DNA of 64,000 nt from positions 1-64,000 of the forward strand of contig JAHFUR010000023.1 of NCBI GenBank assembly GCA_023264995.1, written 5' to 3'. Position 1 is the first letter of the stretch. Every line of letters starts with the position of its first letter. Source of the DNA: Acidimicrobiia bacterium. GTDB taxonomy: Bacteria > Actinomycetota > Acidimicrobiia > Acidimicrobiales > AC-14. Both the position numbers and the translations under genes were made by a program. This document shows positions 1 to 64,000 of this stretch, one piece after another. The notes below the pieces were generated by a model. That model was given only the letters and a program-made list of their open reading frames with translations. It did not search any database and was not told the DNA's origin.

Positions 1-272
1 GCGAGGCCGGCGGCCGCCAGCACCGGCCTCGGCCCGGCCCGCACGCCGAGCAGGACGGCGCCGGCGCCGAGAGCGGCCCGGGCGCCGGCGTCGAGCGGCG
101 CCCAGCCGCTCGGTTGGCCTGACGCGAGGATGGCGACGACCGCGCTGGCGCCGGCAACCGCGAACACCCAGGCCCGCAGGCGGTCAGTCGCCATAGGAGA
201 CAGGACGTAGAGAAGGAGGGCGCCCCCCGCGAGACCGACCGTCTCCGCCAGGACCAGCCCGAGCACGATCAC
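1..272 (-). CDS. Membrane protein, 5' part only (runs off left edge)
   Basis: The reverse strand is open from a GTG at 272 to the window edge, about 90 codons. The peptide begins MIVLGLVLAETVGLAGGALL and shows at least two hydrophobic segments (about residues 2-26 and 36-52), then an Ala/Gly-rich stretch. A purine-rich GAGGG lies just upstream of the GTG. It is divergent from the chain-length regulator at 352. I do not recognise the family from this fragment. Membrane location is inferred from hydrophobicity; the rest of the gene is outside the window. Confidence 0.5.
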   Translation of the reverse strand, partial: MIVLGLVLAETVGLAGGALLLYVLSPMATDRLRAWVFAVAGASAVVAILASGQPSGWAPLDAGARAALGAGAVLLGVRAGPRPVLAAAGL

Positions 273-351
273 GACCTACCCTCTCACGAGGTCGGCCCGG
301 CGCCGGAGCGGGCTCCCTGAACCGATCGGTCGTTGCCGGTACCCTGGCCGG

Positions 352-2151
352 GTGAACCTTGGCGGCGAGATCTCAGCGACCGTAGATCTCCGCGCATATC
401 TGGTAGCCCTCTGGCGTCGGAAGCTCGCGGTCGCGCTCTGTCTGAGCCTGGTCGTTGGTACGGCGATGGTCCTCTCCTACCGCAAGACGCCCGAGTACCA
501 GGCCAGCTCCCAGCTCCTCCTTCGGGCCCGGTTGCGGGACCTCCTCGCCAGTACCGGCGCGAGCACGTACGTCGACCCAGTCCGGTCGCAGAAGACCGAG
601 ATCCAGATCATCACCGGCCCGAACGTCGCGTCGGAGGTCGCCAAACGGATCGGCCCGAACGGCGGGGTGAGCGTGCACCCGCTGCCCGACACCGACATCC
701 TCCTCGTGGTCGCCGTCGACCCGAGCCCGTCAACGGCAGCCAAGGTGGCCAACACCTACGTCGACGCCTACATCGCCCTCCGCCAGGCCCAAGCCGTGAC
801 CGAGCTGGAGGCGGCCGGCGCCGCGGTGCAGGCCCGGATCACCGATCTGGGGAAGCAGATCGACGACCTGATCGCCTCGAGCACACCGCCGGCCCCGTCG
901 GGCACCGGGCGTGTGACGGACACGACGGTGCGGTCCACGACCGCGACACAGCTCGACGCACTCACCAACCAGCAGATACTGCTCAAGCAGAAGCTGAGCG
1001 ACATCCAAGTCGAGTCGACGCTCGACTCTGGTGGCGCCACCGTGGTGGCGCCGGCTCTGGCCCCTTCCGCCCCCTTCACCCCCAACCACCAGCGCGACCT
1101 CATGCTGGCCGTCGCCGTCGGCCTCGTATTCGGCGTCGGCGTCGCCCTGCTGTGGGAGTTCCTCGACGACTCGATCGACACCAAGGAGGATCTGGCCCGG
1201 CTCGTCCCCGACATCCCTGTCCTCGCCGCAGTGCCGCCGGTCAAGGCCTGGCGGGACAAGAGCCGCCCCTTCGTCGTGTCGCTCGTCGACGAGAGCTCCC
1301 CGGCGGCCGAGGCCTACAACAGCCTGCGCACCTCCATCCACTTCGCCCGGCTCGAGCAGCAGATCTCCCTGATCCAGATCACCAGCGCCAGCGCGGCCGA
1401 GGGCAAGACCTCGACCGTGGCCAACCTGGGCGTTGCGCTGGCCCGGGCCGGGAACCGGGTGGTCATCGTGTGCTGCGACCTGCGCCGGCCCCGGATCCAT
1501 GAGTTCTTCGGGTTAAGGAACGATGTCGGGTTCGTGTCGGTCCTGGTCGGGGAATCATCCCTGTCGGCCGCGATCCAAGCCGTGCCCGGCCAGCCTCGGC
1601 TCGCGCTCCTGGCCGCCGGACCGCCCCCGCCGAACCCCTCCGAGCTGCTGTCCTCGCGCCGAGCGACCGACATCTTCACCGCCCTGCGGAACAACGCCGA
1701 CATCGTGCTCGTCGACTGCCCACCGCTGCTCCCCGTCACCGACGCGGTCGTCCTCTCGGAAAAGGTCGACGCCACGCTCCTCATCGTCAGTGCCGGTACC
1801 ACCACTCGCCGTCGTCTCCACCACGCCGCTGACCTCCTCCGCCAGGTCAATGCGCCTCTGATTGGCCTGGTGCTCAACGGCGCCGCCACTGAGGGTGGTT
1901 ACGGGTACACCTACGGACAGAAGAAGACGGACAAGGTGCCGGCGCGGTCGGCCACCCCGTCCAGCGGCCATGTGCCCATCGAGACCGGGTTTGCCGGGAA
2001 CGGGAACGGGAACGGAGCCGCCCCCAATGGCGCCCGAGCCGCCCACAACGGGGGGGACCGGGCCCCGGGCGGCACACCCGGCCCTGGCGGGCGTTCGCGG
2101 CCGGCGGCGCAGCAACCTGAGCCCAGCCCGCCATCGCGACCACTGTCCTGA
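352..2151 (+). CDS. Polysaccharide chain-length regulator fused to BY-type tyrosine kinase
   Basis: 599 residues. The N-terminal Wzz-type domain is bounded by membrane segments near residues 25-43 and 253-268. A cytoplasmic bacterial tyrosine-kinase domain follows: Walker A AAEGKTS (about 348-354), Walker A' VVIVCCDLRRP (about 370) and Walker B VLVDCPP (about 452). A small tyrosine cluster, GGYGYTYG (about 516), could be the autophosphorylation site, followed by a Gly/Asn/Pro-rich tail. Such proteins set chain length and gate export or polymerisation of capsule or exopolysaccharide. The start is GTG at 352, divergent from the gene at the left edge. It heads the polysaccharide locus, just upstream of the initiating transferase. 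The family call is firm; the polymer is unknown. Confidence 0.9.
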   Translation: MNLGGEISATVDLRAYLVALWRRKLAVALCLSLVVGTAMVLSYRKTPEYQASSQLLLRARLRDLLASTGASTYVDPVRSQKTEIQIITGPNVASEVAKRIGPNGGVSVHPLPDTDILLVVAVDPSPSTAAKVANTYVDAYIALRQAQAVTELEAAGAAVQARITDLGKQIDDLIASSTPPAPSGTGRVTDTTVRSTTATQLDALTNQQILLKQKLSDIQVESTLDSGGATVVAPALAPSAPFTPNHQRDLMLAVAVGLVFGVGVALLWEFLDDSIDTKEDLARLVPDIPVLAAVPPVKAWRDKSRPFVVSLVDESSPAAEAYNSLRTSIHFARLEQQISLIQITSASAAEGKTSTVANLGVALARAGNRVVIVCCDLRRPRIHEFFGLRNDVGFVSVLVGESSLSAAIQAVPGQPRLALLAAGPPPPNPSELLSSRRATDIFTALRNNADIVLVDCPPLLPVTDAVVLSEKVDATLLIVSAGTTTRRRLHHAADLLRQVNAPLIGLVLNGAATEGGYGYTYGQKKTDKVPARSATPSSGHVPIETGFAGNGNGNGAAPNGARAAHNGGDRAPGGTPGPGGRSRPAAQQPEPSPPSRPLS

Positions 2152-2270
2152 GCGTCGCCGTCACCGCCGCGCCCCGTGCCGGAACGGCTCCGGCCCCCAC
2201 GACAGAGGCGGCGTCTCATGTACGCTGACGGCGCTAAGCGGAGGCCTCCCACGACGACACGCGGGGCAGT

Positions 2271-3764
2271 ATGAGCACGCTGGACAGACTTCAGCAACAA
2301 CGAGACGGCGGCCAGCGGGCGGGGCCAAGGGGTTCAGTGGCGACGCCGATCCAGCGCGGCGAGCCTCGCCTCAAGCCGCGGACGGCGAAGTCGCTCGTCG
2401 TGGCCGCCGACTGCCTGGCCGCGGCGGCGGCCATGTGGCTGGCGTTCGAGCTCCGGGCGTCGGTGGGCACCACCGACATCCGCGCCAACGCCGGTCGGCA
2501 CCTGCTCGTCGGCGCCGTTTCGCTCCCCGGCTGGGTCCTCATCTTCGCCCGCTACCGCCTCTACACCGCCCGCCACGTCTGGGACCGGCTCGAAGAAGTC
2601 CGGCGGATCGTCCACGCCGTCGCCGTAGCCGTCCTGCTCGTTGCCGTCACCGCCTTCTCGCTCCGGGTCTATGTGGCCCGAGGTTGGCTGATCCTTACCC
2701 TTTTCACCGGGATCGCCATCGTGTCGATCGAGCGGGCACTCGTCCGCCGAGGCTTCGATGCCCTCCGCCGAAAGGGCTTCATGTCGAGGCCGGTGGTCAT
2801 CGTCGGCACCAACACCGAGGCGGCCCGGCTCACCGCCACGATCCTGGACAACAGCTCGCTCGGCTACCAGGTCGTCGGGGTCATCGACAATGGTGCGGCG
2901 ATGGGCACACCAGGTGTCGACCGGGAAACACGCCTGGTCGACGACACCCTTCATGTCGTGGCAAGCACACGCGCCTCGGGGGTGCTGATCGCGACCTCGG
3001 GCATCGACGCCGCCGCGTGCAACGCGCTGACGCGAGCGCTGGTGGAACAGGGCGTGCACGTTGAGCTCTCGTCGTCGTTGCACGACATCGCTCCCGAGCG
3101 TCTGACCGTCCGGGGCTTCGGCGGCCACGCGTTGATGCACGTCCGGCCCGTGCAGCGCCACGGCTGGCGGGCCCGGGCCAAGCGCGCCTTCGACGTGGTG
3201 TTGGCGACCATCCTCCTGGCCATGGCGGCACCTGTCCTGGCCCTCGCCGCCATCGCCATCCGAGTGAGCTCGCACGGGCCGGTGCTGTTCCGTCAGAAGC
3301 GCGTCGGCCGGGGCGGCATCACCTTCGAGATGTTGAAGCTGCGCACGATGGTGCGAGATGCCGAGGTCCGCCTGGGCGAGCTGCGCGCCCGCAACGAGGC
3401 CGATGGGCCGATGTTCAAGATGCGGTCCGACCCCCGGGTGACCCATGTCGGAAAGGTCCTACGCCGGTTCTCCCTTGATGAGCTTCCCCAGCTCTGGAAC
3501 GTGTTGCGGGGCGAGATGACCCTCGTCGGACCTCGGCCGGCGCTGCCCGAAGAGATGAGGGAGTGGGGCCCCGAGGTCCATCACCGGCTCACGGTAAGCC
3601 CCGGGATGACCGGGATGTGGCAGGTGAGCGGTCGCACCAACTGTTCGTTCGAGGACTACACCCGCCTCGACCTCTACTACGTCGACAACTGGTCGCTCTG
3701 GCGCGATCTGGTGATCCTCTGCCGCACCGTGCCCGCACTCCTTTCGCGCCGGGGGGCGTACTAG
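2271..3764 (+). CDS. Polyprenyl-phosphate sugar-1-phosphate transferase (WbaP/CpsE type)
   Basis: 497 residues. The N-terminal half has about four membrane segments and a nucleotide-binding-like core (VVIVGTNTEAARL, near residue 180). The C-terminal bacterial sugar transferase domain begins at KRAFDVV (about 304) after the last membrane helix. It carries the family motifs PVLFRQKRVGRGG, KLRTM, RRFSLDELPQLWNVLRGEM, VGPRPALPEE and SPGMTGMWQVSGR. This class transfers a hexose-1-phosphate to undecaprenyl phosphate, the first membrane step of exopolysaccharide or O-antigen synthesis. Length and architecture match the family. It sits 120 bp after the chain-length regulator, probably in the same transcription unit. 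Sugar specificity cannot be read from sequence. Confidence 0.93.
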   Translation: MSTLDRLQQQRDGGQRAGPRGSVATPIQRGEPRLKPRTAKSLVVAADCLAAAAAMWLAFELRASVGTTDIRANAGRHLLVGAVSLPGWVLIFARYRLYTARHVWDRLEEVRRIVHAVAVAVLLVAVTAFSLRVYVARGWLILTLFTGIAIVSIERALVRRGFDALRRKGFMSRPVVIVGTNTEAARLTATILDNSSLGYQVVGVIDNGAAMGTPGVDRETRLVDDTLHVVASTRASGVLIATSGIDAAACNALTRALVEQGVHVELSSSLHDIAPERLTVRGFGGHALMHVRPVQRHGWRARAKRAFDVVLATILLAMAAPVLALAAIAIRVSSHGPVLFRQKRVGRGGITFEMLKLRTMVRDAEVRLGELRARNEADGPMFKMRSDPRVTHVGKVLRRFSLDELPQLWNVLRGEMTLVGPRPALPEEMREWGPEVHHRLTVSPGMTGMWQVSGRTNCSFEDYTRLDLYYVDNWSLWRDLVILCRTVPALLSRRGAY

Positions 3765-3789
3765 CGCCGGGCGGCGGCAGTTCGTCGTC

Positions 3790-4575
3790 ATGAGCGGCAA
3801 CCTCAGTGTCGAGGCCCAGGAGCGGTACCGGTTCATACGAGACCTCCTGCTCGCGGATATGGAACCGCCGGCTCGGATCGTCGAGCTAGGAGCCGCCCCG
3901 GGTGACCAGATCGCCGCGCTCGCCGACCTGGGGTACGCGGCGACTGCCATCGACATCGGGATCGGTGCCGATGACTGGGCCGACGGCGAGCGGGGGCGGA
4001 TGGCGGACCTGCTCGACCAGGCCAAGGTGACCCACGTCCAATGGGACCTGGAGGCCACGCCCTACCCGCTGGCCGACGAGAGCTTCGACGCGGTGATCAT
4101 GACCGAGGTCTACGAGCACCTGCGGGAGTACCCCGTCCGCTCCCTCCTCGAGGTGCGCCGCATCCTCCGGCCCGGCGGGCGGTTCTACTTCACGACCCCG
4201 AACGCGGCCTACGTGATGAACCGCGCCCGGCTCCTCCTCGGGCGGAGCGTCGCCACCCCCCTGCACGACTGGATCGGCGGGCTCCCCCACGCGCGCCATG
4301 CCCGGGAGTACACCTTTGGCGAGGTCGAGGAGCTGTTCGCGCATGCCGGCCTGCGCGTCTGCATGTCGACGAGCCGCCACTTCCATAAGAGCACGGGCAA
4401 GGTCCGGCCCCTCAGCCGAGCGATGAAGCAGGCCATCGATATCGTCAGTCGTTTCCGGCCGACGCTGGGCCCGTCCATCGTGGTGGTGGCGACGCGCGGC
4501 GAGGACGGGCCGACGCCAGCCGGGAGCGCACCGAGCGCCGCGGACCGGCAAGCACCTCTCGGTAGAGCTCGCTGA
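3790..4575 (+). CDS. Class I SAM-dependent methyltransferase
   Basis: 261 residues with a Rossmann-type fold: motif I VELGAAPGDQ (from about residue 31), an acidic end of strand 2 (AIDIG), FDAVIMTEVYEHL as motif IV, and LRPGGRFYFTTPN as motif VI. This is the methyltransferase 11-like layout. In a polysaccharide locus it probably methylates a sugar or a lipid-linked intermediate, which is inference. It starts 26 bp after the initiating transferase. Its 3' end overlaps the convergent glycosyltransferase gene by about 130 bp, so one of the two C-termini may not be conserved. Confidence 0.8.
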   Translation: MSGNLSVEAQERYRFIRDLLLADMEPPARIVELGAAPGDQIAALADLGYAATAIDIGIGADDWADGERGRMADLLDQAKVTHVQWDLEATPYPLADESFDAVIMTEVYEHLREYPVRSLLEVRRILRPGGRFYFTTPNAAYVMNRARLLLGRSVATPLHDWIGGLPHARHAREYTFGEVEELFAHAGLRVCMSTSRHFHKSTGKVRPLSRAMKQAIDIVSRFRPTLGPSIVVVATRGEDGPTPAGSAPSAADRQAPLGRAR

Positions 4576-5716
4576 CGAGGGGGGCCACCACCTCGGGCAG
4601 GAACTCCGTGGCTTTCCGGGCGGCGGCCTCGCCGAGGCGCCGGCGCAGGTCCGGGCTCTCGGCCAGTCTGGTCAATGCTCGGGCTAGGGCGGCAACGTCG
4701 CCGGGCGGCACGAGCAGTCCGGTCACCCCGTCGACGACCACCTCGGCCGGGCCGCCGGCGTCTGCGGCCACCACGGCGAGGCCGGCGGCCATGCCTTCGA
4801 CCACCACTAGGCCGAAGGGCTCGGGGATCACCGAGGCGTGGACAAGCACGTCCAGGCGGGCCAGCTCGGCCGCGATGTCCGCCCGGAAGCCGGTGAATTC
4901 GACCCTGGCGCCCAGGCCCAGGGTCTCGGCAAGGGCGCGAAGCTCTCGGTCGAAGGCCACCTCGCCGAACATCGGCGCCCCGATCACGACCGCCTCGGCC
5001 TCGTCCTCGGGGAACGCCTCGGCGAAGGCCCGCAAGAACACGTCCTGGCCCTTCCACGGCGAGATCCGGCCCAGGATCCCCACCCGCAGCCGGGCCGACG
5101 GGACGTGGTCGGTCCTCATCGCCGGGACCCCGTCGCGGATGACGCGAGCCGGCGGGCCGGAGGATGAGAACTGAAGTGTGTTCAGGGTGCTCACCGAGTT
5201 GGCGATCACACCGTCGGCCAGCAGGCCGACGAGGGCGCGGACGGCCCCCGCCGCCGGCCCGGGCAGGTAGTCGACGGCGATCCTGTCCCTGATGTGGCAC
5301 ACGACGGGCACGCCGGCGAGGCGGGCCGCCACCGTGCCGTAGACGGCGGCCTTGAGCGAGTTCGTGTGGACGACATCGGGCCGCTCCCGGCGGAGCCAGC
5401 GGGCGAGCCAGAACGTATAGGCGGCCCACTGACCGGCGACGCGTAGTGGGAGGCGGGACAGGACAACCGACTCCCGCCGGAGGCCCCCGGCCTCAGCGGC
5501 CACCGGCTCCACGTCGACCACGGCCCCGGCGGCCCGGAGGAGGGGGACGAGCGGCCCGTCCTCGGCCAGAACGACGTGGGCTCGGACCCCGTCGACCGCC
5601 CCGACCAGCCTGAGCATGGCCAGCTCGCCGCCGGACAGCTTGGCGCAGTGGTTGACATAGACGACGCGCAGGGACCGCTCAGGGGGCCTCACGTCTCGGA
5701 GCCGTCCGGGGACCAA
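4445..5716 (-). CDS. Glycosyltransferase family 4/1
   Basis: Up to 423 residues, GT-B fold. The N-terminus has VVYVNHCAKLSGGELAML, like the GG(A/S)E-type acceptor loop of GT4 enzymes. The C-terminal donor domain shows VGILGRISPWKGQDVFLRAF, VIPEPFGLVVVEGMAAGL (the E-x7-E motif) and GLLVPPGD. The TTG at 5716 gives the longest form; a GTG at 5692 starting MRPPERSL is equally plausible and lies closer to the first strand. It is divergent from the FkbM gene (about 10 bp apart) and converges with the methyltransferase, overlapping its 3' end. Donor and acceptor sugars are unknown. Confidence 0.85.
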   Translation of the reverse strand: MVPGRLRDVRPPERSLRVVYVNHCAKLSGGELAMLRLVGAVDGVRAHVVLAEDGPLVPLLRAAGAVVDVEPVAAEAGGLRRESVVLSRLPLRVAGQWAAYTFWLARWLRRERPDVVHTNSLKAAVYGTVAARLAGVPVVCHIRDRIAVDYLPGPAAGAVRALVGLLADGVIANSVSTLNTLQFSSSGPPARVIRDGVPAMRTDHVPSARLRVGILGRISPWKGQDVFLRAFAEAFPEDEAEAVVIGAPMFGEVAFDRELRALAETLGLGARVEFTGFRADIAAELARLDVLVHASVIPEPFGLVVVEGMAAGLAVVAADAGGPAEVVVDGVTGLLVPPGDVAALARALTRLAESPDLRRRLGEAAARKATEFLPEVVAPLVSELYREVLAGPRRSVRSRLASARPRRASPPPRWTGPASAGND

Positions 5717-5726
5717 CGGGTTAGGG

Positions 5727-6650
5727 TTGACCGTGCCACATGTGCTGCCGGCGGTAGCTCACGCGTTCCAACGGCTTCCCCGGAGCCGGACCAAGGTCCG
5801 GATCGGCCGCGTCATCGCCGCCGCCCTCACCTTCGCCGGCGTCGACGCTGTTGCCCCTGTCCGGCTACTCGACGGCACCCTCGTGGTCCTGGACCTGCGG
5901 GGCCGGACTGAGGGCGAGGCCGCATGGAACGGGACGTACGCTCCCGGCGAGCTCTGCATGCTGAAGGCCTGCACTCCTCGCAACGGGCTGCTCCTCGATG
6001 TCGGGGCCAATGTCGGGCTCGTCGCCCTGCCCATGGCGCTGTACATGGCCCCCGCGGGCGGCAGGGTGGTCGCCATCGAGCCCGTGCCGGCGAACCTACA
6101 ACGCTTGCACGATTCGGCGCGGCTGAACGGCCTCTCCCTCGAGATCGAGGGCGTGGCTCTCGGCGACAAGGTCGGCTCGATCCCCGTCACCCGGGAGACC
6201 GGCCTCGGCGCCTCGTCGGGCAATGCGGTCGTCGGCGACAACGCCGTCGGCACCGGCGACACGACGATCGTCGAGCTCACGACACTTGACCACCTCGCCG
6301 CCGAGCGGGCATGGGGCCGGGTCGACACCATGAAGGTCGACGTCGAAGGGTACGAGGTGCCGTTCCTTCGGGGCGCGGCGGCCCTCCTCGCCCGGGACAG
6401 GCCGGTGATCGTCGGCGAGTTCAACAGCCACATGATGCCGGCGTTCGGCCACACGTTCCTCGACGTGGGTGAGATCTGCGACAAGAACGGGTACCGGATC
6501 GTGGCCTTCAGGGCCGACGGCGCCCCCATCGAGGTGAAGGCCACGGTAGGCCTCGGCAATGTCGCACTCGTACCTGCGGAGCGCCTCGATGCCACCATGC
6601 GGCTCCTGGCGTCCATGACCGACCGGCCGACAGACCGCCGGGCCGGATGA
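5727..6650 (+). CDS. FkbM family methyltransferase
   Basis: 307 residues. The SAM-binding motif LLLDVGANVGLVALPMAL begins near residue 90, followed by VVAIEPVPANLQRL and, later, MKVDVEGYEVPFLRGA, the FkbM signature. FkbM enzymes are O-methyltransferases, frequent in polysaccharide and glycolipid loci. The proposed start is TTG at 5727. The stop overlaps the next gene's ATG by 4 bp (ATGA), so the two are translationally coupled. The substrate is unknown; methylation of a sugar hydroxyl is inferred from context. A second FkbM protein lies at 18982-20073. Confidence 0.85.
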   Translation: MTVPHVLPAVAHAFQRLPRSRTKVRIGRVIAAALTFAGVDAVAPVRLLDGTLVVLDLRGRTEGEAAWNGTYAPGELCMLKACTPRNGLLLDVGANVGLVALPMALYMAPAGGRVVAIEPVPANLQRLHDSARLNGLSLEIEGVALGDKVGSIPVTRETGLGASSGNAVVGDNAVGTGDTTIVELTTLDHLAAERAWGRVDTMKVDVEGYEVPFLRGAAALLARDRPVIVGEFNSHMMPAFGHTFLDVGEICDKNGYRIVAFRADGAPIEVKATVGLGNVALVPAERLDATMRLLASMTDRPTDRRAG

Positions 6651-7729
6651 GCAGCCCTCTCCGAGCCCTCGCCTTCTACCTCCCCCAGTTCCACCCGGTC
6701 CCCGAGAACGATGAGTGGTGGGGCCCAGGCTTCACGGAGTGGACGAACACGGCCAAGGCCCGGCCGCTGTTCCCTGGCCACTACCAGCCCCACGTCCCCG
6801 CCGACCTCGGCTTCTACGACCTCCGCTGCCCGGAGTCCCGTGAGGCACAGGCCGACCTGGCCCGCCGCTATGGGATCGCGGGTTTCCTCTACTGGCACTA
6901 CTGGTTCGCCGGCCGGCGCATGCTCGACCGGCCCTTTCGTGAGGTGCTGGCGTCCGGGGCGCCCGATTTCCCGTTCTGCCTGGCTTGGGCCAATCAGACA
7001 TGGACGGGGATCTGGCACGGCGCGGCCGACCGGATCCTCGTCGAGCAGACGTACCCGGGGGCCGAAGACGACCAGGCCCATTTCGACTCGCTCCTCCCCG
7101 CCTTCCGGGACCGGCGCTACCTCACCGTGGCTGGGAAGCCCCTCTTCTACGTCTTCCGGCCCGAGGAGCTCCCGAACGCGGCCGCGTTCGTCGAGCGGTG
7201 GCAGGACATGGCCCGGGCCGCCGGCTTCGACGGCCTGTTCCTGGTGGCCGAGGTCTCCGACCTCCACGGCTACGGGCCGGCCTACCTGTCACCGGCGGCC
7301 GACGGCTTCGACGCCGGGGCCTACATGCGGCTTCCGGCCCACCGGAGCCGGGCGAGCGTGCTGCGCATGCGAGCCCTCCGCAAGCTTTCCGGTCCCGAGG
7401 TGCTGCCATATGCCTCCAGGCCGCTCCCGATCCCGACCCTCGAGCCCGGCGCCCGGCTCCTCCCCACCGTCTACCCGAACTGGGACAACTCCCCCCGGAG
7501 CGGGCGTAAGGGCGTGGTCCTCCACGGCGCCACGCCCGAACGCTTCCGGGCCCACGTCAGAGCCGCCGTCCACCACGTGCGCGACGTCCCGGCCGAGGAG
7601 CGGCTCCTCTTCATCAAGTCCTGGAACGAGTGGGCCGAGGGCAACCATCTCGAGCCGGACCTGCGGCATTCGACGGGCTTCCTGGAGGCGGTGCGTGACG
7701 AGCTCGCGGGAGCCTCATGGCCCGAGTGA
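6647..7729 (+). CDS. WbsX / GH99-like glycan protein
   Basis: 360 residues matching the WbsX family throughout: AFYLPQFHPVPENDEWWG at the N-terminus, GFTEWTN, a PLFPGHYQPHVPADLGFYD block, IAGFLYWHYWFAGRRML, WANQTW in the middle and KSWNEWAEGNHLEPD near the C-terminus. The family resembles GH99 endo-alpha-mannanases and occurs in O-antigen loci, where it is variously called a glycosyltransferase or hydrolase; the real activity is unsettled. The conserved Glu and Trp positions are present. It is coupled to the FkbM gene by ATGA and overlaps the 3' end of the convergent gene by about 15 bp. Confidence 0.82.
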   Translation: MSSPLRALAFYLPQFHPVPENDEWWGPGFTEWTNTAKARPLFPGHYQPHVPADLGFYDLRCPESREAQADLARRYGIAGFLYWHYWFAGRRMLDRPFREVLASGAPDFPFCLAWANQTWTGIWHGAADRILVEQTYPGAEDDQAHFDSLLPAFRDRRYLTVAGKPLFYVFRPEELPNAAAFVERWQDMARAAGFDGLFLVAEVSDLHGYGPAYLSPAADGFDAGAYMRLPAHRSRASVLRMRALRKLSGPEVLPYASRPLPIPTLEPGARLLPTVYPNWDNSPRSGRKGVVLHGATPERFRAHVRAAVHHVRDVPAEERLLFIKSWNEWAEGNHLEPDLRHSTGFLEAVRDELAGASWPE

Positions 7730-10700
7730 CCGGGCCGGTGCATACGCGGCGACCTCGTAGACCATGGCCGGGCCGTACCAGGGTTGGGTCGGGTCGGCCA
7801 GCGTGCCGGCATCCTGTGGCCAGAACGCCGGGCGCGCGCCCCCGAAGTAGCCGCCGTAGTTCACGACCACCCGGTCGACTCTGATCTCCGTCACCGTCCT
7901 GGCCGTGAACGCGACCACCCGGCGCCGTTCTCGGAACTCGTCGCGCACCCGGCCGACGGTCGTCCAACGCCCGCCGCCGTCACGGACGCTGATGTCGTAG
8001 CTCCGCAAGCCGGGCACCACGCTCCCCAGCGAGTGGGTGGACACCACCACCCGGTCCACGGTCGTCGGCGAACCGAGGGCCACCGTGATCGAGGGTGCCG
8101 GGTCATCGGGAGCCTGGGCCCATGCCGAGAGGGCCCGGAAATCGCCTTTGCCCTGAGCATCGGCCACACCGTCGATGGCCGCGGCGGCCGGGTTGCTCGG
8201 TAGCTCGCTGGAGGCGGTGGCACGGGCGCCCGCGACCGCCGCGGCGACGTCCGGACCGAACGCCTCGACCGCCCTCAGCTCTGGCGGGGTGCCGCCGGCG
8301 AACCGGAGGTAGCGCGGCGACCCGTCGACCGTCATCGTGACCTGCCCTCCCGCTGGCCACCCGCCCAACGGAGCGCCCATGACGTCGACCAGGTCCACGG
8401 GAACGCCTGACCGGGCCCGGAGCGCGGTCCGCACGTCGTCGGCCCACACCACGATGACGCCGTCGATCGAAGGTGCGCCTGGCCGGGCACCGAACTGGGC
8501 GGCCAGCACAAGAGGATCGCCCGTCTCAACCATCCGCACCAGCGCCCGGCCCGCAACCATGGACCCGTAGGTCATGGCCGCGAGAGCCGCCGGTTTCACG
8601 GCAGAGGCCGCACGCGCCGTCGGGGTCTGGATCAACGAGTAGCTGAGGCCGAAGTCGCCATAGCCGCCCTCGGTGATGAAGTAGCTCCACTTCTCCACGC
8701 CGGCCTGACGGAGCAGGACCTGGGCCCGCACCAGCTTGTCGGCCTGGCTGAAGTAGTTGGCCGGCCCGTCGGACCACCACGCGCTCTCGGTGTCCCAGAC
8801 CGGCATCGCCGGCACTCCGTGGGAACCGAGCAGCGCGGCGAAGCGCCCGAGGAGCTCGGGGATCCCCTGCTCCTCGAAGGACCGGTTATGGCCGGTGTAG
8901 GGGTGGATCCCGGCGACGTCCATGAGGGCGAACCCTCCGGCCCTCCCGATGGCATCCCAGTAGGTCAGGTCCATCTCCAGCACGCTCCCGCCGACGACTC
9001 GGGCGCCGGGGTCAGCCGCCCTCACGCTCTCGAAGACGGGACGCAGGACCCGGTCGACGTAACGGTCGGCGGGGCCCAGGGTGTTGTTCGGCTCGTTCCA
9101 CGCCTCCCACACCGCGACATCGTCCTTGAAGTGTTCGACCACCTCGCGCACCCGCGCCCCCCATGTCCCGTCGTCGACGAGTGTCTTCTCCGGCCCGTTC
9201 CCGCCCAGGAGGACATCGAGGGTCACCCCGTTCGCCGCCGCCAGCCGGGCCGCTTCCTTGATCCTCGCGTCGGCGGCCGAGAAGTCGAGGGGCGCCGACG
9301 ACGACGAGCCCGAGAGCATCGCCTGCCAGTCGAGCGTCGCTCTGACCAGGTTGAACCCGAGGGCGTGGGCCACCGCCACCGACCGGGCCGGGCTCGGTCC
9401 GCCGAAGTCCATACCGGGAGGCAACGTCGAAAAGTCCAGGGTGTCCGCCGGCGTGCCGATCGAGTAGTAGCCGCAATCGGCGCCGACTACATTCCCCGCC
9501 TTCAGGAGCCTGGCCTGGACCTCGTAGTACCCGGGCCCTGGTGGCGGCAGGTCGAGCTGCACCGCCATGTCCGTCCCCGTCCTGGGCACGGCGAACCGTG
9601 TCGGCTTCGGCATCTCTCCTCGAAGGACCTGGCCGTGGGTACGGACCGTGTACTCGCCCTTGAGCTCACCGGCGACCGCCGCCCACCAGGGCTCGAAGGT
9701 GATCATGACCGCTGGCGCCCGGCCGGCGGGAAAGTACCCGCCCGGGGCCGCCGTCTCGATGCCCGCGCCCACCCCGAGCCTCGGTGTCACCGACCGGTTG
9801 CTGTCGACGAGCGCCCGGAGCTCATCGGGTGTGACCCACGACACGCCTTGTGACCGCGAAAACGGGCGTCCCGTGGCGTAGTAGATGCGACCGCCGAGCT
9901 GTTCCATCGGCGCCCCCTGGGTCATCGTCCCGATCGGCCCCTCGTCGCTCGCCAAGCCGACGTACAACCCCTCGTCGGTGAAGGCCACCATCCCGTTCCC
10001 AGCGCTGGTCACGTAGATGGTGCCGTCGGGCGCCCTCGTCGCCCCGCCCATCACCCGGAGGTGGAAGGGACCGTTGGCGTTGTCGTCGAGCGATGAACCG
10101 AAGGTCGACACGAGGGCGCCGCCCCGGTTGTAGAGGCGAATGAAGTGGCCATCGGTGCTGACCACCTCCCCGTCGAGCGGGTCGACGCTGATGTGACGGC
10201 CGACGACCGCGCTACGGCCTACGAGGTCGCCATCCATGTCGAACAGATCGGATCCCGTCGAGCTGTCGGCACGGACCACGACCACCCCCACGCGGAACCC
10301 GCCCCGGGTCGCTTGGCCGAACACGCCGGCACCGGACACGCCGCTTGCCGGCCGGGCCCACACGAGTGCACCCTCCGGCGAGAACTTGTACAGCCCGCCG
10401 TCGCCTGCGACGTAGACGCTGCCCGACGGGTCGACCGCCAGTGAGGGCCGCAGCCCGGGCACATCAAGGCGAAAGGACGACTGTCGCGCCATCGGCTCGA
10501 GGCCGTACACCACGATCTCGCCTCCGTCGGTGAGCAGGTACAGCTGATCGGGACGACCACCCGAAGCGGCACGCAGCCTGAGGCTGGCGATGCCAAGGCC
10601 GCTTCCCGGTCCAGAGATCACCACGTGGGCGGCTCCGATCGGGGCCGGCCCCCGAGCTCGGCCTTCGTCGCCGCGGGCGCCGCACGGCGCTTCGACCGGT

Positions 10701-10813
10701 GCCTCCGGGTCGCGACCTCGGTCTCGACTAGGGCCGGCGAAGAACGCGCCGGCGCCTCCGAGAACTGCGACGGCGAGAAGCGCAAAGGTCGCCCGGCGAT
10801 GGCCCGCCGTCAT
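7715..10813 (-). CDS. Secreted beta-propeller / clan-A glycosidase / discoidin multidomain protein
   Basis: 1032 residues. An N-terminal hydrophobic segment (about 8-26) is a signal peptide or anchor. Residues about 60-320 carry propeller-like repeats such as LAVDPSGSVYVAGDGGLYKF. A beta-sandwich stretch follows. Residues about 455-800 look like a TIM-barrel glycosidase: EAWNEPNN (about 569) supplies the acid/base Glu and VWDTESAWW (about 672) the nucleophile, as in GH39/GH5-type clan A enzymes. From about residue 870 an F5/8 type C (discoidin) carbohydrate-binding domain begins (ATASSELPSNPAAAAIDG) and runs nearly to the end. It probably acts outside the membrane on the locus's own polymer. 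The exact GH family and substrate are uncertain. Confidence 0.75.
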   Translation of the reverse strand: MTAGHRRATFALLAVAVLGGAGAFFAGPSRDRGRDPEAPVEAPCGARGDEGRARGPAPIGAAHVVISGPGSGLGIASLRLRAASGGRPDQLYLLTDGGEIVVYGLEPMARQSSFRLDVPGLRPSLAVDPSGSVYVAGDGGLYKFSPEGALVWARPASGVSGAGVFGQATRGGFRVGVVVVRADSSTGSDLFDMDGDLVGRSAVVGRHISVDPLDGEVVSTDGHFIRLYNRGGALVSTFGSSLDDNANGPFHLRVMGGATRAPDGTIYVTSAGNGMVAFTDEGLYVGLASDEGPIGTMTQGAPMEQLGGRIYYATGRPFSRSQGVSWVTPDELRALVDSNRSVTPRLGVGAGIETAAPGGYFPAGRAPAVMITFEPWWAAVAGELKGEYTVRTHGQVLRGEMPKPTRFAVPRTGTDMAVQLDLPPPGPGYYEVQARLLKAGNVVGADCGYYSIGTPADTLDFSTLPPGMDFGGPSPARSVAVAHALGFNLVRATLDWQAMLSGSSSSAPLDFSAADARIKEAARLAAANGVTLDVLLGGNGPEKTLVDDGTWGARVREVVEHFKDDVAVWEAWNEPNNTLGPADRYVDRVLRPVFESVRAADPGARVVGGSVLEMDLTYWDAIGRAGGFALMDVAGIHPYTGHNRSFEEQGIPELLGRFAALLGSHGVPAMPVWDTESAWWSDGPANYFSQADKLVRAQVLLRQAGVEKWSYFITEGGYGDFGLSYSLIQTPTARAASAVKPAALAAMTYGSMVAGRALVRMVETGDPLVLAAQFGARPGAPSIDGVIVVWADDVRTALRARSGVPVDLVDVMGAPLGGWPAGGQVTMTVDGSPRYLRFAGGTPPELRAVEAFGPDVAAAVAGARATASSELPSNPAAAAIDGVADAQGKGDFRALSAWAQAPDDPAPSITVALGSPTTVDRVVVSTHSLGSVVPGLRSYDISVRDGGGRWTTVGRVRDEFRERRRVVAFTARTVTEIRVDRVVVNYGGYFGGARPAFWPQDAGTLADPTQPWYGPAMVYEVAAYAPARSLGP

Positions 10814-10852
10814 GCCGCGGGACCCACCCGGAGCCGGCGAACACGGGGCCGG

Positions 10853-11833
10853 CTAGGAACCGAAGTCGGCGATCGGATCGGCCGGATCACGCCACGGCCG
10901 GCGCTGGTAGACAGCCCGGAGTCGGGCCAGACGCTCGTCCCCAGCACACGCCCCGACCAACCTGAGCACCCCCAGCCGGGACCGGTGCACCGCGTTGTCG
11001 ATCGCGATCCGTCCCAGGATCCGGCGCTGGGCCGCCCTCGAGAGGCGCCGGCGCTGCGCCGGGGCCAGCGCCGCGTAGGCCGCGTTCGTCCGTATGTCCG
11101 CCGCCACCAGGAACGACGCCGATACAAACGGGAACCGGGCCTGCCAGTGACCGAGCCCGCTCGACCTGGCGAAGGCGTAGATGTCTCCTGATATGCCACC
11201 CATCGACTTGTGCATGCGAGTCGTGCGGATCGTCCGCAGCTTCCCGATCGCAGCCAGACGGGCAACGACCAACCAGTCGTCGCAGAGGGTCTCGCGGAAC
11301 GGTGTCGCCTCGCGCATCGCTTCGGTGCGGGCGACACCGTAAAAGGCGCTGTTGTGGCCCAGGTTCCCGTAGAACTGGAGTACCCGGCGGTACGACGCAC
11401 CAGCCGTGACGTCAAGCTCCTCCCCCGTCATCACGAGCTCCCCCTCGGAGTAGTACCCGGTGACCGCGGCGACAAGCACCAAGCCGGGGTCGGCCAGCAG
11501 CTCGGCCATGCACTTGCTGACGTAGTCGGCATCGATCCAGTCGTCGTCCGCCAGCCACATGAAGTACTCCCCCCGGCTTTCGGCCAGGCAGGCGTTGAAG
11601 TTCGCCGCCACGCCCACGTTTGTGGCCTGGCGGACGTACCGGACCCGGCCGTCGACTGCGGCCGCGTCTTCGGCCAGCGTCCTCGTCTCGTCGGTCGACG
11701 CGTTGTCGAGGATGAGGATGTCGAGCGGCTCGTAGGTCTGGGCCCGGGCGCTGGCCAGGGCACGGGCCAGCAAACCAGACCGGTTGAAGGTCGGGATCGC
11801 CACAGTAACGACGGGCGCCGGTGCCGGCGTCAC
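10853..11833 (-). CDS. Glycosyltransferase family 2
   Basis: 326 residues, GT-A fold. The N-terminus VVTVAIPTFNRSGLLARAL and DILILDNASTDETR are the GT2 nucleotide-binding motifs; MWLADDDWID holds the DxD-like metal site. The C-terminal part has no clear transmembrane segment. The start is GTG at 11833 (MTPAPAP). About 150 bp separate it from the Wzt-like gene upstream on the same strand, with no gene seen between. Sugar specificity unknown. Confidence 0.87.
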   Translation of the reverse strand: MTPAPAPVVTVAIPTFNRSGLLARALASARAQTYEPLDILILDNASTDETRTLAEDAAAVDGRVRYVRQATNVGVAANFNACLAESRGEYFMWLADDDWIDADYVSKCMAELLADPGLVLVAAVTGYYSEGELVMTGEELDVTAGASYRRVLQFYGNLGHNSAFYGVARTEAMREATPFRETLCDDWLVVARLAAIGKLRTIRTTRMHKSMGGISGDIYAFARSSGLGHWQARFPFVSASFLVAADIRTNAAYAALAPAQRRRLSRAAQRRILGRIAIDNAVHRSRLGVLRLVGACAGDERLARLRAVYQRRPWRDPADPIADFGS

Positions 11834-11986
11834 GCCGGTCCCGGTACGGCTGTCGAACGGGGGGTTTGGCGCATCGGTGAAGGGGCCGGGAGGAACACGG
11901 CACGAAGGTCTCGATGTCCGCCAATCCCGCTTTCAGGGAGTCTACCAACTGCACACCGACCCTCGGCCCCTCGGCCCTCGGCCCGG

Positions 11987-13285
11987 CTACCCGCGGAGCT
12001 TCGGGTCGACCGACTGACGGACGTGCCACTCGAGCATCGGTCGCACGACGCCAGGCCACTCGTTGGCATAGTCGCCGCGCACACCGTCGCCGACCGACCG
12101 GTCGACGACCTGGAATGCCACCGCATCCGTTTCCAGGGCATGGACTCGCGTGGGGTTGTACGAGCTGATCGCGGCGAGCACCAGGTGACGGCCCTCGGCC
12201 AGGAAGTTGCCGGGGATGCGGCAGACCGCCCGGACCAGGCCCTCGCGCCGCGAGGTCCGCCGCCACTCGTGGTCGGTGCGGTCGTTGGTCACGAACAGCA
12301 GGACGCCGTCGTCGTTGGTCACGTGAAGGTTGACCGTCGGTTGCAGGTCGTCACCGTCACGCACCTGCCAGTACTCGACCTCGATCTCGACCGGCGAACG
12401 GATCTCTATCTCCTCGGTCACCACGCCACCGCTGCGCACCCTGACCGCCCTCAGCCGCACGAGGTCGTCGCCCGGCGCCGCGTCGCGCGCCCAGGTCCGT
12501 TCGGCCGACGAGCCAAGGCCGGAATCGAGGTAGGTCCGGACCACCTGCTGGGGGGAGCCGTCGGCGATGACGCCGCCGCGGTCGAAGAGCACGACGCGGT
12601 CGCAGAGGCGGAGCACGGCGGGCATCGAGTGGGACACGAACACCACCGTGCGGCCGGTCTTGCCGATCTCTTCCATGCGGCCGAGGCACTTCTTCTGGAA
12701 CTCCGCGTCGCCGACCGCCAGCACTTCGTCGATCAGGAGGATGTCAGGGTCGAGATGCGCGGCAACTGCGAACGCCAGCCGCAGGTACATGCCCGACGAG
12801 TACCGCTTGACCGGTGTATCGAGGAAGCGCTCGACGCCGGCGAACTCCACGATCTCGTCCGTGCGTGAGACGATCTCCCGGCGGTTCATACCGAGGATCG
12901 CCGCATTCAGGACGATGTTGTCGCGACCGGTGAGCTCGGGGTGGAACCCGGTCCCCACTTCGAGGAGGGCCGCCGTTCGGCCCCGGATCTCGGCCCTCCC
13001 TTCTGTCGGCGCGGTCACCCGGGAGAGCAGCTTGAGGAGCGTGCTCTTGCCGGCACCGTTCCGCCCGATAACGCCGACGCGCTCCCCGGGCTGCACCGAG
13101 AACGACACGTTCCGTAGCGCCCACAGCTCACGTTCGGCCTCCGGGCGCCTTTCCTGGCGACGGAACCGCTTGAAGATCTCCTCCCGGAGGGTGCCGTACC
13201 CGACGTTGTTGCCGGCGTAGCTCCCCAGCCGGTACCGCTTGCCGATGCCTTCGAGCTGCAACGCCGGCCCGGTCTCAGATGACAT
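11987..13285 (-). CDS. Polysaccharide ABC exporter ATP-binding protein (Wzt-like)
   Basis: 432 residues from ATG 13285 (MSSETGPALQLEGIGKRY). The ABC domain has Walker A GRNGAGKST, signature region KRYSSGMYLRLAF (SSG in place of LSG), Walker B LLIDEVLAVGD and switch His in VFVSHS. After about residue 260 comes a beta-sandwich domain (VEIEVEYWQV, PGNFLAEGRHLVLAAIS) typical of Wzt C-terminal domains that bind the non-reducing end of the exported glycan. The ATG overlaps the permease stop by 11 bp, so the two are coupled. Upstream in-frame codons are inside the permease gene and were not used. Confidence 0.9.
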   Translation of the reverse strand: MSSETGPALQLEGIGKRYRLGSYAGNNVGYGTLREEIFKRFRRQERRPEAERELWALRNVSFSVQPGERVGVIGRNGAGKSTLLKLLSRVTAPTEGRAEIRGRTAALLEVGTGFHPELTGRDNIVLNAAILGMNRREIVSRTDEIVEFAGVERFLDTPVKRYSSGMYLRLAFAVAAHLDPDILLIDEVLAVGDAEFQKKCLGRMEEIGKTGRTVVFVSHSMPAVLRLCDRVVLFDRGGVIADGSPQQVVRTYLDSGLGSSAERTWARDAAPGDDLVRLRAVRVRSGGVVTEEIEIRSPVEIEVEYWQVRDGDDLQPTVNLHVTNDDGVLLFVTNDRTDHEWRRTSRREGLVRAVCRIPGNFLAEGRHLVLAAISSYNPTRVHALETDAVAFQVVDRSVGDGVRGDYANEWPGVVRPMLEWHVRQSVDPKLRG

Positions 13286-14129
13286 CGGCGAACCCGTGCT
13301 CCACCCGACGGAAGTAGAACAGCCCGCTGACAAGGACGGCCATTACGACCGCGCCGGAAACTGCCATCAACCCCCAGGGTGGCGAGCGTTGGCCGAGGAG
13401 CGACCAGCGGAAGCCCTCCACCACCCCGGTCATGGGGTTGAGCCCCAGAAGGAACCGGTACTTCTCGGGCACCAGCGACGCCGGGTACGCCACGGGCGTG
13501 GCGAACAGCCAGAGTTGGATGATGAACGGCATGGCATACCGAATGTCGCGGTACGACACATTCAGAGCGGCGAGCCAGATGCCCACACTCGCGGCCGTGA
13601 CCAGGGCAGCGAGGACGAAGACGGGGAGCAGGAGAGCCGTGAGCGGTGGGGCGATCCCGTAGACGAGCATGAGCCCGAAGAGCAGTACCGACGCGATGGC
13701 CACGTCGGGCACCCATGCCAGCATGGTGGCGATAGGGAGGACCAAACGCGGGAACCAGACCTTTGCTACCAGGTTCGCGCTGCTCACCAGGCTCATGGTG
13801 GAGGAGCCGAGGGCGTTGGCGAAGAAGGTCCACAACAGCAGGCCGGTCAAGGAGAACACCGGGTAGGGCAGGCCGTCGGAGGGTACCTTGGCCAGGCGCC
13901 CGAGGAAGACCGTGAACACCGCCATCATCAGGAGCGGTTGGAGCACGGCCCACGCCACGCCCAGCACGGCCTGGGTGTACCGGACCTTCACATCACGCCA
14001 GGCGAGGAAGTAGAGCAGCTCCCGGGCTCTCCACACCTCGCCGAGCCGGAGCGCGGACCACCCGTCCGGGGGCTCGATGACCACCGTCTCGTGTGAGTGC
14101 CTGCCCACAACCTCCCCGCTCGTTCCCAC
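13275..14129 (-). CDS. Polysaccharide ABC exporter permease (Wzm-like)
   Basis: About 284 residues from a GTG at 14129 (MGTSGEVVGRHSHE). It has six hydrophobic segments and ABC-2 permease motifs: WRDVKVRYTQAVLGVAWAVLQPL near the N-terminus, SYRDIRYAMPFIIQLWLFATPVAYP and GLNPMTGVVEGFRW. With the adjacent Wzt-like ATPase it forms an exporter that flips completed polysaccharide across the membrane. The frame stays open upstream to 14252, but that extension is Arg-rich and gives an over-long cytoplasmic tail. A GTG at 14108 is another candidate. The gene is divergent from the CmcI-like gene. Confidence 0.87.
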   Translation of the reverse strand: MGTSGEVVGRHSHETVVIEPPDGWSALRLGEVWRARELLYFLAWRDVKVRYTQAVLGVAWAVLQPLLMMAVFTVFLGRLAKVPSDGLPYPVFSLTGLLLWTFFANALGSSTMSLVSSANLVAKVWFPRLVLPIATMLAWVPDVAIASVLLFGLMLVYGIAPPLTALLLPVFVLAALVTAASVGIWLAALNVSYRDIRYAMPFIIQLWLFATPVAYPASLVPEKYRFLLGLNPMTGVVEGFRWSLLGQRSPPWGLMAVSGAVVMAVLVSGLFYFRRVEHGFADVI

Positions 14130-14251
14130 GCTGAGGTCGACATTAGGTCCTGCTCGGCGGGAACACGACCTGACGTCGTCGCATCGCGGCGGCCGCGGCC
14201 GGCCAGCCCGCCTCCGGACAGCGCACCCGGGGACGCGGGTACGGTTGAGCA

Positions 14252-15025
14252 ATGAACAGCGTGCGGATCGATCTCGACGCCGAGGTCGTGCACGTCATGA
14301 AGGACGGCCAGGCCACCGAACTGGCATTCTCCGATGCCGCGGCCTTCGGCGTGGTCTCCGACCTGTGGCTGCGACTTGGGTGGGACACCAAGTACGTGTA
14401 CGGCTTCAGCTGGATGGGCCGGCCCGTCATCCAGCTCCCCGAGGATCTGATGCGGACCCAGGAAGTGATCTACCGCATCCGACCGGATGTCATCGTGGAG
14501 ACCGGCGTCGCCCACGGTGGGTCGCTCGTCTTCTACGCCAGCATCCTCGAGGCGATGGGCCATCAAGGCAAGGTGATCGGCGTCGACATCGAGATCCGGC
14601 CCCATAACCGGGCCGCCATCGAAGCGCACGAACTGTTCGGGAGGATCGAGCTGATCGAGGGCAACTCGGTCGATGCCATGGTCGTCGACCGGGTCCGCGC
14701 CTCCGTCGGCGGTGCGGAGCGTGTCATGGTGCTCCTTGACAGCAAGCACACCAGGGCCCACGTGCGAGCCGAGCTCGACGCATATGCCCCCCTCGTCTCC
14801 GTCGGCTCCTACATCGTTGCCGCCGATGGGATCATGGGCGATCTCGCCGGTGCGCCACGGTCGGAGCCCAGCTGGACCTGGGACAACCCGCGTGAAGCCG
14901 CCGCTGACTTCGTGTCCTCTCGCGACGACTTCGTGCTGGACCCCCCGGTCCCGCCGTTCAACGAGGGAACGGTCGCATCGAGCCCCACGTACTGGCCCGG
15001 CGGCTGGCTCCGCCGCGTGAGGTAG
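14252..15025 (+). CDS. Cephalosporin hydroxylase (CmcI)-like protein
   Basis: 257 residues. Key segments: GWDTKYVYGFSWMGRPVIQLP, VIVETGVAHGGSLVFYASIL (SAM-type glycine loop), VIGVDIEIRPHNR, IELIEGNSVD and VMVLLDSKHTRAHVRAEL. These match the CmcI family, which has a methyltransferase fold; homologues are common in polysaccharide loci, where methyl transfer is more likely than hydroxylation. The ATG start lies in the intergenic region divergent from the permease. The next gene starts 55 bp later. The substrate is unknown. Confidence 0.8.
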   Translation: MNSVRIDLDAEVVHVMKDGQATELAFSDAAAFGVVSDLWLRLGWDTKYVYGFSWMGRPVIQLPEDLMRTQEVIYRIRPDVIVETGVAHGGSLVFYASILEAMGHQGKVIGVDIEIRPHNRAAIEAHELFGRIELIEGNSVDAMVVDRVRASVGGAERVMVLLDSKHTRAHVRAELDAYAPLVSVGSYIVAADGIMGDLAGAPRSEPSWTWDNPREAAADFVSSRDDFVLDPPVPPFNEGTVASSPTYWPGGWLRRVR

Positions 15026-15080
15026 GCGTGGGCCGACACTGCCTGGCTGCCTCCGCCAACGGCGGTGCGGTCGGGTATCG

Positions 15081-15902
15081 ATGACCCTGACCATCCTCGG
15101 GGGGACGGGCTTCATCGGGTCACACCTGGCCCGAGCTCTTACGCGGGCTGGCGTCGACCACACCGTCCCCGCACGAGACGCCGACCTGCGGGGCCGGGAT
15201 CTCGGTGCGGTCATCTACAGCATCGGGCTCACTGCCGACTTCCGAGCCCGGCCGCTCGACACCGTGGAAGCGCACGTCAGCCGGCTCGCCCGCCTGCTCG
15301 AGTCCAGCACCCTGACGTCGCTCACCTATCTCTCCTCCACCCGGATCTACCGAAGGTGCCCGTCACCGGCCACTGAGGACGCTTCTCTGCGCGTCGAACC
15401 GAAGGTGGCCGACGACCTCTACGACATCTCCAAGATCATGGGCGAGGCCGTGGCCCTGAGCGCCCGCTGCCCCACTCGGGTCGTGCGGTTGTCGAACGTC
15501 TACGGGCCCGATGGGGCGTCGTCGAACTTCCTTGCCAGCCTCCTGCGCGACGCCCTCGTCGACGGCGAGATCTGCTTGCGAACGTCGCTCGGGTCGTGGA
15601 AGGACTATGTCAGCGTTGACGACGTCGTCCGGCTGCTTCCCACCATCGCTCTTCATGGCTCCTCCTCGGTCTACAACCTGGCCTCGGGGTCCAACGTGAC
15701 CCATCGGGCGGTCACCGACCGCATCGCCGCGCTCACGGGATGCCGGATCCGTGTCGCGGACGGCGCTCTCGGGTCTCAGCCGCCGACCATCGCGATCGAC
15801 CGAGTTCGCGACGAGTTCGGGTTCCACCCGGCGTCGGTGCTGGAGGACCTTCCCGGCCTGGTGTCGCACTATGCGGCAATGTTCGCGGGCACGGGAACAT
15901 GA
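15081..15902 (+). CDS. NAD-dependent sugar epimerase/dehydratase or 4-ketoreductase
   Basis: 273 residues, short-chain dehydrogenase fold: the N-terminal NAD motif GGTGFIGSHLARAL, a Ser/Thr in YLSSTRIYRR, and YDISK as the catalytic YxxxK. RLSNVYGPDG is the usual substrate-side motif. The protein is shorter than typical dehydratases. With the CDP-sugar genes directly downstream it may be the final 4-keto reductase of a deoxysugar pathway; that role is inference. Its TGA overlaps the ATG of rfbF (ATGA). Confidence 0.8.
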   Translation: MTLTILGGTGFIGSHLARALTRAGVDHTVPARDADLRGRDLGAVIYSIGLTADFRARPLDTVEAHVSRLARLLESSTLTSLTYLSSTRIYRRCPSPATEDASLRVEPKVADDLYDISKIMGEAVALSARCPTRVVRLSNVYGPDGASSNFLASLLRDALVDGEICLRTSLGSWKDYVSVDDVVRLLPTIALHGSSSVYNLASGSNVTHRAVTDRIAALTGCRIRVADGALGSQPPTIAIDRVRDEFGFHPASVLEDLPGLVSHYAAMFAGTGT

Positions 15903-16678
15903 CGGCCCAATGCGTGATCCTGGCTGGCGGCCGGGGTACCCGGATCAGTGAGGAGTCGCATCTCCGGCCCAAGCCCATGATCGAGATCGGTGGCCGACCG
16001 ATCCTTTGGCACATCATGAAGTCGTACGGGCACTTCGGCGTCACCGACTTCATCATCTGCCTCGGCTACCGCGGGTACATGATCAAGGAGTACTTCTTCA
16101 ACTACTTCCTCCATAGCTCGGATGTCACGCTGGACATCGAGACGAACAGGGCCACGTACCACAACAGCCGAAGCGAGCCCTGGCGAGTAACGCTGGTCGA
16201 CACCGGGGAATCGACCTTCACGGGCGGCCGGGTCCTACGCATCCGGGACCACCTCCGGCCAGATCAGCCGTTCTTTCTCACCTACGGCGACGGCCTGGCC
16301 GACATCGATTTCCAGGGCCAGCTCGACTTCCACAGGGGCCACGGGCGGCTGGCCACGATGACGGTCGTCAGGCCGCCGGCACGGTTCGGGCGCGCCCAGC
16401 TCGACGGCGAACGAGTCGTGGCCTTCGAGGAGAAGCCTCAGGCGTCGAGCGGCGTGATCAACGGCGGCTTCTTTGTCGTGTCGCCACCAGCCCTCGACAT
16501 GATCGACGGCGACGAGAGCCCCTGGGAGACCACCCCCCTACGTCGGCTTGTGGCATCCGACCAGTTGGCCGCGTGGAAGCACGACGGTTTCTGGCAGCCG
16601 ATGGACACACTGCGCGAACGCGAGCTTCTGGAGTCCCTCTGGCAGGCGGGGGCGGCCCCCTGGCACCAATGGGACTGA
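15899..16678 (+). CDS. rfbF: Glucose-1-phosphate cytidylyltransferase
   Basis: 259 residues from ATG 15899, matching the usual family length. The nucleotidyltransferase loop GGRGTRISEESHLRPKPM is at the N-terminus, followed by EIGGRPILWHIMKSYGHFG and GYRGYMIKEYFFNYF, which are diagnostic for RfbF rather than RfbA. Near the C-terminus INGGFFVVSP and FWQPMDTLRE also match. The enzyme makes CDP-glucose from CTP and glucose-1-phosphate. It is coupled on both sides: ATGA with the upstream reductase, and a 10-bp overlap with rfbG. An in-frame upstream extension to 15740 lies within the previous gene and is not homologous. Confidence 0.93.
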   Translation: MTAQCVILAGGRGTRISEESHLRPKPMIEIGGRPILWHIMKSYGHFGVTDFIICLGYRGYMIKEYFFNYFLHSSDVTLDIETNRATYHNSRSEPWRVTLVDTGESTFTGGRVLRIRDHLRPDQPFFLTYGDGLADIDFQGQLDFHRGHGRLATMTVVRPPARFGRAQLDGERVVAFEEKPQASSGVINGGFFVVSPPALDMIDGDESPWETTPLRRLVASDQLAAWKHDGFWQPMDTLRERELLESLWQAGAAPWHQWD

Positions 16679-17730
16679 ACGGTTACTGGGCCGGCCGGCG
16701 GGTGCTCGTCACCGGCCATACCGGCTTCAAGGGCGCGTGGCTGGCGCTTTGGCTCGAACAACTCGGTGCCACTGTCATCGGCCTCGCCCTGCCGCCGGAG
16801 GATCCCCGCAGTGCGTTCGGTGCGCTCGGGCCATGGCCCGAGCTCACCTCCATGATGGTCGACCTTCGGGACGCGGGCGCGGTCCAGGACGCCGTGCGGA
16901 CAGCCGATCCGCAGGTGATCCTCCACCTCGGCGCCCAAGCCCTCGTGCGCCGGGCCTATCGCGACCCAACGGCCACGTGGGCGGTCAACGTGATCGGGAC
17001 CGCCAACCTCCTCGAAGCGGCACGCTGCCTGCCGGACCTCGAAGCGGTCGTCGTCGTCACAAGCGACAAGGTGTACGCCAACGCCGGCGACGGCCGCGCC
17101 TTCGTGGAAACCGACCGGCTCGGCGGCGGCGACCCCTACAGCAGCTCCAAGGCTGCGGCTGAGCTGGTGGCCGAGAGCTGGCGTCAGAGCTACTTCTCCG
17201 CGACCCGCACCGGTCTGGCGACAGCTCGCGCCGGCAACGTGATCGGGGGTGGCGATCTGGGCGACAACCGGCTCCTCCCGGACGTGTGGCGGGCGCTGCT
17301 GGACGGCAAACCGGTGCGGCTCCGGTACCCCGCCGCCATCCGCCCGTGGCAGTTCGTCCTGGAGCCCCTGCACGGGTACCTGCGGCTCGCCGAGGAGCTG
17401 GGCTCCCGTCGGGGTTGGGTGCCAAGCACCGTCAACTTCGGGCCCGACCCCGGCGGTTGTATGGCTGTCGCCACAGTCGTCGAGAAGACGCTTGCGCTCT
17501 GGGGGGGCGGTCATTGGGAGCTGGAGCCAGGTGACCACCCGCACGAGGCTGCTGTCCTCAGCCTGGACGCGACGCTCGCCCTGACGGCGCTCGGATGGCA
17601 GCCCCGCCTCGATGTCACGACGGCGCTGGAATGGACGGTGGCGTGGTGGCGGGCCGAGGCCCAGGGTGACGATCTCCGCCGCCTTGCGCTCGACCAAGTC
17701 AGCGCCTACGAGAAGCTCCTCGGTCGGTGA
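16669..17730 (+). CDS. rfbG: CDP-glucose 4,6-dehydratase
   Basis: 353 residues from ATG 16669 (MGLNGYWAGRRVLVTGHTGF), close to the usual ~357. The NAD loop GHTGFKGAWLALWL, HLGAQALVRRAYRDP, TSDKVY and the catalytic DPYSSSKAAAE (YxxxK) are all present, as is AGNVIGGGDLGDNRLLPD, which is typical of RfbG. It converts CDP-glucose to CDP-4-keto-6-deoxyglucose. The start overlaps the rfbF stop by 10 bp and its stop overlaps the next gene by GTGA. No rfbH-type 3-dehydrase gene follows, so the pathway probably does not go to a 3,6-dideoxysugar within this locus. Confidence 0.93.
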   Translation: MGLNGYWAGRRVLVTGHTGFKGAWLALWLEQLGATVIGLALPPEDPRSAFGALGPWPELTSMMVDLRDAGAVQDAVRTADPQVILHLGAQALVRRAYRDPTATWAVNVIGTANLLEAARCLPDLEAVVVVTSDKVYANAGDGRAFVETDRLGGGDPYSSSKAAAELVAESWRQSYFSATRTGLATARAGNVIGGGDLGDNRLLPDVWRALLDGKPVRLRYPAAIRPWQFVLEPLHGYLRLAEELGSRRGWVPSTVNFGPDPGGCMAVATVVEKTLALWGGGHWELEPGDHPHEAAVLSLDATLALTALGWQPRLDVTTALEWTVAWWRAEAQGDDLRRLALDQVSAYEKLLGR

Positions 17731-18962
17731 GCCCCGATGTGCGCTGCCGGCTCTGCGGGGCGACTGTGACCAGGACGTTCGTCGACCTTGGCACGATGCC
17801 GTCGGCCAACGGGTACCTGCTGCCCGACCAGCTCGCGCTGCCGGAGCCCACGTACCCGCTCCATGCCCTCGTCTGCCAAGAGTGCCTCCTCGTGCAGCTC
17901 GAGGCCCTCGTCTCACCCGCGGAGCTCTTCAGCGAGTACGCGTACTTCTCGTCCTTCTCGGACACCTGGGTGGCCCACGGGCTGGCCTTCGCTCGGGCCG
18001 CGATCAGCGAGCTCGCCCTGGGCCCCAGCTCGCTGGTCGTCGAGGTGGCCAGCAACGACGGCTACCTCCTTCAGCACTTCGCGGCGGCCGGGGTGCCCGT
18101 GCTCGGGGTCGAACCGGCGGGCAACGTCGCCGAGGTGGCGGTGGGTCGAGGCATCCCCACCCTGACGGCGTTCTTCGGCCGGACGTGCGCCAAGAGCCTT
18201 GTCGCCCAGGGCCAATCCGCCGATCTGCTCATCGCCAACAACGTGCTGGCCCACGTCCCCGATCTCGACGACTTCGTCGCCGGCCTCGCCGCCGTGCTCA
18301 AGCCGACAGGCACACTGAGTATCGAGGTGCCGCACCTCCTGCACCTCCTTGCCGACACCCAGTTCGACACCATCTACCACGAGCACTTCTCGTACTTCTC
18401 GCTGTTGACCGCCGAGCGGGCCCTGGCCAGCCACGATCTCGTCGTGTTCGACGTGGAGCGCCTGACGACCCACGGTGGCAGCCTCCGGATATGGGCGGCA
18501 CACCGGAGCGCGGCCCGCCCCGGCACGGCGAGGCTCGACAAGGTCCGCCAGCTCGAGGTCGAGGCCGGCTTGGACCGGATCGACACCTACGACGGCTTCG
18601 GCCCGCGCGTCGACAGCTGCCGGAAAGGCGTGCGTGACTTCCTGGCCCGGGCTAGGGCGGACGGGGCGACTGTTGCCGCGTACGGCGCCGCCGCCAAGGG
18701 GAACACCCTGCTCAATTACTGCGGCGTCACCTCGACCGACATCGTGATGGTGGCAGATCGCAACCCGGAAAAGCAGGGCCACCTCCTACCCGGCTCACAC
18801 CTACCGGTGGAGGCGCCCGAGCGCATTTTCGAGCTCCGGCCCGACTACGTGGTCATCCTGCCGTGGAACCTGCGGGTCGAGATCGCGACGCAGCTCAAGG
18901 GCATCCGGGCGTGGGGCGGGCGGTTCGTCGTCGCCGTGCCCAAAGTCGACATCTTTGGGTGA
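17727..18962 (+). CDS. NDP-sugar C-methyltransferase
   Basis: 411 residues. The N-terminal zinc-binding domain has CRLCG and CQECL cysteine pairs. A SAM-binding core follows (SLVVEVASNDGYLLQHF) with NNVLAHVPDLDDFV, then the catalytic-region motif HEHFSYFSLLTAERAL. The C-terminal domain has YGAAAKGNTLLNYCG. This is the architecture of TylCIII/TcaB9-type sugar C-3 methyltransferases. Together with RfbF/RfbG it implies a branched CDP-6-deoxyhexose. The start is GTG at 17727, overlapping the rfbG stop. The positional specificity is inferred from family, not shown. Confidence 0.87.
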   Translation: MSPDVRCRLCGATVTRTFVDLGTMPSANGYLLPDQLALPEPTYPLHALVCQECLLVQLEALVSPAELFSEYAYFSSFSDTWVAHGLAFARAAISELALGPSSLVVEVASNDGYLLQHFAAAGVPVLGVEPAGNVAEVAVGRGIPTLTAFFGRTCAKSLVAQGQSADLLIANNVLAHVPDLDDFVAGLAAVLKPTGTLSIEVPHLLHLLADTQFDTIYHEHFSYFSLLTAERALASHDLVVFDVERLTTHGGSLRIWAAHRSAARPGTARLDKVRQLEVEAGLDRIDTYDGFGPRVDSCRKGVRDFLARARADGATVAAYGAAAKGNTLLNYCGVTSTDIVMVADRNPEKQGHLLPGSHLPVEAPERIFELRPDYVVILPWNLRVEIATQLKGIRAWGGRFVVAVPKVDIFG

Positions 18963-18981
18963 GGAGCGCAGCGGCGCCGGG

Positions 18982-20073
18982 TCAGAAACCGCCGGTGGGG
19001 TGGTGCAACGCTGGGTCCTTGTCGACGATCAGCTTCGGGCTGACCCCCGGCACCACGCAAAGATCCAGCTCGGAGATCAGCGCCGACTGCTTCATCGCCA
19101 GCATGTTGAAGCCATGAGGCGGCCCGTCGGTGTAGCAGTCGTCGACCGGGACGACCTCGATCGGCTGGCCGTCCATCGCCCGGTTGCCGTGGATATCCCG
19201 GACGGCGAACACCAGGTACCCGTGCTCACGCAGCAGCGAGACCAACGAGGTGCCCGCCAGGCCAGAGGTCCAGTCGACATAGTCGCGGTGCACCTCGAAG
19301 ACGATGTTCGGCGCCTGCCCAGGGGGCTGGGAAAGGAACCCCAGTGCACCCCGGAGGGCTCGCTCCTCCCCGCCCTCAGTGTCGAGCATGATCAGGTCGA
19401 GCCTGCTCACATGCTGGCCAGCCAGGTACTCGGAGATCGTCACGGAGGGGACCACGTCGGCCCCAGCAGCCGGCCCATTTCCGTCGAGGTAGGGGGCCGA
19501 CGTGGCCAGGGCCAGCGCCCCGGTGATCTCCAGGCTGACATCCCCCTCGTCCCAGAGGCCCATCCGGTTGGCGACGACGTTCCGGATGTCGTTGATGGCG
19601 ATGTTGTGCAGCAGGCGCCGGTAGGGGTGCTCCATGGGTTCGAACGCGTGGACGCGGCCGGTCGTACGCAGCCGGCGGGCCATGGGCAGGACATGGTCAC
19701 CGATATAGGCACCACCCACGACCGCGTGCTCCGATCGGGAGGCCAACCGCGTCAGCAGCTTGGTGGTCTGAGGCTCCCATACGTGGTCCGGATGAGCCCG
19801 ATCGCTCAGGAGGAGCGCCTTCTCGATGCGGCTGTCGGTGCCGATGTCGAAGATCAGGCCATCAGCGAGCGTGATCCGGTGCTGGCCGACATCGCGGAGG
19901 GCAGCGGCCACCAAGGGCCACCGGACGTGGTCTCGGAACCGGTCTGGCTCCGGCGCATCCGCTTCGGCCCGCCGCAACAGCTCGAAGAGCTCCATCCGCA
20001 CGCGCTCATCGAGGCCTGCGTAGGCCAGGGCGTCGCCGAGCCCGATCGGGTCGGGCGTGGTACTCGTGTACAT
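18982..20073 (-). CDS. FkbM family methyltransferase (second copy)
   Basis: 363 residues. A SAM-binding segment AVVGGAYIGDHVLPMARRL is followed by VHAFEPMEHPYRRLLHNIAI, and the FkbM C-terminal signature LDLIMLDTEGGEERALRGAL. The N-terminal ~90 residues (MYTSTTPDPIG...) are an extension I do not recognise. It stands alone on the minus strand, convergent with the C-methyltransferase and divergent from the RmlC-like gene. Probable sugar O-methylation; substrate unknown. Confidence 0.82.
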   Translation of the reverse strand: MYTSTTPDPIGLGDALAYAGLDERVRMELFELLRRAEADAPEPDRFRDHVRWPLVAAALRDVGQHRITLADGLIFDIGTDSRIEKALLLSDRAHPDHVWEPQTTKLLTRLASRSEHAVVGGAYIGDHVLPMARRLRTTGRVHAFEPMEHPYRRLLHNIAINDIRNVVANRMGLWDEGDVSLEITGALALATSAPYLDGNGPAAGADVVPSVTISEYLAGQHVSRLDLIMLDTEGGEERALRGALGFLSQPPGQAPNIVFEVHRDYVDWTSGLAGTSLVSLLREHGYLVFAVRDIHGNRAMDGQPIEVVPVDDCYTDGPPHGFNMLAMKQSALISELDLCVVPGVSPKLIVDKDPALHHPTGGF

Positions 20074-20192
20074 ATGGCTCCGAACACGGCATGGGCGCCC
20101 CGACTACCGAACCGATCGACAGTGGGAACGCTGCGCCCTGACGGCAAGTATGACCGACCGGGCGTCGCTCGGGTCACTGCAGCTAGGAACCG

Positions 20193-20744
20193 ATGATCCT
20201 CCGGCCCACCGACCTGGCGGGATGCTTCGTCATCGTGCCCGAGCCCGCCGTCGACGAGCGGGGCTCCTTCGCTCGGACGTTCGACAGCGAAGCGTTCTCG
20301 GCGTGGGGCCTGAACCCGGTGGTCAGCCAGGTGAGCGTGTCGCGGAACCATGCGGCCGGGACCTTGCGCGGGCTCCATTACCAGGAGGCTCCACATGCCG
20401 AAGCCAAACTGGTGCGTTGCACCCAGGGCCGGGTCTTCGATGTCGCGGTCGATGTCGCCACCCTCCGGTGGACCGCCGTCGAGCTGAGTGCCGCCAACGG
20501 GCTGGCACTCTACGTACCGGAAGGTTTCGCCCACGGGTTCCTGACCTTGGAGCCTTCCTCCGAGCTCGTCTACCAAATCTCCCGGCCCTATGTCCCAGCC
20601 TCGTCGAGGGGCCTGCGATGGGACGACCCTGCCCTGGACATCGCCTGGCCTGACGTCGGGCCGCTCACCATCTCCGAGCGCGACCGGGGCCTCCCGCTGC
20701 TCGGGGACGAGCACCGCCCCGATGGGCGGGTGCCCTCGCCCTGA
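20193..20744 (+). CDS. dTDP-4-dehydrorhamnose 3,5-epimerase-like protein
   Basis: 183 residues, cupin fold. Family motifs: DERGSFARTFDSEAF, SRNHAAGTLRGLHYQ (containing the catalytic His), KLVRCTQGRVFDVAVD and YVPEGFAHGFLTLEP. RmlC-type enzymes epimerise 4-keto-6-deoxy sugars at C3 and C5; the position next to CDP-sugar genes suggests action on a CDP-linked, possibly C-methylated ketosugar as in mycarose-type pathways. It starts at ATG 20193 after TAGGA. No rmlA, rmlB or rmlD is seen in the window. Confidence 0.88.
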   Translation: MILRPTDLAGCFVIVPEPAVDERGSFARTFDSEAFSAWGLNPVVSQVSVSRNHAAGTLRGLHYQEAPHAEAKLVRCTQGRVFDVAVDVATLRWTAVELSAANGLALYVPEGFAHGFLTLEPSSELVYQISRPYVPASSRGLRWDDPALDIAWPDVGPLTISERDRGLPLLGDEHRPDGRVPSP

Positions 20745-20776
20745 TGCGGAGCTCACGGTCGAGCTAGCGTCACCGC

Positions 20777-21556
20777 GTGGGAAGCGTGCGGTTCGGTATC
20801 CCGCTGGATCTGGCGGAGGACATCATCGAGGCCCGAGGGATCCGGGCTGCGGTGGAAACCGGCACGTACAAGGGCGAGAGCGCCGCCCTCCTGCGCTCGC
20901 TCTGCCCGCGGGTTTGGACCATCGAGCTCTCGCCGGCTCAGCATGCGGAGGCTGCCGCGAGCCACGCGGGCATCTCCGGCTTGGAGTTCCTGCAGGGGAA
21001 CTCGGCCGCTCTCCTGCCCGAGCTGCTGGAGCATATCGGCGAACCGGTCCTGTTCTGGCTGGATGGCCACGTCATGCCCGGAGACCCCGACTTCGGAGCG
21101 ACGGAGTGCCCGGTCATCTCTGAGATCGCCGCCGTAAATGAGTCCGTCCACGGCCGGGACGCGTGCATCCTCATCGACGATGCCGTGCTGTTCCACGCCG
21201 CTCCGCCGTTCGGGCTCCATGCCGCCGAATGGCCGATGATCACCGAAGTCATCGACCTGCTGCGCGCCGTCGGCGATCGGTACGTGACCGTGCTCGACGA
21301 CGTCGTCATCGCCGGACCGCCTGAGATACGTGCCATTGTCGACCAGTGGTGGGCGCGGGTCGTCGCCGATCGGGGCGGCACGACCACCATGGTGCCGCTC
21401 CACCGGCTCGAGCAGGCATGGAACCCCACGCCGGTGCAGGCGGTCCGGCGCCTTGCAAAATCGTTGCTCCGGTCGGCACCCGACCGCTTCCAGCCCCGCC
21501 GGGGCGGCACAGTCCGCCGCCGCTCCCCGCCGAGGCCGACCGGCCTGTCGGCCTGA
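20777..21556 (+). CDS. TylF/CmcI-like methyltransferase-fold protein
   Basis: 259 residues from GTG 20777. AVETGTYKGESAALLRSL is a SAM-type glycine loop, followed by VWTIELSPAQ, LEFLQGNSAALLPEL, FWLDGHVMPGDPDFG and CILIDDAVLF. The DG/DD acidic pair resembles the metal-binding residues of macrocin O-methyltransferase-like proteins. It is a weaker match than the other methyltransferases here. The gene follows the RmlC-like gene by 32 bp and ends 1 bp before the convergent glycosyltransferase. The C-terminal ~40 residues are Arg/Pro-rich. Confidence 0.65.
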   Translation: MGSVRFGIPLDLAEDIIEARGIRAAVETGTYKGESAALLRSLCPRVWTIELSPAQHAEAAASHAGISGLEFLQGNSAALLPELLEHIGEPVLFWLDGHVMPGDPDFGATECPVISEIAAVNESVHGRDACILIDDAVLFHAAPPFGLHAAEWPMITEVIDLLRAVGDRYVTVLDDVVIAGPPEIRAIVDQWWARVVADRGGTTTMVPLHRLEQAWNPTPVQAVRRLAKSLLRSAPDRFQPRRGGTVRRRSPPRPTGLSA

Positions 21557-22618
21557 TCAGGACGCCAGGATCTCCTTGTAGGCAGCGAGGTGCGCGTCGG
21601 CCGTCCGGTCCCAGGTGAACGCCGCGGCGCGCGCCCGGCCCTTGTCCCGCAGGCCCGCAGCCATGGCATCGTCACCGAGCACGAGTAGGAGCCCGGCTGC
21701 CAGACCGTCGGCTGATGGTTCGACCAGGAGCCCGGCATCGCCCACGACCTCCGGCAACGACGTGGCGGCGGCGGCGACCACCGGCGAACCAGCTGCCATG
21801 GCTTCGATCACCGGCATCCCGAAGCCCTCATAGATCGATGGCACGACGACCACCGCGGCGCCGGCCATGAGCGACGCCAGCTCGGGGGTAGCGACGTCGG
21901 TCACAAGGTGGGTCCGGGGCACGCCGTCGAACAAGACGCGCTTGCGGCCGTCGGGCGGGCCGACGAGGACCAGCTCCACGCCGGCATCGACATCGGCGAC
22001 GGCGCGCCACGCAGCGGCGAGCGCAGGAAGGTTCTTCCTCGTCGACGCGCTCCCGGCGTGGAGCACGTAGCGCTCCGGCACACGGCCCAGCCGGTGGAAA
22101 AGGACCTCCGCTCCGGCCGGCCGCGCCTGCCGGAAGACCTCGGCGACCCCAGCCGGCGCGATCCAGGTCCGGGTGATGCCGAAGACATCGGCTGCCTCAG
22201 CCGCGGCGAAGGCCGAGCAACAGATCGCCCCGACCGACCGGACGGTGGAACCGGCGAGATACCTCGGGAAACCGCCCTCGTCGTCGAACCGGAACGGCGC
22301 GGCATCGAGCACGGTGACGACTTCGAACCGCGCTGGCGGCAGTCGCAGGTCGAGCCGGTGGACGAGGCCGGCGGGGTAGAGCGCAGCGCCGAGGGCACGG
22401 GCGCCAACGAGCGGCATGCGGCTCAGGGCTCCGAATGGGAGGCGCCGGTCGGCCACGAGCGGAGCCCGCAGGCTGGTGAAGACCAGCTCGCGGATGGCAA
22501 GGGACTGCGCCCGGCGGCGAAGGGCAAGCAAGGTTGCGTCCTGGTAGCGCTCCTGGCCGAACGACCGCTCCGACGCGATCCGCACCACCGTGACTTGTCG
22601 GGCGCGGGCCGAGGTCAC
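21557..22618 (-). CDS. Glycosyltransferase family 4
   Basis: 353 residues from GTG 22618. The N-terminus VTVVRIASERSFGQERYQDA precedes a GT-B acceptor domain. The donor domain has YVLHAGSASTRKNLPALAAAW, LVLVGPPDGRKR, VVVVPSIYEGFGMPVIEAMAAGSPV and GLLVEPSADG, which are clear GT4 motifs including the E-x7-E pair. The GTG overlaps the upstream gene's TGA (GTGA). The frame remains open further upstream, but that part is out of phase with the real upstream gene. It is the last gene of a four-gene minus-strand run with the O-antigen ligase. Confidence 0.88.
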   Translation of the reverse strand: MTSARARQVTVVRIASERSFGQERYQDATLLALRRRAQSLAIRELVFTSLRAPLVADRRLPFGALSRMPLVGARALGAALYPAGLVHRLDLRLPPARFEVVTVLDAAPFRFDDEGGFPRYLAGSTVRSVGAICCSAFAAAEAADVFGITRTWIAPAGVAEVFRQARPAGAEVLFHRLGRVPERYVLHAGSASTRKNLPALAAAWRAVADVDAGVELVLVGPPDGRKRVLFDGVPRTHLVTDVATPELASLMAGAAVVVVPSIYEGFGMPVIEAMAAGSPVVAAAATSLPEVVGDAGLLVEPSADGLAAGLLLVLGDDAMAAGLRDKGRARAAAFTWDRTADAHLAAYKEILAS

Positions 22619-23700
22619 ATGCGATGACCGGCGGCCCCGGCCACCTCCCGCACCCGGGACACGAACGCGTCCTCGGAGAACCCTTCGGCGTGGGCCAACA
22701 CGACGTGTGCCTCCGGCGGGTCGGCCAGCAGCCGGCGTACCGCAGCGGCGATCGGTGCCGGTGCCGGCTCGTCGAAAAAGACACCGGTCTTGTCCTCGAC
22801 CACGGTGTCGAGAAAGCCCCCCCACCGCAGCACGACCGAGGGCGTCCCGAAGGCCGACGCCTCCACCGGCGTGAGCCCGTAGTCCTCGAAGGACGCGGCC
22901 ACGACGGCTTGGGCCGAGGCATAGAGCCAGCGCAGCTCGGCGTCGGTGACCCCGGCGAGGAACCGGACGTTCTTGGTCGCCGAAGCTCTGAGGGACCGGG
23001 CAACCGGCCCGTCCCCCACGACGACGAGCTGGTGCGGTAGTGATGCGAACGCGCCCACGACGCTGGCGACGTTCTTGTACGGGAGCAGGCGGGAGACGCA
23101 CAGGAAGTACCCCCCGTCGATCCCGTCCACTTGTTGGCGGGGGCCGTCGGCACCCAACGAGTGCGGCGGGGCCACGACCTCGGCGGCGATCCCGTACAGG
23201 TCTCGGATCCGGGCACTCACGGCTCGGGAGTTCGTGAGGTACACGTCGGCGGAGGCCGCGGCTCTGGCATCGGACCGAGCCAGTACCTTCCGAAAGGGCT
23301 CGAACAACCCGGCGCGCCTCGACCCGCCCATGTACGCCTCGGCCTGGTAAAGCCAGCGGGCAGGCGCATGGCAGTACACGATCTTGCGTCCGGTGACGTG
23401 AGCCCGGTGGGCCCACCCGCTCGAACTGCAGATGGCCACCTCGGCATCGACGACCATGCGCGAGAACATGGCGCCGTAGAGCGGCAGGCCCAAGCGGTGC
23501 CGCCGGCGGACCAGAGCGATCCGGTTCATCGGCGCGGGGACGATGTGCTTGGCCTCGAACTCGGGGAAGGTCGAAGCCGCTTCGTACACCGAGGTATGGA
23601 TGGCGGCGTCCGGGAAGGCCCGGCTCAGGGAGAGGACCACCCGCTCGGCACCGCCGCGCTGGGTCAGGTAATCGTGGACGAGGGCGATCGGCGCGCTCAT
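22615..23700 (-). CDS. Glycosyltransferase family 4
   Basis: 361 residues from ATG 23700 (MSAPIALVHDYLTQRGGAER). The opening VHDYLTQRGGAERVVLSL is typical of GT4 enzymes that act on polyprenyl-linked acceptors; the HAPARWLYQ segment and the donor-domain VCVSRLLPYKNVASVV-like region and AASFEDYGLTPVEASAFG also match. The start overlaps the upstream stop by ATGA and the stop overlaps the downstream GTG. This start is much better than the longer in-frame extension to 23946, which is Arg/Gly-rich and lies inside the neighbouring gene. Confidence 0.88.
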   Translation of the reverse strand: MSAPIALVHDYLTQRGGAERVVLSLSRAFPDAAIHTSVYEAASTFPEFEAKHIVPAPMNRIALVRRRHRLGLPLYGAMFSRMVVDAEVAICSSSGWAHRAHVTGRKIVYCHAPARWLYQAEAYMGGSRRAGLFEPFRKVLARSDARAAASADVYLTNSRAVSARIRDLYGIAAEVVAPPHSLGADGPRQQVDGIDGGYFLCVSRLLPYKNVASVVGAFASLPHQLVVVGDGPVARSLRASATKNVRFLAGVTDAELRWLYASAQAVVAASFEDYGLTPVEASAFGTPSVVLRWGGFLDTVVEDKTGVFFDEPAPAPIAAAVRRLLADPPEAHVVLAHAEGFSEDAFVSRVREVAGAAGHRM

Positions 23701-24833
23701 GGACCAGGCTCGGCGGCGCCGACGCTCGGTCGGTGCCGCACTGCGGCCTGGAGCACGGTGTCGAACACCCGGGCGCGGTCCCGCCAGGTCGGCAGCCCAT
23801 CGGTGGGAGCCGCCGCGGGTGGCTCCTCGATCATCGCCCGCACCGCCTCGACCCATGCGCCCGGCGCAGCCGTCCGTATGCACCCCCTGTCCGGCACGAA
23901 ACCGGGGAGCGGCGTCGCCACAGTGGGGGTACCGACGGCCTCGCACTCGTAGGCCTTGATCGGGTCGAGGCTGGCCGTAAAGGGGGTGACCCGGTGCGGC
24001 ACGATGACCACTGAGGCGTGCTGGAGGTACGCGGGGACAGTGGCATAGGGTCGAGAGCCCAAGACCCGCACGTTCGGCATCGCGTCGAGGCGCTGCTGGG
24101 ACGTTCGGCTCAGACAGTTTGGGCCCACCAGCACGACGGTCGCACGGTGTACGGCGGCGGCCAGGCGAACCACGAGGTCGACGTCGATCCGATCGTCGTG
24201 AAGGGTCCCGACGTACACGGCTGTTGCGCCGGCGGGAAGGTCCAAGGGCCGGGGTGCCGGCCGCCGGAAGGCATCCGCATCGACGGCGTTCGGGATGAGG
24301 TGCACGGGACGCGCCCGGCCGCGGCTGGCCGCCAAGTTCTCAGAGCACACGACGACCTCGGCCGCCTGCCGCAGCAAGGACGCCTCACGAGCTCGGCGGC
24401 GCACAATCTCCCGATCGGGGAAGGGCAGCAGCAACCAATCGTCGGTGATGTCGTAGACGGTCGAGTAGCCGGTGACGTCCACCAGTCCCGCATAGACCGA
24501 ATCGTTGACCCAGAGGACCGGCCGGGTGAGCCCGACCCGCTGCACGGCTGTCCCGACCTGGCGGTAAAGCGAACGGTCGGCAAACGGACCAGCCAGGCGT
24601 GGGAGCCACTTCCTCGGTGTCAGCTCCCAGAGCCGGCCGATCTCTACGGTCCGGAGCGCCGGCCCCGGAGGCGGCCGCCGGTTGACAATGCCATGCATCG
24701 CGTCCCACGCGGGCGCCACGAAAAGCACGCGGCGTTCGGGATGGAGCGCCAGGAGCTCCCGCACCAAGAACTGGTTCCGCCGCCAGACGTCGTCCCAGCG
24801 CTCGAGCGAGCACACGATGATGTCGCGTGTCAT
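23697..24833 (-). CDS. Glycosyltransferase family 1/4
   Basis: 378 residues from ATG 24833 (MTRDIIVCSLERWDDVWRRN). It resembles the group that includes GumK/TuaH-like glucuronosyl- and other transferases: RRNQFLVRELL near the start, VYDITDDWLLLPF in the middle, AVYVGTLHDDRIDVDLV and KAYECEAVGTPTVATPLPGF in the donor domain. Both ends overlap neighbours by 4 bp (ATGA), placing it firmly in the ligase-GT-GT-GT operon. Sugar specificity is not readable. Confidence 0.83.
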   Translation of the reverse strand: MTRDIIVCSLERWDDVWRRNQFLVRELLALHPERRVLFVAPAWDAMHGIVNRRPPPGPALRTVEIGRLWELTPRKWLPRLAGPFADRSLYRQVGTAVQRVGLTRPVLWVNDSVYAGLVDVTGYSTVYDITDDWLLLPFPDREIVRRRAREASLLRQAAEVVVCSENLAASRGRARPVHLIPNAVDADAFRRPAPRPLDLPAGATAVYVGTLHDDRIDVDLVVRLAAAVHRATVVLVGPNCLSRTSQQRLDAMPNVRVLGSRPYATVPAYLQHASVVIVPHRVTPFTASLDPIKAYECEAVGTPTVATPLPGFVPDRGCIRTAAPGAWVEAVRAMIEEPPAAAPTDGLPTWRDRARVFDTVLQAAVRHRPSVGAAEPGP

Positions 24834-26173
24834 GGCCGGCCTGCGGCCACCCCGTCCCGGGCCACGACCGATCGGTCGACCGCCGAGCCGGGAGGGACGA
24901 GCTGCGTCCCGGCCCGGCCGACGGCCAGGCCGACCAGAAGCCAGGGCAACGTCTGTGTGCCGGCCACCCAGTAGATGTCGACCATGCCATGAGTCAGCTT
25001 GGCGATGACGACGAGCCCGGCGGCGAATGCGAGCGGGCCGCCGGCCTGACGCAGGGCCCGCAACGAGAAGCCGACGAGGCCGGCGAGAGCGATCAGGCCG
25101 ACGATCCCCGACTCGGCCAGGGTCGAGTACCAGAGACTGTGAGGTTCGATGTAGGTGTCGCGGTAGCTCGGCACGTCGAACCGGTAGCCCGGGGCCTTGT
25201 AGTAACGCAGGCCCACTCCGAGGAGCGGGTCGCGCCGCCACTCCTTCAAGGCCGCCTCATAGGAAATACGGCGGGCGTTGACGGGAGTGAAGTCGCTGTT
25301 CCGGCCCCTATCGGTGTCAGCCTGCACGGAGAGGAAGATGGCGAGCACGACCAGGCCCACCGCCGGCACCAGGACCACGGCCCGGACAGCCCTCCCCTCC
25401 GAGACCACGCTCCAAAGCGCCAGGGCGACCAGGAGGCCGGCGAGCGCGCCCCGCGACTGGGTGGCCACGATGCCACCGAAGAGGACGCCGCGCAGGACGA
25501 GCGTGGTCGTCCGGTTGAAACCCAGGACCTCGGGCACGACGAAGAGCACGATCAGCGTCATCGCCAAGAGGGCCCCGGCATAGTTCTTCTGCAAACCGAG
25601 AGGGAAGGCGGGCGCCAGACCTGACCCGACGCTTTGCACGACGGCGGCGAGGCTTACCGCGATCGCACCGAGCACCAGGAGGCGCAGCGCATCACGGGCC
25701 CGACCGAGACGGCCGACGGCGGCACCGACCGTCAGACCACCCAGGAGGAAGGACGCCCGGTGAGCGAGCTCGAGTACGGCGCGCAGGCCCGGTGAGGCGA
25801 CGACGGTGACGAGGAGAACGGCCAGGTACATGGCCATGACTCCGGCCACGCGGCGGACATGCGCGTTGTGCCACTCAACCAGAGGCAGTGCGACCAGGGC
25901 AGAGACAACGAGGATGACGTCGGCTCCGCTCATGTTCAAGGTACCCGGGCCAACCCGGCGGGCCACGAACACAGCGGGGAAGATCAGGAGCACGAGCGGC
26001 CCTGCGGCCACCACCGCCGCCGCAGCGAACACGGCGCCCAGCCCGGCGAGAACGGCCAGGCTGGGCGCCTTGATCGTAAGCCCGCCAACCACGAGGGCGG
26101 CGATCACAGTGAGCAACGCGGCCGCGACCCGACCCACTGCCAGCCGCTCGCCGATTGCTCGCTCCACTGCCAA
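24830..26173 (-). CDS. O-antigen ligase/polymerase family membrane protein (Wzy_C)
   Basis: 447 residues with about 10-12 hydrophobic segments. The Wzy_C region has the periplasmic loop pattern: AALKEWRRDPLLGVGLRYY, then YIEPHSLWYSTLAESGIVGL, where the H and the L-E-G-G residues are the conserved positions of WaaL/Wzy proteins. It either polymerises repeat units or ligates finished chains to an acceptor. It is first in the four-gene minus operon and divergent from the glycosyltransferase at 26203. Its coexistence with a Wzm/Wzt exporter is noteworthy. Polymerase versus ligase cannot be decided from sequence. Confidence 0.85.
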   Translation of the reverse strand: MAVERAIGERLAVGRVAAALLTVIAALVVGGLTIKAPSLAVLAGLGAVFAAAAVVAAGPLVLLIFPAVFVARRVGPGTLNMSGADVILVVSALVALPLVEWHNAHVRRVAGVMAMYLAVLLVTVVASPGLRAVLELAHRASFLLGGLTVGAAVGRLGRARDALRLLVLGAIAVSLAAVVQSVGSGLAPAFPLGLQKNYAGALLAMTLIVLFVVPEVLGFNRTTTLVLRGVLFGGIVATQSRGALAGLLVALALWSVVSEGRAVRAVVLVPAVGLVVLAIFLSVQADTDRGRNSDFTPVNARRISYEAALKEWRRDPLLGVGLRYYKAPGYRFDVPSYRDTYIEPHSLWYSTLAESGIVGLIALAGLVGFSLRALRQAGGPLAFAAGLVVIAKLTHGMVDIYWVAGTQTLPWLLVGLAVGRAGTQLVPPGSAVDRSVVARDGVAAGRP

Positions 26174-26202
26174 CCAGCCTACGGCACGGCAGACTGGGGC
26201 CC

Positions 26203-27408
26203 ATGGCGATCGATGCAGGCCGGACCGCCGCAGGAGCGCCGCGCGCCCTCCGCGTGTCGCACAGCGCCGTGGTTGAGGCCTGGCGGGATCGCGAAGTCGA
26301 GCTGGCGCGGGCGGGCATCGACGTGACCCTCGTCACGGCGGAGACGTGGGACGAGGGGGGCCGTCGCGTACGCTGCGTGGGTCGGCCGGGTGAGCGGGTC
26401 GTCGCCGCCCGCACCTTTGGGCGCCACCCCGCCCTCTTCGTGTACGACCCGCGGCCGATCTGGCGCCTCCTCCGCCGGGCCCGGTTCGACCTGATCGACC
26501 TGCACGAGGAGCCGTACAGCCTGGCCGTGGCCGAGCTGCGCGTGCTGCGCCGCCTCGCGGCCCGGCCCGCGCCGCTCCTGCTCTACTCGGCGCAGAACAT
26601 CTACAAGCGCTACCCGTGGCCGGTCCGTCGCCTCGAACGGGGCGCCTTGCGCGCCGCGGCCGCCATCTACCCGTGCAGCACCGGAGCGGCCGGCGTCCTG
26701 CGGCGGAAAGGCTACGTCGGGGCCCTGCGGGTGCTGCCCCTCGGCGTCGACATCACCCGGTTTGCTCCGACCGAGACACTCGCGGCCGCCAGCCCCCGGA
26801 CCGGGCTGCGACTGGCGTACGTCGGCCGCCTAGTACCGGAGAAGGGAGTCGACGTGGTCCTCCGGGCTATGGCCGGCGAGCCGGGCTGGAAGCTCGAGGT
26901 CCTCGGTACCGGGCCCGAGGAGGGCACACTCCGTGCGCAGACGACCACCTTGGGCATTGCCGACCGCGTGGCGTTCCTGGGCGCGGTGGCCCAAGAGGAC
27001 CTGCCCGACGCCTACCGGCGAGCCGATGTCCTGGTCGTCCCGTCACAGGTCACGCCAGCGTGGACCGAGCAGTTCTGCAGGGTCGCGGTCGAGGCCATGG
27101 CCTGCGGGGTACCGGTCGTCGCCTCGAATGTCGGGAGCCTCCCCGAGGTCGTCGGAGATGGTGGGCTGCTCGTGCCACCCGGTGACCCTGACGCGCTGCA
27201 CGCCGCCCTGCAGCGCCTCGACGACAACGAACCGCTCCGCCGCAAGCTCGGCGCCGCCGGCCGGGACGGGAGCGAGCGCTTCTCGTGGGCGGCGGTAGGG
27301 GCGGCCCACGCGAGCCTGTACCGCGAAGTGCTCGCCCAGACCGGCCCAGGAGGCCGGGGCGACAAGCACTCGCTGGGGCTCGCTCCCAAGGGGAGCGTGG
27401 ACCAGTGA
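26203..27408 (+). CDS. Glycosyltransferase family 4, tail encoded by a tandem repeat
   Basis: 401 residues from ATG 26203 (MAIDAGRTAAGAPRALRVSH). GT4 motifs: LAYVGRLVPEKGVDVVLRAM, LEVLGTGPEEGTLR, FCRVAVEAMACGVPVVASNVGSLPEVV (split here for length) and GLLVPPGDPDAL. The last 22 residues (from TGPGGRGDKHSLGLAP to SVDQ) lie in the first copy of a 68-bp tandem repeat and are not typical of the family, which normally ends soon after the final helix. Its TGA is embedded in GTGA, overlapping the GTG of the next repeat unit. An in-frame start at 26155 would overlap the divergent ligase gene and is less likely. Confidence 0.87.
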   Translation: MAIDAGRTAAGAPRALRVSHSAVVEAWRDREVELARAGIDVTLVTAETWDEGGRRVRCVGRPGERVVAARTFGRHPALFVYDPRPIWRLLRRARFDLIDLHEEPYSLAVAELRVLRRLAARPAPLLLYSAQNIYKRYPWPVRRLERGALRAAAAIYPCSTGAAGVLRRKGYVGALRVLPLGVDITRFAPTETLAAASPRTGLRLAYVGRLVPEKGVDVVLRAMAGEPGWKLEVLGTGPEEGTLRAQTTTLGIADRVAFLGAVAQEDLPDAYRRADVLVVPSQVTPAWTEQFCRVAVEAMACGVPVVASNVGSLPEVVGDGGLLVPPGDPDALHAALQRLDDNEPLRRKLGAAGRDGSERFSWAAVGAAHASLYREVLAQTGPGGRGDKHSLGLAPKGSVDQ

Positions 27409-27610
27409 CCGGCCCGGGAGGCCGGGGCGACAAGCACTCGCTGGGGCTCGCTCCCAAGGGGAGCGTGGACCAGTGACCGGCCCGGGAGGCCGGGGCGACA
27501 AGCACTCGCTGGGGCGCGCTCCCAAGGGGAGCGTGGACCAGTGACCGGCCCGGGAGGCCGGGGCGACAAGCACTCGCTGGGGCGCGCTCCCAAGGGGAGC
27601 GTGGACCTGT
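27339..27610 (+). repeat. Four tandem copies of a 68-bp unit
   Basis: Copies begin at 27339, 27407, 27475 and 27543, and the first bases of a fifth lie at 27611. Differences are few: the second-codon region of copy 1 has CCAGG where others have CCGGG, copies 3-4 have GGGGCGCG where copies 1-2 have GGGGCTCG, and copy 4 ends ACCTGTGA instead of ACCAGTGA. Each unit can form two hairpins: CCGGCC/GGCCGG around a 5-nt loop and CGCTCCC/GGGAGCG around AAG. The array joins two same-strand glycosyltransferase genes. Confidence 0.97.
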
Positions 27611-27612
27611 GA
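27405..27612 (+). other. Chain of three 23-codon mini-frames linked by GTGA overlaps
   Basis: Inside the repeat, frames 27405-27476, 27473-27544 and 27541-27612 each run GTG to TGA over 72 bases. Because the period is 68, each TGA sits inside the next unit's GTGA, so upstream gene, mini-frames and the downstream GT2 gene form an unbroken stop/start-coupled series. Each unit also carries AAGGGGAG 8-10 nt before the GTG, which could act as a ribosome binding site. The peptides start MTGPGGRGDKHS and end GSVDQ, GSVDQ and GSVDL. Whether any is made as a stable peptide is doubtful; a coupling or spacer role is more likely. Confidence 0.4.
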
Positions 27613-28475
27613 CCGGCCGGACCGGTCTCCACGCATTGGTGGTGGCCTACGGCGGGGCCGGGGACCTGGCCGACTGCCTCGCCGGCCTGGACGGGCGGTG
27701 GCCGGTGACCGTCGTCGACAACTCCAGCTCGGCCGACTGCCGGTCGGTCGCCCGGCGTGCCGGGGCAACCTACGTCGACCCCGGGGAAAACCGGGGTTTC
27801 GCGGCCGGCGTGAACCGGGGCCTGGAGGCCATCGGTCGTCCGTGGCCCGACGTGCTCCTGTTGAACCCCGATGCCGTGGTCAACGGTGCCGACGTAGGAG
27901 CCCTCCGTGACGCCTTGCGCTCGCAGCCCCGGGCCGCCGCCGCCTCGCCGGCCCTCGCTGGGCCGGACGGAACGCCCCAGCGAGTTTGCTGGCCGTTCCC
28001 CTCCCCCGCGGGCATGTGGGCGGAGGCGGTCGGGCTGAGCCGCCTCCGAGCCTCGACCGGCTTCCTCGTCGGCGCCGTCCTCCTGCTGCGAGCCGAGGCG
28101 CTGGCCGAGATCGGCCCGTTCGACGAGCGGTTCTTCCTCTACGCGGAGGAGACCGACTGGCAACGTCGGGCCGTCGAGGCCGGGTGGGTTGTCACCTACT
28201 GCCGGGACCTGGTCGCCACCCATCGGGGAGCGGGGACCAGTGCCGACCCCCGTCTGCGCGAGGCCCGCTTCCATTGCGGCACCGAGACCTACATCAGGAA
28301 GTGGTACGGCGAGCTGGGCTGGCAGTCCTACCGCGCCGCAGCCCTGCTGAGCGCCCTGCTGCGGTCCGCCCGCCCGGCGGCCGCGAGCCGCGGCCAGGCC
28401 CGGGCCCGGGCGGCCATCTATGCACGCGGCCCGTGCCGGCACGCGGCGACCCTCCCCGCGGCTGACCCCGGGTGA
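27609..28475 (+). CDS. Glycosyltransferase family 2 (rhamnosyltransferase-like)
   Basis: 288 residues from GTG 27609, whose first codons fall in the start of the fifth, partial repeat copy. GT-A motifs: LHALVVAYGGAGDLADCLAG, VTVVDNSSSADC, DPGENRGFAAGVNRGLE (typical of WbbL/RfbN-like rhamnosyltransferases), DVLLLNPDAVV as the DxD-like site and FDERFFLYAEETDWQRRA. The TGA overlaps the next GTG by 4 bp. Translation probably depends on coupling through the upstream repeats. The C-terminal ~35 residues are Ala/Arg-rich. Confidence 0.87.
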   Translation: MTGRTGLHALVVAYGGAGDLADCLAGLDGRWPVTVVDNSSSADCRSVARRAGATYVDPGENRGFAAGVNRGLEAIGRPWPDVLLLNPDAVVNGADVGALRDALRSQPRAAAASPALAGPDGTPQRVCWPFPSPAGMWAEAVGLSRLRASTGFLVGAVLLLRAEALAEIGPFDERFFLYAEETDWQRRAVEAGWVVTYCRDLVATHRGAGTSADPRLREARFHCGTETYIRKWYGELGWQSYRAAALLSALLRSARPAAASRGQARARAAIYARGPCRHAATLPAADPG

Positions 28476-29497
28476 GGGTCGTCCACGTCGTCAGCTCCGA
28501 CCGTTTCGCCGGTGTCGAGCGCTACATCGCGTACGCCGCCCCTGCCCTGGTCGAGCGGGGCTGGGAGGTGACCGTGGTGGGCGGTGACCCGGCCGTCATG
28601 CGGGCCGAGCTGGGAGGGGCCGGCGTGGCCTACCTCCCGGCCCGCAACGTCGTCGAGGCCGCCCGCAAGGTGGCCGGCCAGCGTCGGGCCGACATCGTCC
28701 ACGCCCACATGACCTCGGCGGAATGGGCGGCCGTCGCCACCCTCCCGCTTACCCGGGCGGCGTTGGTCTGCACGCGGCACTTCGCTGCCGTCCGTGGGCG
28801 GCCGGGTGTTGTCCGCACCCTGTCACGTGTCATCCCCCGTGTCTTCGACGCGCAGCTCGCCATCAGCTCGTTCGTGGCGTCGGCCATCGGCGAGCCGTCC
28901 ATCGTGGTGCCCAACGGCGTGCCGGCACGGGAAACGCCAGCAGTCGACAGACGGGAGGCACTCGTGCTCGTGCTCCAACGTCTCGAGGCCGAGAAGAGCA
29001 CGAGCCTGGCCATCGACGCGTGGGGCCGCAGTCGCGCCGCCTCCCTCGGGTGGCGGATGCTCGTCGCCGGGAGCGGGTCGGAGGAGCGCCGGCTGCGCGA
29101 CCAGGCCGCGGCGCTGACCCCGGCGGGATCGGTGGAGTTCATCGGCCATTGCCGTAACGTGCCCGCCCTGTTCGACCGGGCCGGCGTCCTTCTGGCCACC
29201 GCCGCATTCGAGCCGTTCGGGCTCAGCGTGGTGGAGGCCATGGCGTCGGGTGTCCCGGTAGTAGCCGCAGCGGGCGGCGCTCACCTGGAAACCGTCGGGA
29301 CGTGCTCCCCGGACTACCTGTTCGCTCCGGGCGACGCTGACGACTGCGCGGCCCGGCTCGATGCCCTCGTCACCGACGCCGGCATCCGCAACGCGTACGG
29401 CGCCTCCCTCCAAAGCCACCAGCGCGCCCATTTCGCCCTCGACCGTCACGTCGACCGTGTGGTTGAGGTCTACGAAGGGCTACTCGGACCACGTTGA
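28472..29497 (+). CDS. Glycosyltransferase family 4
   Basis: 341 residues from GTG 28472. N-terminal MRVVHVVSSDRFAGVERYIA is the GT4 GxxxY-type opening; later ALVLVLQRLEAEKSTSLAID, EFIGHCRNVPALFDRAG, AAFEPFGLSVVEAMASGVPVV and FAPGDADDCAARL mark the donor domain. It is coupled to the GT2 gene by GTGA and is the last gene of the plus-strand glycosyltransferase group. It converges with tadC, only 20 bp away, and no terminator hairpin is obvious in that gap. Confidence 0.87.
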   Translation: MRVVHVVSSDRFAGVERYIAYAAPALVERGWEVTVVGGDPAVMRAELGGAGVAYLPARNVVEAARKVAGQRRADIVHAHMTSAEWAAVATLPLTRAALVCTRHFAAVRGRPGVVRTLSRVIPRVFDAQLAISSFVASAIGEPSIVVPNGVPARETPAVDRREALVLVLQRLEAEKSTSLAIDAWGRSRAASLGWRMLVAGSGSEERRLRDQAAALTPAGSVEFIGHCRNVPALFDRAGVLLATAAFEPFGLSVVEAMASGVPVVAAAGGAHLETVGTCSPDYLFAPGDADDCAARLDALVTDAGIRNAYGASLQSHQRAHFALDRHVDRVVEVYEGLLGPR

Positions 29498-29517
29498 CGC
29501 AGGGCCAGCAGCCTGGC

Positions 29518-30423
29518 TCAGGCGCCGAGCTTGCCGAAGGAGAGCGCCGCCGGCCCAAGGACCAGGCCCATGATCGGCGGGAAGATGAAGAGGACGAGCG
29601 GGAACATGATCTTGATCGGCAGCTTGGCCGCCTTCTCCCGGGCCCACGCCCGGCGGCGGGCCCGGACCTCGGTGGCCTGGGACTTAAGCACGCGCCCGAT
29701 CGGGATGCCGAGGGCGTCGGCCTGGAGGAGCGCCAGGATCAGCGTCCGCACCACGTCGATGTCGACCCGATCACGAAGTTGCTGCAGTGCCGCCTTCCGC
29801 GGCAACCCCAGCTCCATCTCCTGCAGCGCGGTCGACAGCTCGTCGGTCAGGGGCGAGGCGAAGTTCTGGCACACGATGCTCAGCGCCGACTCGAACCCGC
29901 TCCCGGCTTCGACCGCGATCGCCAGCATGTCCACGATGTCGGGAAGGTCCTTGAAGATGGCCTCCGCACGCGCCTTCACCTTGCCCTTCAACCGGGCGCC
30001 CGGTACCGCGAAGCCGGCGAAGGGGAGCATCAGGTACGCCCTGCTGCCCGATACGGGTGTGCCCGCCGGAAAGTACGGCGCCAGCGCCAGCCCGGCGAGC
30101 GCCAGCCCGATCTGCATGGCCAGCATCTCCCCGGCCCGCCGGTTGCGCATCCCGGCCTGGGCCAGGCGCCGGTTGATGCCGGCCACGTAGTTGCTCGGTG
30201 CGATCCGCTCAAGCTGACCGGCAATGGCCCGGATGGCGCCGAAGCCCAGCCGGGGCAGCAGCGGCTGGGCCATGAGCCGGTCGTGCTCGGTGCCGTAGTC
30301 GAGGTCCTCGAAGAACTCGCCGAAGTCGGGTGCGATACGCCTGGACCGCAGCAGGGTCACGCCGATGACGCCGGCGCCGACCACCACCAGGACGAGACAG
30401 AGCAGGGCGGCCGGGTCCATCAC
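29518..30423 (-). CDS. tadC: Tad pilus inner-membrane protein TadC (T2SS F-type)
   Basis: 301 residues. An N-terminal membrane segment (ALLCLVLVVVGAGVIGVTLL) and two C-terminal ones (IKIMFPLVLFIFPPIMGLVL) flank the cytoplasmic T2SSF domain with FKDLPDIVDMLAIAVEAGSG, MELGLPRKAALQQLRDRVD and LIQAD-like ILALLQADALGIPIGRVL. TadC pairs with TadB as the platform of the Flp/Tad type IV pilus. The start codon GTG (or the adjacent ATG) overlaps the tadB stop. It is the last gene of the operon. Confidence 0.9.
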   Translation of the reverse strand: MMDPAALLCLVLVVVGAGVIGVTLLRSRRIAPDFGEFFEDLDYGTEHDRLMAQPLLPRLGFGAIRAIAGQLERIAPSNYVAGINRRLAQAGMRNRRAGEMLAMQIGLALAGLALAPYFPAGTPVSGSRAYLMLPFAGFAVPGARLKGKVKARAEAIFKDLPDIVDMLAIAVEAGSGFESALSIVCQNFASPLTDELSTALQEMELGLPRKAALQQLRDRVDIDVVRTLILALLQADALGIPIGRVLKSQATEVRARRRAWAREKAAKLPIKIMFPLVLFIFPPIMGLVLGPAALSFGKLGA

Positions 30424-31367
30424 ACGTCGATCTTGACCATGCGGAGGATGACGAACAGCCCGGCGACAACCGAGAACGCACAGCCGATCAGGAGGTACAG
30501 CCCTGTCCCGGAATAGAGGGGCTTGAGGTACCCCGGGTTCAGGAGGTTCATCATCAAGAAGAGCACCGGGACCAGCCCGGCCAGGACATACGCCGACATC
30601 CGGCCTTCGGCCGTGAGGATCAGGACCTCGCGCTTGACCTCCTCGCGGGAGCGGATGACGTCGGCGAGCGTGTGGAACAGGTCGGCCAGCCGGCCCCCGA
30701 CCGTCTGCTGGATCCGGATGGCCTGGACGACCATGTCCAGGTCGCGGATCTGCAGGCGCTGGGCCATGCGCTGGAGCGCATCGGTCACGTTGTCACCGAG
30801 ACGGGTCTCGGCGACGAGGCGGGCGAACTCCTCCGAGAGCGGCGGGGCGGACTCCTCGCACATCATCTGGACGGCCCGGAGGAACGTGTGGCCGGCCGAC
30901 AGCGACGACGCCACCAGGCTGAGCGCATCGGGGAGCTGTGCGGCGAACGCCTTCTTGCGCTTCGCCACCCGCCGGCGCAGGACGCGCGCCGCCACGAGCA
31001 CGGCGAGCATGGCGCCCGCCGCAGCGACGAGCGGGGTGCTGACGGCGAGGAGCACCGCGGCGATCCCCAGCGTGCCCCCCACGACCACGATCACGAACTC
31101 CCCGGGACGGAGAGGGATCCGGGCCCGCTCGAGCAGGTCGTTCAGTGCCTGCTTCGGGTCGATGCGGTCGACGGCCTGGCCGGCAAGGTCCACGGCCCGA
31201 CCGGTCATGACCGCCAACGTCTCGTCATGCTCGCCCACCGGCTCCGAGCTGGTATGGCCGAGCACGGCGGCAATCTCCCGGTCCTGGTCCTGGCGGTTGA
31301 GGACGTTGGCAACGAACACCAGCCCGAGACCCACGACCACGGCGACCACCACCACGACCATGGTCAC
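30420..31367 (-). CDS. tadB: Tad pilus inner-membrane protein TadB (T2SS F-type)
   Basis: 315 residues. The N-terminal segment VVVVVAVVVGLGLVFVANVL is a membrane anchor; further helices lie near 90-120 and at the C-terminus (YVLAGLVPVLFLMMNLL). The T2SSF domain shows QLPDALSLVASSLSAGHTFL, EFARLVAETRLGDNVTDALQ and VQAIRIQQTVGGRLADLFHT. It starts at GTG 31367, overlapping the tadZ stop (GTGA), and overlaps tadC at its end. In most tad operons the ATPase gene tadA lies directly before tadB; here tadZ does instead. Confidence 0.9.
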   Translation of the reverse strand: MTMVVVVVAVVVGLGLVFVANVLNRQDQDREIAAVLGHTSSEPVGEHDETLAVMTGRAVDLAGQAVDRIDPKQALNDLLERARIPLRPGEFVIVVVGGTLGIAAVLLAVSTPLVAAAGAMLAVLVAARVLRRRVAKRKKAFAAQLPDALSLVASSLSAGHTFLRAVQMMCEESAPPLSEEFARLVAETRLGDNVTDALQRMAQRLQIRDLDMVVQAIRIQQTVGGRLADLFHTLADVIRSREEVKREVLILTAEGRMSAYVLAGLVPVLFLMMNLLNPGYLKPLYSGTGLYLLIGCAFSVVAGLFVILRMVKIDV

Positions 31368-32602
31368 GCCGACTTCCTGTGCGACCAGAGGCGCCGGCGG
31401 CGGCGCGCGTCGGGGTTCTCGTCCGGCTCCTCCTCGGGCGGGGTGATCACCGCGTTGGCCAACCCGGCCAGGAGCGCCTTGCTGACCTCGCCACGCGGGG
31501 CGTAGGCCAGCACCGGCTGGCCCATGTTGAGGGAGCGGTTCACTTCCCGGCCGTAGGGGATGATCATCGAGAACCCCTGGGGGAAGTACTGCTCGACCCT
31601 GGCCACGTCGATCCCCACGTCAGGTTCGACCTTGTTGAGCAGGAGGCTGGTGCGCTCCGGCGGCACCTTGAGCTTCTTGAGCGTGGTCAGCATGACGCCG
31701 AGGTTCCGCACGCTCGGGAGGTCGAGGGTGGCCAGCACGAAGACCTGGTCGGCGTGCTCCAAGGCCACGAGGACCGACTCGCTCAGGGCAGTGGGGGTGT
31801 CGATGACCACGTAGCTGAACCGGGCACGGGCGGCGTCGATCACCTTGGCCACGTCGCTCGGGTCGATGGCATCGGCCTGGGCCGGGTCCTCGGGGGCGGC
31901 GAGCAGCCGGATCCCGGACTCGTGACGCTCGAGGTGGTCTTCGAGGCGCCGGCCCAGGTCGTCGTCCTCGTTGTGCGCAACGAGGTCGTAGATCGTCGAC
32001 CGGGGCCGCAAGCGCAGCGCGGTCGACAGCTCACCGAACTGCAGGTCGAGGTCGATCAGGCAGGTGTCGATGCCCTCCTGGGACTGCAGGTGGTACGCCA
32101 TGTTGGTGGCCAGGAACGTCTTTCCCGACCCGCCGCTGGCCGACACGACAGCGATGACAGTGCCGGGGGCACCCGCACCCGGGCGAGCGACGGTGCCGGA
32201 CTCCGCCCGCCGGGCCGCGGCGGCGGCGCCGGCCTCCATGGCCTGACCGATGGCCTCGTGCATGGCGTCGTCGGTGACCGGAAGGCGCAGGATGTCGACT
32301 GCGCCGGCGCGGACGGTCTCGCGCAGGTCGGTGCTGCGCCAGTGGTCGAGCACGAGCAGGAGCTGCGTGTCGGGAACGGTGGCCCGCAGCTCCCGGAGGC
32401 GCCGAAAGCCGGCGGCCTTCGACACGAGGGGCCCGGCGATGAGCACCTCGAACGGGCCCCGCTCCACCAACACCTCCTCGACGGAGTCGAAGGAACCGCA
32501 CGACTCGATCGTCGGTCGAGGCCGCAGCGTGTCGGCGACGCGCTGGACCTGCTCACTGAGCGCGTCGCCGTCGTCGAGGACCAGGAGCTTCGGGGTTCGC
32601 AT
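31364..32602 (-). CDS. cpaE: Tad pilus localisation ATPase TadZ/CpaE
   Basis: 412 residues. An N-terminal receiver-like domain (KLLVLDDGDALSEQVQRVAD, ~1-125) is followed by a ParA/MinD-type ATPase with deviant Walker A SASGGSGKT (about 153-161), CLIDLDLQFGELSTAL as the A' segment and YVVIDTPTALSES as the switch region. It ends in a basic tail (RRRRRLWSHRK). CpaE/TadZ proteins place the pilus machine at the pole. The gene lies 11 bp after cpaB and overlaps tadB by 4 bp. Confidence 0.9.
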   Translation of the reverse strand: MRTPKLLVLDDGDALSEQVQRVADTLRPRPTIESCGSFDSVEEVLVERGPFEVLIAGPLVSKAAGFRRLRELRATVPDTQLLLVLDHWRSTDLRETVRAGAVDILRLPVTDDAMHEAIGQAMEAGAAAAARRAESGTVARPGAGAPGTVIAVVSASGGSGKTFLATNMAYHLQSQEGIDTCLIDLDLQFGELSTALRLRPRSTIYDLVAHNEDDDLGRRLEDHLERHESGIRLLAAPEDPAQADAIDPSDVAKVIDAARARFSYVVIDTPTALSESVLVALEHADQVFVLATLDLPSVRNLGVMLTTLKKLKVPPERTSLLLNKVEPDVGIDVARVEQYFPQGFSMIIPYGREVNRSLNMGQPVLAYAPRGEVSKALLAGLANAVITPPEEEPDENPDARRRRRLWSHRKSA

Positions 32603-32613
32603 GGGACGCCGGC

Positions 32614-33327
32614 TCAGACGACGGCGAGGGCGCTGGCCGGCCCTGCCCCGGGGGTCTTGACCGGTCCCTCGCCCTTGGGCACCAGGTCGAAGTACAGCTT
32701 CTCGAACTCGTTGAGGTAGATCAGCCGCTCCGCCTCGGACGGCAGCACCGCAACGAGGTAGATCAGGTTGGCGCTCCCCGGCTGGCCCTGGGCCGACGGG
32801 AGGCCGGCGCCGTTGACGTTGAGCACGTCGACGCCCTGGAGCACGAGGCGCACAGTGGGAATACCCGTCGCGTCCTTGGCGATGCCGTACACATCGATCC
32901 GGTCGCCGGTGCCGGCGAAACCGGCGATGCCCGGCACCGGGCTCATCTCCAGGGCCAACGCCCGCTTCCCGGTCGGGATGTTGACGGTACCGATGCGAGT
33001 CTGGGGGTCGGGGAACATGTCGGTGGTGATGAGGGCGCCGGCGGGGATGGCTTCGCGTGCCACCTTGCCGTTGAGCTGGGACGGGTCAGTGACCCCGTTG
33101 GCCGGTCGGGCCTCAGGGGCGACCTGCTTGGTGGCGATGAGCCCCTGGGCCACGGCCGAGGCGCCCGCGGTCCCAGCCGCCACCGGGCCCTGGGCCACGT
33201 AGGCCTGCACCTTGGGAACGGTCGGCGCCGGCGTCGATCCTCGGCTCCCGACGTAGACCGCCCCGGCCCCTCCCGCCACGATCAGGGTCAGGCCCGCGAG
33301 CAATGCCGCCCGGGTCCTACTCGTCAT
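32614..33327 (-). CDS. cpaB: Flp pilus assembly protein CpaB/RcpC
   Basis: 237 residues from ATG 33327 (MTSRTRAALLAGLTLIVAGG). A single N-terminal membrane helix is followed by an SAF-type domain: VAREAIPAGALITTDMF, then KRALALEMSPVPGIAGFAGTG and GDRIDVYGIAK, the RcpC/CpaB pattern. It is the first gene of the tad cluster on this strand. A GTTG-N6-CAAC palindrome lies 51-64 bp upstream of the ATG and may be an operator. A longer in-frame extension to 33405 is Arg/His-rich and unlikely. Confidence 0.87.
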   Translation of the reverse strand: MTSRTRAALLAGLTLIVAGGAGAVYVGSRGSTPAPTVPKVQAYVAQGPVAAGTAGASAVAQGLIATKQVAPEARPANGVTDPSQLNGKVAREAIPAGALITTDMFPDPQTRIGTVNIPTGKRALALEMSPVPGIAGFAGTGDRIDVYGIAKDATGIPTVRLVLQGVDVLNVNGAGLPSAQGQPGSANLIYLVAVLPSEAERLIYLNEFEKLYFDLVPKGEGPVKTPGAGPASALAVV

Positions 33328-33377
33328 GTGAGATCGCACTGCGCTCCACCTCGGTCCGGCAACGCCGTGTCCACGTC

Positions 33378-33391
33378 GTTGACTCGTCAAC
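33378..33391. promoter_or_regulatory. Palindrome GTTGACTCGTCAAC upstream of cpaB
   Basis: A 14-bp palindrome (6-bp arms around TC) 51-64 bp before the cpaB start. It has the same GTTG-N6-CAAC form, with the same central TC, as the palindrome before the ice-binding-like gene at 35149-35162. An operator for a shared dimeric regulator is plausible. The rest of the 219-bp gap 33328-33546 shows no gene. Confidence 0.4.
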
Positions 33392-33546
33392 AGAGATGTC
33401 GGCACCTGGGCAACCCGAGTTGAGCGACATCGGGACGCACCTCAGACCGGCACGGGCTCGGTGGGAGGCGCCGGGGCCCGCGTTGGGCGGGCCGCCGGCG
33501 CCTCAACCACCCCTCCGCTCCGGGCGGGCGGGGGCCCGGAGCAGGC

Positions 33547-35091
33547 CTACGTGATCTCGTCTGGCTCCTGCTCGCGGCCTCGCAAAGGCGGATGACCGGC
33601 CCAAAGGACCAAGAGCCCACCGAGCGCGAGCGCCAATCCACCGGCTACCTGCCACCACCGCACGCTCAATCCGGTGCGGGCCAATGCTTCCGGTCTCGTC
33701 GCGACAGGCGCGCTATCGGTCAACTGGGGCCCGGACAGCAAGACGGTTGCGATCGAGGTCGGGGTCGGGGTCGTGGTGGAGGTGGAGGTCGTGGTGGAGG
33801 TGGAGGTCGTGGTGGAGGTGAAGGTGACGCCTGCCGCCACGATGCTGGTCGTCGTTGATTGGGTGGTGGTCGTTGACAGTAAAGGCGTCGTGATCGCCGG
33901 GAGCACAGTTGTGGTGCTGACCGGGAGGGACGTGGTTGTGCTCGTCGCCACGGACGTGGTGGTTGTGGCCGGTAGCACCGTCGTGGGGCTGTCAGGGAAG
34001 GTCGTTGTCGTGCCCACCGGCACTGTGGTCGTCGTGCTCAGCAGCACCGTCGTTGTCGTGCTCGGCAAGACCGTGATCGTGGTGCTGACCGGCAGCGACG
34101 TCGTGGTGCTGACCGGCAGCGACGTCGTGGTGCTGACCGGCAGCGACGTCGTGGTGCTGACCGGCAGCGACGTCGTGGTGCTGACCGGCAGCGACGTCGT
34201 GGTGCTGACCGGCAGCGACGTCGTGGTCGTCGCCGGCACCGTCGTCGTGGTCGCCGGCACCGTCGTCGTGGTGGTAGCCGGCACGGTGGTGGTCGTGCTC
34301 GTGGGGGCTGTCGTGGGCGCAGACGATGTCGTCGTCACGATCGGGGCACAGGCCGGTGCAGTCACCGTGTTGGAGTCCAGCGTGGTGCTCCCGTTGCGGG
34401 CCAGCAGCCGCCCCTGCACCGCCGCGTTCGTGTTCGCCGTGATGGAGGTCAGGGCCAGGATGGTCCCGACGAACGTCGAGCCCACGCCGAGGGTCGCCGA
34501 GCTCCCCACCTGCCAGAACACGTTGCAGGCCTGGGCGCCGTTGATGAGCGCGACATGGCTGTTGGGCGCGGTGATGAGCGTCGACCCGGCCTGGAAGATG
34601 AACACGGCGCTGGGGTCGCCCTGGGCGTCGAGGGTCAGTGTTCCCGTGATGGCGAACGACGTGGGCGACTTGTAGACGCCGGACATCCGCGTCGTCGAGC
34701 CGAGGTCTGTCGGGCCGGTGAACGAGGTGTTCGGAGCTCGGCCGGCGGCATCGTTGTAGGCGATCGTCAGGTCGGACTGAGCGCCGCACGCCACGGCGTC
34801 GTTGGCGTGGACGGCCCCGTTGACGACTCCGCCAGGCGGGAAACCCGTGACCGCCGGGGTCGGGCACGTCCCCAGGTCCCCGTCGATCACGGTCGCGCCG
34901 GTGTTGGTCACTCCGGCCCCGGCAAGCACGGCGAAGCTGCCAGCCCTCCCGAGGCCAACCGGTGCCTCAGCGGCCCCGCCGATACTCGCGGCCCCGAGCC
35001 CCGCGAGCGCCAGGACCACCGCGACCCGGAGTGCTCGGCTCCGGCGCACTGGTCGAAGGGCTCGGTTCGGGACCTCCCGCCACGCGGTCAT
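33547..35091 (-). CDS. DUF3494 ice-binding-like adhesin with Thr-rich stalk and LAxTG anchor
   Basis: 514 residues. An N-terminal hydrophobic signal segment (ALRVAVVLALAGLGAASIGG) precedes a DUF3494 domain (about 48-250) with SFAVLAGAGVTNTGATVIDG, GDLGTCP, AVFIFQAGSTLIT and NVFWQVGSSATLGVGSTFVG. Residues about 255-440 form a low-complexity Thr/Ser/Pro stalk that includes six TTTSLPVS units. At the end LARTG, a hydrophobic helix and a charged tail form a sorting signal of the LAxTG type used by class E sortases. It is probably a wall-anchored surface adhesin. Real ice binding is not implied by the domain alone. It sits inside the tad region. Confidence 0.8.
   Translation of the reverse strand: MTAWREVPNRALRPVRRSRALRVAVVLALAGLGAASIGGAAEAPVGLGRAGSFAVLAGAGVTNTGATVIDGDLGTCPTPAVTGFPPGGVVNGAVHANDAVACGAQSDLTIAYNDAAGRAPNTSFTGPTDLGSTTRMSGVYKSPTSFAITGTLTLDAQGDPSAVFIFQAGSTLITAPNSHVALINGAQACNVFWQVGSSATLGVGSTFVGTILALTSITANTNAAVQGRLLARNGSTTLDSNTVTAPACAPIVTTTSSAPTTAPTSTTTTVPATTTTTVPATTTTVPATTTTSLPVSTTTSLPVSTTTSLPVSTTTSLPVSTTTSLPVSTTTSLPVSTTITVLPSTTTTVLLSTTTTVPVGTTTTFPDSPTTVLPATTTTSVATSTTTSLPVSTTTVLPAITTPLLSTTTTQSTTTSIVAAGVTFTSTTTSTSTTTSTSTTTPTPTSIATVLLSGPQLTDSAPVATRPEALARTGLSVRWWQVAGGLALALGGLLVLWAGHPPLRGREQEPDEIT
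34081..34224. repeat. Six exact 24-bp tandem repeats coding the TTTSLPVS stalk
   Basis: Plus-strand unit GGTGCTGACCGGCAGCGACG + TCGT repeats six times without a mismatch at 24-bp spacing. Read on the minus strand it codes the 8-residue TTTSLPVS. Identical units indicate recent expansion or ongoing homogenisation; copy number may vary between strains and set stalk length. Confidence 0.95.
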
Positions 35092-35148
35092 CGAGAGCCA
35101 CCGGATGATGACCCGAGCCGGTCGTAGCCGCCCATATGAGACCCCTCT

Positions 35149-35162
35149 GTTGGTTCACCAAC
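35149..35162. promoter_or_regulatory. Palindrome GTTGGTTCACCAAC upstream of the ice-binding-like gene
   Basis: Lies 58-71 bp before the minus-strand start at 35091. The symmetry extends to an 18-bp palindrome, CTGTTGGT-TC-ACCAACAG (35147-35164). It shares GTTG-N6-CAAC with the site before cpaB. The remaining part of the gap 35092-35299 shows no convincing gene. Confidence 0.4.
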
Positions 35163-35299
35163 AGGCCGACGTTCGCGCCACCGGGGTCCAGGGGGGCGCA
35201 TGCACCGCGACCACCACGATCAGAACGGTGCGCCTCGCCATGAGGCCTCCTCACCCTACACCGCCCGGTCCCGCCGCCGGTACTCGACCTTGATGCTGG

Positions 35300-37282
35300 T
35301 CAGCGGACGAGAAGGGTGGTGTAGATCGTGACGGGGATCGAGTCCTCGGGGTTCGGCACCAGGTTGACCGTGGCCCCGCCGGTCACCTTGAGCGACGTGC
35401 TCACGAACTGGGCGCTCAGGTCGATCGGCAACGAGCCGCCACCCGCGAGGTTGAAGGCGTCGGCATTGGGCAGGAAGAACACCCCGGTGAGCCTGGTCGA
35501 CGCCCCGCCGGCCATGCTGTTGGTGTTGCCCCCGGCCTCCATCCAGAGCCCGAGATCCTCGAACGGGTTGGAGTTGGCCAGCTCAGCGGCACTGGGCAGC
35601 CGGCCCGTGATCTCATTGGGTGCCGACAGGTCCACTGTCGACCCGCTGGAGATGCTGATCGTGCCGTTGTAGGTGCTGCAGCCCGAGGTGCAGGGGAACA
35701 CCCCGTCCGAGGTGGGCACCTTGTCGTACCCGCTGGCGATGAACATGGTGGTCTGGCACAGGCGCACGGTGGCGCCCGAGGCCACCTTGACCGAACCCGT
35801 GCCGACGACGAGCCGGTTGCTGTGGCCGGCGCCGGTGCGTCCGGCGCAGTCCGAGGCTCCGCCGGCGTCGACGATGAAGCTGCTGGTGGAGCCGGAGAGG
35901 TCGAGGCCGACCTTGCTGCCGGTGCCCTTCCCGCCGATGTACACCTTGCGGGGATCGGAGATGGTGAAGCTGGCGTTCACCGCCAGTTGGCCGGTGACCA
36001 CGATGTAGGCGTTGTTGGCCGTGAGGGTGAGGTCCGACGTCACGTTGACGTCGCAGTTGAACCAGATGTTCTGGGCCGACGTTCGGCCCGGTACCAGGAA
36101 GAACGCCGAGAGCGTGGCGCAGTCGGTGCTCTGGAGCACCAGCCAGGTGACCCCGTTCCCCGTGCAGGCGTTGAGCAGGATGACCGTGCAGCCCGGCGGC
36201 TTCCCGCTGTTGCCGGTGAGCACGCTCTTGGCGTCCGCGTCGAGCGCGGCGATGTTGGCCCGGTACCGGAGGTCGGTGTACTTCCGCCCGGTGCGGGGCG
36301 ACCCGACGGCCTGGGTGTCACCGTAGGTCGACGGGTAGGCGGTGGAGACGATGTTCGTCGGCTTGTTGAAGTTCACCGCGTAGATGCCGACCCGCGAGGG
36401 ACGGGTGCCCGTCCCGGTCCGGCACCCCGACGTCGTCGAGTTGGCGCTGCACGCCAGCACCGACGGGCCGCTGGAGGTGGCCTGGGCGTTGAGGATGGGC
36501 GAGGGGCAGGTCCCACTGTCGCCGGCGCTGTCGATCTGGATGGTCCCCGGGTAGGCGTTGTAGGGCTGGGCGACGACCCGGGTCGTGGCCCCGCCGGTCT
36601 GGAGCACGTTGCAGGCGTGCATCTCGAGCAGCTGGAGGGCGGCGACGAAGTCGAGCGTCTCGGTGGCGTTGAGCCGGCCCACCGAGCGGATGGTGACCAG
36701 GTTGGAGGTCGAGCCGGCGGCCTTCCCGAACGTGGTGCCCTGACGCTCGGTGATGATCACCGAGAGGTTGTCGCAGGAGCCCATCTGGGTGGCGCCCGTG
36801 TCCCCCATGGTCGCGTCGCTGGGGAACCGCGAGTCGGGGAGCACGTACCCGGCCTGGATCTCGATGGTGAACCGGCCCGACAGGGCGGTGGCCTGCAGCT
36901 TGGCCCAGGTCGCCGGGTTGTTGGGCCCGCAGGCCACGGCATCGGGCGCCGACGCCACTGCCGTGCAGGGCGTCGAGCCGTAGGTGGTGGGGGGTGTGGC
37001 CACGTTCGACCAGGTCTCGGTGCCGGCGTCGAAGGCGCTGAACGCCTTCCCGTTGGCGAGGAGGAAGTCCCGGGCCTTGCAAACGCCCGACCAGGGCCCG
37101 AACGCCAGGCGGCCGACGCCGGCCCGGGCGGCCACGTCGGCGGTGCCCTTGTCGATGCGCCGGTCGACCCGGAGCTGGCCGAGGTCGACGACCAGCCCGG
37201 CGGTGATCAACGCGGCCAGCACGAGGAGCGCAGTGATGAGCAGCGCCGAACCTTGCTGGCCTCGCGCCGTACGGGATCTCAT
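35300..37282 (-). CDS. TadG-like surface/pilus protein
   Basis: 660 residues. The N-terminus QQGSALLITALLVLAALITAG is a membrane helix followed by VDLGQLRVDRRIDKGTADVA, the TadG-like (DUF2134) pattern. The long remainder is extracytoplasmic, rich in Ser/Thr/Gly and cysteine, with beta-helix-like repeats near the end (VGTGSVKVASGATVRL, STVDLSAPNEITG). It is coupled to the upstream tadE gene by a 4-bp overlap. The large C-terminal region is not one I recognise; it could be a minor pilin-associated or adhesive domain. Confidence 0.72.
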   Translation of the reverse strand: MRSRTARGQQGSALLITALLVLAALITAGLVVDLGQLRVDRRIDKGTADVAARAGVGRLAFGPWSGVCKARDFLLANGKAFSAFDAGTETWSNVATPPTTYGSTPCTAVASAPDAVACGPNNPATWAKLQATALSGRFTIEIQAGYVLPDSRFPSDATMGDTGATQMGSCDNLSVIITERQGTTFGKAAGSTSNLVTIRSVGRLNATETLDFVAALQLLEMHACNVLQTGGATTRVVAQPYNAYPGTIQIDSAGDSGTCPSPILNAQATSSGPSVLACSANSTTSGCRTGTGTRPSRVGIYAVNFNKPTNIVSTAYPSTYGDTQAVGSPRTGRKYTDLRYRANIAALDADAKSVLTGNSGKPPGCTVILLNACTGNGVTWLVLQSTDCATLSAFFLVPGRTSAQNIWFNCDVNVTSDLTLTANNAYIVVTGQLAVNASFTISDPRKVYIGGKGTGSKVGLDLSGSTSSFIVDAGGASDCAGRTGAGHSNRLVVGTGSVKVASGATVRLCQTTMFIASGYDKVPTSDGVFPCTSGCSTYNGTISISSGSTVDLSAPNEITGRLPSAAELANSNPFEDLGLWMEAGGNTNSMAGGASTRLTGVFFLPNADAFNLAGGGSLPIDLSAQFVSTSLKVTGGATVNLVPNPEDSIPVTIYTTLLVR

Positions 37283-37788
37283 CCGGTATCCCTCTCGAAG
37301 CGGGCGACGAGACGCCCGGTGAGCACGATGTCACGCTTGGAGAAGAAGAACTCCAAGGAGACCGACTTGGTCACGGAGACCTTCACCAGGTGCACGGTGG
37401 GCTCGTTCGACGCCCCTGTCGGGTCGCTAAGGTTGCAATCCGTCGCCCCGGTGGGGAGCACCCACTTCACGCACACGTCGCCCGCCACGATGGCGCCGTT
37501 CGACGCGTCGACGACCCGGGTCTTGACCGCGGTCTCCCACGTGCTCACCGCGCTGCCCCCGGTGCCCATGGGCAGGCTGGCGCCGTACCGGGCACCCTCC
37601 CGGGCGGCCTCGACGATCGAGATCTTCTTCGAATAGGCCAGGCCCCCGGTGAAGAGCCCGAGCACCAGTGACATCAGCAGGGGCAGGACCAGGAAGAACT
37701 CGAAGATGACGGCACCCGCCTCGGACCGCGCCGGGCCCCGGCGCCGGCGGCGAGGCGCGATCGGGGGCATCTTGGTGCCATCGACCAC
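37279..37788 (-). CDS. TadE-like pilus protein
   Basis: 169 residues from GTG 37788, or 163 from ATG 37770. EAGAVIFEFFLVLPLLMSLV is the TadE N-terminal motif, with the conserved E in a pseudopilin-like hydrophobic helix, followed by SIVEAAREGARYGA. TadE-type minor pseudopilins are processed by a prepilin peptidase; no such peptidase gene is in the window. The stop overlaps the TadG-like gene's start. It lies about 90 bp downstream of rpmE on the same strand. Confidence 0.8.
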   Translation of the reverse strand: MVDGTKMPPIAPRRRRRGPARSEAGAVIFEFFLVLPLLMSLVLGLFTGGLAYSKKISIVEAAREGARYGASLPMGTGGSAVSTWETAVKTRVVDASNGAIVAGDVCVKWVLPTGATDCNLSDPTGASNEPTVHLVKVSVTKSVSLEFFFSKRDIVLTGRLVARFERDTG

Positions 37789-37875
37789 AAACAGCGGCTA
37801 CTTGAACACCGCCGGTGCCCTTGGCCCGCCGGTACGCCGGCCGGGTGGGCGACTGTGGAGCGGAGGCCCCGACCG

Positions 37876-38097
37876 TCAGGCCTGCTTGGCCTGGCCCTTC
37901 CGGGCGCCGTAGCGGCGCTCGAAGCGCTCCACCCGGCCACCGGTGTCGACCAGCTTCTGCTTCCCGGTGAAGAAGGGATGGCACTCGTTGCAGAGCTCGA
38001 CCCGCAGCTCGGGCTTGACCGACCGCGTCGTGAACGTGTTGCCGCACGAGCAGCGCACGCTGGCGGCCACGTAGTCGGGATGAGTTGCAGTCTTCAT
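37876..38097 (-). CDS. rpmE: 50S ribosomal protein L31
   Basis: 73 residues, the zinc-binding (C+) form: CSCGNTF and [15 protein letters not shown] hold the four metal ligands (C-x-C and C-x-x-C), followed by [16 protein letters not shown] strong ribosome site (GAGGAGATCC) precedes the ATG. In many actinobacteria rpmE directly follows rho and precedes prfA. Here rho is about 5.5 kb away and the surface genes intervene; prfA is not in the window. Confidence 0.97.
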
Positions 38098-38179
38098 CTG
38101 GATCTCCTCGTCAGGCCTGTCAGGTTACCGTGTCCGAGCCCCCTACCGGCCCGTCCACCCGACGATCGACAGGGAGTGC

Positions 38180-38209
38180 TTCACGGTGGGACCGCCACCG
38201 TTGTACGAT
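38180..38209 (+). promoter_or_regulatory. Possible promoter for the secreted protein gene
   Basis: TTCACG (38180-38185), an 18-bp spacer, and TACGAT (38204-38209, fitting TAnnnT) lie about 130 bp before the ATG at 38338. The match to a housekeeping promoter is moderate. The leader between them holds no gene I can support. Confidence 0.3.
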
Positions 38210-38337
38210 ACGGCGGCTCAGCGCGGGATCCGTTCAGGGGAGGCGTGGCGTCCCCTCTTGACGTAGGCTCGCGGACAACAACAGCGAGGCGGGTCACAAC
38301 CTTGGGCGCTGACATGCGATCGACACGAGAGGGCGGT

Positions 38338-39102
38338 ATGAGATCATTCCGCAAGTCACTTCCGGCGTTCGCCGGCTTGCTCTTCACTGGCGCACTGGTG
38401 GTGGGGGTCACCCCGGCCTTTGCCGCTGCCCCCTACCCCGACGGTGGGCAGGCCACGGCCCTGGTGAGCGGAGCTCCCCTCGTGCAGGCCACGTGCACCA
38501 CCACACCGGTGTCGTCCTCGGGCGTGTCCACGCTCGGCACGGTGACGGTGACCGGGCCGGCGGGCGCGCAATGCGCCAGCTCCGCATCGGCCGCGAACGG
38601 TGAGTACGCCATCACGGGTGCCACGGCGCCGGCGCCGACGGGCCTGCGCTTCTCGGCCCAGTGCATCAACATCAACGGCGCCACCAACGGCCTGGTCGAC
38701 GTGCCCGCCGGCACCACCGTGTCCGGCCTCGGCGTGGTCAGCTCCGTGACGACGGTGAGCACCAACGTCACCGTCACCTACCCCGGCGGCACGACGGCGG
38801 TCCTGAACTCGGTCAGCACCACGGCCACGTCGGTCACCCGCATCGCCATCCAGGTCACCGGCGGGGCCGCCTCGGGCACCGTCGTCGGGCGGGCCGTCTG
38901 CGGCTCGCCGGCGCCCTACCCCCTGGCCGTGAGCGCTCCCGGCGCATCCGCTGATGTCGCCCTCACCGCGGTCTCGGCCGACAGTGGGTCCTCGAGCAGC
39001 CGGATGCTGTTCGTGGGTGGCGCCATCGCCCTCCTGATCGTGGCCCAGGTGGCCGTCGGCCGCAGCATGTGGCGCCGCCGGCAGGACCCCGCCGGCAGCT
39101 AG
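38338..39102 (+). CDS. Secreted, membrane-anchored protein of unknown function
   Basis: 254 residues from ATG 38338, preceded by GAGGGCGGT; an ATG 24 bp upstream is an alternative. A signal peptide (MRSFRKSLPAFAGLLFTGAL, cleavage likely after AFA) is followed by a Thr/Val/Ser-rich beta domain with four or five cysteines. Near the C-terminus SSSRMLFVGGAIALLIVAQV is a membrane helix with a basic stop-transfer tail (RRRQD). I do not recognise the ectodomain. It resembles in layout the small secreted protein at 59274. A strong hairpin follows the stop. Confidence 0.65.
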   Translation: MRSFRKSLPAFAGLLFTGALVVGVTPAFAAAPYPDGGQATALVSGAPLVQATCTTTPVSSSGVSTLGTVTVTGPAGAQCASSASAANGEYAITGATAPAPTGLRFSAQCININGATNGLVDVPAGTTVSGLGVVSSVTTVSTNVTVTYPGGTTAVLNSVSTTATSVTRIAIQVTGGAASGTVVGRAVCGSPAPYPLAVSAPGASADVALTAVSADSGSSSSRMLFVGGAIALLIVAQVAVGRSMWRRRQDPAGS

Positions 39103-39129
39103 CCGTACCGCTGGACTTCTCCTCGAACC

Positions 39130-39158
39130 GGCCCGGGCCCCGTCATGGGGCTCGGGCC
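39130..39158 (+). terminator. Hairpin after the secreted protein gene
   Basis: 12-bp GC stem (GGCCCGGGCCCC with GGGGCTCGGGCC, one G-T pair) around the loop GTCAT, 28 bp after the stop at 39102. No U-run follows, as is common in high-GC actinobacteria. It also covers the first possible ATG (39145) of the CAP gene, arguing for a later start there. Confidence 0.6.
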
Positions 39159-39225
39159 GCTTCGCGTCCGCCCATCCGGCGGGGAACGGGGGCCGACGAT
39201 GCCCCGTAGGGCCACGGGCCCGACC

Positions 39226-40071
39226 ATGGCGGCCCGTAGGGCCCTCCTCGTGGCCCTCCCCGTCGTGCTGGGCGCGGCCGCCCTCCTGCGGGCCGGTGAC
39301 GGGCCGTCGGCCCGCCCGGCCCGGATCGAGGCCGCCGGGGCCGAGCGGCCGACGGCGGCCGACGGCGCCGCCCCGCCCACCACCGCACCCGGCCCGGCCC
39401 TCGCCGGGCCCGAGGTGGGCCAACCGACGGTCCCCACCGCCGGCGGCGGGGAGCCGGCGGCCTCGACGGTCGCCCCGGCGCCCGCCGCTTCCTCGCCGCC
39501 CGTGTCGGCCGCGCCGCCGATGTCGACCGCGCCAGCCCCGCGGCCGGCGCTGGTCGCCGCCCCGACGAGCACCTCCCCTCCGTCGAACCGGCCACCGGAG
39601 ACCACCAGCACCCCTCCGACGGCCCCCACAAACACGTCGACCACGTCGACCACGACAACCACGACGGCGCCACCCCCGCCCGCCGCCGGCGTGGCCCGGT
39701 CGCCTTCGACGGAGGCCGACGTCGTGCCCCTGACCAACAGGGACCGGGCCGCCGAGGGGTTGGGCCCCCTGGCTCGGAACGGCTGCCTCGATGCGGTGGC
39801 CGCCGGCTACGCCGAGCAGATGGCCCGGTCCGGCGTCCTGGACCACAACCCGGGCGCCGGCCCTGCCGTCAGCGGGTGCCGGCCCAACGCCACCTGGGGC
39901 GACAATGTGGGGACGTCGAAGCCGTGCGACACCGCCCTCGTCGAGGAGAAGTGGATGGCGTCACCCACCCACCGCCGGAACATCCTGACCGGGGCGTTCC
40001 AGGTCATCGGCGTCGGCGCCTGGACGGACCAGGCCGGGAGCTGCTGGATCCAAGTCCTCTTCAGCACCTGA
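39226..40071 (+). CDS. Secreted CAP-domain (SCP-like) protein
   Basis: 281 residues from ATG 39226 (MAARRALLVALPVVLGAAAL, a signal/anchor segment); ATG 39199 would add nine residues. A Pro/Ala/Thr-rich linker of about 130 residues precedes the CAP domain: VPLTNRDRAAEGLGPL, AEQMARSGVLDHNPG, WGDNVG and SPTHRRNILTGAFQVIGVGAW. The family is extracellular and of varied or unknown activity; the core His and Glu positions appear present. Its last ~110 bp overlap the 3' end of the convergent XRE gene. Confidence 0.83.
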   Translation: MAARRALLVALPVVLGAAALLRAGDGPSARPARIEAAGAERPTAADGAAPPTTAPGPALAGPEVGQPTVPTAGGGEPAASTVAPAPAASSPPVSAAPPMSTAPAPRPALVAAPTSTSPPSNRPPETTSTPPTAPTNTSTTSTTTTTTAPPPPAAGVARSPSTEADVVPLTNRDRAAEGLGPLARNGCLDAVAAGYAEQMARSGVLDHNPGAGPAVSGCRPNATWGDNVGTSKPCDTALVEEKWMASPTHRRNILTGAFQVIGVGAWTDQAGSCWIQVLFST

Positions 40072-40884
40072 CAGGCACTCGCCGATGGCGGCGAAGGCGT
40101 CGTCGATCTCCGTGCCCCTGACGTCGGCGTACCCACCGGGTGCGTCCCAGACCGTCTCGTCGAACCAGGCGCGCGCCGCGGCGACGAAGTCGGGGTCGTC
40201 GACCACGATGCCGGCCCGCAACCGGGGGTGGCCCCGCCGGTCGGGGAGGGCCAGGAGCACCTCGTTGTCACCGACGAGGACGTCGAGCACGAGGGGGTTG
40301 GCGAACGCCACCCGGGTGCGGACGTTGCCGGCCTGCGCCGGCGCCCGGCCGCCGGCGACGCGGTCGACGGTGGACCGGACCACCTCCAGCGACTGCCGGT
40401 CGGCGACGCAGACCCGGTACAAGATGGCGTCGGGGCTGGCCGCCATGGTCGCGCCGAGCGCGTCGAGGTACGACGCCTCTGGCGCCGGACCGTCCCCGGC
40501 CCCCACCACCACCTGGGCCGACCGGACGGTGCCGTGGCCCGGGTTGCGCTCGACCAGGTCGCGTGCCGCGGCATCGACCTCCTCGGGCCCGATGCTCACC
40601 GCGTAGGGCGGCCGGCGGTTGGCCCGCCCCAGCGGGGTGGCGACGGCCGGGCCGCCCCGGGCCTCCCGGCGCAGGGCCACCAGTCGGGTCGAGCTGACCC
40701 CGAGCGCCCGGGCCAGCGCCCGCAGCACCCCGTCGGCCGGTAACGGCCCGCCGCGCTGCCACGCCCCGCTCTCGATCCGGGACAGATAACTGGGTGAGAT
40801 GCCCGCCCGGCGGGCCAGGGCCGCCTGGCTCAGGCCGGCCGCCCGCCGTGCCTCCACGATCACCCCCGCCAGGTCCGCGCTCAC
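39961..40884 (-). CDS. XRE-family transcriptional regulator
   Basis: 307 residues from GTG 40884 (MSADLAGVIVEARRAAGLSQ); a TTG at 40920 would add 12. The helix-turn-helix AARRAGISPSYLSRIESGAW-like segment (ALARRAGISPSYLSRIESG, about residues 23-41) is clear. The C-terminal ~200 residues form a domain I do not recognise, with no catalytic motif seen. It is divergent from the membrane-protein/receiver pair and may regulate them, which is inference. Its 3' end overlaps the CAP gene, so the final ~35 residues are uncertain. Confidence 0.78.
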   Translation of the reverse strand: MSADLAGVIVEARRAAGLSQAALARRAGISPSYLSRIESGAWQRGGPLPADGVLRALARALGVSSTRLVALRREARGGPAVATPLGRANRRPPYAVSIGPEEVDAAARDLVERNPGHGTVRSAQVVVGAGDGPAPEASYLDALGATMAASPDAILYRVCVADRQSLEVVRSTVDRVAGGRAPAQAGNVRTRVAFANPLVLDVLVGDNEVLLALPDRRGHPRLRAGIVVDDPDFVAAARAWFDETVWDAPGGYADVRGTEIDDAFAAIGECLSGAEEDLDPAAPGLVRPGADADDLERPGQDVPAVGG

Positions 40885-40955
40885 AGGCCGATCGTCGTCG
40901 CCCGTGACCGCGCAGTTCAACCCAGGCGATCCGCGCGGTTGCTAGAAAGTCGGGT

Positions 40956-42695
40956 ATGGCGAGGGGCGGCGGGCGGGTCGAGAGCTTCTACGCGCGCGGC
41001 ATGCTCGAGATCCGCAGCACTCTGCACCTGGCCCTCCGCTTGACGGTCCGCACCAACCAGATCGTCGAGCACACGGGCGCGGCCGTGCCGGGTGCCGGCC
41101 TTTGGCGGGCCGTGCTGCCGCTGTTCATGGTCCTCGACGTGGCGCTCTGGGCGGTGCTGCGCGGCAACGACCGCTTCGGCCTGGCCCGGCGGCTGCCGCT
41201 CGACGCCCTCGACGCCGCGTTCTGGACCATGTCGCCGAGGCCCACGAGCGGCCATGCCGAGCTGGCCCTCCTCATCGTCATCCCCCTGGCGGTGGAGGCC
41301 GGCGTCCGCATGGGCTGGCGGTCACTCGTCGTCCCCGCGGTGGTCCTGGTCGCGACGACGGCCGGGGCCGCCCTGGTCGGCAAGCCGGTGCAGCTCCTGG
41401 GGGTGGCATGGATCGTGCTGGCCGCCGCCGTCGGCATGGCCTTCTACCGGTACTGCGCCCACCTGGTCGGGCGCGCCGAGGTCGAGCGCCAGCGGTTCCT
41501 GGCCGCGGCCCGGTGGCGGGCCTACCTGGCCGGCCAGAACCGGGTGGCCATGGGCGCCAGCTCGGCGGTCGACGTCATCGAAGGCCTGGTGCCCGTGCTG
41601 GGCCGGCCCCCGGCGGGCTCGGCCCTCTGGGTGCTCGCCGACGGGTGGAAGAGCCAGCTCAGCGCCTCGACGGCCGGGGAGGTGAAGTACCTGCAGGTCG
41701 CCCTGCGGGAGTGGGAGCGGCTGCACAACGCCCATCCCGACCTCTCCGGCCTGGTCGAGCTCCGGGTCGGCGAGGGCCAGGGCACCACCCTGCTGAGCGC
41801 CCCACAGGTGCGTCAGCTCCGCCAGCTCCTCGACCGGCTCCCGTTGCGCGGCGCCGTCCCCGTCGAGCTCCTCGACGCCGGCGCCACCCACCTGCCCGGC
41901 CAGGAGCTGCGCATGAAAGTGGGTGGACGAGCGGTTGTGGTGGCCGCCGACCGGCGGGCATCACCCGCCCCCCTCGACCCGGCGGCGGTGGCATACCTCT
42001 ACGTCGCCGCCCTGACCGCGTCGCTCCTGCTGCCCGTCGGGGGGAGCCTGCCGCCCGGCCCGGTGGTGCTCGGCGTCTCGCTCTGCGTCGGCGCCGGCCT
42101 CCTCTCGCACCGCCGCACCGTCGGCCAGGGCGCCCGGGCCCGCCTAGGTGTCTTCGTGGGCGCCATCGCGGTCGCCAGCATCCTGGCGTCGCTGGGCGCC
42201 TTCGCCCGCCAGCCCGTCAACGCCGACGGCGTCGCCGTCGTGAGCATCGGGCCCGGCATGGTGCTCCTCTCCTTCCTCGGCGGGTTCTACTGGAGGTCCC
42301 TGGGGCGCTGGCGGTGGCTGGTACCGGCGGCGGCGGCCGGGAACGTGGTCCTTGGGCTGCTGGTCTGCCAGGCACCCACCGGCCTCACCCTGCGGACCGT
42401 TCTCGGCACCGTGCTGTACAACCTGTTCCCGTTCTTCCCGTGCCTGCACCTGGCCCGCGCCCTCGAAAGGGCGGCTGCCACCCACGCGGCGGCGGTGCAC
42501 GCCGTCGACAAAGAAGCCGAGCGGGCCGCCTACCTGGAGGGGACCGAGTCGGTCATCGGCCTGGTGCGCCGGGCCGGCCAGGACGCCCGGGCCCAGCTCG
42601 TCGCGCTCGATGGTCGGCTCGACGTCCCCCTGGCCCGCTTGGCGACGGACCGCCTGGAGGAGGTGGAACGACGCCTACGAGCGATCGAGACCTGA
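40956..42695 (+). CDS. Multi-pass membrane protein, sensor-like, no kinase domain seen
   Basis: 579 residues. Hydrophobic segments cluster near 48-65, 100-150 and, after a cytoplasmic ~180-residue region, at about 345-500 (AYLYVAALTASLLLPVGG, ARLGVFVGAIAVASILASLG, GMVLLSFLGGFYW). The C-terminal ~80 residues are helical and cytoplasmic (HAVDKEAERAAYLEGTESVI) and look like a dimerisation segment, but there is no phospho-acceptor His and no HATPase domain. The stop codon overlaps the start of the receiver-domain gene (CTGA), so they probably work together. Function unknown. Confidence 0.7.
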   Translation: MARGGGRVESFYARGMLEIRSTLHLALRLTVRTNQIVEHTGAAVPGAGLWRAVLPLFMVLDVALWAVLRGNDRFGLARRLPLDALDAAFWTMSPRPTSGHAELALLIVIPLAVEAGVRMGWRSLVVPAVVLVATTAGAALVGKPVQLLGVAWIVLAAAVGMAFYRYCAHLVGRAEVERQRFLAAARWRAYLAGQNRVAMGASSAVDVIEGLVPVLGRPPAGSALWVLADGWKSQLSASTAGEVKYLQVALREWERLHNAHPDLSGLVELRVGEGQGTTLLSAPQVRQLRQLLDRLPLRGAVPVELLDAGATHLPGQELRMKVGGRAVVVAADRRASPAPLDPAAVAYLYVAALTASLLLPVGGSLPPGPVVLGVSLCVGAGLLSHRRTVGQGARARLGVFVGAIAVASILASLGAFARQPVNADGVAVVSIGPGMVLLSFLGGFYWRSLGRWRWLVPAAAAGNVVLGLLVCQAPTGLTLRTVLGTVLYNLFPFFPCLHLARALERAAATHAAAVHAVDKEAERAAYLEGTESVIGLVRRAGQDARAQLVALDGRLDVPLARLATDRLEEVERRLRAIET

Positions 42696-43396
42696 CCCGC
42701 GTCGTTATCGTCGACGACAACGAGCTGACCCTTCCCGGGTTCGTGCAGGCGCTGGCCGGAAGCCCGGCCGTGGAGGTCGTGGCCGCCTTCGGCCACGACG
42801 ACGCCCTGGCGTGGGGCGGGTGGGTGGGCGTCGACGTCGTCATCGTCGACGCGGCCGACGAGGCGCGTGCCGGCGACCAGTTCCCGGGCGTGGCCGTGGT
42901 CCGCCGGATCCGTCACGCCCACCCCGGGCCGCGCCCGCTCGTCGTCGTGGTCACCGGCCACTACCTCCACGACGGGCTGCGCCACCGGATGGCCGCCGCC
43001 GGCGCCGATTTCTACTTCCTCCGGTCCGACCTGCGGGCCAGCGAAGTCCTCATCGACGTGGTTCTCCACCCGGAGCGGCACCGCCGTGGCGTCCCGGAGG
43101 TCGCCGGTGCAGACGCCCGGAGGGCGCTCGGCGTGGGCACCCGGTCCGACGTCGAGGCCTTCGTCGGATGGGTCGACGGGCACTCGCTCGGACCGGTCCT
43201 GGCCGGAGGCGCCGGCGCTCGCCACGACCCCCGCTCCCGCCGGTGGGCGCGGCTCCGCCGCGACGCCGCCGGCGCCGGCGGGATCGATGCCCGGAACGCA
43301 ACGACCGGTGAGGCGCCGCTCGGGCAGTCCTCACCGTCGATCCGCCAGCTGGCCCGGCTCTGGGAGTGGGCCGCCCGTATCCGGCCCCACGACTGA
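42692..43396 (+). CDS. Receiver-domain protein, apparent CTG start
   Basis: 234 residues if begun at CTG 42692. RVVIVDDNELTLPGFVQAL opens a CheY-like receiver domain: acidic pair DD (8-9), phospho-acceptor D53 in VDVVIVDAADE, Thr in LVVVVTGHYLHDG, but FYFLRSD where a Lys is expected. The frame has no ATG, GTG or TTG between 42500 and the first receiver strand; CTG overlaps the upstream TGA as CTGA, imitating the usual ATGA coupling. The C-terminal ~110 residues carry a helical region (TRSDVEAFVGWVDGHSLGPV, WARLRRDAAGAGGID) that may bind DNA but is not a standard output domain. Confidence 0.65.
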   Translation: MTRVVIVDDNELTLPGFVQALAGSPAVEVVAAFGHDDALAWGGWVGVDVVIVDAADEARAGDQFPGVAVVRRIRHAHPGPRPLVVVVTGHYLHDGLRHRMAAAGADFYFLRSDLRASEVLIDVVLHPERHRRGVPEVAGADARRALGVGTRSDVEAFVGWVDGHSLGPVLAGGAGARHDPRSRRWARLRRDAAGAGGIDARNATTGEAPLGQSSPSIRQLARLWEWAARIRPHD

Positions 43397-43563
43397 TGCT
43401 TGCGCGAGCCATGCCTAGAGGCACGGGCCGCGGACCGGCTGTGATGGCGCTCCAGGCTTGGCGGGCGCATCAGGAGGGGGCGTTCGTGGCGGCAACGACG
43501 GGGATCGGGGGCCAGGTGCTGGGCCCCGATGGTCGCCCACGCAGCAGTCGCCTGGGCTCCGCC

Positions 43564-43618
43564 CCGGACGGAACAAGGGCCCGGCACCTCGACGATGCCG
43601 GGCCCTTGTTCCGTCCGG
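43564..43618. terminator. Perfect 23-bp inverted repeat, probable bidirectional terminator
   Basis: Arms 43564-43586 and 43596-43618 are exactly complementary, with a 9-nt loop (CCTCGACGA). It lies between the receiver gene (ends 43396) and the convergent rho gene (ends 43643), 25 bp past the rho stop. The core includes GGAACAAGGGCCCGGCA. No U-run is adjacent. The other ~165 bp of the gap hold no gene I can support. Confidence 0.75.
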
Positions 43619-43642
43619 CCCGGCACGTTCGGGGACCCAGAG

Positions 43643-45421
43643 CTAGGGGGCCTTGGCGATCTCCGACAGGAACTCGTCGTTGCTCGTGGTGTGCTTGATC
43701 TTGTCCATCAGCAGCTCCAGGCCGGCGCCGGGCTCCAGGGCGTTCAGCACCCGCCGCAGCTTCCACACCTGGTGGAGCTGGTCGGGCGCAAAAAGCAGCT
43801 CCTCGTGCCGGGTCGAGCTGGCGTTGACGTCGAGCGCCGGGTAGATCCGCCGTTCCGCCAACCGGCGGTCGAGGCGGAGCTCCATGTTGCCGGTGCCCTT
43901 GAACTCCTCGAAGATGACCTCGTCCATCTTCGAGCCGGTCTCGATGAGCGCGGTCGCGAGGATCGTGAGCGACCCGCCTTCCTCGAGGTTCCGGGCCGAG
44001 CCGAAGAACTTCTTGGGCGGGTAGAGGGCGTCCGTGGCCAGGCCGCCGGACATGATCCGGCCCGTCGTCGGCGCGGCCAGGTTGTAGGCCCGGGCCAGGC
44101 GGGTGATGCCGTCGAGCACGATCACCACGTCCTGGCCCATCTCGACCAGGCGTTTGGCCCGCTCGCTGGCCAGCTCGGCCACCTGGGTGTGCTCCTCGGA
44201 CGGACGGTCGAAGGTGGAGGCGATGACCTCGCCCTTCACCGACCGGCGCATGTCGGTGACCTCCTCGGGCCGCTCGTCCACGAGGAGCACCATGAGGTGC
44301 ACCTCGGGGTTGTTGGCCTCGATGGAGTGGGCGATCTGCTTCAGCACCGTGGTCTTGCCCGCCTTGGGGGGCGAGACGATCAGGCCGCGCTGGCCCTTGC
44401 CGATCGGCGAGACCAGGTCGACGATGCGGGCCACCATGTTGGAGGGCTCGCCCGGCACCTCCAGGCGCAGCTTCTCGTCCGGGAACAGCGGCGTGAGATC
44501 CTCGAAACGGGGCCGCTGGCGGGCCTCGTCGGCGGTCATCCCGCTCACGGTGTCGATCCGGAGCAGCGCCGGGTACTTCTCGCTGCTACCCGCCGGCCGG
44601 CTGGCCCCCTTCAGCATGTCGCCCTTGCGCAGGCCGAACCGGCGGACCTGGCTCACCGACACGTACACGTCGTGCTGGCTGGCCAGGTACCCGTTGGTGC
44701 GCAGGAAGCCGAAGCCCTCTTCCCGGAGGTCGAGCAGCCCCTCGACCGGGATGGGCTCGCCCTGGTACTGCGGGTCGGGCTGCGCACCGCGCTCAGGTGC
44801 CATGTCGCGCTCCCCCCGCTCCCGGCCCCGCCGGCGCCGGCCCCGGCGGTTGGCCGGGTCGTTGGCGTCGAAGGGCTGCTGGCCGCCGGCCTGGCGGTGC
44901 TCGGGCCTTGGCCCACCGTCCCGGGACTGGTCGTCGGTCCGCGTCCCGGGCTCCGCCGGGTGGGAGTCGTGGGCGTTGCCGGCATTGTCGTCGGCCGCCG
45001 GCGCGGCCCCACCTTCGTCGCGGTCGGGCCGGCTCCCGTTCGTGGCCGCCGGGCGGGTGAGGGCCGCGGCCACCTCGGCCGCCGGTTCGGGCGGGCTCCC
45101 CGGGGCCGACGCCTCCGCGACGGCGCCCTCGCCCGTGCCCACCGAGCCGATCACGTCGGTGGCGTCGAGGCCCAGCGCCGGCTGCTCGGCGCCGTTGGCC
45201 GCCCGGGCGGCCGCGGCCTTGGTGGCACGGGGCGAGCGGCGAGGCTTCTCCTCGGGCGTGGTTTCGATCCCGGCCTCACGGAGGATGTGGTCGATCAGGG
45301 TCGACTTCGACGCACGCGCCGAGGGCTTGACGCCCATGGCCTCGGCGATGGTGGCCAGCTCGTCCCGCTCCTTGCGCTCGAGCACGGAACGTTCGAGGGG
45401 GGGCTGGGGCAGGATCGTCAC
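43643..45421 (-). CDS. rho: Transcription termination factor Rho
   Basis: 592 residues. The N-terminal Rho_N helix ([20 protein letters not shown]) is followed by a long Gly/Pro/Arg/Asp-rich insert (~60-215) usual in actinobacteria. The RNA-binding cold-shock fold has [20 protein letters not shown] (about 226). The ATPase has Walker [10 protein letters not shown] (about 350), [11 protein letters not shown] and [15 protein letters not shown], with the Q-loop and R-loop regions intact. The start is GTG 45421, overlapping the TGA of a short leader frame. In actinobacteria rho usually sits near thr and rpmE/prfA genes, as here. Confidence 0.97.
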
Positions 45422-45492
45422 CGGGCGTCCCCTGCGGTCCGGCCGTGCGGCTCGACATTGCTCACTCGTCGCTCACCTTGCGGCTCGCTCAT
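45418..45492 (-). CDS. Possible rho leader peptide, coupled to rho
   Basis: A 24-residue frame, MSEPQGERRVSN...TAGDAR, from ATG 45492. It has a near-ideal ribosome site (GGAGG, 6 nt from the ATG), and its TGA overlaps the rho GTG as GTGA. Enterobacterial rho has an unrelated short leader frame (rhoL), so a regulatory role is conceivable. The peptide is Arg- and Glu-rich with no attenuator-type run of one amino acid. The rest of the 269-bp gap to 45690 shows nothing else. Confidence 0.45.
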   Translation of the reverse strand: MSEPQGERRVSNVEPHGRTAGDAR

Positions 45493-45690
45493 GCTTCGCC
45501 TCCAAGGGCTGGGAAGTGGTGCGCTCGGGCCCGGGTACAGGCGGGGGCCGGCAGATCGAATGGAAGGGGCGCCGTCACCCGGTGGGCCAGGCCAGCGTCC
45601 GACCACGCGACAACCGCCGGAAGCGTCGTTCCTGAGCCTGCTGAGCCTGGGAGCGCCGGGGATTCAGCACCTTCAGCATACCGCCAAAAC

Positions 45691-46650
45691 TCAGCGGTCG
45701 CCGTCGGCCCCCGCCAGGAGGTCGTCGCCGGCCGGTTCCTCGGGAACGGCCTCGATGGCCTGGCCCACGACCAGGTCGATGATCTGGGAAAGCGTGGCGT
45801 CCAGGTTGTAGGACGGCACGATGGGTACACCGTGCTGCAGGGCCAGCGACTTCACGTACCGCTGCATCTTGCGGATGTTGTCGAACAGCTCGAGATAGCG
45901 CTCGGACGGCCGGTTACGGGCCTCGCGAGCCCGCTTGAGGAAGTGGCTGCGGTGGACGTCGCTCTCGTCGACGGTGACCACCAGGGGGACGACCACGGCC
46001 TTGCCCTTGAAGCGGTCGTAGTCGAGGAACCCGGGCACCAGGTGGGCGCCTTCGAGGATGAGGTCGGTGCCCTCGTCGATGGCCCGCTGGATCAGGGCGT
46101 TGATGCCAACGCTGACCGCCGAAGTCTGGTCACGGAAGCCGATGACCACCGGGTCGGCGCTGCGGGGCAGGGGGTTGCGCACCAGCCGGGCGGCGTCGAA
46201 CGACGACGTGTGCAGGGTCGGGAACAGCTCGGCGGTGAACATGGACCGCATGACCTCGCGGACCGCGTCGGTGGGGATGACCCGGGTGATGCCCAGCCGG
46301 CTGGCCAGCATGGTGGCGATGGTGGACTTGCCGACGCCGGTGGCCCCGCCCAGGAGGATCACCAGGGGTATGTCGAGGCGCTGCACCATCTGCCACTTGG
46401 CGAAGGACTCGGCGTAGCGGTCGCCCACCTCGGCGCGCAGCACGTCGAGGGCCAGGGCGTTCAGCTTGTCGCGGGAGATCGACGGCGTGCCCGACTCGTC
46501 GAGGCGCTCCTCGATCACCTCGGCCACGCTGAAGGCACGGGCTGGCGCCAGCCCGGTAGCCATGATGGCGGAGGCCATGAGCCCCTTCGAGTAGGGCAGC
46601 TCGTACTCGTTGTCGGTGACGACGACGTGGCGATTGGTCAGTGATCTCAT
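45691..46650 (-). CDS. 2-phosphoglycerate kinase
   Basis: 319 residues. An N-terminal ATP-cone-like domain (VVVTDNEYELPYSKGLMASA, ~8-95) is followed by a P-loop kinase domain with LLGGATGVGKSTIATMLASR (P-loop at about 101-110), RVIPTDAVREVMRSMF and LILEGAHLVPGFLDY. This is the two-domain layout of archaeal 2-phosphoglycerate kinase, which phosphorylates 2-phosphoglycerate to 2,3-diphosphoglycerate. The ATG overlaps the cDPG synthetase stop (ATGA). Sharing an operon with that enzyme makes the assignment much stronger. Confidence 0.87.
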   Translation of the reverse strand: MRSLTNRHVVVTDNEYELPYSKGLMASAIMATGLAPARAFSVAEVIEERLDESGTPSISRDKLNALALDVLRAEVGDRYAESFAKWQMVQRLDIPLVILLGGATGVGKSTIATMLASRLGITRVIPTDAVREVMRSMFTAELFPTLHTSSFDAARLVRNPLPRSADPVVIGFRDQTSAVSVGINALIQRAIDEGTDLILEGAHLVPGFLDYDRFKGKAVVVPLVVTVDESDVHRSHFLKRAREARNRPSERYLELFDNIRKMQRYVKSLALQHGVPIVPSYNLDATLSQIIDLVVGQAIEAVPEEPAGDDLLAGADGDR

Positions 46651-47978
46651 TCCCGCACCTTCGGTGCCCGTGCGAAGCGTTCCTCGGCGAGGGTGGCCGT
46701 CTGGAGGACCAGATCCTCGAAGGTGCCGTCACCGCCCATGGTCACGACCCTGTTGTCACAGAAAACCACATCCATGCCCCGTTGGAGAGCAAACCTGGCC
46801 GCCATGTCGACGCCCGCCGCCTTCAGCTCGACGAGCAGGACGTCTGCTTGGTCCATGCGCGCCAGATCGTCCGCCAACTGGGGACGCCGGGCCAGGTTAT
46901 GCGACGTTCCCACCACGGTCGCGCCATGCGCCGCCTCCAGGTGGGCCGCCAGCACGCCGCTGGCCGCCGGCGGGGCGGTCGTGACGTAGACGATGCGCCG
47001 GCCGGCGATGGGTTCGAGGGGCCACGGCCGCAGCACCGTCCGCACCATGGCCACGCCAGGGACGGCGCGGCGGACGGCCTCGGCGGCCGGGGCGAGCCCG
47101 GCCTCGTCCATGGTGACCACGACGAGATCGGCGAGCAGGAGCCGGTAGGTGCCGAGGTAGCCGCTGACCAGCTCCGGGTCGGCGGTGGCGGGCACGACGC
47201 AGACGGTCGAGTCGGCATGGACGGGAGGAACTGCCGACCCGCTGCCCTCCAGCACCAGCAGGTGCTCCGGCCGCTGGTTGGCCAGCACGACGCCGGCGGC
47301 GAAGGTGCTGTCGACCGGGGCACCGGCCAGGCCGCCCCCGCACCGCCGGGTGCCGATCGTGACCACGCCGGCGGTCAGCGCGTCCTCGAGGTGGTCGCTG
47401 GCGGCGTGGCGGCCCGAGGCGGCGAGGGCGACGAGGCCGGCCGGCGACAGGTCGAAGCGGTCCGGGTCGATGAGCTCCGGCTCGGGCGGGCCACCCCGGC
47501 CCATGGCGACGACCACGGGGGGGCGGCCGGCGCCGGCGAGGACGCGGGCCAGGTGGGCCGACACCGCGGTCTTGCCGGTGCGCTTACCGGTGCCGATGAC
47601 CGCCACCGTCGGTTTGGTGGCGACCCGGGGCCGGGGCGGCGGGTCGAACCGGAAGTCGGCCCCCTGGTAGGGCACGCCGGCGTGCAGCGCCCGTGCGGCC
47701 AGGCGCAACCGGGTTCGGGCGTCGACCACCGGCTCGTCGGAGAGGTCGAAAACCAGGTCGGGAGCAAACTGGGCCAGGCCGACGGCCAGGGCGTCGTCGA
47801 CGGTCGCCGCGGTGACGACCGGGACGCCCACCTCCAGGGGGCCAGCGAGCTTCTCCCCCCCGCCCAGCAGGGCGGCGCCGACCACGACCCCGCCCGGCAG
47901 TAGGCTCGGTATGCGCTCGATGGCCGCCCGGACGACCGGGGGGTAGTGCTCGCCGTCGACCAGGGCCAGGATGCGGAT
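46647..47978 (-). CDS. Cyclic 2,3-diphosphoglycerate synthetase, non-canonical start
   Basis: About 443 residues if translation begins at the ATC at 47978; the first standard start (GTG 47885) would remove 31 residues that look conserved (RILALVDGEHYPPVVRAA). The core has P-loop VIGTGKRTGKTAVSAHLARV (about 127), LVVLEGSGS-like VLEGSGSAVPPV and a C-terminal VFCDNRVVTMGGDG region. The enzyme closes 2,3-diphosphoglycerate into its cyclic form using ATP. An in-frame TAG (the end of the upstream gene) sits two codons before the ATC, so an earlier start is impossible. It is coupled to the 2-phosphoglycerate kinase gene by ATGA. Confidence 0.85.
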   Translation of the reverse strand: MRILALVDGEHYPPVVRAAIERIPSLLPGGVVVGAALLGGGEKLAGPLEVGVPVVTAATVDDALAVGLAQFAPDLVFDLSDEPVVDARTRLRLAARALHAGVPYQGADFRFDPPPRPRVATKPTVAVIGTGKRTGKTAVSAHLARVLAGAGRPPVVVAMGRGGPPEPELIDPDRFDLSPAGLVALAASGRHAASDHLEDALTAGVVTIGTRRCGGGLAGAPVDSTFAAGVVLANQRPEHLLVLEGSGSAVPPVHADSTVCVVPATADPELVSGYLGTYRLLLADLVVVTMDEAGLAPAAEAVRRAVPGVAMVRTVLRPWPLEPIAGRRIVYVTTAPPAASGVLAAHLEAAHGATVVGTSHNLARRPQLADDLARMDQADVLLVELKAAGVDMAARFALQRGMDVVFCDNRVVTMGGDGTFEDLVLQTATLAEERFARAPKVRE

Positions 47979-47981
47979 CGT

Positions 47982-49145
47982 CTAGGGCCCCTGCGTGATG
48001 AGGTGGTGCATGAGCGTGTGGCCGGGTACCGGGGCACACGCCGCCGTGGCCGCCTCGGTGTACACGCCGCCGGCACCGTCGACCTCGGAGTCGACGAGCA
48101 TGTAGGGCACCGAGTCGGACGTGTGGGTGCGCAGGGCCAGCGGGGTGGCGTGGTCAGGCAGCAGCAGGAGGCGCCAGGGCCGGAAGTCGTCCATGTCCAG
48201 GGCGTCGACCAAGGGCCGGAGGATGCGCCGGTCCCAGTTCTCCAGGGCCTTGACCTTCTCCTCCACGTTGCCGGCGTGGCCGGCCTCGTCACTGGCCTCG
48301 ACGTGGACCAGGAAGAGGTCGTCGCCGGCGGCCAGGCTCTGGAGGCATGCGTCGCGCTTGGCCTCGTAGTCGGTGTCGTACCAGCCGGTGATCCCGGGGA
48401 CCTGGGCGACGCGGATGCCGGTGAGGGCGCCCAGGCCGCGCACCAGGTCGACGGCGCTGACCATGCCCGCCTGCAACCCATAGGTGTCGGCGAAGGCCGG
48501 CAGGCGGGGCTGGCGGCCCTGGCCCCAGAGCCAGATCTGGTTGGCATCGACCCGGTCGCCGAACCGGGACACGACCTCCCGGGAGGCCTCCATCAGCTCC
48601 CGCAGCCGCGCCGCCGCGGTGCCGGTCGGCCAGACGGCCGGCTTCCCGGTGAGATCGTGGGGCGGCGTGCACTCGGCGTCGGCCCAGTCGGCCGGCGTGA
48701 CCAGGATGTGGCGGTACTGCACGCCGGCGTGGAACTCGACGCCGGCGCCCCCCAGCTCCTCGTCGAGAGCGGCGATCACGGCGGCGGCAGCGTCGGTCGT
48801 GGGGTGGCCGCCGGCGAAGTCCACCATCGTCCCGTCGCCGCCGACGGTGACCAGGTTGCAGCGGTAGGCGACCTGGTCGTCGTGGAGCTGGATACCCATG
48901 GCCGCGGCCTCGATCGGCGCCCGGCCGGTGTGGTAGCGAGCCGGGTCGTAGCCGAGGATCGACATGTTGCCGACGTCGCTCCCGGGCGGGAACCCCTCGG
49001 GGATGGTGGCCGCCCGGCCCACCTCGGCCCGCCGGGCCAGGGCGGCGAAGGTGGGCAGGTGGGCCGCCGCCAACGGCGTCCGCCCACCCAGGACGGCCAG
49101 GGGCTCGTCGGCCGCGCCGTCGGGCACGCACACGATGTACTTCAC
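47982..49145 (-). CDS. ApgM-family enzyme: phosphoglycerate mutase or proposed homoserine kinase
   Basis: 387 residues, alkaline-phosphatase superfamily. MKYIVCVPDGAADEPLAVLG and EGFPPGSDVGNMSILGYDP carry metal and Ser/Asp sites; YHTGRAPIEAAAMGI, CTPPHDLTGK, IWLWGQGRQP, GWYDTDYEAKRD, HVEASDEAGHAG and LPDHATPLALRTHT follow. This pattern is closer to the ApgM subgroup proposed as a substitute homoserine kinase (TIGR02535) than to archaeal ApgM. That fits hom and thrC upstream with no thrB. Alternatively it makes 2-phosphoglycerate for the cDPG genes downstream. Family certain; role open. Confidence 0.85.
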   Translation of the reverse strand: MKYIVCVPDGAADEPLAVLGGRTPLAAAHLPTFAALARRAEVGRAATIPEGFPPGSDVGNMSILGYDPARYHTGRAPIEAAAMGIQLHDDQVAYRCNLVTVGGDGTMVDFAGGHPTTDAAAAVIAALDEELGGAGVEFHAGVQYRHILVTPADWADAECTPPHDLTGKPAVWPTGTAAARLRELMEASREVVSRFGDRVDANQIWLWGQGRQPRLPAFADTYGLQAGMVSAVDLVRGLGALTGIRVAQVPGITGWYDTDYEAKRDACLQSLAAGDDLFLVHVEASDEAGHAGNVEEKVKALENWDRRILRPLVDALDMDDFRPWRLLLLPDHATPLALRTHTSDSVPYMLVDSEVDGAGGVYTEAATAACAPVPGHTLMHHLITQGP

Positions 49146-49155
49146 CGCCGGGATG

Positions 49156-49626
49156 CTAGGTGAAGCGTACGAGGGCGAACGCCAGGGCGGCCATGGTGAG
49201 CACCACGCTGACCATCCCGAACACCATGGTCATGGTCTGGCCCCGCAGCTCGTGCTCGAAGGTGGCCCGGAGGTCGGCCAGGCCGCCCTTCAGCCGGTCG
49301 TCGAAGGCGTCGAAGCGCCAGTCGAGGGCCTTGAACCGTTCGTCGATCCCCTTGAAGCGCTCGTCCAGGCCTTTGAAGCGCTCTTCCATGGCATCGAAAC
49401 GCAGATCGACTGCGTCGAAACGGAGGTCGATCGCCCCGAAACGGTCGTCGACCCGGGCGAAACGCAACTCGAGCCGGTCCTCGAGGGCGGCCAGGTCGTG
49501 CCTGGTGGCCACGTCGGCCCACCCCACCCGCGGGAGGTGCTCGATCAACGTGGTGGCCGCATCGGGGCCGAGGACTTCCTCCAGCCGTCGGTAGAGCTCG
49601 TGACGGGACCGTTCATCGACGACCAT
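49156..49626 (-). CDS. Coiled-coil membrane-tail protein under a LexA box
   Basis: 156 residues from ATG 49626, preceded by GGAGGAGGCGATC. The N-terminal ~45 residues are globular (ERSRHELYRRLEEVLGPDAA). Then comes an uninterrupted coiled coil of about eight heptads built on DxRFDA/ERFKG repeats (DRFGAIDLRFDAVDLRFDAM as an example). A C-terminal membrane helix follows (MTMVFGMVSVVLTMAALAFA). It resembles DUF1640-type coiled-coil tail-anchored proteins. The promoter upstream contains a perfect LexA box, so expression in the DNA-damage response is predicted. The function is unknown. An open extension upstream runs through the promoter and into thrC and is rejected. Confidence 0.8.
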   Translation of the reverse strand: MVVDERSRHELYRRLEEVLGPDAATTLIEHLPRVGWADVATRHDLAALEDRLELRFARVDDRFGAIDLRFDAVDLRFDAMEERFKGLDERFKGIDERFKALDWRFDAFDDRLKGGLADLRATFEHELRGQTMTMVFGMVSVVLTMAALAFALVRFT

Positions 49627-49698
49627 GATCGCCTCCTCCAACTGCGGACCGCAACAGATGGAGAGCGTTCGTCGCCCGCTCCCGAGGGCGTCGGCGGT

Positions 49699-49727
49699 AC
49701 CGTACTCGAACACACGTTCGAGTACAA
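49699..49727 (-). promoter_or_regulatory. SOS promoter: LexA box between -35 and -10
   Basis: On the plus strand TCGAACACACGTTCGA (49706-49721 within 10-bp arms GTACTCGAAC and GTTCGAGTAC, 49702-49725) is a perfect match to the Gram-positive/actinobacterial LexA box CGAAC-N4-GTTCG. On the minus strand the box fills the 17-bp spacer between TTGTAC (49727-49722) and TACGGT (49704-49699), so bound LexA would block RNA polymerase. The site lies 73-101 bp before the coiled-coil gene's ATG and 9 bp past the thrC stop. Confidence 0.85.
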
Positions 49728-49735
49728 GACGCTGC

Positions 49736-50785
49736 TTACAAGCCGAGCTCGGCCCGCACCGAGGCGATGTCAGCGTCGACCGGCGAGGGGACGGCAATCT
49801 CGGCGATGGCCCGGTCGGGGTCCTTGAGGCCGTGGCCGGTAAGGGTGCAGACCACGGTGCGCGTGCCCTCGGGCACACCCACCTTGAGCAGCCCGGCCAC
49901 CGACGCGGCCGACGCCGGCTCGCAGAACACGGCTTCCGTGCCGGCCAGGAGCCGGTAGGCCTCGAGGATCTCGGCGTCGGACACGGCGTAGATGCCGCCC
50001 CCCGACTCGGTGGCCGCGGCCACCGCCGGCCGCCACGAGGCGGGGTTGCCGATGCGGATGGCGGTGGCGATCGTGTCGGGGTCCTCGACCGGGTGGCCGA
50101 GCACGATCGGCGCCGCCCCCTCGGCCTGGAACCCCATCATCGCCGGCAGCCGGGTCGACCGGCCGGCGTCCTGGTAGCGCCGGTAGCCCATCCAGTAGGC
50201 GGTGATGTTGCCGGCGTTGCCGACGGGGATGCAGTGGACATCGGGCGCCTCGCCCAGCACGTCGACCACCTCGAACGCCGCCGTCTGCTGGCCCTGGATC
50301 CGGTAGGGGTTGACCGAGTTGACGATCGTGACCGGCTCCTTCTCCCCCAGCTCGCGCACCAGGTTCAAGGCGTGGTCGAAGTTGCCGCGGATCTGCAGCA
50401 CCCGGGCGCCGTGGACCAGGGCCTGGGCCAGCTTGCCCAGGGCGATGTAGCCCTCTGGGATCAGCACCACGCAGGTGAGGCCGGCCCGGGTGGCGTAGGC
50501 CGCCGCCGACGCCGACGTGTTCCCCGTGGAGGCGCACACGACCGCCTTGGCCCCGTCCTCCACCGCCTTGGAGATCGCGAAGGTCATGCCCCGGTCCTTG
50601 AAGGAACCGGTGGGGTTGGCCCCCTCGACCTTGAGCCACACGTCGGCACCCACCCGCTCCGACAGGCGGGGGGCGTGGACCAGCGGCGTGGCCCCTTCCA
50701 GCAGGGTGACCACCGGCGAGGCGTCGTCGACGGGCAGGAACTCCCGGTACTCCTCGATGATGCCCCGCCACCCGGGCCGGCTCAT
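49736..50785 (-). CDS. thrC: Threonine synthase
   Basis: 349 residues, fold type II PLP enzyme. [20 protein letters not shown] and [20 protein letters not shown] contain the PLP lysine (K63); [18 protein letters not shown] is the phosphate-binding loop and [19 protein letters not shown] follows. It converts O-phosphohomoserine to threonine. The ATG overlaps the hom stop (ATGA). Length matches actinobacterial ThrC. The usual partner thrB, homoserine kinase, is not beside it. Confidence 0.96.
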
Positions 50786-52065
50786 TGCTCCCCTCCGATC
50801 ACCCGGAGGAGCGTGCCCACCCGGTCGACGCTGTCGAGCTCGCGCAGCTCGGCCACCGTGGCCTGCATGTCGCGTTCCAGGGCGGTGTGGGTGACCAGCA
50901 CCAGCCGGGCCTCGCGGCCCATCCCCGTCTGCAGGACCTGCACGATGGAGACGAGGTGGCGGGCGAAAGCGCCGGCCACCTGTTCCAGCACGCCGGGCCG
51001 GTCGGCCACGTCGAGGGAGAGGTAGTACTGCGAGCGCACCTCGTCGATCGGGCGGATCCGGGCCGACGCCAGCCCGGGCACGCCGGCCGAGGTGCCCTGG
51101 CGCAGGTTGGCAGCCGCGTCGATCACGTCGCCCAGCACCGCGCTGGCGGTGGGCCGGCCGCCGGCGCCCCGCCCGTAGAACATCAGCTCGCCGGCCGCCG
51201 CGCCTTCGACGAACACCGCGTTGAACGCCTCCCGCACCGAGGCCAAGGCGTGGGACACCGGGACCATCGTGGGGTGGACCCGCACGGCCACCTCGCCACC
51301 GACGGCATCGATCACGGCCAGGAGCTTGACCACGTACCCGAGCCGGCCGGCCATGCGGATGTCGTCGGCCGTGACCCCGGTGATGCCCTCGCGGTACACG
51401 TCGCCGGCAACCACCCGCACGCCGAAGGCCAGGCTGGCGATGATCGACGCCTTGGCCGCGGCGTCATGGCCCTCCACGTCGGCGGTGGGGTCGCGCTCGG
51501 CGTACCCGAGGGCCTGGGCCTCGGCCAGAGCATCGGCGAAGGACTGCCCCGACTCGGTCATGCGGGTGAGGATGAAGTTGGTCGTGCCGTTGACGATGCC
51601 CAGCACCCGCTCGATGCGGTCGCCGGCCAGCGACTCGCGCAGCGGGCGGATCAGGGGGATGGCGCCGGCCACCGCGGCCTCGAAGAGCAGGTCGACGCCG
51701 GCCTTCGCCGCCGCGTCGAACACTTCGGCCCCGAACGCGGCCATCAGCTCCTTGTTGGCGGTGACGACCGGTTTGCCCGACTCCAGGGCGGCCAGCACCA
51801 GCGCCTTGGCCGGCTCGAGCCCGCCGATCACTTCGACGATCACGTCGATCTCGGGGTCGACGACCACGGAGGCGGCGTCGTCGGTGAAGGTCGCCAGCCC
51901 GGCCCGGGCCTCGGTCAGGTGCTGGACCGCCACCCGGGCCACCTCGAGGCGCAGGCCGGTGCGGGCGGCGATGGTGTCGCCGTTCTCGGCGATGAGGGCC
52001 ACGAGGGCCGCACCCACGTTGCCGTGCCCCAGCACGCCGACCCGCACGGTCGAGTTCCCGTCCAT
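50782..52065 (-). CDS. hom: Homoserine dehydrogenase
   Basis: 427 residues from ATG 52065; a GTG three codons upstream is an alternative. The N-terminal NAD(P) loop [36 protein letters not shown]-like [26 protein letters not shown] and [20 protein letters not shown] are the family catalytic motifs. A C-terminal ACT domain ([20 protein letters not shown]) suggests feedback by threonine. It makes homoserine from aspartate semialdehyde. Gene order argS-lysA-hom-thrC is the classic actinobacterial arrangement. Confidence 0.96.
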
Positions 52066-52131
52066 CCGGCCCACGCTACAGCGGCGAGTGTGGGCGATCC
52101 GCGGGCATATGCAGCACCGGATCGTCCACTC

Positions 52132-53403
52132 TCAGGGCTGGTCGAGGCGCAGCAGGTCGTCGAGGGTCTCCCGGCGGACGACCACCCGGGCCGCGCCGCC
52201 GGCCACGAACACCACCGCCGGCCGGGGCACCTTGTTGTAGTTCGATGCCATCGAGTGCCCGTAGGCGCCGGTGACCGGAGTGCAGAGGACGTCGCCCACG
52301 GCCAGGTCGGCGGGCACGTGGGCGTCACGGACGACGACATCGCCCGACTCGCAGTGCTTGCCGACGACGGTGACGGCGCGGGGCCGCTCGGCCAGGACTG
52401 CGCGGGGCAGGAAGGTCTCGTACCCGCTCCCGTACAGGACGGGCCGGGGGTTGTCGCTCATGCCCCCGTCGACGGAGACGTAGGTCCGCACGCCCGGGAT
52501 GTCCTTGATCGTGCCCACCGTGTAGAGGGTGAGGCCGGCGGCGGCGGCGATCGCCCGGCCCGGTTCGACGGTGACATGGGCGGTGATGCCGGCGCCGGCG
52601 CAGGCGGCATGGAGCACGCCGGCCCACTCGGTGATGGTCGGCGCCTCCTCTCCCTCCACGTACGGCACGCCCAGGCCGCCGCCCAGGCACAGTTCGCCGA
52701 CGTCGAGGGGAGCGACGAAACCGGCCAGGATCTCGACCGCCTTCTCGAACGACCGCAGCAGGAAGATCTGGCTGCCGATGTGGGCGTGCACACCGACCAG
52801 GTCGAAGGCGGCGTGGACCTGGGCCCGTTCGACGGCCCGGGCCGCGTCGCCCGACGCCACCCCGAGGCCGAACTTGGAGTCGGTCTGGCCGGTCATCACG
52901 TACTCGTGGGTGTGAGCCTCGACGCCGGGCGTCACCCGGACCATGACCTTGGTGCCCAACCCGTCCTCGTCGTGGAGCGACTCGAGCCGGGCCAGCTCGT
53001 CGAAGGAGTCGACGACCACCCGCACGCCGAGCTGGTGGGCCCGGCGCAGCTCCTCCATGGACTTGTTGTTGCCGTGCAGGACGATGCGCTCGGGCGGCAC
53101 GCCGGCGGCCAGGGTCACGTGCAGCTCGCCGCCGGTGGCCACGTCGACCCGCATCCCCTCCTCGTGGGCCAGGCGGGCCATGGCCAGGCAGAGGAAGGCC
53201 TTCGACCCGTAGGCCACCCCGTCGCCGAACGCGGCCACCGCCTCCCGGCAGCGAGCCCGGAGGTGGTCCTCGTCGTAGACGAAGAGGGGCGTGCCGTGCT
53301 CGGCGGCCAGGTCGAGCAGGTCGACGCCGCCCACCGCGAGCCGGCCCCGGGTGTCGACCCATGCCGTGTCGGGCAGGAGCGCCCGCGGCAACCCCCGCCT
53401 CAC
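52132..53403 (-). CDS. lysA: Diaminopimelate decarboxylase
   Basis: 423 residues from GTG 53403, overlapping the argS stop by GTGA. The fold III barrel carries the PLP lysine in VAYGSKAFLCLAM (K68), HAHIGSQIF, LGGGLGVPY and EPGRAIAAAAG as phosphate-binding segments, and KHCESGDVV with the active-site Cys from the other subunit; YNKVPRPAVV is near the end. It makes lysine from meso-diaminopimelate. An in-frame extension upstream to 53478 lies inside argS and is not homologous. Confidence 0.96.
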   Translation of the reverse strand: MRRGLPRALLPDTAWVDTRGRLAVGGVDLLDLAAEHGTPLFVYDEDHLRARCREAVAAFGDGVAYGSKAFLCLAMARLAHEEGMRVDVATGGELHVTLAAGVPPERIVLHGNNKSMEELRRAHQLGVRVVVDSFDELARLESLHDEDGLGTKVMVRVTPGVEAHTHEYVMTGQTDSKFGLGVASGDAARAVERAQVHAAFDLVGVHAHIGSQIFLLRSFEKAVEILAGFVAPLDVGELCLGGGLGVPYVEGEEAPTITEWAGVLHAACAGAGITAHVTVEPGRAIAAAAGLTLYTVGTIKDIPGVRTYVSVDGGMSDNPRPVLYGSGYETFLPRAVLAERPRAVTVVGKHCESGDVVVRDAHVPADLAVGDVLCTPVTGAYGHSMASNYNKVPRPAVVFVAGGAARVVVRRETLDDLLRLDQP

Positions 53404-55013
53404 ATCGAGTCGGGCGCGCTCACCCCGAGCAGCCCGAGGCCCACGGCGAGGCCGATGCGGGTGGCCTCCACCAGCCACAGCCGGGCCTGGGTCTGCTCGT
53501 GGGTCACGCCCTCCCCCATCACGTAGCAGTCGTGGTAGAAGCCGTGGAACCGCCCGGCCAGCTCACGCACCCACGTGGCCACCTTGTGGGGGGCGCGGGT
53601 GCGGCAGGCGTCGGCCACCACCTCGGGCAGCTCGCCCAGGCTGCGCAGCAGGTCGAGCTCGCGAGGGTGGACCAGCTCGGACAGGTCGACCATCTCCAGC
53701 GGGTACCGGGGCACGTTGCGCTCCGCGGCCACCTTGGCGATGGAGGCGATGCGGGCGTGGGCGTACTGGACGTAGAAGACCGGGTTGTCCATGGACTTCG
53801 ACACCACGGCGTCGAGGTCGAAGGTCTGGCGGGTGTCGATGGACTGGAGCAGGAAGGTGAGCCGGGCCACGTCGGGGCCCACCTCGTCGACCACCTCGGC
53901 CAGCTCGACGAACGTGCCGCTGCGCTTGCCCATGCGCACGACCTGGCCGGCCTTCATGATGGTGACGAGCTGGCCAAGCACGATCTCGAGCTCATCGGGG
54001 TCGTGGCCCAGCGCGCCGACGCCGGCCTTGAGGCGGGCGACGTGGCCGTGGTGGTCGGCCCCCCACACATCGACCAGCCGGGTAAAGCCCCGGGTGAACT
54101 TGTCGCGGTGGTAGGCGATGTCGCCCAGGAAGTAGGTGGGCTCGCCGCCGGTCTTGAGCAGCACCTCGTCCTTGTCCAGGCCCAGGTCGGTGGTGCGCAA
54201 CCAGGTGGCCCCGTCGCGCTTGTCGACCAGGCCCGAGGCCCGCAGGTCGGCCAGGGCCGCGTCAATGGCGCCGGACTCCACCATGGACTGCTCGCTGAAC
54301 CAGGTGTCGAACTCCACGCCGAGGCTCGACAGGGCGCCGCCGATGTCGGCCAGGACCCGCTGGTGGGCCCACACCACTGGGTCGGCACCGTCGGGCATCT
54401 CGGCCGCCCAGTCGAGGATGTACTGGCCCTGGTAGCCGTCCTCGGGGATGGGCTCGCCGGCCTTGGCCGCGGCCAGGGAGGCGGCGAACAGGCCCATCTG
54501 CACGCCCCGGTCGTTGACGTAGTACTCCCGGTGGACGCCGTAGCCGCAGCGTTCGAGGATGCGGCAGAGGGCGTCGCCGTAGACGGCCCAGCGGCCGGCG
54601 CCGACGTGGAGCGGCCCGGTGGGGTTGGCGCTGACGAACTCGACGTTGACCCGCTCACCGTGCCCGAGATCGTGGGCGGCGTACCCGTCGACACCCCCCT
54701 CGACGACCTCGGTCAGCACGTCGTGCAGCCACCGGTCGTGGAGGCGGAAGTTGACGAAGCCCGGCCCGGCCACCGACATCTCGGCCACGTAGGCCGGCGG
54801 GTCGAGGGCCATACGGGCCACCAGCTCGTCGGCCAGCTCGCGGGGCTTGCGCCCGGTGGCCTTGGCCGCGGCCAGGGCCACGCTGGAGGACCAGTCGCCC
54901 AGCTCGGGCCGGTTCGACCGCTCGACCGGGATGCTCGCCGGCAGCGGGTCGACGCCAAGGGCCACCAGCGCGCCGCGCAGCGAGGAGGCCAGGATCTCCT
55001 GGATCATGGGCAT
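53400..55013 (-). CDS. argS: Arginyl-tRNA synthetase
   Basis: 537 residues, class I. The N-terminal ArgS domain is followed by VEFVSANPTGPLHVGAGRWA, the HIGH region in the HVGAG variant, then YYVNDRGVQMGLFAASLAAA, the WGADHHGHVARLKAG signature and a KMSKS-like RMGKRSGTFVEL. A C-terminal DALR anticodon-binding domain ends the protein (TFDLDAVVSKSMDNPVFYVQ, YAHARIASI). It starts at ATG 55013 and is coupled to lysA. It sits downstream of a receiver gene, about 450 bp from tRNA-Arg(CCG), one of its substrates. Confidence 0.97.
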   Translation of the reverse strand: MPMIQEILASSLRGALVALGVDPLPASIPVERSNRPELGDWSSSVALAAAKATGRKPRELADELVARMALDPPAYVAEMSVAGPGFVNFRLHDRWLHDVLTEVVEGGVDGYAAHDLGHGERVNVEFVSANPTGPLHVGAGRWAVYGDALCRILERCGYGVHREYYVNDRGVQMGLFAASLAAAKAGEPIPEDGYQGQYILDWAAEMPDGADPVVWAHQRVLADIGGALSSLGVEFDTWFSEQSMVESGAIDAALADLRASGLVDKRDGATWLRTTDLGLDKDEVLLKTGGEPTYFLGDIAYHRDKFTRGFTRLVDVWGADHHGHVARLKAGVGALGHDPDELEIVLGQLVTIMKAGQVVRMGKRSGTFVELAEVVDEVGPDVARLTFLLQSIDTRQTFDLDAVVSKSMDNPVFYVQYAHARIASIAKVAAERNVPRYPLEMVDLSELVHPRELDLLRSLGELPEVVADACRTRAPHKVATWVRELAGRFHGFYHDCYVMGEGVTHEQTQARLWLVEATRIGLAVGLGLLGVSAPDSM

Positions 55014-55024
55014 CGGGGAGCGGG

Positions 55025-55405
55025 CTAGCGCCGCGGCCTGGTCATGACGGCGTTGAGCCGGTCGATCAGCTCCAGCGGGTCGAAAGGCTTGGTGATGTAG
55101 TCGTCAGCGCCCAGGTCCATGCCCTGCTGGACCTCCAGCTTCTGGGCCTTGGCCGAGAGCAGGATCACCGGAAGGTCCTCGGTGAGGGGATCGGACTTCA
55201 GGTCGGTCAGGAGCTGGAGGCCGTCGCGCTTCGGCATCATGATGTCCGAGACGACGATGTCGGGCCGGTCGGCCCGAGCCCGGGCCAGGCCTTCCTCGCC
55301 GTCGGCCGCGCAGATGACGTCGAACCCCTCGATCTCGAAGTTGACGCGCAGGAGCTCGAGGATGACGGGGTCGTCGTCGATCACCAGTACGGTCAGCTTG
55401 CCCAC
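55025..55405 (-). CDS. Single-domain response regulator (CheY-like)
   Basis: 126 residues from GTG 55405, receiver domain only. All key residues are present: D10-D12 in VLVIDDDPV, phospho-acceptor D54 in VVSDIMMPKRDG, S84 in ILLSAKAQ and K106 in YITKPFDP. There is no output domain, so it must act by protein contact or phosphotransfer. It lies 11 bp upstream of argS on the same strand and may be cotranscribed. The partner kinase is not in the window. Confidence 0.92.
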   Translation of the reverse strand: MGKLTVLVIDDDPVILELLRVNFEIEGFDVICAADGEEGLARARADRPDIVVSDIMMPKRDGLQLLTDLKSDPLTEDLPVILLSAKAQKLEVQQGMDLGADDYITKPFDPLELIDRLNAVMTRPRR

Positions 55406-55465
55406 CCCGTGATCCTACCGGTGCCCGCCGGCGCGCAATCCGGGGATACCATCGGGCCGGAGCAG

Positions 55466-55537
55466 GCCCTCGTAGCTCAGGGGATAGAGCACCGCCCTCC
55501 GGAGGCGGGTGCGTAGGTTCGAATCCTACCGAGGGCG
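55466..55537 (+). tRNA. tRNA-Arg (anticodon CCG)
   Basis: 72 nt. The acceptor stem GCCCTCG/CGAGGGC, D arm GCTC-AGGGGATA-GAGC, anticodon arm CCGCC-CTCCGGA-GGCGG and T arm GTAGG-TTCGAAT-CCTAC are all fully paired. Discriminator G73 follows; CCA is not encoded (CCT instead). The anticodon CCG reads CGG codons. Confidence 0.97.
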
Positions 55538-55620
55538 CCTCTCCGGACTATCCCGTGCCGGGCCGGCAGATTTCTGCGCCGCTGCATCCAAAGCGCCGGC
55601 CGGGTGCATCTAATCCTGTG

Positions 55621-56199
55621 ATGGACCCCCGCAACGACCTCGACCTGATCGAGGCGGCCAAGGCCGGCGACACCGCCAGCTTCGGTGAGCTGGTCCGCCG
55701 CCACGCGCCCCGCCTGCTGGCCCTGGCCCGCCAGTTCGTCGGTCCCGACGCCGCCGAGGACGTGCTGCAGGAGGCCATGGTCGACGCCTACCGGGGCCTG
55801 CCCGGCTTTGCCGGCCACGCCGCGGTCGGGACGTGGCTGTACCGCATCGCCGTGAACCGCTGCCTCCAGGAGCGCCGGCGAGCCAAGCCGCCGGTGGTGG
55901 ACGTGGAGCCCATGGAGCTGCTGGCCCGCTGGGAGGACCCCGACTACAGCGTGGACCCCGCCCTCGTGGCCGCCCGGCGGGCGCATGCCGAGACGCTCCA
56001 GGCCCTGCTCGGCCAGCTCCCCGAGGGGTACCGCAACGCCCTGCTGCTCCACGATGGCCAGGGGCTCAGCGCATCGGAGCTGGCCGCCGTCACGGGCATC
56101 CCGCTCGGCACCGCGAAGTCGAACATCCGTCGCTCCCGTCTCGCCCTGTTCGCGCTGCTGGCCCAGGACGACCGCGGTCTGTTGGAGGAAGCACGATGA
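55621..56199 (+). CDS. ECF-type RNA polymerase sigma factor
   Basis: 192 residues from ATG 55621 (MDPRNDLDLIEAAKAGDTAS). Region 2: FGELVRRHAPRLLALARQFV and DAAEDVLQEAMVDAYRGLPG. Region 4: LPEGYRNALLLHDGQGLSAS and ELAAVTGIPLGTAKSNIRRS, a canonical helix-turn-helix. It overlaps the anti-sigma gene by 4 bp. ECF/ZAS pairs respond to redox or envelope stress; the specific signal is unknown. In-frame codons upstream to 55555 overlap the tRNA trailer and are not used. Confidence 0.92.
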   Translation: MDPRNDLDLIEAAKAGDTASFGELVRRHAPRLLALARQFVGPDAAEDVLQEAMVDAYRGLPGFAGHAAVGTWLYRIAVNRCLQERRRAKPPVVDVEPMELLARWEDPDYSVDPALVAARRAHAETLQALLGQLPEGYRNALLLHDGQGLSASELAAVTGIPLGTAKSNIRRSRLALFALLAQDDRGLLEEAR

Positions 56200-56438
56200 C
56201 CGTCCTGTCCTGCCCCGAGGCCCGGTCAATGGTGTCGGACTACATCGACGGCGACCTCCCGCCGGCGCTGGCCCGCTCCCTCGAGGAGCACCTGCAGAGC
56301 TGCCCGTGGTGCCCGCCGCTCTACGCGTCGCTCGTCGAGACGCTGGCCGACCTCAAGGCCCACGACGATGCGGCCGGCGTCGAGCGGCTGGTGGCCCGGG
56401 TGCTCGACGCCATCGCCCGCCCGTCCGACGGGCCATGA
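56196..56438 (+). CDS. Zinc-type anti-sigma factor
   Basis: 80 residues from ATG 56196, coupled to the sigma gene by ATGA. The ZAS motif is complete: a Cys in VLSCPEARSMVSDYIDGDL, then EEHLQSCPWC with the H-x3-C-x2-C set. No membrane segment follows, so it is cytoplasmic, like RsrA-type redox-sensing anti-sigmas. Release of the sigma upon oxidation of the Cys/Zn site is the family's usual mode and is inferred here. Confidence 0.88.
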   Translation: MTVLSCPEARSMVSDYIDGDLPPALARSLEEHLQSCPWCPPLYASLVETLADLKAHDDAAGVERLVARVLDAIARPSDGP

Positions 56439-56470
56439 ACCACCCCTATCCAGGCACGAGAGAGGACGCC

Positions 56471-57571
56471 ATGAGCGCAGCATCGACGACCAGGGACCTC
56501 CGCGAGCAGGCCCGCGCCCGGTTGCGGCCCGGGAACTTCCAGGGCCACACGCCCCGGGCCGGCGCCCACCACACCGAGTCCGAGGCCATCGAGGCCATCG
56601 GCGCGGCCGAGGGCCGGTGGTTCAACTCGGCGCGTTACGGCCGGCGGGCCCGGGTCACCGCGGTGGCACCTCTGACCTCGACGGGCACGGTACGGGTCAG
56701 TTTCGAGGTGGTCGACGGCCTCCCGTTCCGGTTCGACCCGGGCCAGTTCGTGGGCATCGAAGCCCACTTCAAGGGGCTCGGCTACCGGCGCAGCCCGTAC
56801 TGCATCCTGTCGGCGCCGAGCGGGGAGCCGGTGTTCGACCTCCTCGTCCGCGTGGTGCCGCAGGGCCCGCTCTCCGGCTACCTCGCGTCGCGTCGCCCGG
56901 GTGACGAGGTCGCGTTCCGGGGGCCGACCGGTCGCTCGATGGTGCCGCCCGACGACGACCGGGCCCTCGCCCTGTTCGCCACCGGGACCGGCGTCGCGCC
57001 CTTCGTGTCCCTGGCCCGCCACCTGCTCGCCGGCGGCTACGCCGAGCCCATCACCCTCTGGTGGGGCCTCCGCCTGGCCGAGGACATCTGTCTCACCGAC
57101 GAGCTCGACGAGCTGGCCGCCGCGTACCCGAACTTCCGCTACGCGGTCACGCTCTCCCGGCCCACCGACGCCTGGGCAGGGCTGCGGGGCCGTCTGGGCG
57201 GCTCGGTCCCGCCCCTGCTCGCCACCCTCGGGGCCACCCGGTACTACCTGGCCGGCAACGGGGCCATGCTCGAGGAGATGGCCTTCGCCCTCTCCGACAT
57301 GGGCGTGGATCTGAAGTACCTCTACAAGGAGCCGTTCTTCAACGGCACCCACCAGGCAGACCCCGGGGTGGTGGCGGAGATCCGGGAACGCTTCGTGGCC
57401 ACTGACCTCTTCTCCGCCCACGCCAACCGGCGGGGGACCGCGTTCGACCTCGATGCCGCCCGGTCGGGCAAGGCGGGCAACGGCGACCCCCTGGCCGTGT
57501 CGGACCTGTTCGACCTGATGCCGGCATTCCTGTCCCACCACCCTGCCCAGGGGGAACTCCGGCCGGTATGA
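56471..57571 (+). CDS. Flavin/NAD(P)H oxidoreductase (ferredoxin reductase-like)
   Basis: 366 residues from ATG 56471, preceded by AGAGGA at good spacing; ATG 56435 overlapping the anti-sigma stop is possible. The FAD domain has FRFDPGQFVGIEAHFKGLGY and YRRSPYCILSAPSG (R-x-x-S-P-Y-type); the NAD domain has LFATGTGVAPFVSLARHLLA and YYLAGNGAMLEEMAFAL. No iron-sulfur cysteines are present. A C-terminal ~60-residue tail is unusual. It is the third gene of the sigma/anti-sigma operon, suggesting a redox function regulated by that sigma. Confidence 0.82.
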   Translation: MSAASTTRDLREQARARLRPGNFQGHTPRAGAHHTESEAIEAIGAAEGRWFNSARYGRRARVTAVAPLTSTGTVRVSFEVVDGLPFRFDPGQFVGIEAHFKGLGYRRSPYCILSAPSGEPVFDLLVRVVPQGPLSGYLASRRPGDEVAFRGPTGRSMVPPDDDRALALFATGTGVAPFVSLARHLLAGGYAEPITLWWGLRLAEDICLTDELDELAAAYPNFRYAVTLSRPTDAWAGLRGRLGGSVPPLLATLGATRYYLAGNGAMLEEMAFALSDMGVDLKYLYKEPFFNGTHQADPGVVAEIRERFVATDLFSAHANRRGTAFDLDAARSGKAGNGDPLAVSDLFDLMPAFLSHHPAQGELRPV

Positions 57572-57607
57572 TCCGGGGGTTCACCTGGATGTCGGGGGTT
57601 GGGGAAA

Positions 57608-59224
57608 ATGAGGTCGGTAGGTTGGCGCACCGCGTGCGCGGCAGGGGCCCTGGCGCTCGGCGTAGTGGGGCAGATGGGCCCGGCCGTCGCCGCCGACCCG
57701 GTGCGGGTGAGCCAGCCCGTCCAGATGACGCGCGACTCCAACCCCACCCGCACCTACGGGTCGCCCTACCTCCTCGTCGACCCGGGCAACCGCCTCAACG
57801 TGGTGGCGGCCACGGTGGAGATGCGCAGTCGGACGTGCGTCTTCCTGCGGTCGGCCGACGGCGGCCAGACCTGGAAGCAGCTCGACGCGCTCCCGGGGCC
57901 GCGTAACTACCCGTTCTGCTTCCAGACCTCGGGGAGCGTCACCGAGTCGCCCATGGCCTGGGGCCGGAACGGCACGCTGTACTACGCCCTGGTCGGCTGG
58001 GACGTCAACGACGGCGGCGACGCCCGCGGCAACCTCAGCGTGCTCGTGGCCCGCTCCACCAACCTGGGCACGAGCTGGGACACCACCGTGGCCCGCGACA
58101 ACCGGCCCCGCACCGGTGCCGACACCGAGACCGACCGGCCCGTGTCCGGCCTGGCCGTGGACTCCACGACGGGCAAGGAGGACATCGTCTACGTCACCTG
58201 GCGCCGCAACCTGTCCTCGGCCACGCCGGCGGTGCCTTCGCGGCCCATGGTGGCCGTCTCCACCGACGGTGGGAAGACCTTCGGCGAGCCGGTCGACATG
58301 CAGGACGCCTGGGCCAAGGACCCCAAGAACGTCACCGGCACCATTCCCGACGACAAGAAGATCCCCAACAACCTGTCGGGCTTCAACCCCGTCGCCACCA
58401 TCGACGCCAAGGGCAACTTCTACTCCCTGTGGGAGCGCCGGACCAGCAACGTCACCCCCGCCCCGAACTTCGCCTACTACGTCTCCAAGTCCTCCGACCA
58501 CGGCAAGACCTTCGAGACCTACGAGGCCTTCCCGGAGACGCCCAACCTGGCCGGGGGCTTCCTGGTCTGGGGCAAGCAGGGCGGGCCCGACGGCACCCTC
58601 CACGCCATGTGGCACGCCAAGCCGGGCCAGACCCAGGGCGACACCGACATCTACTACCGGCACTCCACCGACGGCGGCAAGACGTGGAGCGAGCCGAAGC
58701 GGCTGAACGACGATGACCCGGCCAAGCTCAACACCCAGCTCCTGCCCAGCATCAGCGTGGCGCCGAACGGCCGCCTGGACGCAGCGTGGTGGGACTTCCG
58801 GGACGACCCGGGCCTGTACGTCAACGACGTCTACACCTCCTCCTCCACTGACAACGGGGCCACCTGGTCGAAGAACGTCCGGATCACCGATCGGTCGGTC
58901 AACCGCAAGATCGGGCCGTGGAGCAACGGGTTCGACATGCGCCAGCCGGTGGGCATCACCTCCACCGACGCCTACACGGTCTTCGCCTGGGACGACACCC
59001 GCAACGGCGACGACACCGGCCAGGCCCAGGACATGTACTCGGCCACCGTGCAGTACAAGACCCTCACCAGCGGCACGCCCAACGCCGTCCGCTACGTGCT
59101 CTCGGCCCTGGCCGGCGTGACCGCCGTCGGCCTGGCCCTGCTGCTCGTCGCAGCAATCCGGCGCCGGGGCCAGCCGGCGCCGGCGGCCGGCGCCAGCAAC
59201 CCGTCCAAGAAAGTGACCAAGTAG
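57608..59224 (+). CDS. Membrane-anchored BNR-repeat (sialidase-like) surface protein
   Basis: 538 residues from ATG 57608. A signal peptide (MRSVGWRTACAAGALALGVV, cleavage near AVAAD) is followed by a six-bladed propeller with Asp-box repeats SADGGQTW, STNLGTSW, STDGGKTF, SSDHGKTF, STDGGKTW and STDNGATW. The C-terminus has a membrane helix (YVLSALAGVTAVGLALLLVA) and a basic tail, so the propeller faces outward. The Arg triad of true sialidases is not evident, so enzyme activity is doubtful. It follows the oxidoreductase by 36 bp but may have its own promoter. Confidence 0.78.
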   Translation: MRSVGWRTACAAGALALGVVGQMGPAVAADPVRVSQPVQMTRDSNPTRTYGSPYLLVDPGNRLNVVAATVEMRSRTCVFLRSADGGQTWKQLDALPGPRNYPFCFQTSGSVTESPMAWGRNGTLYYALVGWDVNDGGDARGNLSVLVARSTNLGTSWDTTVARDNRPRTGADTETDRPVSGLAVDSTTGKEDIVYVTWRRNLSSATPAVPSRPMVAVSTDGGKTFGEPVDMQDAWAKDPKNVTGTIPDDKKIPNNLSGFNPVATIDAKGNFYSLWERRTSNVTPAPNFAYYVSKSSDHGKTFETYEAFPETPNLAGGFLVWGKQGGPDGTLHAMWHAKPGQTQGDTDIYYRHSTDGGKTWSEPKRLNDDDPAKLNTQLLPSISVAPNGRLDAAWWDFRDDPGLYVNDVYTSSSTDNGATWSKNVRITDRSVNRKIGPWSNGFDMRQPVGITSTDAYTVFAWDDTRNGDDTGQAQDMYSATVQYKTLTSGTPNAVRYVLSALAGVTAVGLALLLVAAIRRRGQPAPAAGASNPSKKVTK

Positions 59225-59273
59225 TACCCTGACCAGCGAGCGGCCTCACTGCATTGGGGCCTGAGGAGGAACG

Positions 59274-59855
59274 ATGAACATCCGCAGGTTGACGAGCCTC
59301 ACCGTCGGCGCCGGCGCCGCCATCGCCGCCGTCGTCATGGCCGCTTCGGCTTGGGCGTGCGTCCCCGTGGCCACCCTGAACCTGTCCACGGTCCAGGCCA
59401 AGGCCGGGCAGGACATCACGGTCACCGGCAACTCGTACAACGGCAACAAGCCCGCCGTCGTGCACTTCAACGCCATCGACGGCCCGGTCCTCGGCTCGTT
59501 CACGCCCAACGGTGGGCGCATCGAGGGCACCGTCACCATTCCCGCCGGCACCGCCCCCGGCAACTACCTGCTGATCGTCACCCAGGAGTTCACCCAGGGC
59601 GTGCAGACCTGGGGCGTGCCCGCCCGGGCCCTGCTCTCGGTCACCGGCGCCAACGGCGCCCCGGTGCTGGGGGCGTCCGTCGGCAGCACCGTCGAGGGCC
59701 GCCCGGTCGGCCTCGAGTCCACCTCCACCCCCAGCGGCGGCTCGCTGCTGCTGGCCGGCGTCGGCGCCGCCGGTATCGCCCTGTTCCTGGCCGGCCTGGC
59801 CGCCGTGGCCGTCGGCCGCCGGCCCGAGGCCACCACGGCCAAGGCCCGCTCCTAA
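59274..59855 (+). CDS. Secreted, anchored Ig-like small protein
   Basis: 193 residues, ATG 59274 with ribosome site GAGGAGGAACG. A signal peptide (SLTVGAGAAIAAVVMAASAW, cleavage near AWA) precedes an IPT/Ig-like beta domain (TVQAKAGQDITVTGNSYNGN, VTIPAGTAPGNYLLIVTQEF). The C-terminal GSLLLAGVGAAGIALFLAGL helix and basic tail anchor it. I do not recognise the family; its layout parallels the protein at 38338. It lies 49 bp after the BNR protein gene, likely in the same unit, and is followed by a strong terminator. Confidence 0.72.
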   Translation: MNIRRLTSLTVGAGAAIAAVVMAASAWACVPVATLNLSTVQAKAGQDITVTGNSYNGNKPAVVHFNAIDGPVLGSFTPNGGRIEGTVTIPAGTAPGNYLLIVTQEFTQGVQTWGVPARALLSVTGANGAPVLGASVGSTVEGRPVGLESTSTPSGGSLLLAGVGAAGIALFLAGLAAVAVGRRPEATTAKARS

Positions 59856-59868
59856 CCGTCGAGGCACG

Positions 59869-59918
59869 GGACCGGGGTCATCCGGCAGCGCCCTGGCGCT
59901 GGCAGATGACCCCGGTCC
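59869..59918. terminator. Double-stem terminator between convergent genes
   Basis: Outer arms GGACCGGGGTCATC and GATGACCCCGGTCC (14 bp, perfect) enclose an inner hairpin CAGCGCC-CT-GGCGCTG. A short TTT follows on the plus strand. It lies 13 bp after the Ig-like gene and just before the 3' end of the convergent MoeB-like gene, so it probably works both ways. Confidence 0.85.
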
Positions 59919-59925
59919 TTTCGCG

Positions 59926-61107
59926 TCAGGCCGCCGGCGCCTGCTTCGGGTGGGGCATGCACAGCTCGTCGTACTCGGCGATGACGATCTCGCCGGCGTC
60001 GGGCCCGCAGGCCAGGCAGGCCGGGTCACGCTGGAGCTTGAACGTGCGGAACGACTCCTCGAGGGCGTCGTAGGCCATCAGGCGGCCGATCAGCGGGTCA
60101 CCCAGGCCCAGGACGAGCTTGATGGCCTCCATGGCCTGGATGGAGCCGATGATGCCGGGGAGCACCCCGAGCACGCCGGCCTCGGCGCATGACGGGGCCA
60201 GTTCGGCCGGCGGGGGCTCGGGCACCTGGCAGCGGTAGCAGGGGCCGACGTAGGGCGAGTAGACGGTGACCTGGCCGTCGAAGCGGAAGATCGACCCGTG
60301 GACCACGGGGATGCGCTTGAGCAGCGAGGCGTCGTTGACCAGGTAGCGGGTGGGGAAGTTGTCGGTGCCGTCGACGATCACGTCGTAGCCGTCGATCACG
60401 TCGAGGATGTTGTCAGCGCCCAGGCGGACGTCGTAGGTGACCACGTTCACGTCGGGGTTGAGGCCGACCAGGGTCTTCTTGGCCGAGTCGACCTTGCGGT
60501 CGCCGACGCGGTCCATGTTGTGGAGGATCTGGCGCTGGAGGTTGGACTCGTCGACCACGTCCATGTCGACGATGCCCAGCGTGCCCACGCCGGCGGCGGC
60601 CAGGTAGAGGGCCGCCGGGGAGCCCAGGCCGCCGGCGCCGAGGAGCAGCACCTTGGCATCGAGCAGCTTCTGCTGGCCGGCTTCGCCCACCTCGGGGAGG
60701 AGCAGGTGGCGCTGGTAGCGGTTGCGCTGGTCGGCGCTCAGGGTGCGGGGCGCGGCCCACGGCCGGTTCTCGTTCTTCCACTTGTTGAACCCGCCGACCA
60801 CCGAGACCACGTCGGTGTAGCCCAGCTCGCCCAGGGTGCGGGCCGCGAAGGCCGAGCGGGTGCCGCCGGCGCAGTAGACGACGACGGGGCCGGCCTTGTC
60901 GGTGACCCGGCTCTCGACCTGGCTCTCCAGATGGCCACGGGGGATGTGGACGGCATGGGGCAGCGCGCCCTGCTCGTACTCGTCGGGCTCCCGGACGTCG
61001 AGGACCACGGTGGCCGGGTTGGCCGCGATGGCCGCCTCGGCGGTCTCGGTGTCGACCTCGCGGATCGACGCCTTGGCGCCGGCCAGCAGGTCACGGAAAG
61101 TGGGCAT
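59926..61107 (-). CDS. MoeB/ThiF-family adenylyltransferase with N-terminal rhodanese
   Basis: 393 residues. Residues ~10-110 form a rhodanese domain with active Cys79 in VVYCAGGTRSAFAA. The E1-like domain follows: RYQRHLLLPEVGEAGQQKLL, LLLGAGGLGSPAALYLAAAG (nucleotide loop), NLQRQI and DGTDNFPTRYLVNDA, with zinc cysteine pairs CYRCQ and CLACG. It activates a sulfur-carrier protein (MoaD, ThiS or CysO type). Usual MoeZ proteins have the rhodanese at the C-terminus; here it is at the N-terminus. It starts at ATG 61107 with AGAGGA upstream. The carrier gene is not in the window. Confidence 0.92.
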   Translation of the reverse strand: MPTFRDLLAGAKASIREVDTETAEAAIAANPATVVLDVREPDEYEQGALPHAVHIPRGHLESQVESRVTDKAGPVVVYCAGGTRSAFAARTLGELGYTDVVSVVGGFNKWKNENRPWAAPRTLSADQRNRYQRHLLLPEVGEAGQQKLLDAKVLLLGAGGLGSPAALYLAAAGVGTLGIVDMDVVDESNLQRQILHNMDRVGDRKVDSAKKTLVGLNPDVNVVTYDVRLGADNILDVIDGYDVIVDGTDNFPTRYLVNDASLLKRIPVVHGSIFRFDGQVTVYSPYVGPCYRCQVPEPPPAELAPSCAEAGVLGVLPGIIGSIQAMEAIKLVLGLGDPLIGRLMAYDALEESFRTFKLQRDPACLACGPDAGEIVIAEYDELCMPHPKQAPAA

Positions 61108-61182
61108 GGGTGTCGGTCCTCTGAAGAGTGACGGTGCAGACCCTAAAACCCTACCGCAGAGGTCGACATTCCCGCCGCCCCC

Positions 61183-61212
61183 TTGACAGGGCGGGGGTGT
61201 ATCAGGTGGAAT
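61183..61212 (+). promoter_or_regulatory. Possible promoter for the conserved gene at 61281
   Basis: TTGACA (61183-61188), an 18-bp spacer and TGGAAT (61207-61212). The -35 is perfect; the -10 is weak. The position gives a leader of about 60 nt before the TTG start. No other promoter-like pair is evident in the gap 61108-61280. Confidence 0.4.
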
Positions 61213-61280
61213 GAAACAACACGAGAGACCTTCCCTTCGATCTTCTCCCTCACTGCAGTCCCCCGTCCCGGAGGCTCCTT

Positions 61281-61925
61281 TTGAGCACGGTGTCGCTGCT
61301 CCCGGCCGACGTCCCGTCCGCCGCCTTCCTACCCGTCCGCCCCTGGCCCGACAGCGTGATCGATGCGCTGGGCCACGACCCCCGCTCCGCCTATGTCGAA
61401 CGGTTCTGGCTGAGCATCCTCGGCCCCTCCACCACCTGGCTCGTCCGGTACATGGCCAACCGGCTCGACGCGTCCCCCGAAGGCTTCGACCTCGACCTGG
61501 CCGCCACCGCCGCGGCCCTGGGCCTGGGGGCCAAAGGCGGCCGGCACTCGCCGTTCATGCGCGCCCTGGCCCGCTGCTGCCAGTTCGACGTGGCCGAGGC
61601 CCGGGCCGACGGCAGCCTGGCCGTCCGCCGCAAGCTGCCACCGCTCACCCGCCGGCAGGTCCTGCGCCTCTCGCCCGACCTGGTCGCCGCCCACCAGGCC
61701 TGGCAGGAGTCCGAGCTGGCCACCCCCGTCCACGAGCAGCAGCGCCGGCGGAGCCGGCGGCTGGCCCTCAGCCTTCTGGAGCTGGGGGAGGACGTCGAGG
61801 CCACCGAGCACCAGCTGGCCCGGTGGAAGTTCCACCCCACCCTGTGCCAGGAAGCGGTGGCCTGGGCCGCCGAGCGCCGGGGCCACGACCCCCAGCCGAG
61901 CAGTGAGCACGACCCCGCGGCCTAG
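61281..61925 (+). CDS. Conserved-looking protein of unknown function
   Basis: 214 residues from TTG 61281, supported by GGAGG six bases upstream. A mixed N-terminal part (RPWPDSVIDALGHDPRSAYV, FWLSILGPSTTWLVRYMANR) suggests a helical fold, then a winged-helix-like stretch (RRKLPPLTRRQVLRLSPDLV). The C-terminal ~60 residues are charged (EQQRRRSRRLALSLLELGED). No signal peptide or membrane helix. I do not recognise the family. It is monocistronic, followed by two hairpins. Confidence 0.6.
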   Translation: MSTVSLLPADVPSAAFLPVRPWPDSVIDALGHDPRSAYVERFWLSILGPSTTWLVRYMANRLDASPEGFDLDLAATAAALGLGAKGGRHSPFMRALARCCQFDVAEARADGSLAVRRKLPPLTRRQVLRLSPDLVAAHQAWQESELATPVHEQQRRRSRRLALSLLELGEDVEATEHQLARWKFHPTLCQEAVAWAAERRGHDPQPSSEHDPAA

Positions 61926-61936
61926 CTCACCCCCTG

Positions 61937-61969
61937 CCGGTGGCCGGGGCACCGCCCCCCGGCCACCGG
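61937..61969 (+). terminator. Hairpin terminator after the unknown gene
   Basis: 13-bp perfect stem CCGGTGGCCGGGG / CCCCGGCCACCGG with a 7-nt loop, 12 bp after the stop at 61925. No U-run. Confidence 0.75.
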
Positions 61970-61973
61970 CGCC

Positions 61974-62013
61974 CATGTCCGCGTGGGGGTGGTGGCACCC
62001 CCACGCGGACATG
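61974..62013. repeat. 18-bp perfect inverted repeat
   Basis: Arms CATGTCCGCGTGGGGGTG (61974-61991) and its exact complement (61996-62013) around GTGG. It lies 4 bp after the previous hairpin and 88 bp before the next gene's ATG. It could be a second terminator stem or a dispersed repetitive element. About 85 bp remain to the next gene, with no clear promoter. Confidence 0.8.
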
Positions 62014-62100
62014 CCTGCCAGCACCGTTTCAGTGGCGGGAAGGATCTGCCGAAATAGTCGTTGTAGGGGAAGCAGGACGACCAACCGGGGGACGCACGCG

Positions 62101-63165
62101 ATGGGGCAGGACGCCGCACTGAACTTGGCCGAGCACCGGCTGCGCCGGTCGGAGGCCGGAGGCCTCGACCTGGCCACCGGGCTCAACCCCTATGGCCCGC
62201 CCGACACGGTCGTCCACGCCCTCCGGTCGCTCTCGGCGGCCGACATCGCCCTGCCGCCGAGCCACGCCGCCGAGCGGCTCGAGGAGGCCTACGCCCGGGT
62301 GCTGGGTGTCGGCCCGGCCGAGCTCATTGCCGGCCGCGGGCCGGCGGAGTTCCTCTGGGACCTCGGGCGCATGGTGCCCCACCACGCGGTGGCGGTGCCG
62401 TTGCCGGCCTGGGGCGAAGTGCTCTCGGTGTTCCCCGGCCGGGGCTTCACCCGGTACCCCGGCGAGCAGGTGCCATCGCTCGACCAGGTCGACGAGGCGC
62501 TCGACGCGGCCGAGCTGGTCGTGATCTCCAACCCGCAGATGCCGACCGGTCTCAGCCTCGACCGCGACGGGCTCCTCGACCTGGCCCGGCGCCACCCGGC
62601 AGCGACCCTGGTCGTCGACGAGTCGGCCATCGACTTCCTCCCTGACCCGGCGGCGGCCACCCTGGTCGGCACCGACGCCGACAACGTGATCGTGCTGCGC
62701 TCCTCGGCGGAGTTCTACGGCACGGCAGCGGCCCGCACCGGCGTGGCCTGGAGCCGGGACCGCGGGTTGCTGCGGTCGCTGTTCGCCCACCGCGAGGCGC
62801 TCCCCCTGTCCGGCCTCGACGTGGTGGCCGCCGAAGCGGCCTTGGCCAGCACGGGCTGGGCATCCGACGCCCGCCGGCGCCTGGCGGCCGACGGCGCCTG
62901 GCTCGACGAGGCCCTCCGCTCGCTCGGCGGGCGGGTGGTCGCCGGCGGCGCGCTGCCCTATCGCTGCATCCTCTCCGACATCGCCGGCGAGTGGGCCACC
63001 GCCCTCGCCTCGTCCGGCACCACTGTCCGGGCCCTCGGGCCCGGCCATGGCGTGCACCCAGGTGCCCTCGGGATCTTCGCCCCCCGGGAGACCGAGCGCA
63101 CTCTCCTGGCCGCCGTTCTCGGCGCCATGCACGCCAGCCCCCCGGTCCTCAGCGAGGCCGGGTAG
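62101..63165 (+). CDS. Aminotransferase-fold protein lacking the PLP lysine
   Basis: 354 residues from ATG 62101, fold type I, related to histidinol-phosphate aminotransferase/CobD-like enzymes. LATGLNPYGPPDTVVHAL, ISNPQMPTGLSLDRDGLLDL (for NPxNPTG) and VVDESAIDFLPD (D173, for PLP nitrogen) are recognisable. The lysine motif, normally RSxTKxY, reads RSSAEFYGTAAARTG, with Glu204 in place of Lys, and the Tyr of VDEAY is Ala176. The substrate Arg appears intact. It is therefore probably not a normal aminotransferase. The frame extends upstream to 61903 through two hairpins, but those codons are not protein-like. Confidence 0.8.
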   Translation: MGQDAALNLAEHRLRRSEAGGLDLATGLNPYGPPDTVVHALRSLSAADIALPPSHAAERLEEAYARVLGVGPAELIAGRGPAEFLWDLGRMVPHHAVAVPLPAWGEVLSVFPGRGFTRYPGEQVPSLDQVDEALDAAELVVISNPQMPTGLSLDRDGLLDLARRHPAATLVVDESAIDFLPDPAAATLVGTDADNVIVLRSSAEFYGTAAARTGVAWSRDRGLLRSLFAHREALPLSGLDVVAAEAALASTGWASDARRRLAADGAWLDEALRSLGGRVVAGGALPYRCILSDIAGEWATALASSGTTVRALGPGHGVHPGALGIFAPRETERTLLAAVLGAMHASPPVLSEAG

Positions 63166-63173
63166 ACCCCCCG

Positions 63174-63207
63174 GGCGGCTCGGTCAACCCCCCGTGGCCG
63201 AGCCGCC
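63174..63207. terminator. Hairpin between convergent genes
   Basis: 10-bp stem GGCGGCTCGG / CCGAGCCGCC with a 14-nt loop, 9 bp past the aminotransferase-like stop and 58 bp before the folP 3' end. No U-run. Confidence 0.55.
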
Positions 63208-63264
63208 TGCACGGGGCCACACCTCGAACTGGTGGCCCGGGCGGGCGGCCCGCGCCCCGGGCCC

Positions 63265-64000
63265 TCACCGGTCCGCGCCACGAGGCTGGTGGCGCAGGTG
63301 CTCCTCCAGGACCAGGTCCTCGGGCGCCGGCGCCGGCCCGGTCAGCGCGTCGAGCACGCGGAGCATATCGACGGTCCCGGCCACGTCGTGGACGCGCAGG
63401 ATCTGGCCCGGCACGGGCCGGAGGGCGGCCACCGCCCCGAGCGTGCCCGGGTCACGCTCCGCCGGTGGGCGCCCGGTAAGGGCGCCGACGAAGTCCTTGC
63501 GCGACAGGGCGAGCAGCACCGGCCGGCCCAGGTCGACGACCGGGCCGAGGTCGCGCAGCAGGTCCACCGTCTGGGCCGGCGTCTTGGTGAAGTCCACGCC
63601 GGGGTCGACCACGATCGCCTCGGGGCCGACGCCGGCGGCCAGGGCGGCGTCGACCCGCTCGGCCAGGAAGGCGGCCACCTCGGCCCCGACCCGGCGGTAG
63701 AGGTCGGGCTCCTGGCGCCGGACGAGGGGCGGGGCGGCGGTGTGCATGACCACCAGGCCGGCGCCGGCGGCGGCGCACAGCCGGGCCAGCTCGGGGTCGA
63801 GCAGGCCCGAGACGTCGTTGACCAGGTGGGCGCCGGCGTCGAGGACGGCTCGGGCCACGCCGGCCTTGAACGTGTCCACCGACACGAGCACGCCGGGGCA
63901 GGCCTCGACCACGGCCCGCACGACCGGTACGACCGCAGTGGCCTCGTCGGCGGGGTCGGCCGGCAGCCGGCCGGTGATGGCCGACTGGGCCCCCACGTCG
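63265..64000 (-). CDS. folP: Dihydropteroate synthase, 5' end beyond right edge
   Basis: About 245 codons are visible; the gene continues past 64000, so the first ~50 residues (including DVGGEST-type loop beginning, seen here as DVGAQSAITG) are partly missing. VLVSVDTFKAGVARAVLDAG, LVNDVSGLLDPELA, DPGVDFTKTPAQTVDLLRDL, LLALSRKDFVGALTG and the terminal ILRVHDVAGTVDMLRVLDAL are the DHPS pterin- and pABA-site motifs. DVGAQSAITG differs from the usual DVGGESTRPG. It joins pABA to the pterin in folate synthesis. Confidence 0.9.
   Translation of the reverse strand, partial: DVGAQSAITGRLPADPADEATAVVPVVRAVVEACPGVLVSVDTFKAGVARAVLDAGAHLVNDVSGLLDPELARLCAAAGAGLVVMHTAAPPLVRRQEPDLYRRVGAEVAAFLAERVDAALAAGVGPEAIVVDPGVDFTKTPAQTVDLLRDLGPVVDLGRPVLLALSRKDFVGALTGRPPAERDPGTLGAVAALRPVPGQILRVHDVAGTVDMLRVLDALTGPAPAPEDLVLEEHLRHQPRGADR

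Follow-up and report, generated by a model that had tools for sequence, protein, structure and literature searches.

A candidate LexA-controlled gene for a tail-anchored coiled-coil membrane protein in an Acidimicrobiia bacterium

Results

A LexA box within the promoter of a coiled-coil gene

Taking promoter and protein architecture together, we consider it probable that a gene encoding a coiled-coil membrane protein with a tail anchor, located within a 64,000-nucleotide stretch of Acidimicrobiia DNA (the window), is repressed by LexA and induced by DNA damage. Its LexA box, CGAACACACGTTCG (CGAAC-GTGT-GTTCG), matches the consensus CGAAC-N4-GTTCG at 10 of 10 core positions and is held in the 17-bp spacer TCGAACGTGTGTTCGAG (49721-49705) between a -35 and a -10 hexamer (Table 1). 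The original prediction described such an arrangement, a perfect box between TTGTAC and TACGGT at 73-101 bp before a gene for a protein of about 156 residues with heptads and a C-terminal membrane helix. The order and coordinates of these elements agree with our reading, the distance is correct for the ATG start codon at 49626 on the minus strand, and the 156-residue protein shows heptad-like repeats and ends in a hydrophobic helix. The palindrome around the box is longer than described, covering 24 bp (49702-49725; GTACTCGAAC-GTGT-GTTCGAGTAC). The actinobacterial LexA box is tCGAAC-N4-GNNCGa in Streptomyces venezuelae (PMC9380542), and with a box of this clade type in its promoter the window gene qualifies as a candidate member of the LexA regulon.

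Table 1. Positions of the promoter, leader and protein features of the window gene.
Feature	Position	Strand	Remark
-35 hexamer TTGTAC	49722..49727	minus	sequence reading
LexA box core CGAAC-N4-GTTCG	49707..49720	.	16-mer TCGAACACACGTTCGA at 49706-49721
-10 hexamer TACGGT (TAnnnT)	49699..49704	minus	exactly 16 nt downstream of the first box base
Leader hairpin TCGGGAGCG...CGCTCTCC	49660..49685	minus	pattern search
Shine-Dalgarno GGAGGAGG	49632..49639	minus	complementary to CUCUCC of the leader hairpin
Tail-anchored coiled-coil CDS, 156 aa (P0001)	49156..49626, stop included	minus	translation
P0001, head	residues ~5-30		
P0001, neck VATRHD	residues 39-44		
P0001, coiled-coil stalk	residues ~42-130		
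P0001, membrane helix	residues ~134-152		

The bare box is only moderately informative. By chance, 0.08 perfect boxes are expected in the window, and 8 of 100 dinucleotide shuffles of the window contained one. Pattern searches of the whole genome detected 18 perfect boxes, while the same half-sites at other spacings (spacer 5 to 30) occurred at a mean of 5.6 per spacing, so that about one third of the bare boxes could be due to chance. The case is carried by the position of the box and by its conservation.

Predicted LexA regulon of the genome

LexA is encoded in this genome with both of its domains. Perfect boxes precede recA, dinB, dnaE2, ruvC and a gene for a uvrD-like helicase, and another precedes lexA, from which a gene for a LysM membrane protein is transcribed divergently. 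Boxes are also located before genes for a dnaQ-GIY-YIG protein and a DUF5131 protein and before three DUF222-type genes. The presence of boxes before recA, lexA, dinB, dnaE2 and ruvC, together with the perfect box in the window promoter, resembles the known actinobacterial LexA regulon.

The three DUF222-type genes (L005, L008 and L012) each carry the perfect box within the promoter, and the promoters of L005 and L012 are near-identical; an HNH domain was confirmed by Pfam in L012, the one gene of this type that was scanned. Six other perfect boxes (L011, L003, L004, L010, L013 and L014) are followed by genes for the DUF5131 protein, an HTH-domain protein or a small membrane-like protein, or by no clear gene, and some of these may be chance sites. 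The recA gene (L016/L167, G000:C62 about 8000-10200) contains an intein-like insertion of the LAGLIDADG endonuclease type; upstream of it, a LexA box is combined with a RecA-NDp-type promoter, a dual arrangement as in mycobacteria.

Conservation of the box among paralogues and homologues

Besides the window gene, this genome contains two close paralogues, and in all three genes the box lies 77-80 bp before the ATG, the range being 77-79 bp in the two paralogues (10/10 matches for the window gene and C23:7605, 9/10 for C23:18863). Screening of 60 relatives, together with 79 loci of GTDB genomes, yielded 89 distinct leaders, and within this set the box was detected in only two further homologues; L049 (G027) belongs to a different family within the order, and L132 (apparently the G474 locus) to a different order. 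The boxes of L019 and L132 carry one mismatch each. In each of the five carriers, the box begins exactly 16 nt ahead of TAnnnT. In-register boxes thus occur in 5 of the 89 leaders vs 0.016 expected, and 856 kb of locus sequence, counted on both strands, contained one in-register site outside these five. The leaders therefore suggest that one identical promoter position holds a LexA box in three or more lineages, the present one among them. Genome-wide enrichment of the box is weak in G027 and G474, where spacing 4 accounts for about 11 of 30 sites in the former and 12 of 32 in the latter, and other single spacings can equal it in frequency.

The box is absent from most of the 89 family leaders and from the leader of the closest same-genus relative, G002, in which it has been lost or was never there; we therefore regard the LexA box, on the leaders compared, as lineage-specific within the family. 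In a rough tree, built from few columns and with unsettled bootstraps, the box-carrying members are scattered over three or more positions. Since this tree requires at least three changes, the box was not assigned to a single clade. Conservation upstream of orthologues, as originally proposed, is thus found for both close paralogues and for two other genera but fails for G002 and most of the family. Control of the window gene by LexA is well supported computationally by the boxed SOS genes and by the conserved register in three paralogues and two genera.

A probable second damage operator in the same register

Damage responses of actinobacteria run through LexA and PafBC. In word counts on the box-less leaders, GTCACA stood out. 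The full element, GTYRYA-N9-TAnnnT, was present in 15 of 89 leaders at N9 (0.09 expected) and in none of the 89 at N6-N8 or N10-N12. With a leave-one-out matrix, TGTCRYA-N9-TAnnnT was detected in 36 of 89 leaders vs 0.43 expected. This element shares its register with the LexA box. None of the 89 leaders carried both strict operators, and about half of them had neither at the thresholds used. The window gene lacks the TGTCR...TAnnnT promoter, the LexA box alone being present in that register.

In mycobacteria, the RecA-independent damage promoter is tTGTCRgtg-8nt-TAnnnT (PMC5656591), and this RecA-NDp promoter is used by PafBC (PMC6789036). The family element shares with it TGTCR as well as the 16-nt register to TAnnnT, and differs in reading TGTCRYA where mycobacteria have TGTCRgtg; the window gene differs in carrying the LexA box instead. 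In the present genome, 10 of 12 sites of the strict pattern were found at N9 (N7-N11 scanned). The strict motif precedes recA, uvrB and genes for UvrD-like helicase, SSB-like, ComM-like and ComF-like proteins, as well as two Uma2 genes, a PAS-domain gene and a distant C69 paralogue. The two Uma2-family genes with RecA-NDp-type promoters (L161 and L162) encode putative restriction endonucleases. The only two WYL genes found in the genome lie after a pafA homologue; by position and domain they are probably pafB and pafC. With the motif at fixed spacing before recA, uvrB, uvrD-like and ssb-like genes, and with a pafA-WYL-WYL locus in the genome, many box-less members can be assigned to a putative PafBC regulon. 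The family is therefore likely to be damage-inducible, under predicted control of either PafBC or LexA, and the PafBC-type promoter in many box-less members supports, on a wider basis, a role in the damage response.

Leader of the coiled-coil gene

The leader of the window gene (49627-49692) and those of the family (85 leaders) contain a hairpin with an anti-Shine-Dalgarno stretch. Of the four genomic occurrences of the hairpin pattern TCGGGAGC...GCTCYCC, three lie before this coiled-coil family. In 85 leaders the pyrimidine stretch pairs with its own Shine-Dalgarno sequence better than with swapped ones (p 5e-5), but the upstream-to-Shine-Dalgarno control in the swap test also reached p 0.015, and the pairing is therefore kept as a side observation. 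The upstream hairpin showed no excess over the swap control across all leaders (p 0.32), the leader of the window gene does not fold with unusual stability (z -0.37), and no Rfam family matched the leader. Translational control through the leader is a possible additional layer.

Architecture of the protein family

AlphaFold2 (pLDDT 94) predicts two head helices (residues 5-19 and 21-30), a loop and one long helix (42-155), and hydropathy of the last 40 residues indicates a C-terminal hydrophobic helix with few residues beyond the anchor, so that the bulk of the protein should be cytoplasmic. Among 77 aligned members, total length ranges from 85 to 206 aa and stalk length varies, nearly all end in the hydrophobic helix, and conserved positions are concentrated in head and neck (R8, L15, G20, A24, L27, L31, P32, G35, W36, V39, A40 and D44).

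The neck VATRHD, near-invariant in the family, is beta-layer-like. The beta-layer consensus marks DUF1640 membrane proteins (PMC4786415), and VATRHD, where the stalk begins, fits [aliphatic]-A-T-K-[polar]-[DE]; the protein also ends in a membrane helix. The layout of head, neck, stalk and C-terminal membrane helix is the same as in the DUF1640/CCDC90-like proteins (PF07798; mitochondrial MCUR1 and CCDC90B, yeast Put6 and Put7, prokaryotic 6h9l). In contrast, the window protein scored 13.3 bits against the Pfam CCDC90-like family, far under the gathering cut-off of 33.5, and 3 of 12 members matched PF07798 weakly (best E 0.0042). A profile of the family finds the solved prokaryotic structure 6h9l over neck and stalk (E 1.3e-5), but apolipoproteins, unrelated coiled coils, outscore it in the same search, so that coiled-coil composition contributes to this match. 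The structure 6h9l belongs to the MCUR1/CCDC90B study. The head segment gave no significant alignment in this search (-2.2 bits), and Foldseek with the monomer model detected no similar solved structure. On these comparisons we call the protein DUF1640-like rather than a DUF1640 member. We know of no description of damage promoters for the DUF1640/CCDC90-like family.

Locus

The coiled-coil gene is located between thrC and apgM, all three on one strand, and apgM starts about 10 bp past the coiled-coil stop. Since the 3' end of thrC lies upstream, the target of the box should be only the coiled-coil gene and possibly apgM; read-through from thrC is another way in which the coiled-coil gene could be transcribed. 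In G001 and G002, thrC and apgM are separated by a gap of about 70-110 bp that lacks this gene. An operon role in threonine synthesis was rejected on the absence of the gene from this site in the two genomes. The gene presumably moves alone, accompanied by its own promoter and leader. The thrC-apgM interval is 728 bp in G004 (L148), with an opposite-strand frame resembling alpha/beta hydrolase, and about 1.3 kb in G003 (L147); the junction looks insertion-prone. An origin from phage or prophage was also rejected, as viral contigs contain no relative and phage matches concern the coil only; the PHROG matches are coil-dominated families of unknown function.

Discussion

The box, the promoter register, its conservation, both regulons and the fold class are supported computationally, and from these we infer LexA and PafBC binding, damage induction, a trimer and a role of the protein. 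LexA bound within the -35/-10 spacer would block RNA polymerase, and LexA cleavage stimulated by RecA would open the promoter after DNA damage. The protein would then be inserted into the membrane by its C-terminal helix, with stalk and neck oligomerising (the analogy with beta-layer proteins makes a trimer probable) and the small conserved helical head facing the cytoplasm. Among possible roles we favor that of a membrane-proximal scaffold or checkpoint, which might adjust an envelope process, either division or growth, while damage is repaired; the checkpoint role taken alone has a rather low probability. A more far-reaching, still tentative reading, given slightly under an even chance, is that the tail-anchored beta-layer coiled-coil family of Acidimicrobiia and related Actinomycetota may be a dedicated membrane effector of the damage response, in which one promoter position is owned by either the PafBC activator or the LexA repressor with repeated swaps, possibly with a further, translational layer of control by pairing between leader and ribosome-binding site.

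A classic SOS cell-division inhibitor such as YneA, SosA or SidA would share the SOS control, the small size and the single membrane helix of the window protein, and such inhibitors occur in many phyla. The layout is the opposite, however: nearly the whole protein, a predicted cytoplasmic coiled coil without LysM, precedes a C-terminal anchor. In addition, the LysM membrane protein divergent from lexA is of the usual SOS division inhibitor type and already supplies a YneA-like layout in this genome, and we regard this identity as unlikely. Somewhat less likely again is a mobile, selfish single-gene cassette, the damage promoter of which would serve its own spread and not repair. The empty thrC-apgM site in G001 and G002, decayed copies in the same two genomes, the presence of several dispersed copies in a genome (up to eight matches in G042) and the DUF222-HNH nucleases among the other LexA-boxed genes are in agreement with such a cassette. 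Against it, the neighbourhood showed no nuclease, integrase or phage gene, similarity to phage proteins is limited to the coiled coil with no relative in viral contigs, and the conservation of head and membrane anchor across very divergent relatives suggests a host function.

The box might finally be a chance palindrome in a GC-rich genome, before a gene that is constitutive or read through from thrC. Both the frequency of perfect sites expected per spacing genome-wide and the shuffled windows with a box of their own allow for it, but the box fills the promoter spacer exactly, its register is identical in both close paralogues and two other genera, and in other family members the second damage operator occupies that register. 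Chance is accordingly very improbable, and LexA control of the window gene is retained as the preferred reading.

In the literature searched, we found no LexA regulon described as including a tail-anchored coiled-coil family. The protein looks like a damage-response effector of a new kind, from an unstudied protein family. According to the Streptomyces LexA study (PMC9380542), clear homologues of established SOS division regulators are missing from this genus, and some mechanism yet to be identified has to link repair with division. A membrane family placed repeatedly under LexA or PafBC is a candidate output of the damage response at the envelope. It would give the bacterial DUF1640-like proteins, the mitochondrial relatives of which are already studied, their first biological context, and the operator swap at one register would represent a gene moving between activator-type and repressor-type damage circuits.
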